Source of the DNA: Haloarcula sp. CBA1127
GTDB taxonomy: Archaea; Halobacteriota; Halobacteria; Halobacteriales; Haloarculaceae
DNA length: 64,000 nt
Assembly (NCBI RefSeq): GCF_001485575.1
Contig: NZ_BCNB01000006.1
Coordinates: 1,302,001 to 1,366,000 of the forward strand
Reading direction: 5' to 3'
Both the position numbers and the translations under genes were made by a program. Positions 1-64,000 of the stretch are shown in pieces. The notes beneath the pieces were generated by a model that was given only the letters and a program-made list of their open reading frames with translations, was not told the DNA's origin and did not search any database. The stretch's first letter is position 1. Each line of letters starts with the position of its first letter.

Positions 1-1
1 C

Positions 2-247
2 CAGCAGGGGGGCGCGGGCGTCGCGGGTGTCGTCCTCGGAACGCTCGGCGCGGGCTGTGCGGCCTGTGGGTCGGCGGTCTTGCTGGGGCTGCTGTCGCTG
101 CTCGGCGTCTCGACTTCGTTGCTGTTTCTGCCGCTGGATGGACTAGAGTTCGCGCTGCTTGCGCTCGTGGTGTTGACCCTTTCCGTCTACTGGCTCGCCG
201 AGGGGATGCGTGGCGGCGAAATCAACGGGTGTCCGGTCGACATCTGA
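2..247 (+). CDS. Membrane protein, 3' end only
   Basis: This is the C-terminal part (81 codons plus TGA) of a gene that begins left of the window. The visible protein is hydrophobic, with at least two membrane segments. The first carries a GAGCAACGSA stretch with two cysteines separated by two residues; the second (FALLALVVLTLSVYWLAE) is followed by a short polar tail ending CPVDI. The Cys-x-x-Cys inside a membrane segment could bind a metal or form a disulfide, but I do not recognise the family. The reading frame is the only open one here and ends cleanly before the promoter region of the next gene. Confidence 0.6.
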   Translation, partial: QQGGAGVAGVVLGTLGAGCAACGSAVLLGLLSLLGVSTSLLFLPLDGLEFALLALVVLTLSVYWLAEGMRGGEINGCPVDI

Positions 248-352
248 CTGTGTCGTTGGCAGGCCCTCGTCTCGCTTCGGTCGTGGAGTGCCAACCATTC
301 CAGCGGGAGAAAACGTATAGTGTCGTCAGCCGAACACCCATATCGAGAAGAT

Positions 353-892
353 ATGCCCGAGACGAAGTCCCAGGTGACGGCTTCGACGGAGTCCCCCGCT
401 GAATACGAGCACCTCCACCGGAAGCGGAAAGAAACGGCCGGCACGGTCGAACTGGCTGAAATCGTTGATGTGTGGGTCGGCGAGCGCGAACTCGCCTGTC
501 AGTTCCAGTTCGACTGGTCGACCGACGCGATACAGCGGCGCTACGACCTGGACAGCGACCGCGACATCGCCAAGGTCGAGCGACTCTGTGAAGCCAACGG
601 CCTGCAGTTCGAGCAGGCCAGCCATCTAGAGGGGTCGCTGGTCGAACTCGAATACACGGGCTCACAGTGGCTGCCACGGCCGGAGGCCGCCTACACCGAC
701 GGCGAGGGATCGGCGGCCGAGACGTTCCGCGCGGAGTGGCGGTTACTGGTCGATGAACTGGCCCAATCGCCTGCATTCATCCGACGGGGCATCGAACGCG
801 TCCGGGCGCTCTCGACGACGCAACTGATTATCGGTGTTATTCTCGTCAAGAAAGTCGCCATCATTGCCTTGCTGGCCCACCTCCTGTTGTAG
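353..892 (+). CDS. Haloarchaeal hypothetical protein with C-terminal membrane anchor
   Basis: The frame is also open from an ATG at 320, but the ATG at 353 (MPETKSQVTAS) gives a typical acidic haloarchaeal N-terminus. The body is soluble and rich in charged residues. The last 20 or so residues (TTQLIIGVILVKKVAIIALL) form one hydrophobic segment at the extreme C-terminus, so the protein is probably tail-anchored with its bulk in the cytoplasm. No catalytic motif is visible and the family is not recognised. It stands alone, convergent with the transducer gene on the other strand. Confidence 0.65.
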   Translation: MPETKSQVTASTESPAEYEHLHRKRKETAGTVELAEIVDVWVGERELACQFQFDWSTDAIQRRYDLDSDRDIAKVERLCEANGLQFEQASHLEGSLVELEYTGSQWLPRPEAAYTDGEGSAAETFRAEWRLLVDELAQSPAFIRRGIERVRALSTTQLIIGVILVKKVAIIALLAHLLL

Positions 893-940
893 GCACAAGG
901 CTGTCGGACGGCGTTGCTGGGACGCTAGTACCGATTCGTC

Positions 941-2581
941 TCAGTCGCTCATTGCGGATCCGGAGCTAGCTGGCGTGTCCACGCCGTCAGTTCCGGCTGT
1001 ATCGAACTGTGAGAGTTCCTCATGGAGCGTGTCGGCGTCGTCGGCGAACCGCTCTACCGAGTCGACCATCCCGGCAACGGTCTGGCCCTGCTGGTCGACC
1101 GTCGTAGCCATGCCACGGGCGTCGGTCGCGGTCTCTCCGGCGATGTCGTTGATGTCGTCGATTATCCGCACGACTTCCTGTGCACTGGTCGCCTGCTGGT
1201 CGGTCGCCCGGTCGATCTCCTGAATGCCGCCGTTGACATCGACAGTGGCGTCGACCACATCTTCAAGCGTGGTAATGGTCTCGGAGATAGTGCTGCTTCC
1301 GCGGTCGACAGCGTCTTCCATCGTTTCCATGGCGTCGACAGACGTCCCGACCTGCGACCGCAGCGAGCCGATGAGGTCCTCCACGTCGCCGGTGGCGGCC
1401 TGTGTCTCGGTCGCAAGCTGTTTGATTTCGTCCGCGACGACGGCAAAGCCAGAGCCCGCCTGGCCGGCACGGGCGGCTTCAATCGAGGCGTTCAGCGCGA
1501 GCATATTTGTCTCCTCGGCGATGCCGTCGATGACTTCGACGATCTCGGCCATGTCTTCGGCGATATCGTCGAGTTGCTTGACCTCGCTTGCGGCGCTCGT
1601 CGAGTAGTGCCGGATTTCATCGACGGCGCTCTGGGCCTCCGACGAAGACCGCTGGGCGTCTCGGCCGAGGTCTGCGGCAGTGTTGCTCTGGTCGGCGATT
1701 TCGGCCACGGACGACGCCATCTCTTCGACGGTCGCCGAAAGGTCACTGAGTTCGCTCGCCGCGTCGTCTAGCTGCTGGCGCTGGGTTTCTGCCCCGTCTG
1801 CGATGTCGGATGCGGTATCGGCCACGGACCGTGTCTCGTCACGGACCTGCTGCCCGTCGGCTAATACCGTTTCACTGCCAGTGGCGATACGTGTCGAGGT
1901 CGACTGGCCGCTGCCGATGGCAGTCTCCAGGGCAGCCAGCGTCTCGTTGATCGCGGCCCCGACGGCCGCCATGGCGTCACTGATGCTGTCAGTATCGACG
2001 CGGGCAGTCAGATCGCCGGCGGCCGCGTCGTCGAGCGCTGTTCGGTACTGTGTCGCTTTCAGTTCGAGGTGACTACTCAGCGCCTCCATCTCGCTGCGCT
2101 CAGACTCCGCGGTTTCACGGGCCTCCTCGGCTGCTTCGCGCGCTTCCTCGGCGCGTTCCTGTGCGTCGTTTGCCTCTTGGATGTTCTGGCCGAGCGAGGT
2201 CGCGGCCCGTTCGAGTTTCGTGTACGCGTCTCCGACTTCGTCGATCCGGTCGACGCCGAAGTCGATGTCGTACTGGCCGTTGTCGACTGCCGTTGCCTTT
2301 CGATTGATTTCGATTATCGCGCGGTACATCTCACAGTAGCCCAGAAATCCGGTCACGGCAACGACAAACCCGATGAATACCGCGGCGGCTGTCACAGAGG
2401 AAAACAGCACGATAGCCAGTGCCGGTGCGCCCACGATCGACATCGCTGCCAGCAGGAAGACACGGGCGCTGAACGTCCGACGAAGCGGTGTCGGCAGGTA
2501 CGGCTCAATTGCCATCGGCACAGTACCGACCGCAAGCATGAGTCGGCCGAGCGGGCCCGTCGAATCATCTGTCGTCGTCAT
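941..2581 (-). CDS. Methyl-accepting chemotaxis transducer (Htr-like)
   Basis: Signal transducer that would relay a stimulus to CheA/CheW. From the ATG at 2581 (MTTTDDSTG) it has two closely spaced membrane segments near residues 40-85 with almost no extracytoplasmic loop. HAMP-like sequence ([21 protein letters not shown]) and a long heptad coiled coil follow. The hallmark MCP hairpin tip lies near residues 360-400 ([20 protein letters not shown], then [13 protein letters not shown]). The frame extends upstream to 2653, but those residues are less haloarchaeal in character. Lack of a periplasmic sensor suggests an input that is cytoplasmic, within the membrane, or supplied by a partner protein; no rhodopsin gene is adjacent. 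Confidence 0.9.
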
Positions 2582-2707
2582 CGTAACCATCTCGACATCG
2601 ATGCCAAACTGACGACGGAACTGGACCGTTCTGGGTACATGCGACACGTTCACTCTCGGCCTATGAAAAGTCGCACCCTCGGAGTATCAGCGGTGAATCT
2701 TCCAGTG

Positions 2708-3895
2708 TCAGTTCGTTGTCGTAATTTCGACCACGTCGCGGTGGTCGAGTTCGGTGTCAGCACCGATCTGTCGCTCGGTGCGCACGTCATGCGCGTGGAG
2801 GAACCCCTCGCCGATGTCGGTGTGCAAGAAGTATGCGAAGTCCTCGGCAGTCGACCCGTCGGGGAGGACGAAACAGTCCTGCAGGAAGGTCCCGTCTTCC
2901 TGGGGCTTGCGAGCGCCGGGGAACACCGCGATAGCCCCCAGTTCTTCAAACAGCGCGGTTTCGAGGGCCTGCTGGACGCCCGTGCCGCCGAAGTCGGTGA
3001 CGAACTCCTGGATCTGTTCGAGCCCTGCGGCCTTCTCTTCGGGCAGGTCTGCCGTCACGGTGAACTCCTCGTCGCCCGGCCGGTAGTCAAGCACGCCCTG
3101 CTCGTTGCCGTTTTTCAGCGCCTTCTCCGCGTGGGCCGAGACGGGAACGAACGTGAGATGCTCGTACTCCGGGTCCTCAGTGATTGGCTCCCAGTTTTCC
3201 TGTGCCGCTGGGGTATCCATCTTGTTTGCCGCGATGAGCATCGGCTTGGTCCGGATGCGGATTTCCCGAGCGAGTGCCGCTCTGTCCTCGTCGTCCCAGG
3301 TGTCAGGGTCCAGTTCCAGGTCCAGCGCGAGGACGACCTGCTTGATCTCGTCAGCGTTGATCTTGAACGCCGACATCTGCTCGGCGAGGTCGTCCTCAAT
3401 GGCCTTGTCCTCGCCGTGGTAGCCCGAGCGGTAGCGCTCGATGCCCTTCTCCAGAATGTCGAGATACCACATATCCAGTTCGTCTTCGAGGAAGTCGATG
3501 TCCTCGCGCGGGTCGTGGTCCTCGGTGGGTTCCCCTTCAAGATCTGTTTCGCCGGTGAAATCCACGACGTGGACGAGCACGTCAGCTTCGTTAAGGTCCG
3601 TGAGGAACTGGTTCCCCAGCCCTTTCCCTTCGTGTGCGCCGGGGACGAGGCCGGCCACGTCGACGAGTTTCGTCGGAACGAACCGGACGCCCTCTGTACA
3701 GTAGCCGTGGTTGGGCGTGCAGGTGTGGTCGAACTCCGGGGCCGCACAGTCGACGCGGACGTACGCTTCGCCCATCGAGGGATCGATTGTCGTGAACGGG
3801 TACGCGCCCTCCGGCACATCGTTCATCGTCGCCGCATTGAAAAACGTAGACTTGCCGACAGAGGGCTTGCCGACGAGTCCGATCTTGTAGCTCAT
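2708..3895 (-). CDS. ychF: YchF/Obg-related GTPase (redox-regulated ATPase YchF)
   Basis: Translation-associated P-loop NTPase of the YchF (Ola1) branch of the Obg superfamily. The protein has 395 residues. The P-loop GKPSVGKST is at residues 9-17, switch II is DVAGLVPGAHEGKG near residue 80, and the base-recognition motif NKMD is near residue 225. A TGS-type domain forms the C-terminus, with the DFAYFLHTDIGEGFLHAHD segment typical of YchF. The sequence between the G3 and G4 motifs carries the archaeal-type acidic helical insertion. It appears monocistronic, with about 90 bases to the divergent or convergent neighbours. Confidence 0.93.
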   Translation of the reverse strand: MSYKIGLVGKPSVGKSTFFNAATMNDVPEGAYPFTTIDPSMGEAYVRVDCAAPEFDHTCTPNHGYCTEGVRFVPTKLVDVAGLVPGAHEGKGLGNQFLTDLNEADVLVHVVDFTGETDLEGEPTEDHDPREDIDFLEDELDMWYLDILEKGIERYRSGYHGEDKAIEDDLAEQMSAFKINADEIKQVVLALDLELDPDTWDDEDRAALAREIRIRTKPMLIAANKMDTPAAQENWEPITEDPEYEHLTFVPVSAHAEKALKNGNEQGVLDYRPGDEEFTVTADLPEEKAAGLEQIQEFVTDFGGTGVQQALETALFEELGAIAVFPGARKPQEDGTFLQDCFVLPDGSTAEDFAYFLHTDIGEGFLHAHDVRTERQIGADTELDHRDVVEITTTN

Positions 3896-3988
3896 TGCAC
3901 CGACGAAGCGGTTTCAGCGGCTTAAACGCTGTTACACGAGCTACGAGAGCGTGTGAGTCACACACGCGGTGCGAATACCGGATGGCGT

Positions 3989-4486
3989 TTACAGTCGTCG
4001 CTCGTAGACGTTCACCGGATGTTGCTGTCCACCGACCTCGGTCGTCCGCTCGCCGACCTTCTCGAAGTGGGAGCGGTAGAACGCGTTGCCGACCTCGTTC
4101 TCGGCCAGCACTTCGTCGCGGATCTTCCGCACCGAAAGTTCGTGCAGGTGCTGTTCGCCGCGGTGCAACAGCTCCGTCCCGATACCCTCTCCCCAGTAGT
4201 CCGGGTGGACGTACAGGTCGAGGTCGCCGAAGCCGGTCGCGTCCGTCATCCCACAGCTCATGTACGCTACTACGTCATCGTCGGCTGTAGAGACGAACAG
4301 GCCGACCTCTTCGAGCTCGATCATCTGCTCCAGTAGCGGCGGCGCATATCCCTCCTTGAGGAGGCTGTTCACCGTCTTTTCCCCGATGATATCGTCGTAT
4401 ACCGCGTGCCACGCGGCTCTGGCGACCCGGCGGATGTCCGCGATATCCACCGATTCGGCCGGTCGGATGGCTGTCTGGAACGACAT
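3989..4486 (-). CDS. GNAT family N-acetyltransferase
   Basis: Acetyl-CoA-dependent N-acetyltransferase of unknown substrate. The GNAT core is visible: an N-terminal IRPAESVDIADIRRV segment, then DLYVHPDYWGEGIGTELLHRGEQHL, which contains the acetyl-CoA pyrophosphate-binding loop (Q/RxxGxG/A-like GEGIGT). A FYRSHFEKVGE segment follows near the C-terminus. I chose the ATG at 4486 (MSFQTAIRP). The frame is open to 4579 but those residues do not match the fold, and an AT-rich box (TATACTC-like) lies about 25 bases upstream of 4486. It is divergent from trpC. Confidence 0.85.
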   Translation of the reverse strand: MSFQTAIRPAESVDIADIRRVARAAWHAVYDDIIGEKTVNSLLKEGYAPPLLEQMIELEEVGLFVSTADDDVVAYMSCGMTDATGFGDLDLYVHPDYWGEGIGTELLHRGEQHLHELSVRKIRDEVLAENEVGNAFYRSHFEKVGERTTEVGGQQHPVNVYERRL

Positions 4487-4578
4487 ATGTGAACAGTTAA
4501 CGCGAAAGAGTATAGAAGTGTGCCATGGTTGACAGCCTGCCGGCTTGCCTGTGTTCTGCTCCCCGAGAGAATAGGACA

Positions 4579-4590
4579 ACTCTTATGTAC
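4579..4590 (+). promoter_or_regulatory. Probable trpCBA promoter (TATA-like box)
   Basis: An AT-rich CTTATG-type element lies 28-33 bases before the trpC ATG at 4615. That is the spacing expected when haloarchaeal transcription starts at or just before the start codon. GTAC is repeated just downstream (4587-4590 and 4597-4600), which might be a regulator half-site pair; this is inference only. Confidence 0.45.
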
Positions 4591-4614
4591 ACTTCTGTAC
4601 GTTAGTGTTCAGTA

Positions 4615-5430
4615 ATGGACGACAGTGAGGAGATAGCACCAGCGGTTCAATCGATTCTCGACGCGGCGCGGGAGCGCGGTGGCAGCGGAGACCGGGTATC
4701 GGTGACGCCCCGCTCGCTGCCCGATGCCTTCGACGCGGCGGCGGTCGACGGGCGGACGCCGGTCGTCGCCGAAATCAAGCCGACGAGTCCGACCGCGGAC
4801 GGCGAGCGGACCGACGACCCGGTCGACCTCGCACAACAGATGGTCGAGGGCGGCGCGGCGGCGCTCTCCGTCCTGACCGAGCCGGACCACTTCGGCGGGT
4901 CGGCGGCGACGCTTGAGCGGGTCCGAGATACCGTCGACGTGCCCGTCCTGCGGAAGGACTTCATCCTCCACGAGAACCAGCTGGATGTCGTTGAAGCGGA
5001 TGTTGTCCTGCTCATCGTCCGTTTTCTCGAAGCCGAGGGCACCGACGACCTCGCGGACCTCCTCACGGCCGCGCGTGAGCGCGGCTTTCAGGTCCTTGTG
5101 GAGGCGCACACGGCGGCGGAGGTGGAAAAAGCACTCGACGCTGGCGCGGATATCATCGGCGTCAACAACCGCGACCTCGGCGAGCTAGCGGTCGACCTCG
5201 GAACGTTCGAAACTGTCGCACCAGATGTCCCCGAGGGCGTCACACTCATTGCTGAAAGTGGTATACAGACAGCGGACGACGTCACGCGGATGCGCGACGC
5301 CGGTGCGGACGCCCTGCTGATCGGCTCGGCGATCATGGACCACGACGCGGCGACGGACGTGGAAGCGAACACGCGGCGACTGACACGCGCGAACACTGAT
5401 GCAGTTGAGACAACAACTACAGACACATGA
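4615..5430 (+). CDS. trpC: Indole-3-glycerol phosphate synthase
   Basis: Converts carboxyphenylamino-deoxyribulose phosphate to indole-3-glycerol phosphate, the fourth step of the tryptophan branch. The beta/alpha-barrel markers are all present: [14 protein letters not shown] with the catalytic Lys (family usually EIKxxSPS), VLRKDFI with the second Lys, [13 protein letters not shown], and [12 protein letters not shown] followed by the phosphate-binding [12 protein letters not shown]. It is the first gene of a trpC-trpB-trpA operon and overlaps trpB by ATGA. trpD, trpE, trpF and trpG are not in the window, consistent with the split trp clusters known in haloarchaea. Confidence 0.96.
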
Positions 5431-6740
5431 GTACTGACGACGCATACGACCCCAAGTTCGGCGAGTACGGTGGACAGTACGTGCCAGAGGCGCTGATGCC
5501 AGCTATCGAAGAGCTGACTGACGCCTACCAGCGGTACGTGCTCGAAAACGAGGACGGCTTCATGGACGAGTTCCGGGAGCGGCTGGCCGACTTCGGCGGC
5601 CGACCGACGCCGCTGCAGTACGCGGACCAGCTCTCGGCCCGGTACGACACGGACGTCTACCTCAAGCGCGAGGACCTGCTGCATGGCGGCGCACACAAGC
5701 TTAACAACGCGCTCGGGCAGGTCTTGCTCGCGAAGTACATGGGCAAAGAGCGGATTATCGCCGAGACCGGCGCGGGCCAGCACGGCACGGCAACGGCAAT
5801 GGCGGCGGCCCACCTCGATATGCCCTGTGAGATTTACATGGGCGAGACCGACATCGCGCGACAGCGCCCCAACGTCTTCCGGATGAAAATAAACGGCTCG
5901 GAGGTCGTCCCCGTCACCGTCGGCCGGGGCACGCTCAAGGAAGCGATATCTGAGACGATGCGCGAGTGGGCGACCACCGTCGAGAACACCCACTACGTCA
6001 TCGGAAGCATCGTCGGTCCGCACCCGTTCCCGAAGATGGTGCGTGACTTCCAGGCGGTCATCTCCGAGGAGGCCCGCGAGCAAGCTATCGAGAAGATGGG
6101 TGGGCTGCCCGATTCCGTGATGGCCTGTGCTGGCGGCGGCTCGAACACGATGGGGATGTTCGCGCACTTTGTCGAGGACACTGATGTCGACCTCTACGCT
6201 GTCGAGGCCGGCGGCTCCTCGCTGCAGGTCGACGAGGAGGAAGGCGTCGCACCGAACTCCGCGACTCTCTCAACCGGTGACGAGGGCGTGCTCCACGGTG
6301 CGCGCACGAAGCTTCTGCAGGATTCGGACGGCCAGATCATGGAATCTCACTCCGTCTCGTCGGGGCTGGACTACGCCGGTGTCGGCCCGGAACTCGCCCA
6401 TCTCGTTGACGAAAACCGCGTCACGCCGGTCAACGTTGACGACGACATCGCGCTGGAGGCGTTCCACCGCCTCTCCCAGGACGAGGGTATCATCCCGGCT
6501 CTGGAGACAGCCCATGCCTTCGGTTACCTCGAAGAGCACCACGACGAAGTCGGTGACTCCGTTATTATCAACGTCTCCGGCCGCGGCGACAAGGACCTCG
6601 AAATCGCCATCGAGGAGACCAGCAAGCGAGACCTCGATATCGCGCCCGATATGTCTATCTTCGATAGCGTGGGGCGAAGCCCCACGTCACAGTCGAGCGG
6701 CGATGAGCCGCGAGACAGCGTCGGTGGGGGTGGCCTCTGA
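5427..6740 (+). CDS. trpB: Tryptophan synthase beta chain
   Basis: PLP enzyme that condenses indole with serine to make tryptophan. Recognised by the N-terminal [16 protein letters not shown], the PLP-lysine segment [25 protein letters not shown] and the glycine-rich phosphate-binding [11 protein letters not shown]. This is the TrpB1-type partner of TrpA. It overlaps trpC by ATGA and trpA by TGATG, so translation is probably coupled. The last 25 or so codons form an odd Ser/Gly/Arg-rich tail ([18 protein letters not shown]) encoded by DNA with two strong palindromes. Canonical TrpB ends near the preceding ISRDLDI-like segment, so the tail looks like an insertion. Confidence 0.96.
6668..6711. 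repeat. Two palindromes inside the 3' end of trpB
   Basis: CGTGGGGC (6668-6675), loop GAA, GCCCCACG (6679-6686) is a perfect 8-bp stem closed by a GCGAAGC-type mini-hairpin. A second stem, GCGGC/GCCGC (6697-6701 and 6707-6711) with loop GATGA, follows 10 bases later. Both are translated in frame as the non-conserved TrpB tail. They could be a decayed mobile palindromic element, or could affect translation of trpA. Confidence 0.7.
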
Positions 6741-7570
6741 TGGGACTCGAACGCGCCTTTGCCGACGAGCCCGCTTTCGTCCCGTACCTCGCGGCCGGCG
6801 ATCCGAACTACGAGGCGTCGCTAGAATACGTCGAGGCGCTGGTCCGCGGCGGCGCAGATGTCATCGAGCTCGGCCTGCCCTTTTCCGAGCCCATCGCGGA
6901 AGGGAAGACCATCCAGAACGCTATCGTCCGCTCGCTGGAAGCCGGGATGACACCCGACCGCTTCTTCGAGTTCGTCGAGGACCTCGACGTGGACGTGCCG
7001 CTGGTGTGTATGACCTACTACAACCTCATCTATCAGTACGGTGAGGACGAGGGTCCGCGACCGTTCGTCGAGAAGGCCGCCGCGGTCGGCATCGAGGGAC
7101 TCGTCGTCCCGGACCTCCCCGGGGAGGAAGCCGGCCCGCTCCGGACGGCCTGTGACGAGTTCGGTCTCGATCTGGTTTTCATCGTCGCGCCGACGACCAA
7201 GGGCGACCGGCTCGAACGGATGCTCGAACAGGTGTCTGGCTACGTGTACGTGCAGGCCCGTCTGGGCGTCACCGGCGCGCGCGAGGACGTAGATGACGCT
7301 ACCGAGGACTCGCTGGCCCGCCTCTCAGACTGGGACGTGCCAAAGGCCGTCGGGTTCGGCATCAAGACCGGCGAGCACGCCGAGCGAATTGTGTCTGCCG
7401 GCGCTGACGGCGTCATCGTCGGCTCTGCACTGGTCGATATCGTTGCTGAGGGCCACGAAGACGGCGATTCGGCCGAGACTGTGGCCGACCGGCTCGAAGC
7501 GAAGGCCCACGAACTCAAAGAGGGGGCGCTCCGGGGAGCGGCAGAACGACCGCAACCGGAACGCACATAA
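6740..7570 (+). CDS. trpA: Tryptophan synthase alpha chain
   Basis: Cleaves indole-3-glycerol phosphate to indole and glyceraldehyde 3-phosphate and channels indole to TrpB. TIM-barrel landmarks: [34 protein letters not shown] with the catalytic Glu of [26 protein letters not shown] and [11 protein letters not shown]. The second catalytic acid, Asp in the bacterial ADGPTIQ motif, is Glu here (AEGKTIQ); this is read directly from the sequence and may be a haloarchaeal family trait. The start overlaps the trpB stop (TGATG). Confidence 0.95.
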
Positions 7571-7596
7571 TCGTACTTGCCACACTGTCTCATAAC

Positions 7597-8400
7597 ATGA
7601 CTGCAGGAAAACGCGCACGACTCGAACGCATCGGGACAGACGACACATACGTCATCATCCCGATGGACCACGGCATCACAATGGGGGCTGTAAAGGGCCT
7701 CAAAGACATCGAATCGACGATTGATGCGGTTACCAGCGGTGGCGCAGACGCCGTCCTTACCCAGCGTGGCATCGCCGGGCGAGTTCACCCCAACAAGAAC
7801 GACGCGGGCTATATCACGCATCTCAATGGCTCTACTACTATCGGCCCGGACGAGCAGGACAAGCGGACCACGGGAACGGTCAAGGACGCAATCCGCGCTG
7901 GGGCCGACGCCGTCTCGTTCCACATCAACGTCGGCAGCCAGTACGAACCCGAACAGATCGAAGAGCTCTCCGAGCTGACGACCGAAGCCAGCCAGTACGG
8001 CCTGCCGGTGCTGGCGATGGCCTACGCCCGCGGTCCCGACATCGACGCCGAGAACGAGGACTACAACCAGTCCGTCGGCCACGCCGTCCGACTGGCCGAG
8101 GAACTGGGCGCTGATATCGTCAAGACCGGCTACACCGGCTCCGCCGAAACGTTCCAGCACGTCGTCGAGTCCACGTCGCTGCCGGTGGTCATCGCCGGCG
8201 GCTCGAAGGGCACTGATGAGGATACCGTCCGGATGGTCCGCGGGACGATGGACGCCGGGGCCTCCGGTGTTTCCATGGGCCGCTCTATTTTCCAGCACGA
8301 CGAACCGGAGAAGATTGCGCGTGCCGTCTCCGCCGTCGTCCACGACGACGCCACCACCGAGGAAGCGCTCCGCGAGGCCGGACTGGCTGTCGAGGCCTAA
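7597..8400 (+). CDS. 2-amino-3,7-dideoxy-D-threo-hept-6-ulosonate (ADTH) synthase
   Basis: Class I aldolase-fold enzyme that starts the archaeal alternative to the DAHP route. It makes ADTH from aspartate semialdehyde and a deoxy-ketohexose phosphate. Motifs: IPMDHGITMG near the N-terminus, FHINVGSQYE, a conserved Tyr in LAMAYARG, the Schiff-base Lys in DIVKTGYTG, then VVIAGGSKGTDEDTV and GVSMGRSIFQH at the phosphate site. It lies 26 bases after trpA on the same strand and is probably co-transcribed. Its product feeds the dehydroquinate synthase II encoded at 9739. It was formerly annotated as a fructose-bisphosphate aldolase; the context argues for the aromatic role. Confidence 0.9.
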   Translation: MTAGKRARLERIGTDDTYVIIPMDHGITMGAVKGLKDIESTIDAVTSGGADAVLTQRGIAGRVHPNKNDAGYITHLNGSTTIGPDEQDKRTTGTVKDAIRAGADAVSFHINVGSQYEPEQIEELSELTTEASQYGLPVLAMAYARGPDIDAENEDYNQSVGHAVRLAEELGADIVKTGYTGSAETFQHVVESTSLPVVIAGGSKGTDEDTVRMVRGTMDAGASGVSMGRSIFQHDEPEKIARAVSAVVHDDATTEEALREAGLAVEA

Positions 8401-8684
8401 CGGCCAAACAGCGACCGCATTCTCTTATCGAGACCGTCAGTATCGTGTTCAGATGTGTCGCCACCTTGGCATAGATAATCAGTCGCGGACGACGATGTGT
8501 CCGCGGCCGAGTCAGACGCGTCAACATTTTCCGCTGGCTCAGCAACCGGTTCTGATTCGGTGTCGGTCTGGTCGGTGCCGTCCAGTACCGATGCGGTTTG
8601 GCCGTTCTCCACGGAGCCCGATGGCCGTGGCTCTGAGGCCGGAGAGTCGACGGAATCAGGCGCTTCAGCTGTGTGCCCATGTGC
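8397..8684 (-). pseudogene. In-frame C-terminal continuation of the MinD-like gene after a TAG codon
   Basis: After the TAG that ends the MinD-like frame (8685-8687) the same frame stays open for 95 more codons to 8397. It encodes an acidic Ser/Asp/Glu/Thr-rich linker (AHGHTAEAPDSVDSPASEP, then many Asp and Ser) ending DKRMRSLFGR. That end is short, basic and hydrophobic, and resembles the membrane-targeting amphipathic helix at the C-terminus of MinD proteins (family form KRLFGG). A separate gene could start at the GTG at 8612 (71 codons), but the same frame, same composition and MinD-like ending suggest one original gene split by a nonsense codon, or one read through. It overlaps the stop of the ADTH synthase gene by 4 bases. 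Confidence 0.55.
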
Positions 8685-9488
8685 CTAGTCGTCCGTTCGA
8701 TGGGGGGTTGGCACCGTGGCCTCTGGGTCGGGCGGGTCAGCTTCCGTGGGTGCATCGGCTGTGGAATCAGTCGACGCCTCCGCTGTGCCGATAAGCTGGT
8801 CCGAGATCCGCTGGTAAGCGACCGCGGCGTCGCTGTTTGGCGCGTTCTGCACAACAGGTGTGCCGCTGTCCTGTGCGTGCAGGACGGCATCGTCTTCCGG
8901 GACGTGTCCGAGTATCTCGATGTCGAGCCACGCCGAGACTTCGTCGGGGCCCGGTGATGCCCCCGTCCCGGATTTCGTGAGGATGAGGCCCCGAACCGGC
9001 GCGTCGAGTCGCTCGGCGAGCTCTTTCGTGTTCGAAACGTTCCGGACAGATGCCATCCGCGGTGTCGAAACAAGCAATACGTCGTCAGCAAGCTGGAGCG
9101 GCCGAACCGTCGCCTCGCTCAGTCCTGCCGGCGTGTCCAGCAGGACGATGTCGTGGTGCCACTGGAGGGTTTCGACGATATCGGCAAGCCGCTTGCGGTC
9201 GGTGGCCACACACCCGTCAAGCGTGGACCCGCTCGGGACGATTGCCAGGCCCGAGTCGGTTTCGTACACCGCATCCGTGACTGCCGCGTCGCCAGTGAGC
9301 ACGTCGTGAAGCGTGGCGTCAACGTCGACCTCGAGAAAACCGGTGAGGTTTGCCGTTGAGGGGGCCACCTCCACAACGACAGTCGAGTATCCGGCTGTTT
9401 CCAAGAGGGCCCCGAGGTTGATGCTAGCTGTCGTTTTTCCAACCCCACCTTTGGCCCCGGTGACCGCGTAAACACGGTTAGTAACCAT
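8685..9488 (-). CDS. MinD/ParA-like P-loop ATPase
   Basis: Deviant Walker-A ATPase of the MinD/ParA family, which positions division, motility or chemosensory machinery. The protein has 267 residues. The deviant Walker A KGGVGKTTASIN is at about residues 13-24 and the Walker B region is DIVLLDTPAGLSEATV. The switch I position reads VVEVAPSTANL, where many homologues have Asp (DxDxxxxN). The C-terminal 35 residues are an acidic, Pro/Thr-rich linker that stops abruptly at TDD-TAG. The same frame continues downstream (8397-8684) into a putative membrane-targeting tail, so this protein may be truncated and soluble. An AT-rich promoter region lies at 9489-9600. Confidence 0.85.
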   Translation of the reverse strand: MVTNRVYAVTGAKGGVGKTTASINLGALLETAGYSTVVVEVAPSTANLTGFLEVDVDATLHDVLTGDAAVTDAVYETDSGLAIVPSGSTLDGCVATDRKRLADIVETLQWHHDIVLLDTPAGLSEATVRPLQLADDVLLVSTPRMASVRNVSNTKELAERLDAPVRGLILTKSGTGASPGPDEVSAWLDIEILGHVPEDDAVLHAQDSGTPVVQNAPNSDAAVAYQRISDQLIGTAEASTDSTADAPTEADPPDPEATVPTPHRTDD

Positions 9489-9738
9489 CTCTAGCTGGAA
9501 CGTAGTATGCAGTTATCCAGTTAGTACAACTCATTGATAAGTCTGCTGGCCGACATTTAATTACGGCGGCTGTGAGCAAATAAATAACAATCGCAGTGGT
9601 ACCAGTCTCGGCTACAGGAAATCAAACAGTTCTCTCGTTCGCCAGACACAGAGCACCGCTCCCGGTTGCCTGTCTGGCATTCGATAGACCGACCCGGGTT
9701 CCGCCACGTTCAAGCCCCGCCGTTGCGGACGTGGGCGT
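9489..9738. other. Divergent intergenic region
   Basis: About 250 bases between the MinD-like gene (minus) and the dehydroquinate synthase gene (plus). The left half (9500-9600) is AT-rich (tttaatta, aataaataac) and presumably holds the minus-strand promoter. A TTCAAG box near 9708, about 30 bases before the ATG at 9739, fits a plus-strand promoter. No convincing small gene is seen. Confidence 0.4.
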
Positions 9739-10905
9739 ATGACTCGAAGCGTCTGGCTCAAAGCCGACAGCGAGGTCGGCGATTGGGAGACACGGAAACG
9801 CCGGATAACCGCCGGTATCGAGGCCGGCGTCGACTGGGTACTGGTCGATGAAGAAGACGTTGACCGCGTCTCGGAACTGGGTGAAATAAACATCGCCGCG
9901 TTCACCAACGGCGACGTCCACGTAATGGAGGCCGAGGCAGAGGACTCAGAGGCCGATGCGACCATCGTCGGGAAAGACGGTGAAGGCGACGGGACGGTCG
10001 ACCTCCCGTCGGATTTCTCCGGCTCTGCGGACCTCTCGACGCTGCGGCAGAACGGGGCCGCCCCTGACGGCGGCTACGTCCGCATCTTCGACGAAGACTA
10101 CGAGGCCTTCGCCGAGGCGGTCGCCGCCGAAGCCGACTTCACGATCGTCATCGGCGAGAACTGGCAGATCATTCCGCTCGAAAACCTCATCGCCCGCGTC
10201 GGCGAGGAGACGGACCTCATCGCCGGCGTTCGGACCGCCGAGGACGCCCGGACGGCCTACGAGACGCTGGAGTTGGGGGCCGACGGCGTCCTGCTGGACA
10301 CCGACGAGGTCGACGAAATCCGCAAGACAGTGGAAGTCCGCGACGAGATGGGTCGGGAGTCACTCGATCTGGAGTACGCTGAGGTCACCGCTATCGAGCA
10401 GACCGGCTCCGCCGACCGCGTCTGCATCGACACGGGCAGCCTGATGGAACACGATGAGGGGATGCTCGTCGGGTCGATGGCTCGCGGCCTCTTTTTCGTC
10501 CACGCTGAGACGGCTGAATCTCCCTACGTCGCAAGCAGGCCGTTCCGCGTCAACGCCGGCGCAGTCCACGCCTACGTCCGGACGCCTGACGGCGGGACGA
10601 AGTATCTCTCGGAACTCCAGTCCGGCGACGAGGTCCAGATAGTCGATGCCGATGGACGCACCCGAGAGGCCATCGTCGGCCGCGCGAAAATCGAGAAGCG
10701 CCCGATGTTCCGCGTGCAGGCTGAAACTGAAGACGGCGACCGAATCGAGACGCTGCTCCAGAACGCCGAGACGATCAAGGTCCACACTCGGGACGGGCGA
10801 ACCGCCGTCACGAACCTCGAACCGGGCGACGAAATCCTCATTCACCACGAGGACACGGCGACGCACTTCGGCGAACGGATCGAAGAGAGCATCATCGAGA
10901 AGTAG
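9739..10905 (+). CDS. 3-dehydroquinate synthase II (archaeal type)
   Basis: Oxidative deaminating cyclase that turns ADTH into 3-dehydroquinate with NAD+, the second step of the archaeal alternative shikimate entry. The protein has 388 residues. It starts MTRSVWLKADSEVGDWE, with the conserved VLVDEEDVDRVSELGEI. Later come TIVIGENWQIIPLENLIA, the GADGVLLDTDEVDEI segment, MARGLFFVHAET and RPFRVNAGAVHAYV. It is unrelated to bacterial AroB. Together with the gene at 7597 and the dehydratase at 11442, the window supplies the first three steps of dehydroshikimate formation next to trpCBA. Confidence 0.93.
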   Translation: MTRSVWLKADSEVGDWETRKRRITAGIEAGVDWVLVDEEDVDRVSELGEINIAAFTNGDVHVMEAEAEDSEADATIVGKDGEGDGTVDLPSDFSGSADLSTLRQNGAAPDGGYVRIFDEDYEAFAEAVAAEADFTIVIGENWQIIPLENLIARVGEETDLIAGVRTAEDARTAYETLELGADGVLLDTDEVDEIRKTVEVRDEMGRESLDLEYAEVTAIEQTGSADRVCIDTGSLMEHDEGMLVGSMARGLFFVHAETAESPYVASRPFRVNAGAVHAYVRTPDGGTKYLSELQSGDEVQIVDADGRTREAIVGRAKIEKRPMFRVQAETEDGDRIETLLQNAETIKVHTRDGRTAVTNLEPGDEILIHHEDTATHFGERIEESIIEK

Positions 10906-10940
10906 GCTGACTTCGTTCGGGGCAGACCGCAACCCGCAGG

Positions 10941-11357
10941 TTACTGCTGGTCCGCCTCGACCGGTTCTAGCTGCGTCGTACACCAGTGACAGAAGTCGAT
11001 GTCTTCGTCGAGTTCCTTGCCGCAGTTCGGACACGTCGTACCGGCTTCGACCTCCTGAGTCTGGTTCTCGTTGACCGCGACCCAGTAGGCGTCGACGACA
11101 TTGAGCGTCGTAATCACGACCGAACCGATTGTCACCTCGGTGGGTCTGGACTGATACGACGACGAGATAGCCTCTAGGCTTAGCTGGGTGACAGGGTCGA
11201 TAGCGCCAGTGACGACGAACACCACCGACAGCATGAACAGTAATCCGAGCCACAGCAGTCCCCGCACCCACTTACGGAGGTAGAAGTGTCCCAATCCAGG
11301 GAAGATGAACGCAAGCACCACGGCCAGCAACGGCCGCTTGCGTCCTGTGTCAGTCAT
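10941..11357 (-). CDS. Small membrane protein with C-terminal zinc ribbon
   Basis: 138 residues. The N-terminal half has two or three hydrophobic segments (LLAVVLAFIFPGLGHFYL, then LLWLGLLFMLSVVFVVTGAI), including the PGLGHFYLRKWVRG signature of TM2-like small membrane proteins. The C-terminus carries a zinc ribbon, TTCPNCGKELDEDIDFCHWC (Cys-x2-Cys ... Cys-x2-Cys). The ribbon would lie in the cytoplasm. Function unknown; the membrane-plus-ribbon arrangement is common in haloarchaea. It is convergent with the dehydroquinate synthase gene, with a 35-base gap. Confidence 0.75.
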   Translation of the reverse strand: MTDTGRKRPLLAVVLAFIFPGLGHFYLRKWVRGLLWLGLLFMLSVVFVVTGAIDPVTQLSLEAISSSYQSRPTEVTIGSVVITTLNVVDAYWVAVNENQTQEVEAGTTCPNCGKELDEDIDFCHWCTTQLEPVEADQQ

Positions 11358-11441
11358 ACTCGGCGAATCTATCTCGCATACCCGTATATCTTCCGAAGGA
11401 CCACTGTCCGGACGAAAGCCTCCTGACGGGCGGCTACCGGC

Positions 11442-12131
11442 TCAGGCGTCGCTCTGTAGCTGTCCGACCAGCGTCCGGAGCGTCGCGAGGTCGTACTGTC
11501 CCGGTGCGGTCGCGTCAGCGGGGTCGACCGGTGCGTAGCCGATGCGAGAGCCGTACACCGGGGCGATGGCCCTGGAGTGGCGGCCAGCCGCACCCATGCA
11601 CATCGTGGCGACCTGTTCGCCCTCGGCGGTCAGTTCGCGGGTTGCCCCGAGCATCGCCAGCACGTCCTCCGGCGAGTGGGCTGTACTCGCCATCTTCCCA
11701 ACGTCGCTGTGCGCACAGGCCCGTTCGAGCCGACTCACGATTGCCTCACGGTCGGGCGTCGACTCGAAGTTGTGCGTCGAGACGACCACGGACGCGCCGT
11801 GGTCGCGGGCAGCGTCGGCGACGCGGCCAGCGTCGTGGTCGCCGGCACCTTCCAGCGCTGCGAGTTCGAGGTCGACAGCCGTCACGGCGTCGTGTTCGAG
11901 CGCGGTTTCGAGCGCATCGAGACGACCCGCGGTGTCGGCGGCCTCGCCGCCCTCCCACGTCGGTCGGTTCGTGACGAGTATCGGGAGGTCGCCGTCGTAG
12001 GCGTCCAGCTGTGCCAGCGGCTCGTCGGCGAAATCCATCCGTAGCTCCAGCCCGTCGGCATCGGCGCGGGCGGCCGGTTCCACCCCGAGGTCGTCGGTGG
12101 CGGCGAGCAGGGTGAACGACTCGAAGTTCAT
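11442..12131 (-). CDS. aroD: 3-dehydroquinate dehydratase, type I
   Basis: Dehydrates 3-dehydroquinate to 3-dehydroshikimate through a Schiff base. Visible active-site elements are the substrate-binding LELRMDF strand, VTNRPTWEGGE, the catalytic His in VVSTHNFESTP and the Schiff-base Lys in SDVGKMASTAHS. Near the C-terminus come MCMGAAGRHSR and GSRIGYAP, typical of the type I family. About 229 residues is the normal length. I chose the ATG at 12131 (MNFESFTLLAA) over the upstream one at 12155. It completes the third shikimate step encoded in this window. Confidence 0.93.
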   Translation of the reverse strand: MNFESFTLLAATDDLGVEPAARADADGLELRMDFADEPLAQLDAYDGDLPILVTNRPTWEGGEAADTAGRLDALETALEHDAVTAVDLELAALEGAGDHDAGRVADAARDHGASVVVSTHNFESTPDREAIVSRLERACAHSDVGKMASTAHSPEDVLAMLGATRELTAEGEQVATMCMGAAGRHSRAIAPVYGSRIGYAPVDPADATAPGQYDLATLRTLVGQLQSDA

Positions 12132-12167
12132 AGGTCGGCTTCGACGGAGCCGCACAAAAAGCCGCGC

Positions 12168-13196
12168 TTACTCGACCGGTTCGTGGACGGCTCGGAAGCC
12201 GTCATCGGTCGTCGTAACGGCGTCGACCGCGTAGAACTGAATCCGTTGTTCCTGTTTCGTGTTGACGGCGAAATCGTACTGCTCGGCCTCGTACCCCGGT
12301 TCTTTCCTGTCGGCACGGCGCTGCTCCACCCACGAGCGGTGGTCGGCGAGACGTTCCTGAGCGATGGTTCGAGAACGTTCCGGGGCGGTGGCGACCCGTT
12401 CTTCGAGCGCCGACAACAGGTCCGGGTCGCGGTCCACACCCACCGAGTTCCGGCCGGCGACCATCGCCGCCAGCGTCGTCGTCCCGGTCCCGAGGAACGG
12501 GTCCAGCACCGTATCGCCGTACACCGAGAACATCGAGATGAGCCGGTACGGCACGGTCAGCGGGAAGGCTCCCGAGCGGTCCCGAAGCCCGTCGTCGAGG
12601 TCCTGCGTCTCGCCGGGCAGTTCCCAGAGGTCGGAGAACCACTCGTTGCGCTCCTCCCAGAAATAGGCGCTCTCGTAGCGACGGTCTGCACCCGGTTCGA
12701 GGCGACGGCGCTCCCCGTTGCGGAACACGAGGATGTGTTCGTGTTCGAGCGTCGGATAGGCGTTGGGCGGCACCATCCCAGAGCCCATGAACTTCGCGCC
12801 GCTGTTGGTCGGCTTCCGCCAGAGGATATCGGGGAGCGCGCGCAGCCCGTGGTCGGTCAGCCGGTCGGTTATCTCCGCGTGGTTTGGATAGGAACGGAAC
12901 CCGTCCTCCAGAGACCGTGTCGCGTCACCGACGTTGATGCAGGCGATGCCGCCGGGAACCAGCACGCGCTCTATCTCCGCCCACACTGCATCGAGTACCT
13001 CGTGCATCAGTGTGAACGCTCGGTCGCCGTTGTCACGGTCCAGCGCCGTCCCGATGTCGGGGTCCAGTTCGGTGAAGATGTCGTCCCACATCTCGATCAT
13101 CGGGTACGGGGGGGACGTGACCACCAGTTCGACGCTGTCGTCGGGACACGCAAGCGTGCGGGCGTCACCGGTTCGAACCCGGTGTGTCGTCTCCAT
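12168..13196 (-). CDS. zim: N4-cytosine DNA methyltransferase, probable CTAG methylase
   Basis: S-adenosylmethionine-dependent DNA methylase of the beta class. The catalytic motif is TSPPY at residues 27-31 (SPPY is typical of N4-cytosine enzymes) and the AdoMet-binding FxGxG motif is DPFLGTGTTTLAAM near residue 230, after the catalytic motif. There is no restriction endonuclease nearby. In haloarchaea an orphan methylase of this type (Zim) modifies CTAG. Neighbouring TFB and AglD genes fit the Haloferax volcanii locus as I remember it, so the CTAG assignment is family knowledge plus context, not proven by sequence. A CTAG site lies in its own upstream region (13222-13225). Confidence 0.8.
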   Translation of the reverse strand: METTHRVRTGDARTLACPDDSVELVVTSPPYPMIEMWDDIFTELDPDIGTALDRDNGDRAFTLMHEVLDAVWAEIERVLVPGGIACINVGDATRSLEDGFRSYPNHAEITDRLTDHGLRALPDILWRKPTNSGAKFMGSGMVPPNAYPTLEHEHILVFRNGERRRLEPGADRRYESAYFWEERNEWFSDLWELPGETQDLDDGLRDRSGAFPLTVPYRLISMFSVYGDTVLDPFLGTGTTTLAAMVAGRNSVGVDRDPDLLSALEERVATAPERSRTIAQERLADHRSWVEQRRADRKEPGYEAEQYDFAVNTKQEQRIQFYAVDAVTTTDDGFRAVHEPVE

Positions 13197-13317
13197 ACCG
13201 GTCCCAGCGGATGAGACGACTCTAGTCTTGCGGTTATCGGTCGACGGAGTACACGCTCTGCGTGCGGCAACCGATGGGAAAAACGGCTTTCACAGCGATG
13301 CAACGCGAATACCGGGG

Positions 13318-14283
13318 TTACGCGACGGGCAGGTCCTGCTCGGCTTCCAGCAGTTCGTGGTAGCGGTTGCGGATAGTGACCTCGGAGATGTCGGCGACCT
13401 CAGACACGGCGGCCTGCGTCGTCTTCTCGTTGGTCAGCAGGGCGGCGGCGTACACCGCGGCGGCGGCGAGGCCGACTGGCGATTTTCCAGAGTGGACGCC
13501 CTGCTCTTTGGCGTTCTGGAGGAGCTGGCGGGCGCGGTGCTCGGCCTCATCGGATAGTTCCAGCGAGGAGGCAAAGCGCGGGACGTAGCTCTCGGGGTCA
13601 GCAGGGCGAACCTCAAGCGAGAGTTCGCGGACGACGTAGCGGTAGGTGCGGGCGATCTCGCTCTTTTCGACGCGGGAGACCTCCGTGATCTCGTCGAGCG
13701 AGCGCGGGACGCCGGCCTGTCGCGCGGCGGCGTAGACGGAGGCCGTCGAGACACCCTCGATGGAACGGCCGGGCAGCAGGTCCTCGTCGAGCGCGCGGCG
13801 GTAAATGACGCTGGCCGTCTCGCGGACGTTTTCGGGGAGTCCGAGCGCAGAAGCCATCCGGTCAATCTCACCCAGCGCCTGCTTGAGGTTGCGCTCCTTG
13901 GAGTCCCGAGTTCTAAAGCGCTCGTTCCACTTGCGCAGGCGCTGCATCTTCTGGCGCTGTTTGCCCGACAGGGAGTTCCCGTAGGCGTCCTTGTCGCGCC
14001 AGTCGATGTTGGTCGAGAGGCCCTTGTCGTGCATCATGTTCGTCGTCGGCGCGCCGACGCGGGACTTCTCGTCTTTCTCGCTGGAGTCAAACGCGCGCCA
14101 CTCGGGGCCGCGGTCGATTTCATCGGATTCGACGACAAGGCCACAGTCCTCACAGACTGTTTCGCCGTGTTCGTCGTCGATAACGAGCGAGCCACTGCAC
14201 TCCGGGCACGCTGTGCTCTCCGATTCCGTCGACTCCGTCGTCTGTTCTTCACGCTGCTGTCGCGTCCGTGTGTGTTCACTCAT
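13318..14283 (-). CDS. tfb: Transcription initiation factor IIB (TFB)
   Basis: Basal transcription factor that binds TBP-promoter DNA and recruits RNA polymerase. The protein has 321 residues. The N-terminal zinc ribbon is ACPECSGSLVIDDEHGETVCEDCGLVV. The B-reader/linker contains GPEWRAFDSSEKDEKSRVGAP and MMHDKGLSTNIDWRDKD. Two cyclin-like repeats follow; the second includes VGLAAAAVYAAALLTNEKTTQ and a helix-turn-helix (SEVADISEVTIRNRYHELLE) that reads BRE. Haloarchaea have many TFB paralogues, so the paralogue number cannot be given. It is monocistronic with a 257-base upstream region. Confidence 0.95.
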   Translation of the reverse strand: MSEHTRTRQQREEQTTESTESESTACPECSGSLVIDDEHGETVCEDCGLVVESDEIDRGPEWRAFDSSEKDEKSRVGAPTTNMMHDKGLSTNIDWRDKDAYGNSLSGKQRQKMQRLRKWNERFRTRDSKERNLKQALGEIDRMASALGLPENVRETASVIYRRALDEDLLPGRSIEGVSTASVYAAARQAGVPRSLDEITEVSRVEKSEIARTYRYVVRELSLEVRPADPESYVPRFASSLELSDEAEHRARQLLQNAKEQGVHSGKSPVGLAAAAVYAAALLTNEKTTQAAVSEVADISEVTIRNRYHELLEAEQDLPVA

Positions 14284-14540
14284 TGGTTGCGAAGGCGGGT
14301 GCTCACCGGGTGGGAGACATCACAGAACCCGGAGGCAGTCGGTAACACTGTATTCGAACGAAAGTCATTAAAACATTCCGGTATTGTCATGGAGACCACC
14401 GATACACGTGACGAAACCCACGTTTGTGCATTAGTCGCATGACCATTCATATAATAGCTGCCGGGTATTTCTGGCTGATTTTCCACAACCCGGTTATAAT
14501 CGTATACAATCGGTAGAGTTGCCCCCTTCGCTGTCACTTC

Positions 14541-15461
14541 CTACTGAAACGTCTCGACGACGCCGGGCATACACCCCTCTCCGGGCTCGTAGTAGGAATT
14601 GTGGTCGGCCACGGTCTCCGTCACATCGTACTCGGTGTAGTTCTCGGGGGCGTCTTCGGGACTCTGCACACCCGTTTCACCGACCGCTTCCGTCCACTCG
14701 GCAGCACTGAATGCAGTCCCCAACACCGCATCGTCGTCTTTGTGGAAGTTGTCGAAGGACGTGGTGGCGTACTCGATGGACTCGCCGTATGCCTCGTCGA
14801 CCTCAACGACGGATTCACCGATAGCACCACCCAGTAACGCCACCGACTTGACTGCGTCTTCGCGTCCACGCTCGTGAAGCGACGCCACTGTTTCTACAGC
14901 CACCCTTGCGCCGAGCGAGTGTCCGACTAACCGGACTGGAAGCCCACCGCTGTCGTTGTGGTCAGCAACCCACTGTGCGAGCTTCGGACCGTTCTGTTTG
15001 GCGATGGCGACACCCTCGTTCCAGCCGATGCCGTCGCCCTTATCGGCATCCCAGGTGAATCCTACGTTGAACTGGTTGTATTCGTTCTCTTCAAGCCCGA
15101 TTTGACAGGTGTAGGCGGCGTTCCTGGCATCCGTCTCTCCGAGACTCCAGCCATGGACGAAGATAACGAGTTCCGTATCGTCGCTGGCCCGGCTAGAATC
15201 CCAGTCCCCGATTGTTTCGTACTCTGTCTCTGTATATTCAGACTTCAGTGTACCATCGTCATTGAACTGATCACGTGTCGAAACGAGCGGGAACTCCGCT
15301 GGAGCTGTGTACTCGCCGTCATCCCCGCCGAACTTGCCGCCCCGTACAGCGCCACTCGCACCGAGTGCCGCCACCGATGCCACAGCACCGGTCGAGGCCT
15401 TGAGGAAACTGCGTCGCGTTTGCCTGTCCAGTTCGCTCGATTGTATGCTACGTTGAAACAT
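14541..15461 (-). CDS. Tat-exported alpha/beta hydrolase
   Basis: Secreted hydrolase, probably lipase/esterase-like. The N-terminus has a twin-arginine signal (QTRRSFLKASTGAVASVAAL, residues 14-33) followed by an AxGA-type cleavage region. The mature part has the oxyanion-side VIFVHGWSLGETDAR and the nucleophile elbow LVGHSLGARVAV (GxSxG) near residue 170; a late NSYYEPG segment may hold the catalytic His (VADHNS). Substrate unknown. It lies between AT-rich intergenic stretches, which suggests its own promoter and terminator. Confidence 0.82.
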   Translation of the reverse strand: MFQRSIQSSELDRQTRRSFLKASTGAVASVAALGASGAVRGGKFGGDDGEYTAPAEFPLVSTRDQFNDDGTLKSEYTETEYETIGDWDSSRASDDTELVIFVHGWSLGETDARNAAYTCQIGLEENEYNQFNVGFTWDADKGDGIGWNEGVAIAKQNGPKLAQWVADHNDSGGLPVRLVGHSLGARVAVETVASLHERGREDAVKSVALLGGAIGESVVEVDEAYGESIEYATTSFDNFHKDDDAVLGTAFSAAEWTEAVGETGVQSPEDAPENYTEYDVTETVADHNSYYEPGEGCMPGVVETFQ

Positions 15462-15680
15462 AGCAGAACTGCGTAGCTTTCCACATTATATAATATTAAC
15501 TACTAGATTAAACATTGTTAGTAAAGTCGCCCTTATTTATAATATTCATAAAGAAATACACCGCTCTGGAGCTGGTAGCTGGAAGAGAAGTCTCGGTAGA
15601 GTGCTGTGTACTGTCCCGAGTATTGCCAGCGCAATCCCAGTAGCGACGGAGTGCTATGGCGGGGCGCGTCAGAACTGCGC

Positions 15681-17498
15681 TCAGTCGTTCGTTTCCGGTT
15701 CGATAGCGTCCGTGGACTGAGACTCTTCGACCGCCGTCGTCAGTGAGACGTTGAGCCAGGCCATCGACGCGACACCGCCGATGATGGTGACGACGTTCTT
15801 GACCGCGTGGTCGACGATAGCGACGCCGATAGCCGCGGCGACGCCGACCGGCGTCAGGGACGCGACGATAACGGTGAACGCCCCCTCGTAGAGACCGACC
15901 CCGCCGGGTGTCAGCGGCAGGACTTTGGCGAGGTTCCCGACGCTAACCGCGAAGAAGCCAACGGCCACGAGCGACGGCGTCAGGCTGTAGCCGAAGGCCG
16001 CGAAGACGATCAGGGCCGTTATCACGTCGAACGTCCAGATCAGGAGACTTCCGATGCCGACACGGGTAAACGCCGACCCGTCAGCGGCCACCGTCTGCAC
16101 GTCGCCGACGAACCCCTCGATGACGCCAGCGACGTAGTCGGCGTAGGAGTCGCTGCTCAGCCGGCTGATGACCGCCCGGACGAGGTTCCGGTCGCTCCGC
16201 GCACTGGCGACGATAGCCACCACTGCTCCGATTGCTGCAAGGCCGACACCGCCTGCCACGGCCACGGCGGTCCGTCCACTGCTGGCCGCGTCGCCGCCGA
16301 CAGTGTCGCCCGTCAGCGCCGTCAGCAACTGTTCGGCCGATCCCGTTACAGCCAGCCCGATCATGACGACGCCGGCGAGGAGCGTTATCGTCAGCAGGTC
16401 GAACACGCGCTCGACGGCCAGCGACGCGAATCCGGAGGGGTACGGAATCGAGCGGCGGGCCTTGATAACGTACGCTCGGACCGCGTCACCGGCTCGCGCC
16501 GGGAACACGAGGTTCCCGGTCTGGCTGATGAATATCGCGCCCGTCAGGAAGCCCCACCGCTCACGATACCCCATCGAGACAAGGATGTCCCGGTAGCGGA
16601 TGCCCCGGAGCGGCCATGAAACAGCATAAAAGACGGCACTCAGCGCGACGATTTCCGGTGCTGCGCCCGCCATCTCCGCAAGAACTCGGTCGGGGTCGAG
16701 ATACTGGGTCATCAACAGGAGAGCGACGACGACCAGCATCGTCCCCGCGCCGAGCGATACCTCGCGGGTAATCCGGGGGCTAACCGACAGCTCCCAGAAG
16801 GTCCGGAGTATCTGGCTGCCCATCCCGAACACGTCCCGGACGATATCGACCTTCGAATCGCCCTTGGGTGTCCAGTCGACGGGGAACTCCTTCACCCGGT
16901 AGCCGTTGCGCTGGGCCTTCACGAGTAGTTCCGTGTCCCAGAACCAGTGCTCGTCCTGAACGAGGGGCAACAGCGTTTCCAGTGCCTGCCGGTCGAAAGC
17001 CTTGAACCCGCACTGATGGTCCTTGAGGTCGGACCGGAGAACTGCTCGGACGAGCGTGTTGTAGCCAAAGCTCGGAATGCCACGCTTTGCGGGCCGGTCA
17101 GCACGGTTTTCGGGCATCCACCGTGACCCTGTCGCCACGTCGTAGCCGTCGATTCGGACGGCGTTGACGAGCTCTTCGAGATGCGACATATCCGTCGCCA
17201 GGTCCGTATCGAAATACACCAGTGTGTCGCCGTCGGCCTGGTCGAAGGCGTACTCTAACGCGCCGCCGCGGCCGAGGCGGTCGTCACTGTGGACGTGCCG
17301 GACCCGGCTGTCCTCGTTCGCAAGTCGCGTCGCGATTTCGGGCGTGCGGTCCGAGCAGCCGTCCTCCGCGACGATGACTTCGTACGCGTCTTCGGGGAGA
17401 AACGAGGCGAGCGTTTCGAGCGTTATCGACACCGTCTGCTCGATGGTGTCTGCCTCGTTGTAGGCAGGGAGAACGACGCTCACCTCGACCGCAGTCAT
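15681..17498 (-). CDS. aglD: AglD-like glycosyltransferase with flippase-like membrane domain
   Basis: Two-part protein of 605 residues. Residues 1-225 are a family 2 (GT-A) dolichyl-phosphate glycosyltransferase: VSVVLPAYNEADTIEQTV, VIVAEDGCSDRT, the acidic DTDL metal site after VYFD, and HQCGFKAFDRQ. The rest, about residues 245-585, is a multi-pass membrane domain of the lysylphosphatidylglycerol synthase/flippase type (GNLVFPARAGDAVRAYVIKA, PLTPGGVGLYEGA). This order matches AglD of Haloferax volcanii, which charges dolichol phosphate with the last hexose of the S-layer N-glycan. The start is the ATG at 17498 because the GT fold begins there. Confidence 0.88.
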   Translation of the reverse strand: MTAVEVSVVLPAYNEADTIEQTVSITLETLASFLPEDAYEVIVAEDGCSDRTPEIATRLANEDSRVRHVHSDDRLGRGGALEYAFDQADGDTLVYFDTDLATDMSHLEELVNAVRIDGYDVATGSRWMPENRADRPAKRGIPSFGYNTLVRAVLRSDLKDHQCGFKAFDRQALETLLPLVQDEHWFWDTELLVKAQRNGYRVKEFPVDWTPKGDSKVDIVRDVFGMGSQILRTFWELSVSPRITREVSLGAGTMLVVVALLLMTQYLDPDRVLAEMAGAAPEIVALSAVFYAVSWPLRGIRYRDILVSMGYRERWGFLTGAIFISQTGNLVFPARAGDAVRAYVIKARRSIPYPSGFASLAVERVFDLLTITLLAGVVMIGLAVTGSAEQLLTALTGDTVGGDAASSGRTAVAVAGGVGLAAIGAVVAIVASARSDRNLVRAVISRLSSDSYADYVAGVIEGFVGDVQTVAADGSAFTRVGIGSLLIWTFDVITALIVFAAFGYSLTPSLVAVGFFAVSVGNLAKVLPLTPGGVGLYEGAFTVIVASLTPVGVAAAIGVAIVDHAVKNVVTIIGGVASMAWLNVSLTTAVEESQSTDAIEPETND

Positions 17499-17566
17499 AC
17501 GCTCTTGGTCATCCCCGGAGTGAAAAGTACTTTCCGTTCGATGCACTGACGGGACTGAACCGGCCG

Positions 17567-19285
17567 TTAGTCAGCGCCTTCCTGCGACTGGGTAGTTGCG
17601 AACTGCTCGATGGACGCGACGTCGATGTCTCCAACCGACTCGTAGGGTCTGTTTACCACCACGTCGCCGGCAGTGCTCCGGCCGATGCCGGGAATCGCGG
17701 TGAGTTCGTTCATCGACGCGCTGTTGAGGTCCAGCGGGTAGGGGACGCCGGTGACCGACCGGTAGCCGTGGTCGGTAACCGCGATGTCGACGACACTGCC
17801 GAGTTCGCGCTCACCCGGAATGCCTACGAGGAGCGGGTACGTCCCCAACTGGCGGCCGAAGGTCTTGCCGTCTTGGTGGTACTCCAGATGGACATCGGGC
17901 AGTACCGTCCCCGGCGGCGCGACCCGCTGGAGCATCGGGTTGTCGATGGTCTCCCGGACCTCCTGTTTGTACTGCTTGAACAGTTGCTTGTGGTCCTTGG
18001 CGATCTCCGCGCCGGTGTCGGCCATGTCGGTCCCCTCGAAGGCCATCACCTGCCGGATGTTCACCCGCCGGAGCATGAGCCCCTCGTCGTACACCCGCTG
18101 GAGGAACCGCTTGTTGTGCTCGAAGGTCTCCCGCGTCTCGCCTTTCAGCCCGTGAACGAGATTGATACCGGGCAGGAGCTTCGGAAGCCGTCGAGCAGCG
18201 TCATTACCGAAGTTGGGAGCAGTGTCTCTGTCCCCTCCGGGTCGCCAGCCAGCCACCTCGTTGACGATCTTCACCGCCTCGAAACACTGGTCGGCGGTGA
18301 CGTTGAGGTTGTTGTCGCTCATCACGTTCGGGTCGGCCGACTCCAGGCCGAAGGCGGCAGTGTCGCCGGGCGTGTTGTGTTCGGCGATGATGCGAATCCC
18401 CTCGCGGGCCTTCTCGGGCCACTTCACAACCGTGATGGGATTCATATTGTCGAGATGCAGCGTCTCCAGATTCGGCGCGACATCGCGGATGCCGCCGTAG
18501 AGCCGCCGAAGCGCGTCGGGATTCGGTGCTTCGCCGTCACCGCCGTACGCGAGGATGTCGGCCTGCCGGCCCAGCCGGAAGTGCTTCACACCGCGGTCCG
18601 AGAGGGCATCGACCTCGTCGACAACACTCTCGGGCGGCCGGAAGTCCGGGTTGCCGTACATCGGCTCGGTGCAGAAGGAACACCGGTACGGACAGCCCCG
18701 TGAGGTCTCCATCTCGCAGATGAGGTAGTCGGGATGGTTCGGGTGCTGTTCGACAACGAACGCGCCGGCGCGGGCCCAACGTGTCTCCTCTTCGATGTCA
18801 CGGTACCGGTCGTTGAACCCTTCCAAGCCGGAGTCCACGAGGTCGAACACTGCAGCCTCGACGTCCGCCATCGCCAGGAAGTCGAAATCGAGGTCGTCGC
18901 GGGCCGTCTCGCTCGCGCCCTCGTTTGCCTCGCCGACGCCGAAGCGGACCGGACCGCCCATGATGGACGTCCCGTTGGCTGTCCAGGCCAGTTCGCGCAC
19001 TTCGTCGGGTTCCGCCGGCGTCCCACCGACGTACTTGCCGGGGACGGTCATGCCGCCGACGTACACCATGAGGTCGGCGTCCTCAACGTCTCGCCAGACC
19101 GCGTTGTCCTCCCGGAGTTCGTCGATAGTGTGATACGTTATCTTCTCGCGGGGGACGCCAGCATCGACGAGCGCGCCGGCAGCGTACCGCGGGTACGTCG
19201 AGATGTACGGCGGCACCCCGAAGTGTGCGGGCTCGTCGACGTAGCCGTCGACGATGGTCACGTCGAGCGTCTCGGGGTCAGTCAT
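17567..19285 (-). CDS. Radical SAM protein with C-terminal helix-hairpin-helix
   Basis: Fe-S radical SAM enzyme of unknown reaction, 572 residues. The N-terminal third is a B12-binding-like region. The cluster motif SRGCPYRCSFC (Cys-x3-Cys-x2-Cys) sits near residue 215, followed by radical SAM barrel features (GLESADPNVMSDNN, NLVHGLKGETRETFEHN). The C-terminus has a TRAM-like beta region (YPLLVGIPGERELGSVVDI) and two helix-hairpin-helix units (LNSASMNELTAIPGIGRSTA) typical of nucleic-acid binding. This suggests action on DNA or RNA, or at least binding. It lies 68 bases upstream of aglD on the same strand. Confidence 0.85.
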   Translation of the reverse strand: MTDPETLDVTIVDGYVDEPAHFGVPPYISTYPRYAAGALVDAGVPREKITYHTIDELREDNAVWRDVEDADLMVYVGGMTVPGKYVGGTPAEPDEVRELAWTANGTSIMGGPVRFGVGEANEGASETARDDLDFDFLAMADVEAAVFDLVDSGLEGFNDRYRDIEEETRWARAGAFVVEQHPNHPDYLICEMETSRGCPYRCSFCTEPMYGNPDFRPPESVVDEVDALSDRGVKHFRLGRQADILAYGGDGEAPNPDALRRLYGGIRDVAPNLETLHLDNMNPITVVKWPEKAREGIRIIAEHNTPGDTAAFGLESADPNVMSDNNLNVTADQCFEAVKIVNEVAGWRPGGDRDTAPNFGNDAARRLPKLLPGINLVHGLKGETRETFEHNKRFLQRVYDEGLMLRRVNIRQVMAFEGTDMADTGAEIAKDHKQLFKQYKQEVRETIDNPMLQRVAPPGTVLPDVHLEYHQDGKTFGRQLGTYPLLVGIPGERELGSVVDIAVTDHGYRSVTGVPYPLDLNSASMNELTAIPGIGRSTAGDVVVNRPYESVGDIDVASIEQFATTQSQEGAD

Positions 19286-19452
19286 ACCCCTCGCTTGACG
19301 TTCGATGCCTAAAACCGTGTCTGGTCGGCCGTGGCGTCACAGAATCCTACCGAGCGTCAAACAGCTAGACCGACTCTCCTGTACCGGTTGGTCACTCGGG
19401 ACCTGATGAGACTGTCCGGCGCTCCACAGTTCCCCACTAGGAATCCAAGCAG

Positions 19453-19806
19453 TCACTGTCGCTCCGAGATCGCGGCGGCGACCAGTTCGGCGTTCTTGAC
19501 GTTGGCCTTCCAGTATGCGTCGAAGAAGTCACCGACGACCGGAACGCTCCCGAGCATGGTGTCCACCGCGATGTTCGCGAGCGGTCGAACCACAGTTTGT
19601 TTCGGGACGCCAAGTCGCACGGCTTCGGCGACGATGTACAGCGAGCACACTGCCGTGGCGAAGTCGCCCGCAACGGGTAGTAAGCCGATTATCGGATCGA
19701 GCCCGATTCGAAGCGTTGTGCCGGGTATGCGGACGCTCTCGTCAAGAATGTGAGCGACAGTTCGAATGCGGCCCAGCGCCGCCGGCTCCGTGTCCATAGC
19801 TGACAT
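19453..19806 (-). CDS. DUF4112 family membrane protein
   Basis: 117-residue protein with the DUF4112 signature: LDPIIGLLPVAGDFATAVCSLYI, then DTMLGSVPVVGDFFDAYWKANVKN. The two Pro-Val-x-Gly-Asp repeats flank hydrophobic helices, and the protein is probably membrane-associated. Family function is unknown. The ATG at 19806 or the one at 19797 may be the start. It is monocistronic. Confidence 0.85.
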   Translation of the reverse strand: MSAMDTEPAALGRIRTVAHILDESVRIPGTTLRIGLDPIIGLLPVAGDFATAVCSLYIVAEAVRLGVPKQTVVRPLANIAVDTMLGSVPVVGDFFDAYWKANVKNAELVAAAISERQ

Positions 19807-19863
19807 ACGAGTGGGGGCCTAATGGTAGTAGCCCTTGAGTGATAGGTCGCCACTGGACCATGC

Positions 19864-21318
19864 TCAGTCGTCGGCGACAGCGGACGACGCGACTGAATCA
19901 GCCTGTTCGGACCCGTCGTATCGGCCACCGAACAGCGTTGTCGCGAACAGGATCAGCGGCGAGAGGAACGCGAAGAAGTAGTACGGGGCGTACGCAAGCG
20001 TTCCAACTCCGAAGACCGCAGACATATAGACGGCACCGGCGTGCCACGGGAAGAGCGCGCCGGTCGGGGTTCCGGCGGACTCGATAGCCTGTGAGAGGTC
20101 GTCGCTTGCCAGACCGTGCTCGTCGTAGAGGTTCCGGAGCGTGAGTCCGGGGACGACGATGCTCATGTACTGTTGGGCCGAGAAGGCGTTGACGAAGATG
20201 GCTGAGACGCCGGTCCCGACGACTAAACTGCGCTGGCCGCGGACAGCAGTTGCGAGGTGGTGTGCGAGCACGGCGAGGACGCCGGTTCGTTCGAGGAGCC
20301 CACCGAGACTGAGGGCCGCGACGACGACGGCAATCGTCCATGCCGACCCCGAGACACCACCGCTTGCCAGCAGGTCGTTCACGAGCGCCGTCCCCGTTTC
20401 AGGGGCCGTCCCGTCGAGAAAGACGGTCCACGCGGCAGTGAACGACCGGCCCTGCACGAAGATGGTCGTGAAGGCCCCGGCGAAGACCCCAGCGACGAGC
20501 GTCGGAAGCGCCGGGATGCCGTACAGCGCCAGCCCGAAAGTGACAACGAGCGGTATGAGTACCAGCACCGAGAGGTCGTAGCTCCCAGCAAGCGCGCCCT
20601 GTATCTCGGCGACACGTCCGGTTGGGATTTCACCGACAGCACGCAGTCCCAGCGCAGCGTAGAGCAGTACTGAGAGGCCAAACGCCAGCACAGTTCCGTT
20701 ACGCATCGCCCGGATGTGGTCGTAGAGGTCGGTGTTCGTCACGGCGGCGGCGAGGTTCGTCGTGTCCGAGAGGGGTGACTGCTTGTCGCCCGCGTATGCA
20801 CCCGAGAGGATGGCACCGGCAGTCATCGGTGTCGGCACACCGAGGCCCGAGCCGATACCGATGAAAGCCACGCCGAGCGTGCCGGCCGTCGTCCACGACG
20901 AGCCGATTGAAAAGGCGACAACCATCGCAAGCAGCGCCGTCGCCGGCAGGAACACGTTCGGCGTCAGTATCGAGAGTCCGTAGTACATCAGCCCGGGGAT
21001 GGTCCCCGCGCTAACCCACGTCGCGATGAGGCCATAGATGATGAACAGGATGAGAATGGCCTGCAGTCCCATCAGCAGACTGTCCGCGAGCCCCTCGTAG
21101 AGATCATCCCACGAGTAGCCTAGCCAGTATTTGCCGACTGCACCCGTCAGCACGATGCTCCAGAGCAGCGGCCCGTGTGGGGCCAACTTCAGATATCCCG
21201 ATCCGATGCCGAGGAAGAGCACGACACCGAGTACGGGGACCAGCGCCTGCAGTATCTCCGGACGGCGCTCCGACGGAATGTCCTCGTACGTCAGCGGTTC
21301 GAGAGTGAGTGATGTCAC
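19864..21318 (-). CDS. nhaC: NhaC-type Na+/H+ antiporter
   Basis: Integral membrane antiporter of 484 residues with about 11-12 hydrophobic segments. Diagnostic is the conserved SGAYAGDKQSPLSDTTNLAAA segment near residue 175, which contains the charged and polar residues of the ion path. Also seen are FSIGSSWTTAGTLGVA and NAFSAQQYMSIVVPG in the second half. It probably extrudes Na+, relevant to a salt-in halophile. It has its own upstream region of about 260 bases with AT-rich segments (gtattaaaacaagcgataatat at 21336-21366), and the next gene upstream is on the same strand. Confidence 0.9.
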   Translation of the reverse strand: MTSLTLEPLTYEDIPSERRPEILQALVPVLGVVLFLGIGSGYLKLAPHGPLLWSIVLTGAVGKYWLGYSWDDLYEGLADSLLMGLQAILILFIIYGLIATWVSAGTIPGLMYYGLSILTPNVFLPATALLAMVVAFSIGSSWTTAGTLGVAFIGIGSGLGVPTPMTAGAILSGAYAGDKQSPLSDTTNLAAAVTNTDLYDHIRAMRNGTVLAFGLSVLLYAALGLRAVGEIPTGRVAEIQGALAGSYDLSVLVLIPLVVTFGLALYGIPALPTLVAGVFAGAFTTIFVQGRSFTAAWTVFLDGTAPETGTALVNDLLASGGVSGSAWTIAVVVAALSLGGLLERTGVLAVLAHHLATAVRGQRSLVVGTGVSAIFVNAFSAQQYMSIVVPGLTLRNLYDEHGLASDDLSQAIESAGTPTGALFPWHAGAVYMSAVFGVGTLAYAPYYFFAFLSPLILFATTLFGGRYDGSEQADSVASSAVADD

Positions 21319-21580
21319 GTCTACGCCGACCTAATAACCTGTGTGTATTAAAACAAGCGATAATATCTCTGTAGCGCATATGAGACACTGTCACTTTCAG
21401 GGCTATCGTTACCAAATACCGATACAGCAGACCCAAAGCGGGGCCAGCGGACACCTGACTGGCGGTCATGCTGGCTGCTATTGACGGGCTCGACTGAGAA
21501 ATGAGGTATTTCGCGCCTGTGCACTAGAACCGTCCAGCTGGTACTAATTCTCCGCCGAAAACGCTCGGACAGCGGTAGTC

Positions 21581-23503
21581 TCAGTCGTCGGCGCTGACCG
21601 TTCGGTCGTCAGCCTGGGCGTGCCAGAGGTCGGCGTAATCGCCGTCCGCCGCGAGCAGGTCGGTGTGGCTACCGCGTTCGACGATTTCACCGTCGTCCAT
21701 CACGACGATACGGTCCGCGTCCTGAATCGTTGAGAGGCGGTGGGCGATGACGAAGGCGGTGCGGTCCGCGACCAGTTGCTCGATACTCTCTTGAATGCGG
21801 TCTTCCGTCTCCGTGTCTACGTCGCTGGTCGCCTCATCGAAAATGATGATTTCGGGGTCGTTTAGCAGGGCCCGGGCGATGGCAACACGTTGGCGCTGGC
21901 CGCCGGAGAGCTTGATGCCGCGCTCGCCGATCTGCGTGTCGTACCCATCCGGCAGGTCCTCGATGAACTCGTGGGCCTGTGCGGCTTTCGCCGCGTCGCG
22001 GACGCGGTCACGTGCGGCTTCCCAGCCACTCCCCCGCGCCTCGTCGTCCGACTGCTCGGCGTCGAGGACTTCGCGGTCGCCGTAGGCGATGTTCTCGGCG
22101 ACTGTCCCCGAGAACAGGTACGGCTGCTGCTCAACGATTGCGATTTCGCTCCTGAGACTCTGGAGGCCGTATTCGCGCACGTCGACGCCATCCACTCGGA
22201 CTGCACCGCTATCCACGTCGTGGAACCGTGGCACCAGTTTCAGCAGGGTTGATTTGCCGGCTCCGGTTGCCCCGGCGAGGCCGACGGTTGCGCCGTCTGG
22301 CACGTCCAGCGACACGTCGCGGACGACCGGCGGCTCGTCGCCGTAGCCGAAGGTCACATCGTCGAACTCGACCGACCCGTCGATGCTATCGGGTTCGTAT
22401 GGGTCCTCGGGGTCGGTGACTTCGGGCTCCTGACCCAGCAGGCCGAACACGCGCTCGGCGCTGGATTTGGCGAGCTGGTACTTGTTTGCGGACCGCCCGA
22501 TTCGGCGCATTGGCGAGTACAGCCGGCGGATATACAGGAAAAACAGGGCAAACGCTCCGGTAGACAGCGCCGCTTCGCTCTCAGGATTCGTGATGAAGTC
22601 CATCCCGGCGACATACAGAATCAGAACGAACGCGATCCCAGTAAGCAGCCGTAGGCCGGCAAAAAAGGCCCGCCGGATGCGCAGGGCAGCCACTTTCTGG
22701 TCGTGATACTCCTGACTCTGGTCGGTCACCCGCTTGCGCTCGAAGTCGTAGCGGTCGAACGCCTTGATGACTGGCGCGCCACTGAGGTTGTTCTCTAGCC
22801 GGGTGTTGAGCCGCGATACTGTCTGGCGGATGGAGCGATATTTCGGCTCAATCCAGGTGAGGAAGAAGCCGCTGGCGATGCCGATGAGTGGGACGGGCCC
22901 GAGCGCGATGAGCGCCAGTTTTGGAGAGTACCGATAGAGGATGACCGCGATGCCACCGACGGTCGCGACCACTCGAATCATCTGACGGAACTCTGTGTTG
23001 AGGAACGACTCTAGACGGTTGATGTCGCTGTTGAGTATCGACATCATCCCGCCAGTCTGGTGGTTCGCAAAGAAAGACAGCGAGAGATGCTGGAGATGGT
23101 CGTAGGTGTCGTTCCGGAGGTCCCGCTGGATTTTCTGGGCGCTCGACTGGAGAAGATATCTGGAGGCAAAGCGCGTCGCCGAGCGAAGCAGGTAGGCGAT
23201 GGCCGCAATGGCAACCAGCCGCTGGAGGAACGCGATACGGGCGGCTTCGCCCGTGATTTGGCCGGGCGGCAACAGTCCGGCGTCTGTCAGCAGCCCTGGC
23301 TTGCCGCTGCTAAGGACGACGCGGTCAATGGCCGCGGCGACGATTATCGGCGGCACGAGGCGGGCGAACCGGGTACAGAACGCCGCTATGATGCCGACGA
23401 GCAGCCGCAGCCAGTAGGGGGTGGCGTAGCCGACGAGGTTGACCATCGGGTGGCCATCGACGTTCTCACGGACGCCCTCAAAGCCACCCTGGTCGTCAGG
23501 CAT
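21581..23503 (-). CDS. ABC exporter, fused membrane and ATPase domains
   Basis: 640-residue half-transporter of the multidrug/lipid exporter type. Residues 20-330 form a six-helix ABC_membrane domain. The ATPase domain has Walker A GATGAGKST near residue 405, the Q-loop region IVEQQPYLFSGTVAENIAYG, the signature LSGGQRQRVAIARAL, Walker B IIIFDEATSDVD and the switch His in IAHRLSTI. The acidic insertion after the Q loop (EVLDAEQSDDEARGSG) is haloarchaeal in style. It probably acts as a homodimer; the substrate cannot be told from sequence. No partner transporter gene is adjacent. Confidence 0.93.
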   Translation of the reverse strand: MPDDQGGFEGVRENVDGHPMVNLVGYATPYWLRLLVGIIAAFCTRFARLVPPIIVAAAIDRVVLSSGKPGLLTDAGLLPPGQITGEAARIAFLQRLVAIAAIAYLLRSATRFASRYLLQSSAQKIQRDLRNDTYDHLQHLSLSFFANHQTGGMMSILNSDINRLESFLNTEFRQMIRVVATVGGIAVILYRYSPKLALIALGPVPLIGIASGFFLTWIEPKYRSIRQTVSRLNTRLENNLSGAPVIKAFDRYDFERKRVTDQSQEYHDQKVAALRIRRAFFAGLRLLTGIAFVLILYVAGMDFITNPESEAALSTGAFALFFLYIRRLYSPMRRIGRSANKYQLAKSSAERVFGLLGQEPEVTDPEDPYEPDSIDGSVEFDDVTFGYGDEPPVVRDVSLDVPDGATVGLAGATGAGKSTLLKLVPRFHDVDSGAVRVDGVDVREYGLQSLRSEIAIVEQQPYLFSGTVAENIAYGDREVLDAEQSDDEARGSGWEAARDRVRDAAKAAQAHEFIEDLPDGYDTQIGERGIKLSGGQRQRVAIARALLNDPEIIIFDEATSDVDTETEDRIQESIEQLVADRTAFVIAHRLSTIQDADRIVVMDDGEIVERGSHTDLLAADGDYADLWHAQADDRTVSADD

Positions 23504-23572
23504 AGACGGTAGTTGGACCGGAAACTGATATATGCCGGGCTTCGGCCCGAAGACGGTCCCCTCACTGTGTCG

Positions 23573-24370
23573 TCAAACGTAGATACAGCCTTCACTTTCG
23601 GGACCCGAGGTGAGCGGTCTTGCTCCGTCGGCCAGCCGGCTCGCGGAGACGACGGCGGCCAGCGAGTCCAGCGCGTCGTGGTTCCCGAGATATGTGTCGC
23701 GATGTTCATCAACGGTGACGCTACAGGCCTCGACCGCTGCGATGTTTGCCTCCCGGCGCTGCCGGGGGTTGTCGACGTTCTTGTACCCCTCGCGGTAGCA
23801 GCCCAGCCAGCCGAACGTCGCAGCGGGGTACACCTCAGCGACGAGCGTGTCGGCGTCCCAGCCCTCCATCGGTACGACGGCTGTTGCCTCGTCGTCCCGC
23901 AGTTTCCCGAGCACGTCCCGAACGCCGTAGAAGGTCATGCTACGGGTTCGGTTCGTGTAGGGACACAGTGCGCCGCGTCGGAAATCCGTCTCCCGGCGCA
24001 GGTCACGGCTGCCGGTCGCCATCTCGGCGGTGTGCCGACAGGCCTCCGAAAGCGATCCCGGGTCGGTCGGGCCGCTGCCGCTCGCAAGCCAGTCGACGAA
24101 GCCCGACCAGGTCCCGCCACACTGCGCGTCAAGTAGCGCCTGTGGCAGACTGAACGGGAAATCCAGCCCGACCGTGCCGACATCGTCGTCGGTAATGCGG
24201 TCGAGGAGGCCGGCGTGGGCCGCCTCGCGGTCCCGGCCCCACTCGTCGGTCCCGCGATAGCACCGTTGAATCGTTAGCCCGCCGTCTGTCGGTATCGCCT
24301 CGGTAACCCAGAGCGCGTCGCCAGCGCTTGCTGCGCCGCTGAAATCCACCCCGAGGACGCGTTCACTCAT
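23573..24370 (-). CDS. DUF429 family protein (predicted RNase H-fold nuclease)
   Basis: 265 residues. The N-terminal VLGVDFSGAASAGDALWV gives the first acidic position of the RNase H-like DUF429 fold. DDVGTVGLDFPFSLP gives a second conserved Asp, and the C-terminal HDALDSLAAVVSASR gives a third. PMEGWDADTLVAEVYPAATF is typical of the family. Biochemical role unknown. It is divergent from the zinc-ribbon/Hsp20 pair, with about 100 bases between them. Confidence 0.8.
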   Translation of the reverse strand: MSERVLGVDFSGAASAGDALWVTEAIPTDGGLTIQRCYRGTDEWGRDREAAHAGLLDRITDDDVGTVGLDFPFSLPQALLDAQCGGTWSGFVDWLASGSGPTDPGSLSEACRHTAEMATGSRDLRRETDFRRGALCPYTNRTRSMTFYGVRDVLGKLRDDEATAVVPMEGWDADTLVAEVYPAATFGWLGCYREGYKNVDNPRQRREANIAAVEACSVTVDEHRDTYLGNHDALDSLAAVVSASRLADGARPLTSGPESEGCIYV

Positions 24371-24434
24371 ACACCTGAGTACGCTGGTGGCGGCATCAAT
24401 GTTGGGACTGGCAAGACGGGGTAACCCCGGCCCC

Positions 24435-24462
24435 GTCCGTAAGGGGTTTGTCCCCGACGGAC
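24435..24462. promoter_or_regulatory. Hairpin just upstream of the zinc-ribbon/Hsp20 operon
   Basis: GTCCGT (24435-24440), then GGGG (24443-24446), loop, CCCC (24452-24455), then ACGGAC (24457-24462) form a bulged 10-bp stem ending 12 bases before the ATG at 24475. It could be an operator or a 5'-UTR structure that hides the start site; a thermometer-like role is speculation based only on the Hsp20 gene downstream. Confidence 0.4.
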
Positions 24463-24474
24463 CAACGAAATACT

Positions 24475-24633
24475 ATGCCAGCCACTATGGAGGTCGTCTG
24501 CACGGACGACAGCTGCGAACTCGACATGTTCGAGATGCACTACACGTACGATATGCCGGACGATGTCGAACTCGCGGCGTTCTCCTGCCCGTACTGTGGC
24601 GGAACGGACTGTCTCGACGAAGTGGAACTATGA
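24475..24633 (+). CDS. Small zinc-ribbon protein
   Basis: 52-residue protein from the ATG at 24475 (MPATMEVVCTDDSCELDMFE). Two cysteine pairs, VCTDDSC and SCPYCGGTDC, form a probable zinc ribbon; the rest is acidic. An in-frame upstream ATG at 24448 lies inside the hairpin and is less likely. The stop overlaps the next gene (ATGATG), so it is translationally coupled to the Hsp20-like protein. Such micro zinc-finger proteins are abundant in haloarchaea and mostly uncharacterised. Confidence 0.75.
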   Translation: MPATMEVVCTDDSCELDMFEMHYTYDMPDDVELAAFSCPYCGGTDCLDEVEL

Positions 24634-25154
24634 TGCGGGACATCGGCTCCTCGATCAGCGATGCGATATTCGAGAACATCGGCCGGGCAGCCGGCCGGGT
24701 TCAGGAGAACAAGCCGCTGGCCTCGGACCTGCTGGAGTCGGACGACTCCTACCTCGTCGTCTTCGATGCCCCCGGCACGACGGCGTCGGACATCCAGGTC
24801 CGGTACGTCGACGACCGTGTTGAGGTCCGCATCGACCGCTTCCGCGATTTCTACGAGGGCTTCGAGATGCGCTATCCTGGGCGCGGGCTCGCGCTCGACG
24901 GGAGCGTCACCCTGCCGAGCGACGCCGCTGTCGACCCGGAGACGGCACAGGCCACGCTCAAGAGCAACGGGACGCTCCACGTTCGCGTTCCGAAAGCCGA
25001 CACGGACCACGACGAAGACGAGGCAACGGATGTTGGCGTTGCAACCGACGACAGCGGGACCGACGCGGGGACCGAAGCGGATACAGATAGCGACACGGCC
25101 GATGTCAAAGACGTGACCGAATCAGCCGACGAAGGCGAAGACGACGACGCCTGA
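24630..25154 (+). CDS. Hsp20/alpha-crystallin-like small heat shock protein
   Basis: About 174 residues from the overlapping ATG pair at 24630/24633. The alpha-crystallin domain spans roughly residues 35-125: SDDSYLVVFDAPGTTASDIQ, VEVRIDRFRDFYEGFEMRYPGR, and the closing strand motif ATLKSNGTLHVRVPK (family AxxxNGVL). The C-terminal 50 residues are a Asp/Glu/Thr-rich acidic tail of low complexity and lack an obvious IxI motif. The longer frame opening at 24387 is an artefact that overlaps the zinc-ribbon gene in another frame. Likely an ATP-independent chaperone. Confidence 0.82.
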   Translation: MMRDIGSSISDAIFENIGRAAGRVQENKPLASDLLESDDSYLVVFDAPGTTASDIQVRYVDDRVEVRIDRFRDFYEGFEMRYPGRGLALDGSVTLPSDAAVDPETAQATLKSNGTLHVRVPKADTDHDEDEATDVGVATDDSGTDAGTEADTDSDTADVKDVTESADEGEDDDA

Positions 25155-25184
25155 TCCTTCTGTCTACTCCTTCTCACAGCGTAT

Positions 25185-26288
25185 TCATTCCGCCCAGTCA
25201 CGCGTCGGGTCGTCCAGCGCGGCGAATTCCTCCGAGCCATCGAACCGTGTCGGGTCGACGCGGTCGGGCAAGTGTTCCGAGAGTGGGTTCGGGCGATCGA
25301 GAACGGCCGCGGCGAGATAGTTGCCCATCGCCGGCGCGCGCATGAGTCCGTGGCCTTGCCAGCCAGTCGCCACCCAGAGTCCGTCAGCGACCTGCCCGGC
25401 CAGTGGCGCGCCGTCCGGCGTCGCCGTACACAGGCCGGCCCAAGCTCGGTCACACGCCGGGCTGAGCGCAGTCGCTTGCTCGACGCGGTCGAGGCTCCGA
25501 GTGATAAACTCAGCATCCGCGTCCGGATTCCAGTCCGTCGGGTCAGTCTCGTGTGCGCCGTCACCGACAAGTAGTGCGTTGCCCTTCGGACGCCAGTAGA
25601 ACTCCCGCGTCGCGTCGTAGAACGACGGCAGCGTGGCATCGACCGGTTCGGTCACGATGGCCTGCGCCCGGTAGGCTTTCAGCGCGAGCGAGATGCCGAC
25701 ATCGGCGACGAGTGGCTTCGTTTGCGGGCCAGCCGCGACGACCATCGCGTCGAACGCCCGGGTCTCGTCCGCTGTTTCGACGGTCGTCGGCGACGCGAGC
25801 GAGACCGGGGTGCCCGTCTCGATGGTTGCACCCGCTTCGCGGGCTGTTTCGGCGAGTGTCGCCACCACCTCGTTCGGGTCGAGTACGCCGGCGTCTCGGG
25901 CGAGGCCGGCCACCTCGATGCCGCTGGTATCGAGTGCGGGGTAGCGGTCGCCGAGTGCCGCCGGCGTGAGCGCCTCGACCCCGACGCCGTTGTTCTGCAT
26001 CTGCGTGATCTGCTCGCGGACGGCCGTGGCGTCGCTCTCGTTGCGCGCGACCCAGACGTAGGGCTGTGGTTCGAACAGGTCCATATCACGGTAGCGGGCG
26101 AGCGCATCCGCGGCGACGGCGGCGTCCACGTCGTCAGCGAACGCGTCGTAACAGAGACCGGCCGCCCGGCCGCTCGCGCCGCTCCCGAGGGTGTCGCGTT
26201 CGAAGACTGTCACAGACGCGTTGCAGCGAGCCAACGCCAACGCGGTCGACAGGCCGACGGCCCCGCCGCCGACGACGGCAACCGTCAT
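25185..26288 (-). CDS. FAD-dependent oxidoreductase (DAO family)
   Basis: Flavoprotein of the D-amino-acid oxidase/glycine oxidase family, 367 residues. The dinucleotide-binding motif is VAVVGGGAVGLSTALALAR (GxGxxG) at residues 3-21, followed by VTVFERDTLGSGASGRAAG with the FAD ribose Glu. Later come VVAAGPQTKPL and the C-terminal FAD contact DGLWVATGWQGHGLMRAPAMG. The substrate is probably a small amine or hydroxy acid but cannot be specified. Its ATG directly abuts the TAA of the gene upstream (26289), so the two are an operon. Confidence 0.88.
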   Translation of the reverse strand: MTVAVVGGGAVGLSTALALARCNASVTVFERDTLGSGASGRAAGLCYDAFADDVDAAVAADALARYRDMDLFEPQPYVWVARNESDATAVREQITQMQNNGVGVEALTPAALGDRYPALDTSGIEVAGLARDAGVLDPNEVVATLAETAREAGATIETGTPVSLASPTTVETADETRAFDAMVVAAGPQTKPLVADVGISLALKAYRAQAIVTEPVDATLPSFYDATREFYWRPKGNALLVGDGAHETDPTDWNPDADAEFITRSLDRVEQATALSPACDRAWAGLCTATPDGAPLAGQVADGLWVATGWQGHGLMRAPAMGNYLAAAVLDRPNPLSEHLPDRVDPTRFDGSEEFAALDDPTRDWAE

Positions 26289-27095
26289 TTACGAGAGGAA
26301 CGGGTCGAGTCCACGCGCCGGGTAGCCGACAACCGTGTCGACACCGATGTCGTGGAGTCGCTCGGTTCGGTCGGCGACTGTCTCGACGGGGCCGACGAGC
26401 GCGTAGTCGCGGATAGCCTGTTTGAGTACGTCTCTGGCTCGCCCCGTCGCTCGGCTGTCCGTCGGCGCGCCGTCGGGCAGTGCGTTCCGAACCGGGCCGC
26501 GCCGGGCCGTGTAGTCGCCGACGGCGTCGAGCATCGCGTCTTCGCTGTCCGAGAGTACCAGCGGGGCGTAAACGGCAACCGAACCGTCGAAGCCTGCTGT
26601 CCGGAGCGTCCGAACGTCGCGGGCGGTCGTCCGTGAGAGGAGTTCGTACTGCGTGCCCCCGACCGCCAGCGCGAGGCGTTCGATGCCCTCGGTGCCGACC
26701 CAGGGGTCGCTGGCGTCGTCGACAGCCGCCCGTAATCGCGGTGCGACGGCCCGTTCACCCTCACCCTCCGAGAGATACGCGCTGTGGCCGGCGACCAGCA
26801 CGCGTCCCGCATCTGCCGGCAGCGTGTCGAACCCGCTGTCATCGCCCAGCGGGTCGAAGCCGTCGGCCCGAACTGGCGCGGTAACACGCACGTCAGTGGT
26901 CGACGCCAGCTGTTCGATAACGTCCGTCTCCGGGACGTGGGCCGCTCCCTCGTAATCGATTGCGAGCGTCTCAACATCGAGGGCTGTCGCCTGCGACACG
27001 TCCACTTCTGTCGGCTTGAGCGCCACCGCGTCGATGCCGGCGGCCGCCAATGTCGCACCGGTAAGCGTGGTCATCCAGTACGTCATGAACGACAC
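26289..27095 (-). CDS. Uncharacterised haloarchaeal protein, possibly TIM-barrel luciferase-like
   Basis: 268 residues if the ATG at 27095 is used; ATG 27074 (MTTLTGATLAAAGIDAV) is equally plausible. The sequence is alternating alpha/beta. It ends with a segment (DYALVGPVETVADRTERLHDIGVDTVVGYPA) that resembles the C-terminal ALVGTPEEVA...GVD region of luciferase-like (LLM) flavin monooxygenases, but the F420/FMN signatures are not clear. It is immediately upstream of, and coupled to, the FAD oxidoreductase gene with a 0-base gap, so a common pathway is likely. Confidence 0.65.
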   Translation of the reverse strand: MSFMTYWMTTLTGATLAAAGIDAVALKPTEVDVSQATALDVETLAIDYEGAAHVPETDVIEQLASTTDVRVTAPVRADGFDPLGDDSGFDTLPADAGRVLVAGHSAYLSEGEGERAVAPRLRAAVDDASDPWVGTEGIERLALAVGGTQYELLSRTTARDVRTLRTAGFDGSVAVYAPLVLSDSEDAMLDAVGDYTARRGPVRNALPDGAPTDSRATGRARDVLKQAIRDYALVGPVETVADRTERLHDIGVDTVVGYPARGLDPFLS

Positions 27096-27143
27096 CGGGT
27101 CGCAAAATCCTGTCGCTCTCGGCCCCGCTCCAGCCGCTCTGTG

Positions 27144-27764
27144 TTACTCAGCTTCGTCGCGCACGCTCGGCGGCAAATCGTCGTCCGGCTCCATGTATCG
27201 GTCCGGTTCGGGCGGCATCCGCCAGTCGGTCGCGAGTTCAAGTAACTGGACGAGCATCCGCGCCGTCGCACCCCAGACAGTGTAGCCGTCGACGTAGAAG
27301 AAGTGGAGCCGAATCTCGCCGTAGTGGGGGTGGTCGCGGTGCTCTGACTCGTAGTTGTCCAGATCAGTCAGTTCCGACACCGGAAGGGTGACTATCTCGG
27401 CGACTTCTTCGTCTGAGGGCAGATAGTCGCGGTCCGGAATCCGCCCGACGAACGGGCGCACGGAGTAGCGAGTGATAGTCCGGATATCGTCCAGCCGGCC
27501 GACGACGTTGACTGCCAGCGGGTCAAGCCCGATCTCTTCGTTTGCTTCCCGAAGGGCAGTCCGAAGCAAATCATCATCTTCAGGTTCGCGGCCGCCGCCG
27601 GGGAACGACATCTGCCCGGGGTGGTCCGACAGGTGGTCAGCGCGTTTCGTGAACAGTATCGCCTCGCCCGCAGGCCGCGTGACGACCGGAGCGATGACGG
27701 CCGCCTCCTGTGGCTCGTCGTCCACGACGACTGGCTCGTGGGCCGCGACCCGGTCAAACTGCAT
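27144..27764 (-). CDS. CoA pyrophosphatase, NUDIX family
   Basis: Hydrolyses coenzyme A or its derivatives to 3',5'-ADP and phosphopantetheine. It carries the CoA-specific signature upstream of the Nudix box (LFTKRADHLSDHPGQMSFPGG) followed directly by the Nudix box ending ALREANEEIGL. As in bacterial NudL, the first Glu of the box is an acidic Asp. 206 residues, normal length. It is a single gene; the short 3' gap to the uncharacterised gene at 27095 suggests no co-transcription signal either way. Confidence 0.9.
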   Translation of the reverse strand: MQFDRVAAHEPVVVDDEPQEAAVIAPVVTRPAGEAILFTKRADHLSDHPGQMSFPGGGREPEDDDLLRTALREANEEIGLDPLAVNVVGRLDDIRTITRYSVRPFVGRIPDRDYLPSDEEVAEIVTLPVSELTDLDNYESEHRDHPHYGEIRLHFFYVDGYTVWGATARMLVQLLELATDWRMPPEPDRYMEPDDDLPPSVRDEAE

Positions 27765-27855
27765 AGCTTGTGATAGGTGATGGACTGTCTTAATTCGGGT
27801 GGCTCACTCCCACAAACTAACCGATTTAATCGTTTAGAATTTTGAAGCGCTGCGC

Positions 27856-28326
27856 TCACACGTCGTCCAGACGGTCCCGGAGGCCGTCCATCGCCACGCT
27901 CTCCCAGGCTTCGATGTCGTAGCTCACGTCAAGCAGTGTCTTGACGCGGCCCTCGTCGCTGTTTTTGACGGCCATCACCGCATCCTCTCGGAAGCGAGCC
28001 TTGACGGCTTCAACGACGGCGTCGCGTGCGAGGTCGCGGGCCGGCACGTCCATGATGTGGGGGAGATCAGCCGCGCCGTCGGGCAGGGCCGGGAACGCGA
28101 CTGGGCCGACGACCAGCAGTGTCTCGTCGGTGTCTGCGGCGTGGTCGTCGACAGCGACGAGATGATACGAGTCGATAGCGTCGTCGATAGCCGTGGCGAC
28201 CGCGTCCGGGTCGGCGTCGACACCCTGCTTGAAGGCGAGTTCGCCACAGGCATCGACGAGCTCCGCGCTGGTGAGCGAGCCGAAGAGGTCGACGACGCCA
28301 GCCAGCTCGTCCGGTTGCAGGTCCAT
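27856..28326 (-). CDS. Haloarchaeal conserved hypothetical protein
   Basis: 156-residue acidic soluble protein starting MDLQPDELAGVVDLFGSLT. The N-terminal half looks like a small helical or winged-helix domain (TSAELVDACGELAFKQGVDAD). The middle has LLVVGPVAFPALPDGAADLPHIMDVP, and it ends ESVAMDGLRDRLDDV. No catalytic motif is seen. I know this as a haloarchaeal-only family without assigned function. A TATA-like AT-rich stretch is not obvious, so it may be co-transcribed with neighbours. Confidence 0.7.
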   Translation of the reverse strand: MDLQPDELAGVVDLFGSLTSAELVDACGELAFKQGVDADPDAVATAIDDAIDSYHLVAVDDHAADTDETLLVVGPVAFPALPDGAADLPHIMDVPARDLARDAVVEAVKARFREDAVMAVKNSDEGRVKTLLDVSYDIEAWESVAMDGLRDRLDDV

Positions 28327-28358
28327 ACAGGTGACGCGGCACCGAGTGGCTTCAGCCT

Positions 28359-29531
28359 TTAGGCTCGGGCTGCGCTTGGCAGCCGGCCGTCAAGATGCAA
28401 CGACACCATCGCGACGAGGATGACAAGCAACGCAATCCCCATGCCGCGAAGCAGGGTCGGAAACGTGACGCCGGCGCCTAGCAGCCGTCCGACAAGTGCA
28501 CTCCCGGGGGCCTGCATTACCATCATCCCCGCGCCATAGGTGGCGTAAGCGCTCGCGCGGTGGCGGTCCGGGAGCGAGCCCAGCAGGTACGCGTCCACCG
28601 CCGGAAAGATGCTGTGGATGACGTAGCCGACGACGACGCTAAACGCGGCCAGCGACCAGAATCCGGTCAGCGACGGCAACACCAGCACACAGCCGGTAAA
28701 GGCCGCAAGCATCGTCAAGAGGTACGGAATCGACGGGAGCCGGTCGGCCAGACGGCCGCTGACGTAGAAGGCCGGCACGCCGGCGCCGAACGCGAGCAAC
28801 AGCAGCGTCCGTCCCCGTCCGGGTGTGAGGCCGACGCTCGTGGCGTAGGTGACGTAGAAATTGAACAACCCGTTCCAGACCAGTCCGGCGACGCCGATGG
28901 TAGCGACGCTGGTGACAATGATGTGCCACTGGGCACGCGCTGCGCCGAGGAGGTCGCGGTCTTTGCTCCCGGCGTCTGGAAGCTGGGCGCGTCTCGCAAT
29001 GAGCGTGAACGCGACGGTTACCACTCCCGCGGCGACAGCTATCCCTTGCAGCGCGGTTCGCCATGTCCCGACGACGAGCACGAAGGATATTAGCGCCGGC
29101 GCGCCGACGGCGGCGAGCTGGGCGGCGACGCCGTGTTGCCCGAGTGCGCGGCCGGGCCGCTCCGGGAACAGCTCGCTGACCAGCGTGTTCGCCGCGGTCA
29201 GGTAGACGCCGCTTGCAAGCCCCATGGTGAACGCGCCGACGAGCAACAACGTCGGGTCGAACGCGAACGCGGTGAACGTCGTTCCAAGCGTCAACACGAC
29301 CCCGGAGCCGAAGATGACCTTCGCCCGCGATATCCGGGTCAGCAGGACGCCGGTGGGAAGCCGTGGGAGGGCGCTCCCGGCCCAGGCCATCGTTGCGAGC
29401 AGTCCGAGTGTCGCATCGGAGGCACCCGTTGTCGCCCGAATCGGCTCAATGAGCGGTGCAAAGACGACTCTGCCGAGGTTGATACAGAACACCATCCCAA
29501 GCAGTGAGCCAAAGATGCGGCGACGTGACAC
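28359..29531 (-). CDS. Major facilitator superfamily transporter
   Basis: About 390 residues with 12 hydrophobic segments. Features are the N-terminal RRRIFGSLLGMVFCINLGRVVFAPL, the motif-A-like loop ALPRLPTGVLLTRISRAKVI between helices 2 and 3, and AFYVSGRLADRLPS in the second half. The frame opens at 29606, but a GTG at 29531 (VSRRRIFG) gives a proper N-terminus and leaves room for divergent promoters; the exact start is uncertain. Substrate unknown. It is divergent from the zinc-finger gene at 29615. Confidence 0.85.
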   Translation of the reverse strand: MSRRRIFGSLLGMVFCINLGRVVFAPLIEPIRATTGASDATLGLLATMAWAGSALPRLPTGVLLTRISRAKVIFGSGVVLTLGTTFTAFAFDPTLLLVGAFTMGLASGVYLTAANTLVSELFPERPGRALGQHGVAAQLAAVGAPALISFVLVVGTWRTALQGIAVAAGVVTVAFTLIARRAQLPDAGSKDRDLLGAARAQWHIIVTSVATIGVAGLVWNGLFNFYVTYATSVGLTPGRGRTLLLLAFGAGVPAFYVSGRLADRLPSIPYLLTMLAAFTGCVLVLPSLTGFWSLAAFSVVVGYVIHSIFPAVDAYLLGSLPDRHRASAYATYGAGMMVMQAPGSALVGRLLGAGVTFPTLLRGMGIALLVILVAMVSLHLDGRLPSAARA

Positions 29532-29584
29532 GACTGGCGATACATCGGAAAACCTGAACAACGTTCCGGAACGCCGCCACGGGG

Positions 29585-29590
29585 TTTTTA
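29585..29590 (+). promoter_or_regulatory. TATA-like box for the zinc-finger gene
   Basis: TTTTTA lies 25-30 bases before the ATG at 29615, the expected spacing for a leaderless haloarchaeal transcript. Confidence 0.45.
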
Positions 29591-29614
29591 CACGCGGGTA
29601 GCACACTGGCAGGT

Positions 29615-29785
29615 ATGGACTCAGTGAGGAAGGCCCTCCGGGCCGGCGATGTCGAGAAGGACAATTACGGACGGCTCTCCTGTACCAGCTGTGACGAGCC
29701 GCTTGCGACGGAGAACGACCCGGACGAGGTCGGGAAAGTGCGCGTCTGCCCCGAGTGCGACGGCAAGTGGAAGGAACTCAGCTAG
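29615..29785 (+). CDS. HVO_0758-type zinc-finger micro-protein
   Basis: 56-residue protein (MDSVRKALRAGDVEKDNYGR ... CDGKWKELS). Two Cys-x2-Cys knuckles, LSCTSCDEPL and RVCPECDGKW, form a small zinc finger. The sequence matches what I recall of the haloarchaeal HVO_0758 family, implicated in biofilm and swarming phenotypes in Haloferax. The TAG at 29783-29785 is followed immediately by the stop codon of the convergent aldo/keto reductase gene, so the two genes meet end to end with no spacer. Confidence 0.85.
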   Translation: MDSVRKALRAGDVEKDNYGRLSCTSCDEPLATENDPDEVGKVRVCPECDGKWKELS

Positions 29786-30871
29786 CTACTCGAAGACGGC
29801 GTCGAACGCGTCAGCACCGAGCGGCTCGTATCGGCCCGCAGCGACGTTCTCTCGGGCGTGTTCGACCGACCCCGTGCCGACCAGCGAGCAGGTCACGCCC
29901 GGCGCACTGCGTGCGAAGTTAATCGCGCGCTGTGCGCTCGTTTCACCCGAGAGCTTCGCCGCTACATCGTCCGGGAGTTCCGCGGCTAGCTGTCCCTGCA
30001 TGATTGATGCGCTGGTGAACACGTCTAGCCCGGCCTCGTGTGCGAACCACAGTGCCGACTGTGGCCCCTCCGCGCCGTCGTGAGACTCGACCGTGAACGC
30101 GTCGGCCATCGCGACGTTGAACGGCAACTGAATCGCGCGGAGATGTGTCGCCGCGTTCCCGACCGTCTCTGCGGCAGCGCGTGCGCGCTCAACGATTCCC
30201 GGAAGCGAGAGGTGGCTGTCGTGGTTGGCGGCTACGCGGAACGCCTCCCACGTCGCGACGCCGTAGTGCTTGATGTCGCCAGCCGCTGCTCGTTCCTCCA
30301 ATTGCTCGAAGGTCGCCTCTAGCTGGTCGTACACCGCCTCGCGGGAGTTCGCTTTCAGTTGCGTCTCCGGATTGTGGACGTAGTAGAGGTCGATGGTATC
30401 CAGTCCAAGATTCGTCAGCGACCGGTCGACCTGATCGTCGATGTAGGCGGGCGCGATGCAGTGCTGGCCGGCAACAAGGTCGTCGCGGTCGACGATGCCG
30501 GTGTCGAGGTACTCCGACCGGACGAACGCGCCGGGGTCAGCCGGGCGCTCCCCATCAAATGGGATGAACCCTCCTTTTGTTGCAACAGCGATTGCATTAC
30601 GGTCCACGTCGGCGTCCGCGACGGCATCGCCGACGACGCGCTCGGAGCGCTGATTCCGGTAGTTTATCGCCGTATCGACGACGTTGATGCCGGATTCGAG
30701 CGCCGTGACGATGGCGTCGTGGTAGCTCGCGTCCCGCTCGTCGGTCGGGTCGCCGAGGTACGTGCCGATGCCGATGCTGGAGACGACGCCGTCGCCGAAC
30801 CGTCGGTAGAACGTACGTGCGAACTCGTCGTGGTCGTCCCGGTACGCCCAGGTCGCCTCCCGTGTGGCCAT
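29786..30871 (-). CDS. Aldo/keto reductase
   Basis: NADPH-dependent oxidoreductase of the AKR superfamily, 361 residues. The active-site Asp and Tyr are in NVVDTAINYRNQRSE, the Lys in AIAVATKGGFIP, and the barrel strand with DLYYVHNPETQ carries the His-equivalent region. The C-terminus has the cofactor-binding SLVGTGSVEHARENVAA. The substrate is not predictable. Relatively long for AKRs because of an insertion around EYLDTGIVDRDDLVAGQH. Monocistronic. Confidence 0.88.
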   Translation of the reverse strand: MATREATWAYRDDHDEFARTFYRRFGDGVVSSIGIGTYLGDPTDERDASYHDAIVTALESGINVVDTAINYRNQRSERVVGDAVADADVDRNAIAVATKGGFIPFDGERPADPGAFVRSEYLDTGIVDRDDLVAGQHCIAPAYIDDQVDRSLTNLGLDTIDLYYVHNPETQLKANSREAVYDQLEATFEQLEERAAAGDIKHYGVATWEAFRVAANHDSHLSLPGIVERARAAAETVGNAATHLRAIQLPFNVAMADAFTVESHDGAEGPQSALWFAHEAGLDVFTSASIMQGQLAAELPDDVAAKLSGETSAQRAINFARSAPGVTCSLVGTGSVEHARENVAAGRYEPLGADAFDAVFE

Positions 30872-30943
30872 ACCGGCTGTTGGTCGGGTAGTAACAAAAG
30901 GGCAGAGATTCAGCCCGGTCGGCGACCGCGCACAGGTCGCCTG

Positions 30944-32128
30944 TTACAGTTCGCCGCTCATCGCATCGAACACCCGTTCGCGGAAGTCGTCACGGGAGAC
31001 ACCGTCGCTGGGGCCGAGGCCGGCCATGTGCTCGACCGGGACTTTTCCGCCGCCCATCCGCGCGTGACCGCCGCCTTCGGCCATCGGGATGTCGTCGACG
31101 ACAGCCTCTATCGCCCGGCCGATGTGGACGCGGTCGTCCCGAGAGCGCCCGGCGATGCGCATGGTTCCCTCCTTCTCGCCGACAATGACGACCGCTGAGA
31201 CGCCCTCTAACGTCTCCAGCTCGTCCGCCGCCTGTGGAATCGCATCCGTGTTTGACACCTCGCCCACGTCGCTGAACGCGTAGGGCGCTCGCACCTCTCG
31301 GCTCCCGATGGCCCGGGATTTCACGTCGAGCACTTCGGCGTCAACCTGGGGGTTCGCAATGCGGTTGAGGAGGTCGCTGTCCATCCCATCGTAGAGGAAC
31401 GCAGCAGCCGCGAAGTCCTCGGACTTACACCCGTTTGTCAGCGACCGGGTGTCGGACTGGATACCGTACATCAGTCCTGTTGCCAGCGCACAGGGGACGG
31501 TCTCTGCCGGTGCTGCGTCGATATCGATACTCCCGGTCCCCTGTGTGTCGCTGAACTCGAATTCTAACTGATTGAAGTAGCTCGCGAAGATGGTCGCACA
31601 GGCCCCGTAGTCGGACCGAACGTCGGTGAACTCGTCGCCGCTGCCGTTGCCGGGATGATGGTCGATGACGGCGACCGGTTCGACCTCCTCGGCCCCGGGG
31701 AAGCCGCGTGCCGTGTTGTGGTCGACGAGGACGACCGCCTCCCTGTCAATGTCCTCGACAGTTTCGATGTGGTCGAAATCAAGGTCCAGCACCGTCTGGA
31801 AGGCCCGGTTCTCCGGGCGGCGTATCTCTCCGGGGTACAGCAGGGACGCTGACGTATCGGTGCCGGCGACGAGCTGGTTGACAGCCAGGGCAGAGGCCAT
31901 CGCGTCCGGGTCCGGGTTCGGGTGCATCAACACCGAAATACGGTCGTAGTCGGTCAGCGTCCGACGCAGTCGTTCACCAGGCGTTCGGCTGAGATACCGA
32001 CGCAGCCAGACGCCGGCACCGAGAAGGACGAGGAGGGCCACAGCGACACCAGCGATCAGCAGGGGATTTTCGCTAGCGAACGCCGCGGCGGCGTCGACCT
32101 GGAGTCCGCCGGCGGCAACGCGTGTCAT
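30944..32128 (-). CDS. Membrane-anchored DHH/DHHA1 phosphoesterase
   Basis: 394 residues. A single N-terminal membrane helix (NPLLIAGVAVALLVLLGAGVWL) is followed by a DHH phosphoesterase domain: LMHPNPDPDAMASALA, VVLVDHNTARG and the signature VIDHHPGNGSGDE with the metal-binding DHH. The C-terminal DHHA1 part ends GGGHARMGGGKVP. Members cleave cyclic dinucleotides, nanoRNA or inorganic pyrophosphate. The membrane anchor recalls GdpP-type c-di-AMP phosphodiesterases, but without PAS or GGDEF parts the substrate stays open. A TAATAAA box (TTTATTA on this strand, 32154-32160) sits 26-32 bases upstream. Confidence 0.88.
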   Translation of the reverse strand: MTRVAAGGLQVDAAAAFASENPLLIAGVAVALLVLLGAGVWLRRYLSRTPGERLRRTLTDYDRISVLMHPNPDPDAMASALAVNQLVAGTDTSASLLYPGEIRRPENRAFQTVLDLDFDHIETVEDIDREAVVLVDHNTARGFPGAEEVEPVAVIDHHPGNGSGDEFTDVRSDYGACATIFASYFNQLEFEFSDTQGTGSIDIDAAPAETVPCALATGLMYGIQSDTRSLTNGCKSEDFAAAAFLYDGMDSDLLNRIANPQVDAEVLDVKSRAIGSREVRAPYAFSDVGEVSNTDAIPQAADELETLEGVSAVVIVGEKEGTMRIAGRSRDDRVHIGRAIEAVVDDIPMAEGGGHARMGGGKVPVEHMAGLGPSDGVSRDDFRERVFDAMSGEL

Positions 32129-32177
32129 ACCACGCCCTTCGCCAGCCTATCAGTAATAAAGTTCGCCCCTGATGCAG

Positions 32178-33068
32178 CTAATTTTGCTGGTATTCTCGGA
32201 TGGCGTCGCGGTACCCCTCCCGGAACGTCGGGTACTCGAATTCGTAGCCCAGTTCCCGAAGCCGGTCGTTCGAGCATCGCTTGCTCGTCTGAATACGGCG
32301 CTTTGCGGTCTCTGAGAGGCTATCGTCGGCGAGTCGTTCTTCGGTCGTCTGTTTCGGCGGGAACGAGGCGTCACACTGTTCGGCCAGCCAGTCGGCAAAG
32401 GCCCACTTCTCGACGGGTTCATCGTCGACGACCAGCACGACTTCCTCGCGGTGGTCTGCAGTCAACAGGTGGCGCACGGCCCCGGCCGCGTCGGCCCGGT
32501 GGACCATGTTCAGGTAGCCGGCCGTCACCGGCCCCTCCAGATACCGCTCCAGTCGGTAGCGGTCCGGGCCGTACAGGCCGGCGAAGCGGGCGACTGTACC
32601 GTGGCCGCCGTGTTCCACAGGACGCTCGCGGGCGACCCGTTCCGCTTCGGCCAGCACTTCGGTCTTCTCGGTCTGTGGGTCCAGCGGCGTCTCCTCGTCG
32701 ACCCACGCGCCGTCGTGGTCGCCGTAGACACCGGTACTGGAAGTATATACCAATCGTTCGGGCGGGTCCGCCCGCGACCAGAAGTGGTCGATAGCCGTCC
32801 GGAGTCCCTCGACGTACACCTCGCGGGCGGCCTTGGCTCCCCGCCCGCCGGAGCTTGCGGCAAAGACGAGCCAGTCGGCGTCCGGCACCGCCGACAGCGA
32901 CTCGGGGTCGGTTACGTCAGCCTGGACCGCCTCGAAGCCAGCGTCCTCGATAGCCGCGATGCCGCCATCGGACCGGCGAACGCCCACAACCTCGTAGTCG
33001 TCGTGCAACTGCCGCCCGAGTTCGAGGCCGACGTAGCCACAGCCCAGAATGGCGACGCGCTCCGTCAC
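32178..33068 (-). CDS. NAD-dependent epimerase/dehydratase-like protein
   Basis: Extended short-chain dehydrogenase-like protein, 296 residues. The Rossmann motif is VAILGCGYVGLELGRQL (GxGxxG-like) at residues 4-20. LVYTSSTGVYGDHDG carries the Ser/Thr and Tyr region, but the usual YxxxK Lys is not evident after it, so it belongs to the atypical YeeZ-like group. It starts with GTG at 33068, overlapping the stop of the preceding gene (GTGA), which indicates translational coupling. Confidence 0.85.
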   Translation of the reverse strand: MTERVAILGCGYVGLELGRQLHDDYEVVGVRRSDGGIAAIEDAGFEAVQADVTDPESLSAVPDADWLVFAASSGGRGAKAAREVYVEGLRTAIDHFWSRADPPERLVYTSSTGVYGDHDGAWVDEETPLDPQTEKTEVLAEAERVARERPVEHGGHGTVARFAGLYGPDRYRLERYLEGPVTAGYLNMVHRADAAGAVRHLLTADHREEVVLVVDDEPVEKWAFADWLAEQCDASFPPKQTTEERLADDSLSETAKRRIQTSKRCSNDRLRELGYEFEYPTFREGYRDAIREYQQN

Positions 33069-33493
33069 CGCTTTTCCCCCTCGATGTAGCTGTGCAGGAG
33101 GGCGTACTCGGCCAGCGTCACCGGATGTCTGCCCTCGATTTTCTGCTGAATCTCTTTTGGCTCCAGTTCGTCGTCGATGCCGGAGGCGAGGGATTCAACG
33201 TCCATTACAGCCGTTGTCATCCCCATCAGGAGGATATCCTGCGCTTCGGCCTGCAGTGCGTCGGCGTCCGGCCGGTTCGGCCCAGTCGCAAGCACAGCGA
33301 CCGCTTCATCAAGCGTCCGGTCGGCAATATCGCCGTCGGCGAACGCTGCCACTGTCGCATGGTCGAGACCGGTCTCGGCGACGATTTCCTCGACGCCGAC
33401 GGTCTCAACTGTCTCGGCCAGCACGGTGCTGTAGGCCGCCAGTAACTCTTCGGGGGACTGCTCGTCCGCGTCCGGAAACTCGCCTCGAAGCAT
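33065..33493 (-). CDS. DUF5791-like haloarchaeal protein
   Basis: 142 residues from the ATG at 33493 (MLRGEFPDADEQSPEELLAAY); the longer frame from 33565 overlaps the neighbouring gene. It is all-helical and acidic, with a helix-turn-helix-like segment (ETGLDHATVAAFADGDIAD) and a conserved-looking end (HPVTLAEYALLHSYIEGEK). Recognised as a haloarchaeal family of unknown function. It is coupled to the downstream epimerase-like gene by GTGA and begins 50 bases after the last gene of the secretion locus. Confidence 0.7.
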   Translation of the reverse strand: MLRGEFPDADEQSPEELLAAYSTVLAETVETVGVEEIVAETGLDHATVAAFADGDIADRTLDEAVAVLATGPNRPDADALQAEAQDILLMGMTTAVMDVESLASGIDDELEPKEIQQKIEGRHPVTLAEYALLHSYIEGEKR

Positions 33494-33543
33494 GGGCATC
33501 GGTATGGCCCCGGGGTATTTTACTTCGGTTATGCGGCCCGGGT

Positions 33544-36537
33544 TCAGGAGCCTGCGTCCGGCCATCCACTCGATTCCTCCACAGCGTTGCCGCCCTTGTC
33601 ACCAACTCCACGCGGTTTGGGTGGCACCACGACGACAACGCCCGTCTCGGCTCGGAACGAGACGCGGTCGGCGGTGCCCAATCGCTCGCGTGTTCCGTCG
33701 TCGTCGACGTCGAGCGTGACGTTGTGCCCGTCACGCGCATAGGTGGTCTGTGCGCCGGGCTCGCTCGGTGGGCCGTGACTCGCAGCGACGGCGAACCGTG
33801 CGTACTCGCCCTCGACAGTCACCCACCAGATGTTCGCCGTCGCGTACCAGGGGGTAACTGGCGGTGCCAGCGGGAGGCCCGCCGGGAGCCTGTCCGTCCC
33901 GAGTCGCTTCTTCGCGAGCTGCTGGACCTTCTGTTCGCCGGCATTCGCCAGGGCGCTGCTCAGTTCGTCTTTCGCAACGGACCGCACCGCCGAGGCCGTC
34001 CCGTTCGTCGACCCCAGCGTCGGTCTGGTCGCCGGTGTATCGACTGAGAGCAGTCGCAGGCGGAGGCGGTCGCGTTCGACCCGCGTGAGGTTCAGCCGGT
34101 TCCCGGCGACGCGGGCGACCCGTTCCTGAGCGGAACCGTTGGTCAGGGCCAGTGCTCGGGCCGCTGATGTTTCCCACGGCGACATCGCTTCAGTGACAAT
34201 AGCCTTACTCTCGTCCTGTTCAGCCTCAGTGTGCTGGGAGACTGCCAGCCAGAGCGTCGTCGTCATTTCCGTGTTGGCCGCCGCAACCTCCCGCTGGAGT
34301 GCGTCGCGTTCTGAAGCGAGCGTGGCGTTTGACTCCGCTTCGAGGGTCTCGTTCGCGGCCGCGAGTGCGTTCGCTGCCGTTGCGAGGCGTACCCTGTCAG
34401 CACTCTCGAACGCACCGCCAACGACGGCGTCGGCGGCGTCGCCGTAGGGGACCGTGAACACGTTCACGTTCCGCGCTACCAGCGGGTACTCTCGTCCATC
34501 GAGGGCGCGATATCGGCTCTCGTCTAGCTCGGCCAGCGTCAGATACGGCGTCTGTGTATCGACCCGCGTTCTGACGGGGCCGGCCGGACCGACTGGCACC
34601 GGGCGTGACCGCGGAACGGTCGTCTCGCGAGCGGTTAGTCCTTTCCGGAGGTCACGCAACGACCCGTCGGTGCGTTCCGCTAGCTGTGCGTCGACTTGCT
34701 TCCGGTTACTGTCCCGAGCCGAGGCCTGCCTATCTAACTCCGCCGACACCCCATTCAGATAGGTCAGCCGGGCCGCGACGCGTGCCTTCTGTGCCGCGCT
34801 GTCGTAGGTGTCCGGCACGGCCGCAAGGGTGGCACGACGTTGTGCGACCCGTTCCCGGAGTTCCTGTGGGGGATTCGTCTCGAAGGTCCCGACACGTCCG
34901 CGCTCGACGGTGACGGTCGTGTTGCGGACTGACGCCCGTAGGTCCATCAGGTCCCGATACACCCAGTCGTGCAGTGCTGGCGGTCGGTCGGCCGTCACCG
35001 TCGCCTCCGTCCGACCCAGGCTGTCGTCGACGACTCGCTCGGCCACTCCGTCCCGACCCCCGGCGTGGCCGACGAGCGTGTCCATCGCTTTCGGCTCCAC
35101 ATCGGCGAAGTTCGACCCGTTCAACGGGCTTGCGCTGGCGTCGTGTGCGGTCCGAATCGATCGGTTCGGTGCCGGTGAACGGCCGTGATGGCGGCCGACG
35201 ACGGCGACAGTCACGCGATAGCGCACGGTGCTTGACGTCGTTGTGTGCCGACGCACCGACCCGTTCTGCCAGACGGCGGTCCGCGTGTACTGGCGCTCGA
35301 CAGTCCGGCTGAACGTCTCCAGGGTATGCCAGCCGTCCGGCGTTGCGACGCGACCGCTGGCGTTCCCAACCGCCTCCGTAGCGGTGGTCGTCCGGTCGGC
35401 GACCAGTGTCCAGCCGGTGCCCGGCGACGGCGGCGTCCCCGGCGGCCCTCCGCCCAGTCGATGCTTGTCGGTTTCCAGCGCTACCTCGACCGTGTATGCG
35501 TCTTCGAGCGTCTCGTTGAGCGCTGACGGCTTGGTGACGGACCGGAACGCGGTGTCGGCCGTCTCGTTGACGCCAATGGTCATCGAATCGGTCGAGCTTG
35601 GACCCGTTGTGGACTTCGGACGCGGCGGCGTCTCACTGATTGGCTTGTACTGGGCTTGGTCGAGCACGTCGCTAGAGACAGCGGTTCCCCTGCTGCCCCG
35701 AATGATGTCCTCGACCCCGGTTACCGCTGTTGCCTCTTTCAGCGCACGGCGACCGGCCGGGTCGCTCCGGCCGAAGGTCGACCGCTGGACGCCGAGTAGT
35801 GCGCCGTTCGCCGCCAGCGAGACGTGCCGGTTTGCGACGACGTTTTCGATGCCAGCGCCGCCATACTGCGCATACCCTCTCGCCCACGCCATCGGGTACA
35901 GCCGGGCAGTCATCCGCCGGCTCAGCCCCGGCCTGCCCAGGCCGTTGTTCAGACGCGTCTGGTAGGTCGACACCTGATCGTGGAGCATGAGCGCCTGCGT
36001 TGAGACGACGACGGTCGGCGAAACGTGCCGCGTCGAAACCACTGCGCCGTTGCGCCGAACCGTCAGGACGACATCCTCAACCGTCGCCCGCATCGCGGTT
36101 TTGTTCGGCCCGGCGCGTTCGACCGAGACACGGTGTTTCGCCGTCCGGAGGTCGCTCGCGTTAGAAACCGCTGGCAGGCTGGCGGTCACAGTCACGTCAC
36201 CGCTTCGGCCGGAGACGCGCTCCAGTCGGTCCGCGACCCGGAGATAGGTGCGGATTCTGAGCGCGTCCCGAAACGCCGTCGAGTCGTTCAGGACCCGACC
36301 AGCGGGTGTGTCGGCTGGCGTAACGACTGGGTTCGCCGCTGCCTGCTGGCTAGCCGTCGAGACGCCGTCCCGAACGGCGACCTGCGCCTCTGCCGTGGCC
36401 TGATTCAGCGCCCGTTCGACCGCCGTCTCGCTCGGAGCCGGTTCGGTGACGAACGTCGGGGCCAGCGTGAGACTGCTCACCAGCAGGAGGACGCCGAGCA
36501 ACGCGAAGGGGACGCGGCCGCGAGTATCGTCTCTCAC
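33544..36537 (-). CDS. Large single-pass exported protein of the pilus/secretion locus
   Basis: About 997 residues. One hydrophobic segment near the N-terminus (VPFALLGVLLLVSSLTLAPT) is followed by a very long extracytoplasmic part rich in Thr, Ala, Arg and predicted coiled coil (NALAAANETLEAESNATLASERDAL and similar). Many Asn-x-Thr/Ser sequons would suit S-layer-type glycosylation. It is known only as a haloarchaeal DUF linked to type IV pilus-like ATPase loci. I place the start at the GTG at 36537, which overlaps the stop of the previous gene (GTGA); the frame itself opens at GTG 36546. Last gene of the operon, so perhaps a secreted or surface component. Confidence 0.75.
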   Translation of the reverse strand: MRDDTRGRVPFALLGVLLLVSSLTLAPTFVTEPAPSETAVERALNQATAEAQVAVRDGVSTASQQAAANPVVTPADTPAGRVLNDSTAFRDALRIRTYLRVADRLERVSGRSGDVTVTASLPAVSNASDLRTAKHRVSVERAGPNKTAMRATVEDVVLTVRRNGAVVSTRHVSPTVVVSTQALMLHDQVSTYQTRLNNGLGRPGLSRRMTARLYPMAWARGYAQYGGAGIENVVANRHVSLAANGALLGVQRSTFGRSDPAGRRALKEATAVTGVEDIIRGSRGTAVSSDVLDQAQYKPISETPPRPKSTTGPSSTDSMTIGVNETADTAFRSVTKPSALNETLEDAYTVEVALETDKHRLGGGPPGTPPSPGTGWTLVADRTTTATEAVGNASGRVATPDGWHTLETFSRTVERQYTRTAVWQNGSVRRHTTTSSTVRYRVTVAVVGRHHGRSPAPNRSIRTAHDASASPLNGSNFADVEPKAMDTLVGHAGGRDGVAERVVDDSLGRTEATVTADRPPALHDWVYRDLMDLRASVRNTTVTVERGRVGTFETNPPQELRERVAQRRATLAAVPDTYDSAAQKARVAARLTYLNGVSAELDRQASARDSNRKQVDAQLAERTDGSLRDLRKGLTARETTVPRSRPVPVGPAGPVRTRVDTQTPYLTLAELDESRYRALDGREYPLVARNVNVFTVPYGDAADAVVGGAFESADRVRLATAANALAAANETLEAESNATLASERDALQREVAAANTEMTTTLWLAVSQHTEAEQDESKAIVTEAMSPWETSAARALALTNGSAQERVARVAGNRLNLTRVERDRLRLRLLSVDTPATRPTLGSTNGTASAVRSVAKDELSSALANAGEQKVQQLAKKRLGTDRLPAGLPLAPPVTPWYATANIWWVTVEGEYARFAVAASHGPPSEPGAQTTYARDGHNVTLDVDDDGTRERLGTADRVSFRAETGVVVVVPPKPRGVGDKGGNAVEESSGWPDAGS

Positions 36538-37406
36538 GGTGACCACGTCCTGACAGTCACGCGGACACGGCTCACTCGAACGGCGCGGGCGGCGTCCGCT
36601 GGCGAATCGTACCGCGACTGCATATCGGTCCGAAGCCGCGTGGCGAGCGCCGCGGTCAGGTCGCGGTTCATCTTGACCGTCGTCTGTCGCTTAACGGCAA
36701 CGTTCGTCCCTGTCAGATTGGCCATGCGCTCGTACCGCGTGGCCATCAGCACGTCTGCGGGGTAATCGCCGCGGAGGGCGTACCGCGACTGTGTCGGCGG
36801 GAACAGGCCGTCGACAACACTCCGGGCCACGACCGTCGCCACACCGTCGTAACCACCAGTCTTCGCCGCTTCCCGGGCCGGTTCCGAGACGTTCTCCATC
36901 CCGCTCGGGACCGTCACCGTGGCCGCTCGAACGTCCATGCTGTCAGGGGGCCGGTCGCCGACGCGGTACTCGCCGCTGACTGGCGCACTGGGATACGGTG
37001 TCCAGGAGACCCGGACGGACGTTCGATGCCCGCGGCTGTGGAGTCTGTCACGCGTCGCTGCAGCGACTCGGGACTCGAAGTCTGTGCCGGCGCTCGATAC
37101 CCGCTCGCCGTCCACGGTGACGCCGCTCATCGCTGCCTCACCGAGCAGTTCCGCAACGGTCCCGTGACTCGTCCGCTGCCGTCGCGTGGCGTGGTCGGGT
37201 GGCCTGCGATGCTCTGACGGTGGGACGAGCAAATCGTACTCGACGCTCGCGGTGCTCGTCGCCAGCGTCGACGCTTGCTCGGCCGCAGGGTTTGTGGTCG
37301 CCGCCGGCTTCTCGACCCCGACACCGCTCACGAGAGTCCCCGCGGCCGCACCGACGAGCAGGAGAAACACCGTTACGTCGGCGACGGCACTCATCGCCCT
37401 GTTCAT
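36534..37406 (-). CDS. Pseudopilin-like single-pass protein of the secretion locus
   Basis: 290 residues from the ATG at 37406 (MNRAMSAVADVTVFLLLVGAA). The N-terminal hydrophobic helix directly after the start, with a short positive leader, is pilin-like. The rest is extracytoplasmic, with several sequons and a repeated pattern of Arg-rich amphipathic stretches. The start overlaps the previous stop (ATGA). The frame continues upstream to 37520 inside the neighbouring gene and that part is not real. No family function is known. Confidence 0.72.
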   Translation of the reverse strand: MNRAMSAVADVTVFLLLVGAAAGTLVSGVGVEKPAATTNPAAEQASTLATSTASVEYDLLVPPSEHRRPPDHATRRQRTSHGTVAELLGEAAMSGVTVDGERVSSAGTDFESRVAAATRDRLHSRGHRTSVRVSWTPYPSAPVSGEYRVGDRPPDSMDVRAATVTVPSGMENVSEPAREAAKTGGYDGVATVVARSVVDGLFPPTQSRYALRGDYPADVLMATRYERMANLTGTNVAVKRQTTVKMNRDLTAALATRLRTDMQSRYDSPADAARAVRVSRVRVTVRTWSP

Positions 37407-37798
37407 CGCCACACCCGCACGGTGAGCGTTCCGCGACGGACTGCCCCCGGGCCGACCTGCACGCTCACCGTTCTGGTTTCGGTGTTGGCGTTGCTCGGTG
37501 GCTCCCGGCCACCGCTCCATCGCTCGCCGGTCGTCGCCGTGATGGTCGCGTTCCCGTGGTAGTTCGCCGGCACTGCATTGAGCGCGTTGTCGAGTCCGTC
37601 GGGCTGAACGACACCGGTCGACGAGAGTCGTTGTTCCACAGCATCGGCGGTCGGCGTGGCGATATTGCGGTCGTCGTCCACCGTTCCGAACGCATCGTCC
37701 AGCACGCCGGCATACAGCGATACGCCAAGCGTGACGGCGAAAACGGCAACGAGCGCGGCGACGGGTTCGGTCGTCCCTCTATCCGACGATGGTGACAT
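37403..37798 (-). CDS. Pilin-like single-pass protein of the secretion locus
   Basis: 131 residues. It starts MSPSSDRGTTEPVAALVAVFAVTLGVSLYAGVL: a short polar head, then Glu-Pro before a hydrophobic helix, reminiscent of the TTEP/SP-helix arrangement of haloarchaeal type IV pilin-like proteins. The remainder is a small beta-rich extracytoplasmic domain (NYHGNATITATTGERW, RTVSVQVGPGAVRRGTLTVRVW). It overlaps the preceding gene by 20 bases and the following by ATGA. Function unknown beyond the locus association. Confidence 0.72.
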   Translation of the reverse strand: MSPSSDRGTTEPVAALVAVFAVTLGVSLYAGVLDDAFGTVDDDRNIATPTADAVEQRLSSTGVVQPDGLDNALNAVPANYHGNATITATTGERWSGGREPPSNANTETRTVSVQVGPGAVRRGTLTVRVWR

Positions 37799-38240
37799 CG
37801 GTCCCTCCCCAGGCGACGTGCCTGACGGTCAGCCGGTCTGGAGCCGGTCGCCACCCGTCGTCTGCGGTCCGAGCCCGGCGGGTGTCCCGACGGAACGCGT
37901 CGGGCGAATCGTACACCGCCTGCGGCTGCTCCCCGTTCACCACAGCCCGTAACTGGTCGGTTCGCGCTGGGACAGCCGTTCGAATCAGTCGTGCGGCGGC
38001 TGTCCCACCGTCGTTACGAAGACGGACTTCACGGCCGTCGAACGCCCACTCCGTAGCGATGAGTCGTCGATGTGTGACGGACCCGGGCGGGCTAGTCGTG
38101 ACTTCATCGATAGTTGCGGCTGTCGCCGTCGCGTCCGGCGGTGCGGTCGTCGGGAGGCCGGTGACGACCCCAAGAACGGCCACGCTCACTGTTCCCAGAC
38201 CGACCCAGAGATACAGCGTATCGACGTGCGTCTCGAACAT
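37779..38240 (-). CDS. Small exported protein of the secretion locus
   Basis: 153 residues from the ATG at 38240 (MFETHVDTLYLWVGLGTVSVA). One N-terminal membrane helix (LYLWVGLGTVSVAVLGVVTGL) and a beta-rich outer domain follow (TEWAFDGREVRLRNDGGTAAARLI), ending APDRLTVRHVAWGGTDVTIVG. This resembles minor pseudopilins or pilus-assembly accessory proteins, but the evidence is topology and context only. It overlaps the next gene by 20 bases. The frame from 38357 extends into the TadC-like gene and was rejected. Confidence 0.7.
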   Translation of the reverse strand: MFETHVDTLYLWVGLGTVSVAVLGVVTGLPTTAPPDATATAATIDEVTTSPPGSVTHRRLIATEWAFDGREVRLRNDGGTAAARLIRTAVPARTDQLRAVVNGEQPQAVYDSPDAFRRDTRRARTADDGWRPAPDRLTVRHVAWGGTDVTIVG

Positions 38241-38274
38241 GGAACGGCCTGGCCGCGTTCTCCGATTTAAACAC

Positions 38275-40020
38275 TCAGACCAGCAGCCCGGTGGCGACGA
38301 CGGCGACAAAGAAAGTGGCCGTGGCCGACAGGAGCGCCAGGCCGGTTCGGTAGCCAACGAGCGCGCGGTCGAGACCCCGATGCAGGCCCGTCGATAGCGC
38401 CGTCAACAAAACAGCCAGAACGAGCACGTACCAGCCGATAACCGGGCCCAGCAACGCACTCGGAACGGTAGCGAACTGCTCGCCGCCGCCCATCGACCCA
38501 GCCAGCGCGACGGTCGCGCCGCCGACCAGTGGCCCGAACAACGCGGCGGTGTTCGATAGCGTTTCGGTAATCTTCGAAAGGTCGCGGCGCGTCTCACGCT
38601 CGATGGCCCGGAGCGCGTCCAGATGCTCACCCATCGTGGTCACCGACTCGCCCGCCGGTGGTCCAATTGTCGCGGCCGTATCCAGCAGGGTCGCCGCCCG
38701 ACGGGTACGGCGGCTCGGAACGTCGGCGAGCGCGCCGCCGGGACCCAGAAACGCCCCCTTGACGCTGGTGCCGAGACGCTCCTGACGCGCGACGGCGGCT
38801 TCGATGACGGCGCTGGTCGGTTTCGGAGTCTCGTCGACAGTCTCGACGAGCGCGGCTTCGACCGACTGGCCGCGGTCCAGCCGTCGACCGACGGCCGATA
38901 GCGCGTCCGGGAGGCCCGCTTCGATGTCGGTGATTCGGTCGCGCACCTCGGCGACCGGTCGGTAGTAGCTGACGAGCGCGCTCCCGACGCCGGCCCCGAG
39001 TGCGCCGATGGGAGACGCCCACGTAGCGACGAGTGCGCCGGCAAGGAACCACGCACCGATTCCGGCGATGATGCCGCCCGCGATCGACGGGAGCGCCGAC
39101 GCCGGCACGTCCGGATGGCTCCGCGGGATTGTCGCCGGCGGGAACGCGACCGGTCGCCGTCCCAGGAGCCAGCAACAGGCGACCAGCAGCGCGGCGGGCA
39201 AAATAACGCCGTAGGTCCCGACCAGCACGGGGGCGGTCACAGGCACACCCGCGGCAGCGGCGGCGGGCAACAGTGACGCCATCGCCAGCGGCAGGAGAAC
39301 ACCGAACGCGTACAGGCCGGTCGCCGGACCACGGAGTGAGGCCGCAAAGGCCACCATCTCATCGCGCGTCCCATCAAGGATGCATCGTCGTGCGCGTTCG
39401 AGCACTTCGGGCCGCTCCTTGGCTGGAGCCGCTGTCGCGTTTTCGACCAGCCCGACCGAGCGTTCCAGCGCCGGGAACCGGTCGCTCCATGACGCCGCGA
39501 ACGTTCCCAGACCACTCTGTGGCGTACCTGCGGCTCGCTGTCGGTGGTAGTGCAGCCGTCTGGCAAGCAGGCTGTCTCCGGTCCGTCCAGCGAACGCCGC
39601 CGCCCGCTCAGCGCTGGGCCACAGCGTCGCGCCGAGCACTAAGGTCGTGACGAGCGACGGTGCGGCCCCCAGCGTTCGGATGCGCTTCGCCTCCGCGGCA
39701 AAGGGGACACCGTACCGTCCCAGCGCTGCGACACCCAGGGACAGGGCGAGGAACCCGAGACTGACAGTCGTCGCCAGCGGTCCGGTCACCGCCACAGTGA
39801 CGAGCAGTGCGAACAGGGAGCCACACACCGCAACGACGTAGCTCGCCGTCAGCAGTGTCTCAGGCGGAGCCGAAATCGAGAGCAGTCGACACGCCCGCCG
39901 GTAGTCATCTGGTACCTCCACAGTGTCAGAGCAGGCCGCAACGACTGCGGTTGTGAGCGATGTGTCTGGTGTCGTGTTCGTGTCGTCGCCAGAGTCGTCT
40001 GAACCGCTGGCGTGGCTCAC
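38275..40020 (-). CDS. TadC/PilC-like secretion platform protein (T2SS F family)
   Basis: Polytopic inner platform protein of type IV pilus-like systems, 581 residues. Two T2SSF-like repeats are visible. The first is around residues 85-260 (RRLHYHRQRAAGTPQSGL, ERARRCILDGTRDEMVAFAASLRG). The second is around residues 355-575 (IEAGLPDALSAVGRRLDRGQS, RRDLSKITETLSNTAALFGPLVGG). Each is flanked by membrane helices. It starts with GTG at 40020, overlapping the ATPase stop (GTGA). The partner ATPase is the gene immediately upstream, the standard TadA-TadC order in archaea. Confidence 0.85.
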   Translation of the reverse strand: MSHASGSDDSGDDTNTTPDTSLTTAVVAACSDTVEVPDDYRRACRLLSISAPPETLLTASYVVAVCGSLFALLVTVAVTGPLATTVSLGFLALSLGVAALGRYGVPFAAEAKRIRTLGAAPSLVTTLVLGATLWPSAERAAAFAGRTGDSLLARRLHYHRQRAAGTPQSGLGTFAASWSDRFPALERSVGLVENATAAPAKERPEVLERARRCILDGTRDEMVAFAASLRGPATGLYAFGVLLPLAMASLLPAAAAAGVPVTAPVLVGTYGVILPAALLVACCWLLGRRPVAFPPATIPRSHPDVPASALPSIAGGIIAGIGAWFLAGALVATWASPIGALGAGVGSALVSYYRPVAEVRDRITDIEAGLPDALSAVGRRLDRGQSVEAALVETVDETPKPTSAVIEAAVARQERLGTSVKGAFLGPGGALADVPSRRTRRAATLLDTAATIGPPAGESVTTMGEHLDALRAIERETRRDLSKITETLSNTAALFGPLVGGATVALAGSMGGGEQFATVPSALLGPVIGWYVLVLAVLLTALSTGLHRGLDRALVGYRTGLALLSATATFFVAVVATGLLV

Positions 40021-41879
40021 GGCTGGACCTCGTCTGTGGGCGGCTCGGTCCCGTGCGTCTCGACAGCCACCGACCCCTCGAATCGCTCGGTTCGTGTCTC
40101 GATAGCGTCGAGTACCTCGGCGTATGACTCGCCAGGTGCGGCGAGTGACTCCACCAGACGGCTGCTACCCCGCTCTAAGCGACCGGTGGCCGTCGCTGTC
40201 GCCCCGTCGCGCTCGTAGAGCAACTCGAAAGAAACGTCGTCGCCGTGGGAGACGATTTCCGCGACAGATGCGATACCGCGGCCGTGCTCCGACGCGGGCG
40301 GAGCCAGCGTTACTACGACGTCTGTCGCGGCGAACGACTGGACGGGGACACCGAGGTCCGACACCAGCCGTTCCCGAACCGCTTCGGGGCCGTTCCCGTG
40401 AATCGTTCCGAGGACGGCCCCGTCGCCGCCACCGACACGCATCGCCTCGTAGAGAACGCTGGCTTCCTCGCCGCGGACCTCCCCAACGGCGAGCGCGCCT
40501 TCGCCGAGTCGGAGCGCGGTCCGCAGGGCCTCTGTGGCATCGACTGACGGCCCCTCTCCTCTCGCGGTCCGAAGTGCCTGCACGTCCCGTCCGTCGGATT
40601 GCAGGGACGACGCCGGAAGCTCGGGCGTGTCCTCGATCAGGATGGTCCGGACCTCGTGGGGAAGTTCCCAGAGCAACGCCCCGAGGGTCGTCGTCTTGCC
40701 CGCGCCGCGGGGGCCGGCGACGAGGCAGGCCCCGCCGCGCTCCACGACGACAGAGAGCAATCCAGCGACGGCGGCTGGCATCGTCCCGTTGTCGACGAAG
40801 TCGGCCAGCCGCCATACGTCGCTGTCGTGGGCGCGAAAGGCGAAGGCAAGGCCGTCACTGACCGGTTCGCTCACACCGGCGACGCGAATCTGCCGGTCAG
40901 CCACCGTTGCTGTCGCATCGAGCGTCGGATTCGCTCGCGAGAACGCCCGGCCGCTCGACCGTCTGAACGTCGACGCCAGTGTGTTCGCGCCCGACGGCGT
41001 CAGGCGGATATTCGTTCGCATGGTTTCACCGTCACAGCGCACTCGGAGCCGGGTGTCGCTCACCGGGGCTGTCGCGAACACGTCTGACACCCGCTGATCG
41101 GCGAAAATATCTTCGAGAATCCCGAGCCCGCCCGTGTGTTTCTCCAGTACTGCCCCGACAACGGTTGCCGTCGAGCCATCGTCGGCAACCGCGTTCGCTG
41201 CACTGTACGGGTGACAGCCGCCGTCGGCGGCAGCGGTCGCGACTCGCTCGTACGCCCTGACAAGCGTCTCCATCGTGTCCGCGTCGAACCGCTGTTCGCG
41301 GGGCTCGATATGATACATTGGGAGTTGGTCACTGCCCGTGTTGTATCTCCGAACGACGGCCTCTGTCGGGAGCGTTTGCTGGTCTCGGAGAGCTGCATCC
41401 GCTGGCGGCGCTGCGCCGACACGGGCGTCGCTAATCGTTGGCCCGGTGTAGGCAGTGAGTGCCTGTTCGCTGGTATCGAAGCCTTCTGTGGCGACCGCCA
41501 ACCCGGTCTCCGCCGCCAAGTCAGCGACCGGCCCCGCTCTCCCGACTGCCTCCGCGGCGGCAGCGACTGGATCACGGCGAGCGCGGTCTGCGAGGCGGTC
41601 GTCCAGCGAGGCGACTCTGGTCGCGAACCGGCCAGCCGCGGTGAGCACCGCTGCCGCCCGATCGCTGTACACTCGCTCCTGACCTGCTTGCTCCGTGACG
41701 ACAGTATCGACACTGGCCGAGGAGAGCGAATCGATAACTGTCGCCCGGCAGTCAGCCGACGCGGCCAGGTCGCCGCCGCCCGGACACTCACCCGCTGTCA
41801 CCACCAGTCGACCGCCCTCAATGGCCGTTTCACAGCGACACTCGGGCGCTGTCGATGAGCCAAAGAGCCACTCACGCAT
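40017..41879 (-). CDS. Type II/IV secretion system ATPase (TadA/PilB-like)
   Basis: Hexameric motor ATPase for pilus assembly or secretion, 620 residues from the ATG at 41879 (MREWLFGSSTAPECRCE). Walker A GPRGAGKTTTLGALL lies near residue 385. It is followed by the Asp-box region ILIEDTPELP, Walker B-type GALAVGEVRGEEA and the His box VLGTIHGNGPEAVRERL. The N-terminal domain contains LEKHTGGLGILEDIFADQRV typical of archaeal members. Unusually, the first 45 residues hold four cysteines (residues 14, 16, 32, 44) that could bind zinc. It overlaps the genes on both sides. Confidence 0.88.
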   Translation of the reverse strand: MREWLFGSSTAPECRCETAIEGGRLVVTAGECPGGGDLAASADCRATVIDSLSSASVDTVVTEQAGQERVYSDRAAAVLTAAGRFATRVASLDDRLADRARRDPVAAAAEAVGRAGPVADLAAETGLAVATEGFDTSEQALTAYTGPTISDARVGAAPPADAALRDQQTLPTEAVVRRYNTGSDQLPMYHIEPREQRFDADTMETLVRAYERVATAAADGGCHPYSAANAVADDGSTATVVGAVLEKHTGGLGILEDIFADQRVSDVFATAPVSDTRLRVRCDGETMRTNIRLTPSGANTLASTFRRSSGRAFSRANPTLDATATVADRQIRVAGVSEPVSDGLAFAFRAHDSDVWRLADFVDNGTMPAAVAGLLSVVVERGGACLVAGPRGAGKTTTLGALLWELPHEVRTILIEDTPELPASSLQSDGRDVQALRTARGEGPSVDATEALRTALRLGEGALAVGEVRGEEASVLYEAMRVGGGDGAVLGTIHGNGPEAVRERLVSDLGVPVQSFAATDVVVTLAPPASEHGRGIASVAEIVSHGDDVSFELLYERDGATATATGRLERGSSRLVESLAAPGESYAEVLDAIETRTERFEGSVAVETHGTEPPTDEVQP

Positions 41880-42345
41880 GGCTACTCCTCGCCGCGGCTT
41901 CTGACTTAAACCGATGGACCCGCAGTATCCGCTGACCATCTGACCGCGTCAGCACGAACACGAGCCGATGTGTGCCGGGTTCGTCGAGTCGGTCGGTCCC
42001 CGCTGTCGGTCGGATCGGGATGCCCACCAGCCGCTCGGTCTGCTTCCGGGACTCGACTGTCCAGGTCGCGACGCCGACACCGGCCCGCTCGGCGAACTGC
42101 AGGTGACTGACGCCGGCGTTCGTGTAGGTCCGCTGTGGGAGTCGTATCTCCACTGCGCGCCGCGCGTCGCCGTTCACCGTCGCGTCGTCAGTCTCGACTA
42201 AAGTGGTCAATTCGGCCCCCAGTTCGTCCAGTTGACGCTCCATGGCACCACTGGCCGCGTCTGCTCGGGCCGTCGACAGTGCCGGCGCTGTTGCACCGAC
42301 AAGTGCGGTCATGACCGCGACGGCGAGGACCAGCCGGTATATCAC
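41872..42345 (-). CDS. Small secreted or membrane protein of the secretion locus
   Basis: 157 residues. The N-terminus MIYRLVLAVAVMTALVGATAPALSTARADAA is a hydrophobic helix that could be a signal peptide with an Ala-x-Ala site. The rest is soluble, beta-rich and Arg-rich (RRAVEIRLPQRTYTNAGVSH, HRLVFVLTRSDGQRILRVHRF). Recognised only as a haloarchaeal DUF found beside pilus ATPases. It overlaps the coiled-coil gene (ATGA) and the ATPase gene by 8 bases. Confidence 0.7.
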   Translation of the reverse strand: MIYRLVLAVAVMTALVGATAPALSTARADAASGAMERQLDELGAELTTLVETDDATVNGDARRAVEIRLPQRTYTNAGVSHLQFAERAGVGVATWTVESRKQTERLVGIPIRPTAGTDRLDEPGTHRLVFVLTRSDGQRILRVHRFKSEAAARSSHA

Positions 42346-42851
42346 AGCAGCGCGCGGATGCGCCCGACGATGCCCGCGTCAGGAGTCTCGTCGTCGGGGT
42401 CACCGCCGTCGGTGATGGCGGAGAAATCGGTCGGTTCCTCGGTCGTGGCGTTCGTTTCTGTGTGGTCGCCGCTACCCGACAGACCTGGATGGCCCTGTGC
42501 CGTCTCCGCCCGTAACTGATCGGTCCCCGCCGCTGGTGGGTCAGATGTCGACGACGACAGTTCCTCGTCGAGCCGGTCCTCCAGTCTGTCAGTTGCCGCC
42601 AGCGCCGCGTCGGCGCGCTGTTCGACGTCTTCGTTGACCGCGCGGATGTTCCCCACGTACCCGCGGAGGGCCTGTGTGGCGGCTTCGAGCGCCGCCGTCC
42701 GTTCGTCGATGTCATCGATACGTTCTTCGACGGTGTCCACACGACTCTCCAACTCGGCAAGTTCCGTTACCTCCGGGAACTCTGTCGTTCCGTCCGTGAC
42801 CGCGCGTTCGACCGTACGGAGCCGGTCGGCCAGCGTTTCGATATCTGTCAT
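42342..42851 (-). CDS. Coiled-coil protein of the secretion locus
   Basis: 169 residues, cytoplasmic. Residues 1-100 are a continuous heptad coiled coil (IETLADRLRTVERAVTDGTT, ELESRVDTVEERIDDIDERTAALEAAT). A Ser/Thr/Asp-rich linker follows and then a short C-terminal helix with basic and hydrophobic residues (DAGIVGRIRALL) that could touch the membrane. It sits directly upstream of the ATPase set and is coupled by ATGA. It could be a scaffold or regulator of the motor; this is inference. Confidence 0.75.
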   Translation of the reverse strand: MTDIETLADRLRTVERAVTDGTTEFPEVTELAELESRVDTVEERIDDIDERTAALEAATQALRGYVGNIRAVNEDVEQRADAALAATDRLEDRLDEELSSSTSDPPAAGTDQLRAETAQGHPGLSGSGDHTETNATTEEPTDFSAITDGGDPDDETPDAGIVGRIRALL

Positions 42852-42941
42852 GCCCGGCGCTGGGCCCGTGCTCGTATTTGAACGCTTGGACGGGGTACTT
42901 CGGGAAGCGCGTCGGCCACTGCCTGACGATACTCTCCCGCC

Positions 42942-43070
42942 TCACCCGCCTACGCCGAGGATGAACAGCGCGAGGATGACGGAGATGAGCAGGGTTGCAA
43001 GAATAAGCAACGCGACGACTGTGATTGATGAGAGCGCTTCCTCGTCGGAGCGGAATTTGCGCAGTGGCAT
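42942..43070 (-). CDS. 42-residue pilin-like peptide
   Basis: Short ORF from the ATG at 43070: MPLRKFRSDEEALSSITVVA, then a leucine/isoleucine-rich helix ending LGVGG. The basic head, acidic Asp-Glu-Glu-Ala, Leu-Ser-Ser and then a continuous hydrophobic helix copy the prepilin N-terminus of haloarchaea (compare the Asp-x-Ala-Val-Ser-Pro pattern of PilA). Almost no domain follows the helix. It would be the first gene of the secretion operon, 90 bases before the coiled-coil gene. The coding assignment rests on the motif and position. Confidence 0.7.
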   Translation of the reverse strand: MPLRKFRSDEEALSSITVVALLILATLLISVILALFILGVGG

Positions 43071-43227
43071 GGTGGTGAAATCCGATAGTGGCTTTTCGTT
43101 GACTAGCACCGGCGCTGGGTCGGTAGCTGTATCAAACCAGTCAGATTACTAAACTGTATGCGTTTTTGATCGGTTCGACTGAGTTGTGGTCTCGAACGCG
43201 CCAGTACCTGACCCAGAGCCAGCGAAC

Positions 43228-43234
43228 GTTTATC
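43228..43234 (+). promoter_or_regulatory. TATA-like box upstream of the gene at 43260
   Basis: GTTTATC lies 26-32 bases before the ATG at 43260, giving a probable leaderless start and a probable promoter for the mre11-rad50 region. Confidence 0.5.
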
Positions 43235-43259
43235 TTGGATGCCGTGCCCACGCCGTCCT

Positions 43260-43625
43260 ATGGCCGATAGCGACCAGGTGAAAGCGGCACTCTCGGCGCT
43301 CGCTGATGGAAATGGCGACGGTGACGACGGGAGCGAATTGACCCGAGCGGCTGACCGAGAGGGCGATAGTAGCGCAGGCCGGATAGGGGCCCACGAGACG
43401 GGCAGTGACGCTGACTACCGGACGGTCATCGAACGAGCAATCCGGGCAACCGACGATTTAGACGAAGCGGTCGCCTTCGTCGAGACGTTCGGCGTCGGAC
43501 AACTCGAAGCAGCCGTCGCACAGGCCGAACACGAGGTGAGCGGGCTGGCAGACGAGGGCCGGGCGGCTTTGCGAGCGTTCCGGCGGTACCGGGACGCCGC
43601 GGCGGGACCCGGTGATGGGTCGTAG
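43260..43625 (+). CDS. Small haloarchaeal protein upstream of mre11
   Basis: 121 residues from the ATG at 43260 (MADSDQVKAALSALADGNGD). A low-complexity acidic linker joins two parts. The C-terminal half is helical (VIERAIRATDDLDEAVAFVETFGVGQLEAAVAQAEHEV) and ends with a positively charged helix (RAALRAFRRYRDAAAG). No catalytic residues are visible and it is known to me only as a haloarchaeal hypothetical. Position 85 bases before mre11 on the same strand suggests a link with DNA repair. Confidence 0.65.
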   Translation: MADSDQVKAALSALADGNGDGDDGSELTRAADREGDSSAGRIGAHETGSDADYRTVIERAIRATDDLDEAVAFVETFGVGQLEAAVAQAEHEVSGLADEGRAALRAFRRYRDAAAGPGDGS

Positions 43626-43709
43626 CCAGCGGGCTGACCACAGTGCCGCCGACCACTTTCACTCCGCTCACGATACCCCTTTAGGTGGCGCTGGCTTACG
43701 GATGGGCAA

Positions 43710-44984
43710 ATGACTCGGGTGATACACACCGGCGATACTCACGTCGGGTATCAGCAGTACAACGTCCCCGACCGACGGGACGACTTCCTCGATGCGTTCC
43801 GGCAGGTGGTCCGGGACGCTATCGCGGACGACGCTGACGCCGTCGTCCACGCTGGTGACCTGTTCCACGACCGCCGCCCGGCCCTCGCGGACATCATGGG
43901 CACGTTGACCGTTCTGGAAGAACTCTCTGAAGCCGGTATTCCGTTTCTTGCCGTCGTGGGCAACCACGAAGCCAAGCGGGACGCCCAGTGGCTCGATCTG
44001 TACGAATCGCTGGGCCTGGCGACGCGGCTCGACGACGAGCCGACCGTCATCGGCGACACCGCCTTCTACGGTCTCGATTTCGTCCCGCGCTCGCAACGCG
44101 ACGACCTCGACTACGACTTCGCCCCACATGGCGCGGACAGCGCCGCGCTGGTCACTCACGGCCTGTTCCAGCCCTTCGACTACGGCGACTGGGATGCCGA
44201 AGAAATTCTGACCGGGTCGTCGGTCGAATTCGACGCGATATTGCTGGGCGACAACCACGACCCCGGTAAACAGCAAGTCAAGGACGCTTGGGTCACCTAC
44301 TGCGGATCGACCGAGCGCGCGAGTGCGAGCGAGCGCGAGGATCGCGGCTACAACATCGTCACCTTCGACGACGAGGTCCGGATCACCCGCCGCGGTCTCG
44401 ACACCCGCGAGTTTGTCTTCGTCGACGTGGACCTCGGGCCAGAGGAAGGCGTCGAACGGGTCCGGAGCCGCGTCGGCCAGCACGACTTGGAGGACGCCGT
44501 GGTCATCGTCTCTATCAGCGGCGACGGCGACCCGGTTACCCCAGCTAGCGTCGAATCGTTCGCGCTCGATCGGGGGGCGCTCGTGGCTCGCGTCACTGAC
44601 CACCGGGAAATCACGGCCGAGGAGCGAGAAACCGATATCAGCTTCGCCGACCCCGACGACGCCGTCACCGAACGTGTCCGCGACCTCGGACTGAGCGAGG
44701 CCGCCCACGATATCGACGAGACGATCCGCGCCTCGAAGGTCGCTGACGCGAACGTCAAAGACGAGGTCGAACGGCACGTGCGTGAACTGCTCTCCGAGGA
44801 GTCGGATGCCCTCGCAGCCGACACGGAAACGGTTGTGAGCGATGGCACGTCCGACACGGAAGCGAACGCAAGCACAGTTGAGGATGACACCGACGACGGA
44901 GCGGCAGTGAACGAGGCCGACGACAAGGCACCGGTAGACGGGGCCGATGACGACGGTCAGGCGAGCGTCGAGGAGTTCCTGTAA
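43710..44984 (+). CDS. mre11: DNA double-strand break repair nuclease Mre11
   Basis: Mn-dependent exo/endonuclease partner of Rad50. The phosphodiesterase motifs are all present: I HTGDTHVGYQQYN (residues 6-18), II VVHAGDLFHDRRPA, III FLAVVGNHEAKRD, then LVTHGLF and AILLGDNHDPGK. The C-terminus is the usual capping region, here with a long Asp/Glu/Ala-rich tail ending GQASVEEFL. 424 residues. rad50 begins 13 bases after the stop codon. The surface loop STERASASERED contains alternating charged residues and is GC-repeat-like in the DNA. Confidence 0.95.
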   Translation: MTRVIHTGDTHVGYQQYNVPDRRDDFLDAFRQVVRDAIADDADAVVHAGDLFHDRRPALADIMGTLTVLEELSEAGIPFLAVVGNHEAKRDAQWLDLYESLGLATRLDDEPTVIGDTAFYGLDFVPRSQRDDLDYDFAPHGADSAALVTHGLFQPFDYGDWDAEEILTGSSVEFDAILLGDNHDPGKQQVKDAWVTYCGSTERASASEREDRGYNIVTFDDEVRITRRGLDTREFVFVDVDLGPEEGVERVRSRVGQHDLEDAVVIVSISGDGDPVTPASVESFALDRGALVARVTDHREITAEERETDISFADPDDAVTERVRDLGLSEAAHDIDETIRASKVADANVKDEVERHVRELLSEESDALAADTETVVSDGTSDTEANASTVEDDTDDGAAVNEADDKAPVDGADDDGQASVEEFL

Positions 44985-44997
44985 TGGAGGGGCAACA

Positions 44998-47673
44998 ATG
45001 AAATTCCAGCGTGTCAAGCTATCCAATTTCAAGTGCTACGACGATGCCGACCTGCGACTTGACAACGGCGTGACCGTCATCCACGGACTCAACGGGAGCG
45101 GGAAATCATCCTTGCTTGAGGCCTGCTTCTTCGCGCTGTACGGCTCGAAGGCACTAGATGAGAACCTCGGAGACGTGGTTACCATCGGGGCCGACGACTG
45201 TACCGTGGAACTGTGGTTCTCCCACGCCGGCGGCGACTACCACCTCACGCGCCGGGTCCGTGCGACCGGAGCGCAACCGACGACGGCGAAATGCGTCTTG
45301 GAGACGCCCGAAGGGAACTACGAGGGGGCACGCGACGTACGCCGACGAATTACGGAACTCCTGCGGATGGACAGCGAGGCGTTCGTCAACTGCGCTTATG
45401 TCCGTCAGGGCGAGGTGAACAAACTCATCAACGCCTCCCCCGGCGACCGCCAGGATATGCTCGACGACCTCCTGCAACTGGGGAAACTTGAGGCGTACCG
45501 CGAGCGGGCCAGCGACGCCCGGGTCGGGGTCGGTCGGGTCCGCGATGACAAACAGGGAGCCCTCTCACAACTCGACGAGCAGATTCAGGAGAAAGAAGAG
45601 AAGGACCTCCACGAGCGCCTGAACGGCCTCGAAACGAAGGAATCGGAGCTGCAGGACGAGATCGAACACATCGAGGACCAGAAGGCCACCGCCGAGGAAA
45701 CGCTCACGCAGGCCGAGTCGGTTCTTGAAGAGTACGAAGAGAAACGCGACGAACTGTCGACCCTCGAAGCCGACATTGAGGAACTGGAGACGACCATCAC
45801 AGAGACGGAGACGGAACGAACTGAGCTCAAAGAGCAGGTCAGCGACCTGCAGGACCAGCGAGAGTCGTTGCGCGAGGACCTCTCGGAAACAGTGGCCGAA
45901 ACAGACCTCGAAAGTTCGGAGCCGGACCCCGAAACCGTCGATGTGCGACTCGACGAACTCCAGTCCCGCGACGACGAACTGCAGAGCCGCATTGAGGACC
46001 AGCGGGTCGACGCGAAGGAACACAGCAGCACCGCCGATGCGCTCGCTGAGAGCGCTGCCGACCTCGAATCCCGGGCCGAGGACAAGCGCGAGGAAGCCGA
46101 CGAACTGGAAGCAGACATCGAAGCAGCGCGGGAGACCATCGCCGAGCGCCGGGAGCAGATCAGCGACATCGACGACCAGATCGCCGACCTCGAAGCCGAG
46201 TTCGAGGACGCGCCGACTGACCGCGATGGGGTGCAGTCGCATAAAGAGTCCGTCGCCAGTGACCTTGAAGACGCCCGACAGCGGGTGACCGAACTGGAGA
46301 CGAAACTGGAGAGCGAGCGCGAGGCGCTGGCCGAGGCGGAGGCGCTGCTGGAGGCCGGCAAGTGCCCCGAGTGCGGGCAGGACGTGGCCGAGTCACCGCA
46401 CGTCGACTCTATCGAGGACGACCGCGAGGGGATTGCGGAGCTAGAGGAGTTGCTCGCGGACGCCCGCGAAGACGTTTCAGAGCTGCAATCGAAACACGAG
46501 ACCGCGACAGAACTGGTCGAGACAGCGGACGAGCTATCGACGCTTGAGAACAACCGTTCGAACATCGTGCAACTGGTCGAGGAGAAAGAAGCGGGGCTGG
46601 ACGCGGACCAGGAGCGTATCGAGACGCTCCGCAAAGAAGCAACAGCACATGAGTCCGAGGCCGAGACGAAGCGCGAGAAAGCCGCCAAAGCCCGCAAGCA
46701 GGCCGAGGACTGTCGCTCGGTCGTCGCCGAGTACAATCAGGAGCGCCAGCAGGTCAAACAATCGATAGAGAACCTAGAGCGGGTCGAAGACCTGCTTGCG
46801 AATATTGACGACTGCGACGATGACATCGAACGCCTGCGAGAGAAGCGCAGTCAGCAGGCCGAACTGAACGACCAGCGCCGCGACCAGCTCGCGGAGAAGC
46901 GCGAGCGCAAGCAGGACCTGGCTGAGTCGTTCGATGAGGACCGCATCGAAGAGGCTCGAAGCGAGAAGCAGCGGGCGAAAGAGTACATCAACCAGGCAAC
47001 GGAGGCACTGACGGAGAAACGCGAGAAACGCGACGAACTCCAGAACGCTATCGGTGGCGTCACGAACGAAATCGAGGAACTGGAGTCGCTGCGGGACCGG
47101 CGCGAAGACCTCGAAGCGACCTTGGAGAAACTCGAAACGCTATACGAGGAGACCGAGGAGCTACAGGAGATGTACGGCACACTCCGGGCGGAACTGCGCC
47201 AGCGCAACGTTGAGACACTCGAACGGATGCTCAATCAGACGTTCGATCTGGTGTATCAGAACGACTCGTATTCCCACATCGAACTCGACGGGCAGTACCA
47301 GCTGACGGTGTACCAGAAGGACGGCGAACCGCTAGAGCCCGAACAGCTCTCCGGCGGCGAACGGGCGCTATTCAACCTCAGCCTGCGGTGTGCCATCTAC
47401 CGACTGCTCGCCGAAGGCATCGAGGGGGCCGCGCCGATGCCGCCGCTCATCCTCGACGAGCCGACAGTGTTCCTCGATTCGGGCCACGTCACACAACTGC
47501 TCGACCTCGTGGAGTATATGCGCGATGAGGTCGGCGTCGAACAGATTCTCGTGGTCAGCCACGACGAGGAACTGGTCGGTGCGGCGGACGACCTCGTCCG
47601 CGTCGAGAAAGACGCTACGACCAACCGCTCGCGGGTCGAGCAGGTCGAAGCGACGGTCGCGGAACTGGCCTGA
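44998..47673 (+). CDS. rad50: DNA double-strand break repair ATPase Rad50
   Basis: SMC-like ATPase that tethers DNA ends with Mre11. 891 residues. The N-terminus has FQRVKLSNFKCYDDADLRL and Walker A GLNGSGKSS. A long antiparallel coiled coil from about residue 180 to 750 is interrupted in the middle by the zinc hook GKCPECGQDV (Cys-x2-Cys). The C-terminus has the signature QLSGGERALFNLSLR, Walker B PPLILDEPTVFLD and the His switch VVSHDEEL. The start is ATG 44998, with a Shine-Dalgarno GGAGGGG 5 bases before it. The frame open from 44947 overlaps the mre11 end and is not used. Confidence 0.95.
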   Translation: MKFQRVKLSNFKCYDDADLRLDNGVTVIHGLNGSGKSSLLEACFFALYGSKALDENLGDVVTIGADDCTVELWFSHAGGDYHLTRRVRATGAQPTTAKCVLETPEGNYEGARDVRRRITELLRMDSEAFVNCAYVRQGEVNKLINASPGDRQDMLDDLLQLGKLEAYRERASDARVGVGRVRDDKQGALSQLDEQIQEKEEKDLHERLNGLETKESELQDEIEHIEDQKATAEETLTQAESVLEEYEEKRDELSTLEADIEELETTITETETERTELKEQVSDLQDQRESLREDLSETVAETDLESSEPDPETVDVRLDELQSRDDELQSRIEDQRVDAKEHSSTADALAESAADLESRAEDKREEADELEADIEAARETIAERREQISDIDDQIADLEAEFEDAPTDRDGVQSHKESVASDLEDARQRVTELETKLESEREALAEAEALLEAGKCPECGQDVAESPHVDSIEDDREGIAELEELLADAREDVSELQSKHETATELVETADELSTLENNRSNIVQLVEEKEAGLDADQERIETLRKEATAHESEAETKREKAAKARKQAEDCRSVVAEYNQERQQVKQSIENLERVEDLLANIDDCDDDIERLREKRSQQAELNDQRRDQLAEKRERKQDLAESFDEDRIEEARSEKQRAKEYINQATEALTEKREKRDELQNAIGGVTNEIEELESLRDRREDLEATLEKLETLYEETEELQEMYGTLRAELRQRNVETLERMLNQTFDLVYQNDSYSHIELDGQYQLTVYQKDGEPLEPEQLSGGERALFNLSLRCAIYRLLAEGIEGAAPMPPLILDEPTVFLDSGHVTQLLDLVEYMRDEVGVEQILVVSHDEELVGAADDLVRVEKDATTNRSRVEQVEATVAELA

Positions 47674-47698
47674 CCGCAGTCGCGACGCTGGACAGCCC

Positions 47699-48121
47699 TC
47701 AGTCGCGGAGATGTGCCAGCCCATCGCTGGCCGTTTCGGTCGTGTCGTAGCCACGCTGGCCGTGGACTGTCGCCTCCGTGAGCAGGCCGGCAGCGCGGAA
47801 CTCGGCTAGCAAGCCGTGTAGGTCGCTCTCACAGAGGTCGTAGGCCGAAAGCAACTCCGCCACGGAGAGCGGCCCGCGCTCGTCGAGTTCCACGAGCAGG
47901 CCCAGGGCACGTTCGTCATGGGCCGCTGTAATGACTTGGCGGGCGGCGTCAGGAACGCCCTCAGCGGCCGTGGCCAGCGGTGATTCGCCATCCACAGGTT
48001 CGAGGTCGGCGTTCGGGAGGTGTTGCTGTTCGCCGGTTTCCGGGTTTCGGACCAGACTCGACTCAGTGGACTCCTTCAACAGTAAGTACCGCGTGCCGTC
48101 GTCGTCCCGCACAGTACGCAT
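47699..48121 (-). CDS. Winged-helix-like haloarchaeal protein next to rad50
   Basis: 140 residues. The N-terminal part is a small beta domain (MRTVRDDDGTRYLLLKESTE, SLVRNPETGEQQHLPNADLE). The C-terminal half looks like a winged helix: LGLLVELDERGPLSVAELLS, the recognition-helix-like DLCESDLHGLLAEFRAAGLL and the wing TVHGQRGYDTTE. It probably binds DNA or regulates; targets are unknown. It is convergent with rad50, 25 bases apart. Confidence 0.75.
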   Translation of the reverse strand: MRTVRDDDGTRYLLLKESTESSLVRNPETGEQQHLPNADLEPVDGESPLATAAEGVPDAARQVITAAHDERALGLLVELDERGPLSVAELLSAYDLCESDLHGLLAEFRAAGLLTEATVHGQRGYDTTETASDGLAHLRD

Positions 48122-48148
48122 ATGGCTGTTCGTAGCTGACCGGGCCGG

Positions 48149-48553
48149 TTAGCCGTTGTGGTCGCCTGCCTCTACGCTGTCGGGCTGGGTATCTGTTGTC
48201 TCGGTTGGTTCGTCTTCGTCGTCCGATTTGCGCTCCCGTTCGAACTTCACGTACCGAAACGTTCCGTAGCCGAAGGCGATGACGCCGACGAGGAATATCC
48301 GAACCCCGAGGTCGACCTGTCCCTCGAAGTAAGCAAGCATCGGGCCGAGCGAGAGCGCCAGCAGTGCGACGTTGAACACGATGACGAGCCTGACGAATAG
48401 CCCTGTGGCCTCGCCGTCGTAATCGCTGTCCGACGGCGAGGGCACGTCCGGCCCGAGACTCTCCGGGTCGAACTCCGCGGGCTCGTGCTCGCTCTTCTCG
48501 GAGAGAACCCCCGGACTCTGGTTGTGCTCGTCATCGCCGGGGATATCCATCAC
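48149..48553 (-). CDS. Two-helix membrane protein, haloarchaeal
   Basis: 134 residues. An acidic N-terminal cytoplasmic segment (about 50 residues) is followed by two membrane helices (LFVRLVIVFNVALLALSLGPMLA and LGVRIFLVGVIAFGYGTFRYV). The C-terminal tail is a Lys/Asp/Glu/Thr-rich acidic stretch. No functional motif is visible. It lies between the winged-helix gene and the gene at 48593 on the same strand, so the three may form an operon. Confidence 0.72.
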   Translation of the reverse strand: MMDIPGDDEHNQSPGVLSEKSEHEPAEFDPESLGPDVPSPSDSDYDGEATGLFVRLVIVFNVALLALSLGPMLAYFEGQVDLGVRIFLVGVIAFGYGTFRYVKFERERKSDDEDEPTETTDTQPDSVEAGDHNG

Positions 48554-48592
48554 AGCTTCATTACGTCGGCCGGCAAATAAAAGGACTCTGTG

Positions 48593-48784
48593 TCAGGCGA
48601 TCTCCTGTAAGGTGAGCGCCGTGTCAGTCTGTAGCCACGCGAGGGGGTTCTCTGCGTCGTAAAACACTGTCCCCTCCTCGGTCTCGTAAGTCTCGGTCGT
48701 CTGGATGGCGTCCGGGAGCGCCGGCTCCGACCGCAGTTCTTCGGACCTATCCGCCTCGCCGTGGGGGGATGCGTGGTGCGACAT
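48593..48784 (-). CDS. Small haloarchaeal protein (63 residues)
   Basis: MSHHASPHGEADRSEELRSE at the start; the conserved core is the C-terminal half, TYETEEGTVFYDAENPLAWL followed by TDTALTLQEIA. I recognise this end as a haloarchaeal small-protein family of unknown function. It is divergent from polB, with about 107 bases between the start codons. Confidence 0.7.
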   Translation of the reverse strand: MSHHASPHGEADRSEELRSEPALPDAIQTTETYETEEGTVFYDAENPLAWLQTDTALTLQEIA

Positions 48785-48859
48785 TGGCCGTCAAACTTGG
48801 GTATGGTACTCGATGGCATATACTTTCTGCCTGTGGCAATACCCCATCGACCGCCGGTG

Positions 48860-48865
48860 TTTTTA
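48860..48865 (+). promoter_or_regulatory. TATA-like box for polB
   Basis: TTTTTA lies 27-32 bases upstream of the polB ATG at 48892. This supports a leaderless transcript and the choice of that ATG over the frame opening at 48769. Confidence 0.5.
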
Positions 48866-48891
48866 TGCGGCATCTCGAAACAAGGCCAAGA

Positions 48892-51800
48892 ATGAGTGAC
48901 GGGACCCAGGGCACGCTGGGGGACTTCGAGCAAGACGCGGAGGAGGACCGCCCGGTCGCCGACGAAGCGGCGGCCATCGCGGGCAACGGTGGGAGCGACA
49001 CCAGCGGAACGAGCGTCGTCGACATCGACGAGCGCCAGTTCCCGCCGGTCGAGGAGACCGTCGAATTCGTCGTCACGCAGGTCGACTACACCATCGAGAG
49101 GCAGGGCGACGACGAGTCTCCGGTCGTCCACGTTTTCGGACGCACCGACGACAACGAGCCGGTCCACGCTCGTGTCTTCGATTTCCAACCCTACTTCTAC
49201 GCACCGACCGACAGCGTCACCGAGGACGGACTCCGCCAGTACGACAGCATCGCCGGCTGGGAAGAAGCCGACGCTGGCGACCCCTACGAATCGATTCGCG
49301 GTGAGCGCCTGACGAAGATATTCGGTCAGACGCCCCGCGATGTGGGACAGATCCGTGACGACTTCGACCACTACGAGGCGGACATCCTCTTTCCCAACCG
49401 CCTGCTCATCGACAAGGACATCACGAGTGGCGTTCGCGTCCCTGCCCGCGAACTTGACGACGGGAGTCTGAAGGTCCATCACGAGGAGATAACGCCGGTC
49501 GAGGCCCACGCCGACCCGCGGGTCAACACCTTCGACATCGAGGTCGACGACAGACAGGGGTTCCCCGAGGACGGTGAGGAACCGATCATCTGTCTCACCT
49601 CCCACGACTCTTACCGCGACGAGTACGTCGTCTGGCTGTACGAGTCCCCTGACGGCGTCAACGGTCCCGAGACGCTGGCCGGCTACGACCCGATTCGGGA
49701 GGACTTCGAGGCCGACGTGCGCGTCTTCGACGAGGAGGAGGCCATGCTGGAGGCCTTTGTCGACTACATCGTCGACACCGACCCGGACGTACTGACAGGC
49801 TGGAACTTCGATGATTTCGACGCACCGTACTTCCTTGACCGACTGGAGGAACTCCAGAGCTACAACCACGACTTCGACCTCCAGATAGACCGCCTCTCGC
49901 GGGTCGACGAGGTCTGGCGCTCAGGCTGGGGCGGCCCCGATATCAAAGGCCGTGTCGTCTTCGATCTCCTCTATGCCTACAAGCGAACGCAGTTCACCGA
50001 ACTCGAATCCTACCGGCTCGACGCTGTCGGCGAGCAGGAACTCGGGGTCGGTAAAGAGCGCTACACTGGCGACATCGGCGACCTCTGGGAACAGGACCCC
50101 GAGCAGTTGCTGGAGTACAACCTCCGTGACGTGGAGCTGTGTGTCGAACTCGACCGCGAGCAGGACATCATCGACTTCTGGGACGAGGTCCGCACCTTCG
50201 TCGGCTGTAAACTGGAGGACGCGACGACACCCGGCGACGCCGTCGATATGTACGTCCTCCACAAGCTCCACGGCGAGTTCGCACTCCCCTCGAAGGGGCA
50301 ACAGGAGAGCGAGGATTACGAAGGTGGGGCTGTCTTCGACCCCATCACCGGCGTCCGCGAGAACGTCACCGTGCTGGACCTGAAGTCGCTGTACCCGATG
50401 TGCATGGTGACGACCAACGCCAGCCCGGAGACGAAAGTCGATCCGGAGATATACGACGGCGACACCTACCGCGCGCCCAATGGCACGCACTTCCGAAAGG
50501 AGCCGGACGGCGTCATCCGGGAAATGGTCGACGAGCTCCTCTCAGAGCGCGAGGAGAAGAAGGCACAGCGGAACAGTTTCGACCCCGATAATCCGGAGTA
50601 CGAGCGCTTTGACCGCCAGCAAGCGGCAGTTAAGGTGATAATGAACTGTTTCACGCCGGATACCGACGTGCTGACACCGGCTGGCGTTCGGAATATCCGG
50701 GACCTCGAAATCGGCGACGAGGTGTACTCGCTGGACCCCGAGACGGAGGAGATGGAAGTCAAACCGGTCGTCGAGACACAGTCGTATCCGGACTACCGCG
50801 GTGAACTGGTCGACATTGAGACGACCAAGATGGACTTCCGCGTGACGCCCAACCACCGGATGCTCGTCCGGAAGAACGAGACCAACGGTATCACCGAGGA
50901 TGGGTACAGTTTCGTCGAAGCCGGCGACCTCGACGACGCCACGAACTACGAACTCCCCCACGACTGGGACGGGCCAGACGGCGATCCATTGGACACGGTG
51001 GACCTGACCGAGTTCGTCGACGACTACGAGGTCTGGGTCCGGCCGTCGGTCCACGGGCATACATTCGCCGCCGAAATCGGGCGCTATCCGGATACTGTTC
51101 TGAAAAACGACATCGGTGAGGAGGGGTATGTCTTCGACCCCGACGAGTTCGAGGCCAACCGCGAGTATATCGAGTCCGTCGCCGAGCGGACGTATGTCCA
51201 CGCTGAATCGGGTCAGAAGTGGATTCCGCGAACCTTCGACGGCGACGACTTCTTGGAACTGCTCGCGTGGTACATCACCGAGGGGAACGTCTACACGTCC
51301 GAGACGAAACAGTTCGGTGAGAAGACCCGTGGGGCATCGACGACGGTGCAAATCGCACAGGAGGCCATCGCGGACGGTGGCGAGTCCGACCACGCGGCAA
51401 TCGGGGACCTGCTCGACCGACTGGGGTTCGACTACTACGTCGACGACCGGAGCTACCAGTTCACGTCGGCGCTGCTGGGTGACAAACTCCGGAACGTCTG
51501 TGGCGGGGGCAGTTTCGAGAAGCAGATTCCTGACTTCGTCTTCGACCTGAGCCAGCGACAGAAGCGGCACTTCCTCGACACGCTCATCGCCGGTGACGGC
51601 GACCGACAGAAGAATTCCTGGCGCTATACGACATCCAGCGACCAGCTCCGCGACGACGTGCTCCGGCTGTGTGCACACCTCGGGCTGACTGCGAACTACA
51701 ACCGTGACAGCGGTTCATGGCGGATCTACGTCACGGAAGACAGCAAGAACACGCTCCGAATGCACCGCAGCGGGGCACGGAGCACTGCCGACGACGGCGT

Positions 51801-52923
51801 CTACTGTGTCACTGTCGCGGACAACCACACGCTCATGGCCGGCCGCAACGGGACATTCCAGTTCGTCGGTCAGTCTCTATACGGCGTTTTGGGATGGGAT
51901 CGCTTCCGGCTCTACGACAAGGAGATGGGCGCGGCGGTCACCGCCACCGGTCGCGAGGTCATCGACTACACCGACGAAGTCGTTGCCGACGAGGGGTACG
52001 AGGTCGTCTACGGGGACACCGACTCCGTCATGCTCCAACTGGGAGACATCGGCCCGGAGGATGTCAAGGGGGACGCAACGGTCACCGACGAGATGCGCGA
52101 GAAACACCCAGAGATGGGCGACGACGAGCTCGAACTCGTCGCTGCGACCATCCAGAAAGGATTCGAACTGGAGGAAACGATCAACGACTCGTACGACGAG
52201 TTCGCGCTGGAGGAACTGAACGCCCAGTTCCACCGGTTCGAAATCGAGTTCGAGAAGCTCTACCGGCGATTCTTCCAGGCGGGCAAAAAGAAGCGCTACG
52301 CGGGCAACATCGTCTGGAAGGAGGGGAAACACGTCGACGACATCGACATCACCGGGTTCGAGTACCAGCGGTCCGACATCGCCCCAATCACGAAGCGGGT
52401 CCAGAAAGAGGTTATCGACCGTATTGTCCGCGGCGAGGACGCCGAGTCGATCAAGCAGTACGTCAGCGATGTCATCGAGGACTATCAGGACGGCAACGTC
52501 AACTACGACGACGTGGGCATTCCCGGTGGCATCGGGAAGAAACTCGACAACTACGACACTGACACCGCGCAGGTCCGGGGCGCGAAGTACGCCAACCTCC
52601 TGCTGGGGACGAACTTCCAGAGCGGGTCCAAGCCCAAGCGACTGTATCTCGACCGGGTCCACTCGGACTTCTTCCAGCGTATCGAGGAAGAAGAAGGGCT
52701 GGACCCCCAGCGGGACCCGCTGTACGGCGAGTTCCGTCGGGACCCCGACGTGATCTGCTTCGAGTACGCGGATCAGATTCCCGAGGAGTTCGAAATCGAC
52801 TGGGACAAGATGCTCGATAAGACGCTGAAAGGCCCGATTGCCCGCATTCTAGAGGCCATGGACATCTCCTGGGAGGAGGTCAAATCCGGGCAGGAGCAGA
52901 CGGGACTCGGCAGTTTCATGTAA
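48892..52923 (+). CDS. polB: Family B DNA polymerase with in-frame intein
   Basis: Replicative DNA polymerase PolB precursor, 1343 residues: 934 of extein plus a 409-residue intein. Proofreading motifs are ExoI NTFDIEVDD, ExoII LTGWNFDDFDAPYF and ExoIII YNLRDVELC. Polymerase motif A is VLDLKSLYPMCM, motif C is VYGDTDSVM, and motif B (KVIMN + SLYG) is split by the intein between Asn585 and Ser995. The first 60 residues are an acidic extension. After splicing the sequence reads IMN-SLYGVLGWDRF, a perfect family motif, so splicing must occur to give activity. Confidence 0.96.
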   Translation: MSDGTQGTLGDFEQDAEEDRPVADEAAAIAGNGGSDTSGTSVVDIDERQFPPVEETVEFVVTQVDYTIERQGDDESPVVHVFGRTDDNEPVHARVFDFQPYFYAPTDSVTEDGLRQYDSIAGWEEADAGDPYESIRGERLTKIFGQTPRDVGQIRDDFDHYEADILFPNRLLIDKDITSGVRVPARELDDGSLKVHHEEITPVEAHADPRVNTFDIEVDDRQGFPEDGEEPIICLTSHDSYRDEYVVWLYESPDGVNGPETLAGYDPIREDFEADVRVFDEEEAMLEAFVDYIVDTDPDVLTGWNFDDFDAPYFLDRLEELQSYNHDFDLQIDRLSRVDEVWRSGWGGPDIKGRVVFDLLYAYKRTQFTELESYRLDAVGEQELGVGKERYTGDIGDLWEQDPEQLLEYNLRDVELCVELDREQDIIDFWDEVRTFVGCKLEDATTPGDAVDMYVLHKLHGEFALPSKGQQESEDYEGGAVFDPITGVRENVTVLDLKSLYPMCMVTTNASPETKVDPEIYDGDTYRAPNGTHFRKEPDGVIREMVDELLSEREEKKAQRNSFDPDNPEYERFDRQQAAVKVIMNCFTPDTDVLTPAGVRNIRDLEIGDEVYSLDPETEEMEVKPVVETQSYPDYRGELVDIETTKMDFRVTPNHRMLVRKNETNGITEDGYSFVEAGDLDDATNYELPHDWDGPDGDPLDTVDLTEFVDDYEVWVRPSVHGHTFAAEIGRYPDTVLKNDIGEEGYVFDPDEFEANREYIESVAERTYVHAESGQKWIPRTFDGDDFLELLAWYITEGNVYTSETKQFGEKTRGASTTVQIAQEAIADGGESDHAAIGDLLDRLGFDYYVDDRSYQFTSALLGDKLRNVCGGGSFEKQIPDFVFDLSQRQKRHFLDTLIAGDGDRQKNSWRYTTSSDQLRDDVLRLCAHLGLTANYNRDSGSWRIYVTEDSKNTLRMHRSGARSTADDGVYCVTVADNHTLMAGRNGTFQFVGQSLYGVLGWDRFRLYDKEMGAAVTATGREVIDYTDEVVADEGYEVVYGDTDSVMLQLGDIGPEDVKGDATVTDEMREKHPEMGDDELELVAATIQKGFELEETINDSYDEFALEELNAQFHRFEIEFEKLYRRFFQAGKKKRYAGNIVWKEGKHVDDIDITGFEYQRSDIAPITKRVQKEVIDRIVRGEDAESIKQYVSDVIEDYQDGNVNYDDVGIPGGIGKKLDNYDTDTAQVRGAKYANLLLGTNFQSGSKPKRLYLDRVHSDFFQRIEEEEGLDPQRDPLYGEFRRDPDVICFEYADQIPEEFEIDWDKMLDKTLKGPIARILEAMDISWEEVKSGQEQTGLGSFM
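50647..51873 (+). other. Intein (protein splicing element) in PolB motif B
   Basis: 409 residues (586-994 of the precursor). It starts at Cys in CFTPDTDVLTPAG (block A), with block B FRVTPNHRMLV carrying the Thr-x-x-His. A two-motif LAGLIDADG endonuclease follows: LLAWYITEGNVYT and LDTLIAGDGDRQ keep the catalytic Glu and Asp. Block F/G is VYCVTVADNHTLMAG then FQFVGQ, followed by Ser of the extein. The last residue is Gln, not Asn, and the residue before it is Gly, not His. So the C-terminal splice site is non-canonical, though Gln-ending inteins are known. Confidence 0.93.
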
Positions 52924-53048
52924 CCCACAGAAAGCAGGTGGTTACTGCTGCAAGAAATATTGTTTCTATATACAGAAGTTGAGTTCACAGCAATGCGAAA
53001 GCTTCATGGGTGAAACGTACCTTCTTTCGGTTGACCTAAGAGATACCT

Positions 53049-53981
53049 ATGGCGAAACTCGAAATTAACAATCTCCACGCAGAAGTCGCAGAAGAGGACG
53101 GTGAAACGATTCTTCGCGGTGTCAACCTCGAAGTCGAGTCTGGTGAGATCCACGCGCTGATGGGTCCCAACGGCTCGGGTAAGTCCACAACGGCGAAGAT
53201 CATCGCCGGCCACCCTGCCTACGAGGTAACCGACGGCGAAGTACTCATTCACCTTGAGGAGGACGAGTTCGGTGACGAGGAAATCCCGGAGGACCTCCGA
53301 ACATGGGACCTGCTCGACCTCGAACCGAACGAGCGCGCCGCGCTCGGCATCTTCCTCGGCTTCCAGTACCCGGCCGAGATCGAAGGTGTCACGATGGTGA
53401 ACTTCCTCCGCACCGCGCTCAACGCCAAACTCGAAGAGCGCGAGGAGCTCTTCGAGGACGACGACGAGGAAGACGAAGCCGACGCAGAGGGTGGCGACAC
53501 CAACGAGGACGCCGCCGGCTACGACACCTCCCCGATGGAGGGCAACGTCGAAGAAGGCGAAATCGGCGTCGCCGAGTTCCAGGAAATCCTCCAAGAGAAG
53601 ATGGAGCAACTGGACATGGACGAGAAGTTCGCGTCCCGGTATCTCAACGCTGGCTTCTCGGGCGGCGAGAAGAAGCAAAACGAAGTCCTCCAGGCCGCGA
53701 TCCTCGAGCCCTCCGTTGCCGTGCTCGACGAGATCGACTCCGGGCTGGACATCGACCGACTACAGGACGTCTCCAACGGCATCAACGCGCTCCGTGACGA
53801 GCAGGGCGCAGGCATCCTCCAGATCACGCACTACCAGCGCATCCTCGACTACGTCGAACCCGACCACGTCCACGTGATGCTCGACGGCCAGATTGCCACC
53901 TCCGGTGGCGCAGAACTCGCCGAAAAGCTCGAAGACGAAGGGTACGACTGGGTCCGAGAGGAAGCCTACGAGGCCGCGTAA
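53049..53981 (+). CDS. sufC: Fe-S cluster assembly ATPase SufC
   Basis: ABC-type ATPase that energises the SufBCD scaffold. 310 residues. Walker A is [17 protein letters not shown], the Q-loop region is [16 protein letters not shown], the signature is [15 protein letters not shown], Walker B is [14 protein letters not shown] and the switch His is in ILQITHYQR. Between Q loop and signature there is an extra run of about 45 residues dominated by Asp and Glu, longer than in bacterial SufC (about 250 residues); it looks like a haloarchaeal surface insertion. First gene of sufC-sufB-sufD, 36 bases before sufB. Confidence 0.96.
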
Positions 53982-54017
53982 CGCCCTTCCGTACACAGCG
54001 ATAACACTACACACACT

Positions 54018-55448
54018 ATGAGTTCAGATCAAGACCACCTCAAAGAAACCGACACGGAGAAGCGCTTCGAGTTCAAGAAAGAGGAGAAGTCCGCCTTCGA
54101 AGCCGAGAAGGGCCTCACGGAGGAGACCATCCGGGTCATCTCCGAAGACAAGGACGAGCCGGAATGGATGCTCGAGCGCCGCCTTCGCGCACTCGAGCAG
54201 TTCCACGAAATGCCGATGCCGGACGGCTGGCCGGGCGCGCCCGACCTCTCGGAGGTCGACGTCGACGAGATCGTCCCGTACATCCGTCCCGACATCGAGA
54301 CCCGCGGCGGGGTCGACGACTGGAATGATCTCCCTGAAGAGATTCAGGACACCTTCGACAAGCTCGGCATCCCGGAAGCCGAGAAGAACGCCCTCTCGGG
54401 CGTCGGCGCGCAGTACGAGTCCGAGATTGTCTACCAGAACATGCAGGAGCGCTGGGAAGACAAGGGTGTCATCTTCTGTGACATGGACAAGGCTGTCCAG
54501 GAACACGAAGACATCCTCAAAGAGTACTTCATGACCAAGGCCGTGCCGCCGAGCGACAACAAGTTCGCGGCGCTACACGGCGCTATCTGGTCCGGCGGGT
54601 CGTTCGTCTACGTCCCCGAGGACACCACGGTCGACATGCCCGTGCAGGCGTACTTCCGCATGAACTCCGACGGCATGGGCCAGTTCGAGCACACGCTCAT
54701 CATCGCCGAGGAGAACTCCGAAGTCCACTACATCGAGGGCTGTTCCGCCCCGAAGTACTCCGAGTTCAATCTCCACTCCGGCGGCGTCGAAGTGTTCGTC
54801 AAGGAGAACGCTCACGTCCAGTACTCGACCGTCCAGAACTGGTCGAAGAACACGTACAACCTCAACACCAAGCGCGCCATCTGCGAGGCCGACGGCACGA
54901 TGGAGTGGGTCTCGGGCAGCATGGGCTCGAAGGCCACGATGCTGTACCCTTCCACCGTTCTGAAGGGCCCCGGCGCAACGGACAACCACATCACCATCGC
55001 CTTCGCCGGCGAGGGGCAGGACATCGACACGGGCGCGAAGGTCTATCATAACGCCCCCGAAACGAAGTCCACCATCGAATCCAAGTCCATCAGTAAGGAC
55101 GGCGGCCGCACGAACTACCGTGGCCTCGTCCACATCGCTGACGGAGCCGAGGACTCCTCGACTTCTGTCGAGTGTGACGCCCTGATGTTCGACAACGAGT
55201 CGACATCGGACACGATGCCGTACATGGAGATTCAGGAGTCCAAGGTCGACGTTGCCCACGAGGCGACCGTCGGCAAGATCGGCGACGAGGACGTCTTCTA
55301 CCTCCAGTCCCGCGGACTGGATGACGACGACGCCAAGCAGATGATCGTTGCCGGCTTCATCGAGCCGATTACGGAGGAACTGCCGATTGAGTACGCCGTT
55401 GAGCTGAACCGCCTCATTGAGCTTGAGATGGAGGGGTCGCTCGGATAA
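54018..55448 (+). CDS. sufB: Fe-S cluster assembly scaffold SufB
   Basis: Scaffold subunit on which clusters are built, 476 residues. Typical features: WMLERRLRALEQFHEMPMPDW-like N-terminus, YESEIVYQNM, HGAIWSGGSFVYVPEDTTVDMPVQAYFRM, the beta-helix core with IEGCSAPKYSEFNLHSGGVE, AICEADGTMEWVSGSMGSK, and the C-terminal MPYMEIQESKVDVAHEATVG and YLQSRGLDDDDAKQMIVAGF. It lies between sufC and sufD; sufD starts 2 bases after its stop. Confidence 0.96.
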   Translation: MSSDQDHLKETDTEKRFEFKKEEKSAFEAEKGLTEETIRVISEDKDEPEWMLERRLRALEQFHEMPMPDGWPGAPDLSEVDVDEIVPYIRPDIETRGGVDDWNDLPEEIQDTFDKLGIPEAEKNALSGVGAQYESEIVYQNMQERWEDKGVIFCDMDKAVQEHEDILKEYFMTKAVPPSDNKFAALHGAIWSGGSFVYVPEDTTVDMPVQAYFRMNSDGMGQFEHTLIIAEENSEVHYIEGCSAPKYSEFNLHSGGVEVFVKENAHVQYSTVQNWSKNTYNLNTKRAICEADGTMEWVSGSMGSKATMLYPSTVLKGPGATDNHITIAFAGEGQDIDTGAKVYHNAPETKSTIESKSISKDGGRTNYRGLVHIADGAEDSSTSVECDALMFDNESTSDTMPYMEIQESKVDVAHEATVGKIGDEDVFYLQSRGLDDDDAKQMIVAGFIEPITEELPIEYAVELNRLIELEMEGSLG

Positions 55449-55450
55449 CC

Positions 55451-56662
55451 ATGAGTACGCAGGTACACGCCAATCTCACAGAGGCCCAGGTAGAACAGAT
55501 TTCAGACGATCTCGGCGAGCCCGAGTGGCTGCTTGAGACGCGAAAGGACGCACTCGCAGCGCTCGAGGACCTGGAGATGCCGGATGTCATCCGGACGCCG
55601 GGTCGAACCTGGACGAACCTGGACGCGCTCGATTACGAGTCGCTGGTCGACCCGCTCGACTACGCACAGGACAAGGACCGCGTCGACGCAGAGGGCGTCG
55701 AAGTGCTGTCCTGGAGCGAGGCGCTCGACGAGCACGCAGACCTCGTCAAGGACCACTTCGGCAGCGTCGTCGACCCGCAGCGGGACTATCTCACTGCGTT
55801 GTCGACGGCCCTGTTCTCGGCTGGGACAGTCGTCTACGTCCCCGAAGGCGTCGACGCCGAGGACGTGAAGATCCGGACGACGATGAACAGCCAGTCGCTG
55901 TTCAACTACACGCTCGTCCTCGCAGAGGAGTCCTCCTCGGTCACGATTCTGGAACGCCAGGGGACCGGCGAGACGACTGACGCTGACCAGTACTACTCCG
56001 GGATCGTCGAGGTCGTCGCCGAGGAGAACGCCTACGTCCAGTACGGCGCGCTCCAGAATCTCTCAGAGGAGACCTACAACTTCCAGGTCAAGCGCGGCCA
56101 CGCCGACACCTACGCCACGGTCAACTGGATCGACGGCAACATCGGCTCCCGCCTGACCAAGTCCAACGTCGAAACCCGACTGCTGGGTGACTCCTCCGAG
56201 TCACAGATTCTGGGTGCGTTCTTCGGCCACGAGGACCAGCACTTCGACATCGCGTCGCGGGTCTGGCACGAGGCCGAACACACCATCGCCGACCTCGTCA
56301 CCCGTGGCGTCCTCGACAACGACGCCCGTTCGGTGTACGAAGGCGTTCAGGACGTCGGCCGCGAGGCCTGGGACACGTCGTCGTACCAGCGTGAGAACAC
56401 GCTCATGCTCTCCGACGACTCCGAGGCCGACGCGTCGCCGAAGCTCATCATCAACAACCACGACACCGAGGCCTCCCACTCCGCGACGGTTGGGCAGGTC
56501 GACAAAGAGGACATGTTCTACATGACCTCCCGCGGTGTCGACCCGGAGCGAGCGAAGAACATGCTCGTCGAGGGCTTCTTCGTCCCCGTCCTCGAAGAAG
56601 TGCAGGTCGACGAACTCCGCGAGGACCTCGACCAGCTGATCTACGAGCGGCTTCGTGAGTGA
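55451..56662 (+). CDS. sufD: Fe-S cluster assembly protein SufD
   Basis: Paralogue of SufB that completes the SufBC2D complex, 403 residues. The N-terminal half is shorter than in SufB. The shared core is recognisable: ALFSAGTVVYVPEGVDAED, NYTLVLAEESSSVTILER, the parallel beta-helix, NNHDTEASHSATVGQVDKED and YMTSRGVDPERAKNMLVEGF at the C-terminus. Last gene of the operon; a strong hairpin follows 11 bases after the stop. Confidence 0.95.
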   Translation: MSTQVHANLTEAQVEQISDDLGEPEWLLETRKDALAALEDLEMPDVIRTPGRTWTNLDALDYESLVDPLDYAQDKDRVDAEGVEVLSWSEALDEHADLVKDHFGSVVDPQRDYLTALSTALFSAGTVVYVPEGVDAEDVKIRTTMNSQSLFNYTLVLAEESSSVTILERQGTGETTDADQYYSGIVEVVAEENAYVQYGALQNLSEETYNFQVKRGHADTYATVNWIDGNIGSRLTKSNVETRLLGDSSESQILGAFFGHEDQHFDIASRVWHEAEHTIADLVTRGVLDNDARSVYEGVQDVGREAWDTSSYQRENTLMLSDDSEADASPKLIINNHDTEASHSATVGQVDKEDMFYMTSRGVDPERAKNMLVEGFFVPVLEEVQVDELREDLDQLIYERLRE

Positions 56663-56673
56663 GTAACGCACGA

Positions 56674-56706
56674 ACGACGGCCGGGGAGTGTCCACTCCCC
56701 CGTCGT
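56674..56706 (+). terminator. Hairpin after sufD, possible terminator
   Basis: GGGGAGTG (56683-56690), loop TC, CACTCCCC (56693-56700) is a perfect 8-bp stem, extended by ACGACG/CGTCGT outside (56674-56679 and 56701-56706) with a 3-base bulge. No long T-run follows, so it may slow or process the transcript rather than act as a classic archaeal oligo-T terminator. Confidence 0.4.
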
Positions 56707-56976
56707 CTCCGGGAGTAATCGTCTGATTCTCTCGCAGGCTCGTCGGAGCCATTCTCCGACGGTATTCTCGTACGTAGGCGGATACTCACGGAGTCCGACA
56801 ATCCGTTTTTAGCCCGCATATCTGCATCACTGACAACTCGGTAGCTGCTGCTAGCGCTGCGATCCGCCTGAGACGAACAGGCAGCAGGCGGAACATGAAT
56901 TGGGATGGCCGCGGCTGAAGCGGACGCGCCGGCTCGGCGACAGGGAACCGCTTAAGTCCAGCCCTCCCCGAACTAC
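56707..56976. other. Intergenic region between suf operon and ferritin-like gene
   Basis: No coding region is credible here. A T-run with AGCCCGCATATC (56803-56822) may hold termination or promoter sequence. At 56951-56957, CTTAAGT is a TATA-like box 24-30 bases before the ATG of the short leader ORF at 56981. Confidence 0.4.
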
Positions 56977-56980
56977 GTGT

Positions 56981-57019
56981 ATGACTGCAGCACAGCGCCG
57001 AGTGGGGGTGTTGCCGTGA
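56981..57019 (+). promoter_or_regulatory. 12-codon leader ORF overlapping the ferritin-like start
   Basis: ATG at 56981 opens MTAAQRRVGVLP and stops at TGA 57017-57019, which overlaps the GTG start codon of the next gene (GTGA). A TATA-like CTTAAGT at 56951-56957 has leaderless spacing to this ATG. GGGGGTG (57004-57010), inside the mini-ORF, is a Shine-Dalgarno 5 bases before the GTG. It may couple translation of the two; whether the peptide matters is unknown. Confidence 0.45.
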
Positions 57020-57498
57020 GTCTCACACAGCCGGTGGCGTCCGACCATCAGCTCGCCCGGCTGCTACAGATCGGCATCGTCCTCGAAGAGGTCGTCGAGG
57101 CACGGTCGGCCAAGCACGCCGAAGAAACGAGCGGAGAGCACGAGCAGGCGGTCCTTGACCTCCTTGAACACGCCGAGACCGAGTCCGCCGAGCACCGCCG
57201 GCAACTGGAGGCGCTCATCGACGACCTCGAAGCGGACACCGTCCCCTTTGAGGAGATCGAGATGCTGGTCGAGGCCCAGTACGAAGCCGACGAGGACTTC
57301 GACGGCGTGCTGTACGACCAGCTCTGTAACGAGGAGACGGCGTACAAGTTCTATGACGACCTCATCGACGCAATCGAGGCGTCGGACGTAACATTCACCA
57401 TCGACCGCGAGCGGCTGCTGGCCGTGCTGTCGGATATCCGCGAGGACGAGGCGGAGGGTGTCGAAGACGTGACCGACCTGATGGAGGACTACCAATGA
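57016..57498 (+). CDS. Ferritin-like domain protein
   Basis: 160 residues from the GTG at 57016 (VSLTQPVASDHQLARLLQIG). Four-helix ferritin-like pattern with acidic and His ligands: GIVLEEVVEARSAKH, HAETESAEHRRQLEALIDDLE (Glu-x4-His) and NEETAYKFYDDLIDAIEA, followed by a C-terminal helix. Probably binds a di-iron centre and might store or detoxify iron, or act as an oxidase. It overlaps the regulator downstream (ATGA) and lies after the suf operon, so it belongs to iron and Fe-S homeostasis. A GTG at 56977 would give a longer start. Confidence 0.8.
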   Translation: MSLTQPVASDHQLARLLQIGIVLEEVVEARSAKHAEETSGEHEQAVLDLLEHAETESAEHRRQLEALIDDLEADTVPFEEIEMLVEAQYEADEDFDGVLYDQLCNEETAYKFYDDLIDAIEASDVTFTIDRERLLAVLSDIREDEAEGVEDVTDLMEDYQ

Positions 57499-57929
57499 AC
57501 ACGCAGGCCCAATATCTGAAAGCGATCTATCTCACGCAACAGCAAGAAGACGGTCCGGCATCCACCGGCGACGTGGCCGATATGCTCGATGTCAGCCCGG
57601 CTAGCGCCAACGAGATGATCGGCAAACTCGAAAACCGAGGGCTGCTGAACCACGAGAAGTACAAGGGCGTCGACCTCACCGACGACGGGATCGCACAGGC
57701 TCGCGAGGCGCTCCAGAACTACTGCATTATCGAGCGGTTCCTCATCGAAGTGCTCGAGGTCGAGGAGTTCCGGGCCGAGGCAAAACAACTGGAGGGTGTC
57801 ATCGATGAAACGGTCGCTGATCGCCTCGATACGATCATCGACCGCGAACCGCAGTGTCCGGACTGTTTCGACCCCGAGGGCGATGTCTGTGGCCTGCTCG
57901 AAGTCGAGGCCGAAGTCACCAGCGACTGA
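57495..57929 (+). CDS. DtxR/SirR-fold transcriptional regulator with cysteine-rich tail
   Basis: 144 residues. The N-terminal winged helix (YLKAIYLTQQQEDGPASTGD, SPASANEMIGKLENRGLLNHEKYKGVDLT) and dimerisation region (IIERFLIEVLEVEEF, LEGVIDETVADRLDTII) match the DtxR/MntR fold. Compared with DtxR, the ligands Met10, His79, His98, Cys102 and His106 align with Gln, Cys, Arg, Lys and Gly; only Glu83 and Glu105 are kept. Instead the tail carries Cys-Pro-Asp-Cys and a third Cys eight residues on (CPDCFDPEGDVC). It is coupled to the ferritin-like gene and probably regulates iron genes, but the signal may not be a bare divalent metal. Confidence 0.85.
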   Translation: MNTQAQYLKAIYLTQQQEDGPASTGDVADMLDVSPASANEMIGKLENRGLLNHEKYKGVDLTDDGIAQAREALQNYCIIERFLIEVLEVEEFRAEAKQLEGVIDETVADRLDTIIDREPQCPDCFDPEGDVCGLLEVEAEVTSD

Positions 57930-57979
57930 CCGCCTGCTCTCGAAGCGTTCAAGTGCGTTCCGTCGATTATTCCGAATAC

Positions 57980-58045
57980 AGTGAGTGCAGTTCCGTGGTG
58001 GTGAGCAATTCCTTTGGAATTGCGACTCTCACGGGTCAAGCGAAC
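57980..58045 (+). pseudogene. Decayed partial copy of the tRNA-Gln gene
   Basis: 57980-58000 repeats 58048-58068 (tRNA-Gln 5' end plus 9 upstream bases) with one mismatch over 21 bases. It is followed by a perfect 8-bp hairpin GCAATTCC-TTT-GGAATTGC (58005-58023) whose CCTTTGGA equals the anticodon-loop sequence of the real tRNA. The acceptor 3' half and T-arm are not recognisable, so it is not a functional tRNA. Confidence 0.6.
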
Positions 58046-58056
58046 AGAGTGAGTGC

Positions 58057-58129
58057 AGTCCCGTGGTGTAGTGGCCAATCATAAGGGCCTTTGGAGCCCT
58101 TGACGGCGGTTCGAATCCGCCCGGGACTA
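58057..58129 (+). tRNA. tRNA-Gln (anticodon TTG)
   Basis: Cloverleaf: acceptor stem AGTCCCG (58057-58063) with CGGGACT (58122-58128), then discriminator A. The anticodon stem AGGGC/GCCCT holds loop CTTTGGA with anticodon TTG, reading CAA. The T-arm is GGCGG-TTCGAAT-CCGCC. No intron and no encoded CCA. 73 bases; similar to other haloarchaeal tRNA-Gln sequences. It is flanked by partial copies (see neighbours). Confidence 0.93.
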
Positions 58130-58410
58130 TCTTCTCGCGAACGTAGGTGAGCGAGAGATATCGCTGCGGATTCGAAGCACGTCACTTCGCTTCGTTCGTG
58201 ATGTGCTTCGAATCCGCCCGAAGTATCCGATGACAGGGCACGAACAGCGGCCGCATTTCCGCAGGGTGGCAACGATAGCAGTGGATAACGGTCAGACACC
58301 TCCCAGTCGAGGCAACAAATCGTAGCGTCCTCGCATGAATAGCCCAACGAGTGTCTCAAATTCTGACATCGAACTGTAGATTTATGATGTTCCGTGCCAA
58401 CTAGTGGCAT
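58130..58410. repeat. Inverted repeats downstream of tRNA-Gln
   Basis: 58167-58185 and 58198-58216 are a 19-bp inverted repeat with one mismatch and a 12-base loop (CGGATTCGAAGCAC...). Its right arm continues TTCGAATCCGCCCG, a copy of the tRNA T-arm and acceptor start at 58111-58124. A smaller TCTCGC/GCGAGA stem lies at 58133-58157. The rest to 58376 has no recognisable feature. TTTATG at 58381-58386 is a TATA-like box for the gene at 58411. Confidence 0.65.
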
Positions 58411-59139
58411 ATGCAAATCAGGGAGGCAGTGCCATCGGACCGGCCGGCTATCCGTGACGTGGCGCGTCGCTCACTAGAGGCGTCGTATTCGCTGGGGCCG
58501 AAGGCGATTACAAGCGCTATCGAGGAGTGGTACGACGAAGCGCGTATCGAGGCAGTGCTTGACGATGAGAGTAATCGGTTGATTCTCGTCGGCGAGCGGG
58601 ACGGGCAGGTGGTCGGCCTCTCCGAGAGCGTCCTATCGGGCGACAGTATCGGGACGATTCTCTGGCTGCACGTCGACCCGGCATACCGCGGCGAGGGGAT
58701 TGGGTCAGCACTGTTTGACGAGACTCATGGGAAACTCCATGACCACGGTGCCGAGACGCTTCAGGGGCGCGTGCTGGCCGACAACGTCGAGGGCAACAGC
58801 TTCTACGAGGACCGCGGCTTCGAGCGCGCCGGCACGGGTGAAGTCGACATCGCCGGACGGACCTACGTCGAGAACCTCTACACCGACGCCGACGAACTTG
58901 GCCGCGAACGGATAACCGACGACGGCCGGACAGTCTACGTCGACCACAACAACCACGAGTCCGGGTCGATGGCGCCGTTCCACGTGGTCCACGTCACAGA
59001 GGAGGGCAGCGACCGCTACGGGTACTTCTGCAGTAACTGTGAGACGCTGGCGAACGCGATGGACTCGATGGGTCGCATCGAATGTGACAACTGCGGGAAC
59101 GTTCGCAAGCCGATGCGCTGGGACGCCGCCTACCTGTAA
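58411..59139 (+). CDS. GNAT acetyltransferase fused to zinc-ribbon-like DUF5816 domain
   Basis: 242 residues. Residues 1-155 are a GNAT domain: MQIREAVPSDRPAIRDVARR, ILWLHVDPAYRGEGIGSALF with the acetyl-CoA loop, and EGNSFYEDRGFERAG. Residues 185-242 carry FCSNCETLANAMDSMGRIEC followed by DNCGNVRKPMRWDAAYL; the Cys-x2-Cys pairs suggest a zinc ribbon. I know the tail as haloarchaeal DUF5816. Substrate unknown. A TATA-like TTTATG sits 25-30 bases upstream of the ATG, so it is probably leaderless and independent of the tRNA gene. Confidence 0.85.
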   Translation: MQIREAVPSDRPAIRDVARRSLEASYSLGPKAITSAIEEWYDEARIEAVLDDESNRLILVGERDGQVVGLSESVLSGDSIGTILWLHVDPAYRGEGIGSALFDETHGKLHDHGAETLQGRVLADNVEGNSFYEDRGFERAGTGEVDIAGRTYVENLYTDADELGRERITDDGRTVYVDHNNHESGSMAPFHVVHVTEEGSDRYGYFCSNCETLANAMDSMGRIECDNCGNVRKPMRWDAAYL

Positions 59140-59337
59140 TTACGGCGGCGACTGCCCTCCCCTGCGCTGTGACGACTCCTGTCTGTTCGCCGGGAGTAGT
59201 ATCAGCTTGTAGTACAGTCCGAACAGACACAGGGCAATACCGACGCCAACGAGGACGTCAGTCACTGGGTGTTCGCTCATCGCGTGGGTAACGATCGACA
59301 CGTCGCCGACGGGCATGTGCAGTGGCTGGAGAGGCAT
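59140..59337 (-). CDS. Small single-pass membrane protein
   Basis: 65 residues. One membrane helix (VTDVLVGVGIALCLFGLYYKLILL) near the middle and a polar Gln/Arg/Ser/Gly-rich tail. The ATG at 59337 is supported by a TTTTTAC box (GTAAAAA at 59361-59367) 24-30 bases upstream. A shorter form could start at the ATG at 59280. Function unknown. It overlaps nothing but ends directly at the stop of the GNAT gene (convergent). Confidence 0.6.
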   Translation of the reverse strand: MPLQPLHMPVGDVSIVTHAMSEHPVTDVLVGVGIALCLFGLYYKLILLPANRQESSQRRGGQSPP

Positions 59338-59360
59338 ATATACCGATTTCTCTATTAGAT

Positions 59361-59367
59361 GTAAAAA
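59361..59367 (-). promoter_or_regulatory. TATA-like box for the small membrane protein
   Basis: TTTTTAC on the minus strand with leaderless spacing (24-30 bases) to the ATG at 59337. Confidence 0.45.
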
Positions 59368-59580
59368 GCCGGACTAATGTTCTCAGCCGTTGAGAACCAG
59401 CCGCGGCTGTCGCCCGACAGAGACCTCGCCTGACATGTAATCGGGGACAATGATGCCGGCTGTCCGCCGCTCGGGCAACTGGTTTGAAGACCAGCTTTGC
59501 GACGCTGCTTGCATCCAGAAACGCCGGGTGTGGCAGCCGTTCTCCCTGTCGTAACGCTAAAGAGTCGAACGTACGTCTAT

Positions 59581-59640
59581 ATGTGTAAGATGAATATCGA
59601 AATCCGTCTCCGGAGGTGGTGCTGTGGGCGTCGAGATTAG
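59581..59640 (+). promoter_or_regulatory. 19-codon leader ORF overlapping the HD-domain gene
   Basis: ATG 59581 opens MCKMNIEIRLRRWCCGRRD and stops at TAG 59638-59640, inside the HD-domain gene, which starts at GTG 59624. GGAGGTG (59612-59618), a full Shine-Dalgarno, lies inside the mini-ORF 5 bases before that GTG. The peptide is basic and cysteine-rich, unlike the acidic proteome. It may be a translational leader or a non-coding coincidence. Confidence 0.4.
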
Positions 59641-60340
59641 GGAGTCACCTGTCTCAGCCGACGCGTTCGAGGAAATGAAGGAGTTCGTCCACGACTACCT
59701 CGCGGCGAGCGTCGAAAACGAAGAAGAAGGCGGTCGCATGCGCTGGTACCCGTGGCACTCCGCGGAGTATCGCTTCAACCACATCCTCAACGTCGTCGAC
59801 ATCGCGACAAAAATCGCCCGCAAGGAGGGGGCGAACGTGGACGTGACTCGCGTGGCAGCGTTGTTTCACGACATCGCAAAACTGGAAGCCGAGCAAGACC
59901 TCCATGCGGAGGCCGGCGCTCGGATCGCACGCGAGTATCTGCGGGCACACGGTGACTACCCTGAATCGTTTATCGAACAGGTCTGCTCCGCTGTTGAGGT
60001 CCACTCATACCAGGGGTCGCTGGACGACCTGCCTCTCGAAGTACAGTGTCTCATCGAGGCGGATATCCTGGATAAGGTCGGTGCGAACGGGACTGCCCTG
60101 ATGCTGTTGCGGATGGGCTATGAGTCCCGGACGCACATGGACGCGGCCGAGATGGTCGACCGTGTCATTGAGCGCGGCGAAGACGCACGCGAGCGTGTTC
60201 AGAGCGACACCGCCGAGTCTCTCGTCCACCAGCGGCTCAAGCGGACCCGCTGGTTCCAGGAGTGGCTGACGATGGAGGTCGCCGAAATGGCCGTCGAAGA
60301 CGACCTTGACGACGTGGCGACCGGAATGGGCGACTCATAG
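59624..60340 (+). CDS. HD-domain phosphohydrolase
   Basis: 238 residues from the GTG at 59624 (Shine-Dalgarno GGAGGTG 5 bases before). HD signature: EYRFNHILNVVDIATKIARK, the metal-binding ALFHDIAKLEAEQD and EVHSYQGSLDDLPLEVQ, with a late Asp in EADILDKVGANG. Members hydrolyse nucleotides or act on tRNA ends; the substrate is not predictable. The C-terminal part is helical. It is convergent with the LysE gene, overlapping by 6 bases. Confidence 0.87.
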   Translation: MGVEIRESPVSADAFEEMKEFVHDYLAASVENEEEGGRMRWYPWHSAEYRFNHILNVVDIATKIARKEGANVDVTRVAALFHDIAKLEAEQDLHAEAGARIAREYLRAHGDYPESFIEQVCSAVEVHSYQGSLDDLPLEVQCLIEADILDKVGANGTALMLLRMGYESRTHMDAAEMVDRVIERGEDARERVQSDTAESLVHQRLKRTRWFQEWLTMEVAEMAVEDDLDDVATGMGDS

Positions 60341-61033
60341 CGCTCGCAGCAGGAACAGGACGCCAGTCCCGGCGAGAACAGCGGCGCTGACCCACGCGAT
60401 TAGTGGTGCGAGCCGTTCGATACGCGCTCTCGCGGCGACAATCGCCGCCGGAAACCCTGTAATCCAGAGACCGATACCGCCGAAAAACCCACCCAACAAA
60501 ACCGGATGCCCGGTCTGTACGGTTAGCGCGTCAGTCCCGACTGCGGGCACGTACGACGACACGTCGACCACACCGGGTTCGAGGAGGCCCACGCCAACGG
60601 TGAGCCAGAAGGCGACCTGATAGGGGTTTGTCAACGCCAGAACGAGGGCCTTGCGGAAGCCGCGACTGTCTCCAGCCGTGACTGACGAGTCTCCCTCTGT
60701 CACTGCTGTATTGGCCTCCTGGACTGCGCCGTACGCGAACCAGAGCATCAGGAGCCCGCCGGCACCGACCATTACGCGGCGAACGCCCGGCGTTTCGGTG
60801 ATTACTGTGGCGGCACCGAGCACGGCGAGCACGAGGAAACAGGCGTCAGCGGTCATCGCGCCGAGGCCGGCGAAGAAGCCAGCCCGCCAGCCCCGCAGTG
60901 CGCTCTCCTCGGCGATAACGGCGTTCATCGGGCCCGGCGGCGCAGCGAGTGCGAGGCCAAACAGGACCCCGCCGAGGGCTGTCGGGACGAGCGAGAGCGC
61001 ACCGAGCTGGAGCAGGCCGAGTGGGTGATGCAT
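60335..61033 (-). CDS. LysE-family amino acid exporter
   Basis: 232 residues, six hydrophobic segments. The family motif GVLFGLALAAPPGPMNAVIAE (conserved PPGP) lies near residue 20, followed by RGWRAGFFAGLGAMTADACF. It probably exports an amino acid or related metabolite. The second half has LALTNPYQVAFWLTVGVGLL, the family Asn-Pro region. It overlaps the 3' end of the HD-domain gene by 6 bases on the other strand. Confidence 0.88.
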   Translation of the reverse strand: MHHPLGLLQLGALSLVPTALGGVLFGLALAAPPGPMNAVIAEESALRGWRAGFFAGLGAMTADACFLVLAVLGAATVITETPGVRRVMVGAGGLLMLWFAYGAVQEANTAVTEGDSSVTAGDSRGFRKALVLALTNPYQVAFWLTVGVGLLEPGVVDVSSYVPAVGTDALTVQTGHPVLLGGFFGGIGLWITGFPAAIVAARARIERLAPLIAWVSAAVLAGTGVLFLLRAL

Positions 61034-61070
61034 CTATGGTCAGTGAAAACAGAGAGAAAATCCTACAGAC

Positions 61071-61961
61071 TTACAGCTTGCCGGCCTTCTGGAGCTTCAT
61101 CAGGTCCTCGGTGTCGAGGGTTTCGCCTTCCTTGAACTTCTGATAAATCTCCTCTGCTTCCTCGCGAGCGGCTTCCTGCTTCTCCTCGCGCTGGGAGCGC
61201 TCCTGCTCTTCTTCCTTCTTGTCGAGTTCGCGGAGGCGCTTCTGGACGCGGACGAAGTCCTCGTGGTGCTGGTCGGCCGCTTCCTGAGCATCCACGAACT
61301 CCTCGTGTTTCTCGTCGGCCTCGTCACGGATCTCGTCGGCCTCGCGGTAGGCCTCGATCATCTCGTTGTGGTGCTTCTGGGCCTCGTCGGCCAGTTCCGT
61401 GACCTTCTGGTGGTGCTTTGAGGCTTCAGAGCGGACCTCTTCTGCTTCCTCTTTGAGCTCTTCGAGGTCGCCGCCCTGATCGAGCTTCTCCTGTTTCTCT
61501 TGGAGCTTCTCGCGCTTGGTCTCGATCTTCTCGATGAGCTCCTTCTCGTCTTCCGAGGAGAGCACTTCGGTCTGTTGCTTGAACTCGAGGTCCTCGATTT
61601 CCTCTTTGAGTTGTTCGACTGACGTCCCCTCATCGAGTTCGAGGTCGTTTTTCAGGTTGTCGACCTTGTCGAACAGCTCGTTTGCTTCCGCATTGAGCTC
61701 GTTGCGCTGGTCCTTGTGTTCCTGGACCTGCTCGTTGAGCTCGTCGCGCTTCTCGCGGTGTTCCTGGGCTTCGTCGACCTTCTCGCGAGTCTTCGCGTTC
61801 AGGTCGTCCCGGGCGGAGGCCCGCTCGGACGCCATCTGGTTCAGCTCGTTTCGTCGGTCGCGGAGCTGGCCGGCGAGTTTGATGAGCTCGCCTTTCGATT
61901 TGTTTTCGAGATCCTCTTCGGTTACTGTAACGTTCTTTGATTCGTCTATCGAGTCTGCCAT
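61071..61961 (-). CDS. Long coiled-coil protein (COG1340-like)
   Basis: 296 residues, nearly all coiled coil: more than 40% Glu/Lys/Asp/Gln/Arg with heptads from residue 20 to 275, such as ENKSKGELIKLAGQLRDRRN. A short Asp/Gly-rich break at about residue 160 could be a turn. There is no ATPase domain, so it is not an SMC; it resembles archaeal coiled-coil proteins of COG1340. Function unknown. The ATG at 61961 is followed by an acidic N-terminus; its upstream region of about 266 bases holds the inverted repeat at 62154-62183. Confidence 0.8.
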   Translation of the reverse strand: MADSIDESKNVTVTEEDLENKSKGELIKLAGQLRDRRNELNQMASERASARDDLNAKTREKVDEAQEHREKRDELNEQVQEHKDQRNELNAEANELFDKVDNLKNDLELDEGTSVEQLKEEIEDLEFKQQTEVLSSEDEKELIEKIETKREKLQEKQEKLDQGGDLEELKEEAEEVRSEASKHHQKVTELADEAQKHHNEMIEAYREADEIRDEADEKHEEFVDAQEAADQHHEDFVRVQKRLRELDKKEEEQERSQREEKQEAAREEAEEIYQKFKEGETLDTEDLMKLQKAGKL

Positions 61962-62153
61962 TGTTGAATCCTCTATGCCATCACCGCTTCAGCACAGACA
62001 GTCGGCCCACTACTGAGGGGCTGACACCAATAACAAGGGTTCCCTCTCATGTTGGGCTGAAAGCGATACTGCCTGAACGCGGAAGCGTTCTGGTGTCTAC
62101 AAATAGAGGTGGATATTGTTTAAACATTCCGGTGCATTGAATACCGCGTCAAC

Positions 62154-62183
62154 GTCTCACACGCCATATTTCAGGGGTGAGAC
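62154..62183. promoter_or_regulatory. Inverted repeat after the GH2-like gene
   Basis: GTCTCAC (62154-62160) and GTGAGAC (62177-62183) form a 7-bp stem with a 16-base spacer, about 45 bases past the stop of the GH2-like gene. It is a weak candidate for a terminator or operator. A palindromic TGTTTAAACA (62117-62126), possibly a TATA element, lies nearby. Confidence 0.3.
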
Positions 62184-62227
62184 GGCCACTATCGCATCAA
62201 GTTTCCATGGCATATCACGCACCTGTA

Positions 62228-64000
62228 TTACTCGCTAATACGATACTCGTTCTTGACGACGTGCTGTCCGTCGGTGACTGCGAGTGTCACCTCGTCGCCG
62301 GCCGACAGCGTGAGCGTGTCTACGGGGACGCGGGCGAAGGGCCCGACGGTGTGTTCGGCCTGCTCGCGCTCGCCGTTGTAGTCCCACTCGACGGTGAGAT
62401 TCGCACTCTCCGGCCTGTCGTGGAGGACGACGACGTCCCGCTCTCCGGGACTGGGCGCGGAGAGGACGACCTGTGTGGGCTCGTAGCTGTCGGCGAGCAC
62501 GTCGTGTGCCGTCTTTTCGCTCCCGTCAGCGGCGAGTACGCCCATACCCGCATCGCCGACGTCTCGGAGACTGTCGAGGACGACGACCGGTGCGCGGCGC
62601 TGGCGCAATCCCTCGGCCACCCCGCGGACAACGTCGGCCTGGTACGCCTGTGACGCAGCCACTCCGTCGTTGGTATATCGGTTGTGCCGGGCGCGGTCGA
62701 ACCCTGGGCAGTCTGCCGGATCAGCCGTACCGAGCGCACCGGCCCCGAAGCCTGCCACGACATCCCCAACGTCGAACTGGGAACAGAGCCACGGGAGGTC
62801 GGCCGTGTCGCCGTACCGCCACCCCGGGTACAGCGTGGCCGCGTCGGGGTCGATTCCGGGGGGGCCGACGACCGGGAACGTCGGGACGGAGTCGACGGCC
62901 GACGCCACCGATGCGGCATCCGCGTCGTCGTAGCTAGCCCGCCAGGCACGCCACCGAAAGCGAAGTCGGTCGAGAAAGCCCGATCCCAGCCCATTGGCGT
63001 ACGACGGCACCGGCTCGTCGTGAACACCGACCGCCGCGAAACTGGGATGCTGTGCGTATGCCGCATCGAGCTGCGCCGCGAGGGCAGTTCCTCGTTCGGT
63101 GTCGAACGAACCGGGGCCTGACAAGGGAAGGTCCTGCCAGAGCAGGACGCCGTGGTCGTCACAGGCGCGAGCCACCTCTGGCGGCGTCCCCTGCGCCCGT
63201 ACCCGAACCAGATTTGCATTGGCGTCGACGGCCCGCTTGACGTCCTCCGCGGTCGGGTCCAGCAGCGTCACGCCGCGAACCGGCACGTTTTCGCCGTTGA
63301 CCCGCAGGCCATCGTCGTACGAAACGGTACGGAGTCCCGTCGTCACCGAGTGCTCGTCGTCGCCGAGTTTTGCCCTGAGGACGTAGCGGGACTGTTCGCC
63401 GCGGTCGTGGGGCCACCACAGCGATGGGTCGCGTACGTCCATCGTATAGGTCACCGACGTCGTCTCCTCATCGGTCGAGACGCGGGCTCGGTCCATCATC
63501 CCGCCGCCGCGAACGTCACCTTCCGGCCGGAGCGAGAGTGTAATCCGGTCGTCGAGTGGCTCTTCGGTCAGGACGGTCGCCGACACGTCCACCGTCGCAC
63601 CGGTCACGTCTTCTTCCGATAGCTGTGGCTGGACCGAGAGTTCGCTCACACACGGGTCCGGTCGGGTTTCGAGGGTCGCGTCCCACCAGATGCCCGGAAC
63701 GCAGCGTTCCGGCGGAAGCTGGTCGGTCGCGTGTAGACCGCCGAAACGGTCCTCCGGCGCGCGACATTCCACGACGACCCGGTATTCCTCGCTCTCGGGG
63801 AGTCGGACCCGGAGCGGCTCGAAGTAGGCGTCGTGGCTGGTGAGCAGATCGCCGTTGCACCACACACGTGTGTGCGCGTAGGTTCCACTCAGTACGAGCA
63901 GGGCGTGTGCGTCGCTCTCGTCCCGCGGGTCCGAGAACGTCGTTTCGTAGGCCACGGCCTCGGCCCCGGCGAACTGCTCGGGCCGGCCAGGCACCGACAC
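62228..64000 (-). CDS. Glycoside hydrolase family 2-like protein, cut by the window edge
   Basis: The visible 590 residues run to the right edge; a GTG at 64000 could be the start but the gene may extend. Domain order looks like GH2: sugar-binding jelly roll (TYAHTRVWCNGDLLTSHDAY), immunoglobulin-like domain (DPSLWWPHDRGEQSRYVLRA), then a TIM barrel from about residue 250 (VNGENVPVRGVTLL, ARACDDHGVLLWQDLP). The acid/base position reads AVGVHDEP (family Asn-Glu) and the nucleophile region reads AGFGAGALG where active enzymes have Ser-Glu-Phe-Gly. The nucleophile Glu is not visible, so activity is doubtful. Confidence 0.75.
   Translation of the reverse strand: MSVPGRPEQFAGAEAVAYETTFSDPRDESDAHALLVLSGTYAHTRVWCNGDLLTSHDAYFEPLRVRLPESEEYRVVVECRAPEDRFGGLHATDQLPPERCVPGIWWDATLETRPDPCVSELSVQPQLSEEDVTGATVDVSATVLTEEPLDDRITLSLRPEGDVRGGGMMDRARVSTDEETTSVTYTMDVRDPSLWWPHDRGEQSRYVLRAKLGDDEHSVTTGLRTVSYDDGLRVNGENVPVRGVTLLDPTAEDVKRAVDANANLVRVRAQGTPPEVARACDDHGVLLWQDLPLSGPGSFDTERGTALAAQLDAAYAQHPSFAAVGVHDEPVPSYANGLGSGFLDRLRFRWRAWRASYDDADAASVASAVDSVPTFPVVGPPGIDPDAATLYPGWRYGDTADLPWLCSQFDVGDVVAGFGAGALGTADPADCPGFDRARHNRYTNDGVAASQAYQADVVRGVAEGLRQRRAPVVVLDSLRDVGDAGMGVLAADGSEKTAHDVLADSYEPTQVVLSAPSPGERDVVVLHDRPESANLTVEWDYNGEREQAEHTVGPFARVPVDTLTLSAGDEVTLAVTDGQHVVKNEYRISE

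Follow-up and report, generated by a model that had tools for sequence, protein, structure and literature searches.

The window analyzed here is a 64,000-nucleotide stretch of the Haloarcula sp. CBA1127 genome (contig NZ_BCNB01000006.1). Translation of its minus strand reveals a frame running from 9488 to 8397 that is interrupted by one in-frame TAG at 8687-8685. Counted from the ATG at 9488 (-), 267 codons precede this stop; 95 open codons follow it, ending DGLDKRMRSLFGR, and are closed by a TAG stop at 8399-8397. The initial annotation had described two pieces sharing one frame with a single stop between them, and the translation agrees. Residues 1-236 (8781-9488, minus strand, as are all parts of this gene) make up a MinD/ParA-type P-loop ATPase core recognized by hmmscan. 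They are followed by an acidic, Ser/Thr-rich linker, part of which precedes the stop (8688-8780) and part of which lies past it (8433-8684). Comparison with orthologues places a former C-terminal membrane-targeting-like motif, LDKRMRSLFGR, at 8400-8432 and the ancestral TAG stop at 8397-8399. Two conserved plus-strand genes, both of the aromatic pathway, flank the frame: a DhnA-type aldolase-like gene at 7597-8400, which we take to be a probable 2-amino-3,7-dideoxy-D-threo-hept-6-ulosonate synthase, and a second neighbor at 9739-10905, presumably a 3-dehydroquinate synthase II. The stop codons of the MinD-like and aldolase genes overlap tail to tail in the window (8397-8400), an arrangement also seen in 11 of 11 near relatives (L074-L084).

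The best NCBIfam match of the window protein is archaeal MinD (TIGR01969; E 1.6e-53, 181.5 bits), although this score lies under the curated cut-off of 201.75 bits, as does that of the intact orthologue in the relative G014 (191.5 bits; G numbers denote genomes of the comparison). Pfam matches are to the P-loop families ParA, CbiA and AAA_31. The best solved relatives in the PDB are the archaeal MinD structures 1hyq (A. fulgidus MinD-1) and 1ion and 1g3q (Pyrococcus), which belong to the same P-loop ATPase family. The window family differs from them in its long acidic linker, its C-terminal SLFG[FL] and its sub-cut-off score, and the window copy also in having lost its switch I Asp. The ATPase core is shared with bacterial MinD (E. 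coli 3q9l, B. subtilis), and intact orthologues carry an Asp equivalent to the bacterial D40. However, bacterial MinD has no long disordered linker, and in the window copy the D40 equivalent is replaced by Ala and the reading frame stops short of the tail. Identity of the window family to other MinD/ParA-like places, three in the window genome and in G014, is only 32-38%. Nothing on this Haloarcula MinD family was found in the literature.

A nonsense mutation was among the origins that the initial annotation had proposed for the TAG, to be judged by aligning orthologues over the stop region and seeing whether they too stop there. An ortholog search over 32 genus genomes, the window genome included, recovered close syntenic orthologues in 22 of the 31 others, in a slot between the convergent aldolase-like gene and the 3-dehydroquinate-synthase-II-like gene. 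Their open frames are longer, and none of the 22 has a stop in the matched stretch. With the TAG masked as X, the window frame is 59% identical to G014 over residues 1-362 (tblastn E about 1e-140). Codon-by-codon alignment across the TAG (8685-8687), feasible for three relatives, shows a Gln codon in each: CAA in G014, CAG in G027 and CAA in G004. The DNA around the site is otherwise nearly identical in G014, the window reading CATCGAACGGACGAC TAG GCACATGGGC and G014 CATCGAACGGACGAC CAA GCACATGGGC; one C-to-T change turns CAG into TAG. Since 22 orthologues are without a stop and the three alignable relatives have Gln, the TAG is a nonsense mutation private to the window genome among the genomes compared. 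The frame past the TAG exceeds chance because it aligns to the linker and tail of intact orthologues, including the DNA around the stop. That the break is recent, as also proposed, agrees with the presence of the TAG in the window genome only; the supporting argument from linker composition is weak because linker sequence and length vary freely among orthologues.

What, then, lies beyond the stop? The C-terminus of bacterial MinD is a short amphipathic membrane helix with a KRLFGG-like sequence. The 11 nearest relatives of the window copy encode proteins of 405-470 residues that end ..RM[RW][SA]LFG[FL], and an SLFGF/SLFGL-like C-terminus, with Phe or Leu as its last residue, is present in 20 of the 22 orthologues. 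The window tail beyond the TAG, ..RMRSLFGR, corresponds to this SLFG[F/L] motif, with Arg as the final residue. As the motif lies past the TAG, the C-terminal membrane-targeting-like helix is missing from the translated product. The stop therefore cuts off the acidic linker together with a putative MinD-like membrane-targeting motif, and the proposal that a MinD-type membrane tail has been lost is upheld by orthologues that read through into it. Hydrophobic moment gave no separation: values for the last 11 residues are 0.20-0.56 in motif-bearing orthologues and 0.53 in the window frame (E. coli MinD, last 10 residues, 0.45). The window linker past the stop is shorter than those of near relatives, through in-frame deletions. 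Linker omega lies at about 0.3-0.55 in all pairwise comparisons, stop or no stop, and a selection model on the post-TAG linker consequently has no power.

The two orthologues that depart from the SLFG[F/L] ending are G018 and G006. In G018 (L133, G018:C1:3291700-3296900) a linker frameshift makes the frame Arg-rich and extends it to a length of about 584 codons; VARRVLSLFSF, the tail motif, remains in a different frame, so that the membrane-type tail has been lost here independently. G006 (L124, G006:C1:2597500-2602000) has GGVGRTT vs GGVGKTT in its Walker A and an altered tail (FGRQLQDVFDR), differs at 21 sites that are otherwise invariant, and is another degenerate or changed copy.

Programmed readthrough or recoding of the TAG, another of the proposed origins, would yield a minor full-length, membrane-anchored form. 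In its favor, the 95 codons past the TAG are open and orthologue-like, and the deletions among them preserve the frame. However, the window genome has no PylS above cut-off, only weak sub-cut-off matches to the PylS model, and no CUA anticodon occurs among its 43 typed tRNAs (44 by Rfam; one more, apparently with an intron, is untyped). Most orthologues, and the window frame itself, also use TAG as their ordinary stop; no other genome compared has it at this site, and the final residue of the tail is now Arg. Recoding by pyrrolysine or a suppressor tRNA was rejected on the PylS and tRNA results; with TAG a normal orthologue stop as well, programmed readthrough is unsupported and scarcely credible. 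On haloarchaeal stop readthrough, nothing pertinent by title or abstract was found in the literature. A second gene starting at GTG 8612, which had also been suggested, was rejected: this GTG is AAG in the closest relative, G014, and the orthologue region belongs to one uninterrupted frame, not to an independent gene in the tail region. The 71-codon GTG ORF is a product of chance.

The core upstream of the stop, rightly identified in the initial annotation as a MinD-like ATPase, shows a degeneration of its own that had been missed. Pairwise dN/dS of the core is 0.09-0.11 among intact relatives and 0.21-0.29 for pairs including the window copy. In a codon model fitted by maximum likelihood (our own implementation, with F3x4 frequencies on fixed trees), core omega on the window branch is 0.468 vs 0.064 elsewhere with the MinD tree (2dlnL 45.2) and 0.241 vs 0.066 with the neighbor-gene topology (2dlnL 25.9); the sister of the window copy differs between the trees (G027 or G014), and the effect size shifts accordingly. 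Core omega was not raised on five other terminal branches tested, and omission of switch I still left the window branch at 0.419 (2dlnL 35.5). The neighboring genes, used as controls, show no acceleration on the window branch in the same model (aldolase, 0.026 vs 0.020; dehydroquinate synthase, 0.023 vs 0.014; neither significant). At 179 sites invariant among the 11 near relatives the window copy has 32 changes, and any other 0-7. The window core is under relaxed selection, with omega at 0.24-0.47 vs about 0.065, though below 1; omega=1 on this branch is rejected with both trees (2dlnL 5.2 with the MinD tree, 32.9 with the neighbor tree). An omega below 1 means that constraint acted over much of the branch or is partly kept: it was either lost part-way along, or remains in part, and the data, with the window species sampled by one strain, do not give its order relative to the TAG. 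The 80 bases upstream of the gene (9489-9568; 71-72% identity to G027/G014, 70-89% for other relatives) are not clearly worse than those of other relatives, and promoter decay is without support.

Some catalytic motifs have survived this relaxation. Aligned with the 22 orthologues, the deviant Walker A (AKGGVGKTT, 9455-9429) is intact and conforms to KGGxGKT, the Walker B/switch II motif LLDTPAG is present and the start codon is intact, so that a truncated protein is possibly still made. Switch I (9339-9368), by comparison, carries the clearest lesion of the core, having gone from MDLAMANLVD to VAPSTANLTG. Residue 42, an Asp in 22 of 22 orthologues, is Ala in the window copy (codon 9365-9363), and the register from alignments to 1hyq and 3q9l makes it the equivalent of E. 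coli MinD D40. The deposited 3q9l sequence has Ala at the D40 position, and we take this chain to be an engineered D40A mutant of E. coli MinD. In B. subtilis, MinD D40A is trapped as a dimer and behaves like a minD knockout, as does the membrane-binding mutant I260E (PMC13246001). The window copy unites the equivalents of the D40A and membrane-binding defects, and judged by homology it is probably inactive. These changes also bear on the TAG itself. Its presence in one genome only would suit a gene that is otherwise intact and was misread in sequencing or assembly, but a single error would not cause the relaxed constraint through the core, the altered last codon and the switch I changes. Given such independent core lesions and relaxed selection, a base-call error is unlikely to be the whole story, and an intact gene misread at one codon is very improbable.

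Losses at this locus extend beyond the window genome. The MinD-like gene is missing from the slot in the near relatives G001 and G007, with no MinD match left; the intergenic gap measures 189 bp and 231 bp, respectively, vs 1454-1665 bp where near relatives have kept the gene intact; the flanking genes are 98-99% identical to those of the window. At the deletion scars (L072 and L073), G001 retains part of the ancestral upstream region beside the dehydroquinate synthase gene and G007 only about 39 bp. Six more distant genus members are also without a MinD match in the slot, and G028, which lies outside the slot comparison, gave no close match in the genus-wide search. In G025 (L121, G025:C13:308000-313000) the slot measures about 2.2 kb and gives no MinD match, so other sequence separates the flanking genes there. 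Across an order-wide sample, 21 of 195 genomes yielded matches with E no higher than 1e-55. Because the gene has been lost repeatedly within one genus, with a frameshifted copy in G018 and a changed Walker A in G006 besides, its function is dispensable there.

A core that is losing constraint and deletion of the gene in close relatives together point to ordinary gene loss caught partway. We therefore regard the window gene as an early pseudogene in the course of loss, with a probability of roughly 0.87; it combines an inactivating stop unique against its orthologues with relaxed selection (omega below 1). In intact species, ATP-driven dimerization and the tethered tail would drive the protein through cycles of membrane binding and release that position some cargo, as for other MinD proteins. 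For the window copy, translation of the mRNA would end at codon 267, and the resulting protein would lack the membrane anchor, would probably not hydrolyze ATP and hence would have no MinD-type function. The window product, if any, is most likely truncated, cytosolic and non-hydrolysing.

Could this 267-residue product instead be maintained as a soluble ATPase whose role has changed and is now cytosolic, with the switch I cluster as the mark of that change? Omega below 1 on the window branch allows it, Walker A and DTPAG are intact, the upstream region shows no clear decay, and MinD2 of H. volcanii functions although it is diffuse (PMC11588486). However, the invariant switch I Asp is lost, the excess of changes covers the whole core and its signal persists without switch I, and the gene is repeatedly lost in the genus; a maintained protein is unlikely. 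A two-step route to a MinD that is soluble and no longer hydrolyzes ATP, whereby loss of the switch I Asp locked an ATP dimer on the membrane and the later stop released a cytosolic, ATP-locked dimer, is conceivable by analogy with D40A in B. subtilis, which locks the dimer in this way, but quite improbable. Were it true, the freed dimer might do no harm or might act as a decoy that is still partly constrained.

H. volcanii encodes four MinD paralogues, MinD1-MinD4 (HVO_0225, HVO_0595, HVO_1634 and HVO_0322); growth and division proceed without them while motility and shape are affected, and MinD2 and MinD4 position archaella and chemosensory arrays (PMC11588486). The window family is likewise a haloarchaeal MinD paralogue and is not equated with any of the four. 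That H. volcanii grows and divides without its MinD proteins is in keeping with a gene open to loss. HaloLex includes among its disrupted haloarchaeal genes a category (b), in which a point mutation creates an in-frame stop and the remnant stays readable (PMC4500146). The window case is essentially alike, and adds a measured relaxation upstream of the stop. The single break is itself an ordinary nonsense mutation. What matters is the family: within one genus, a MinD-family gene of haloarchaea that encodes a long linker and a membrane-type tail is being lost repeatedly, and its intact and defective species offer a natural comparison.
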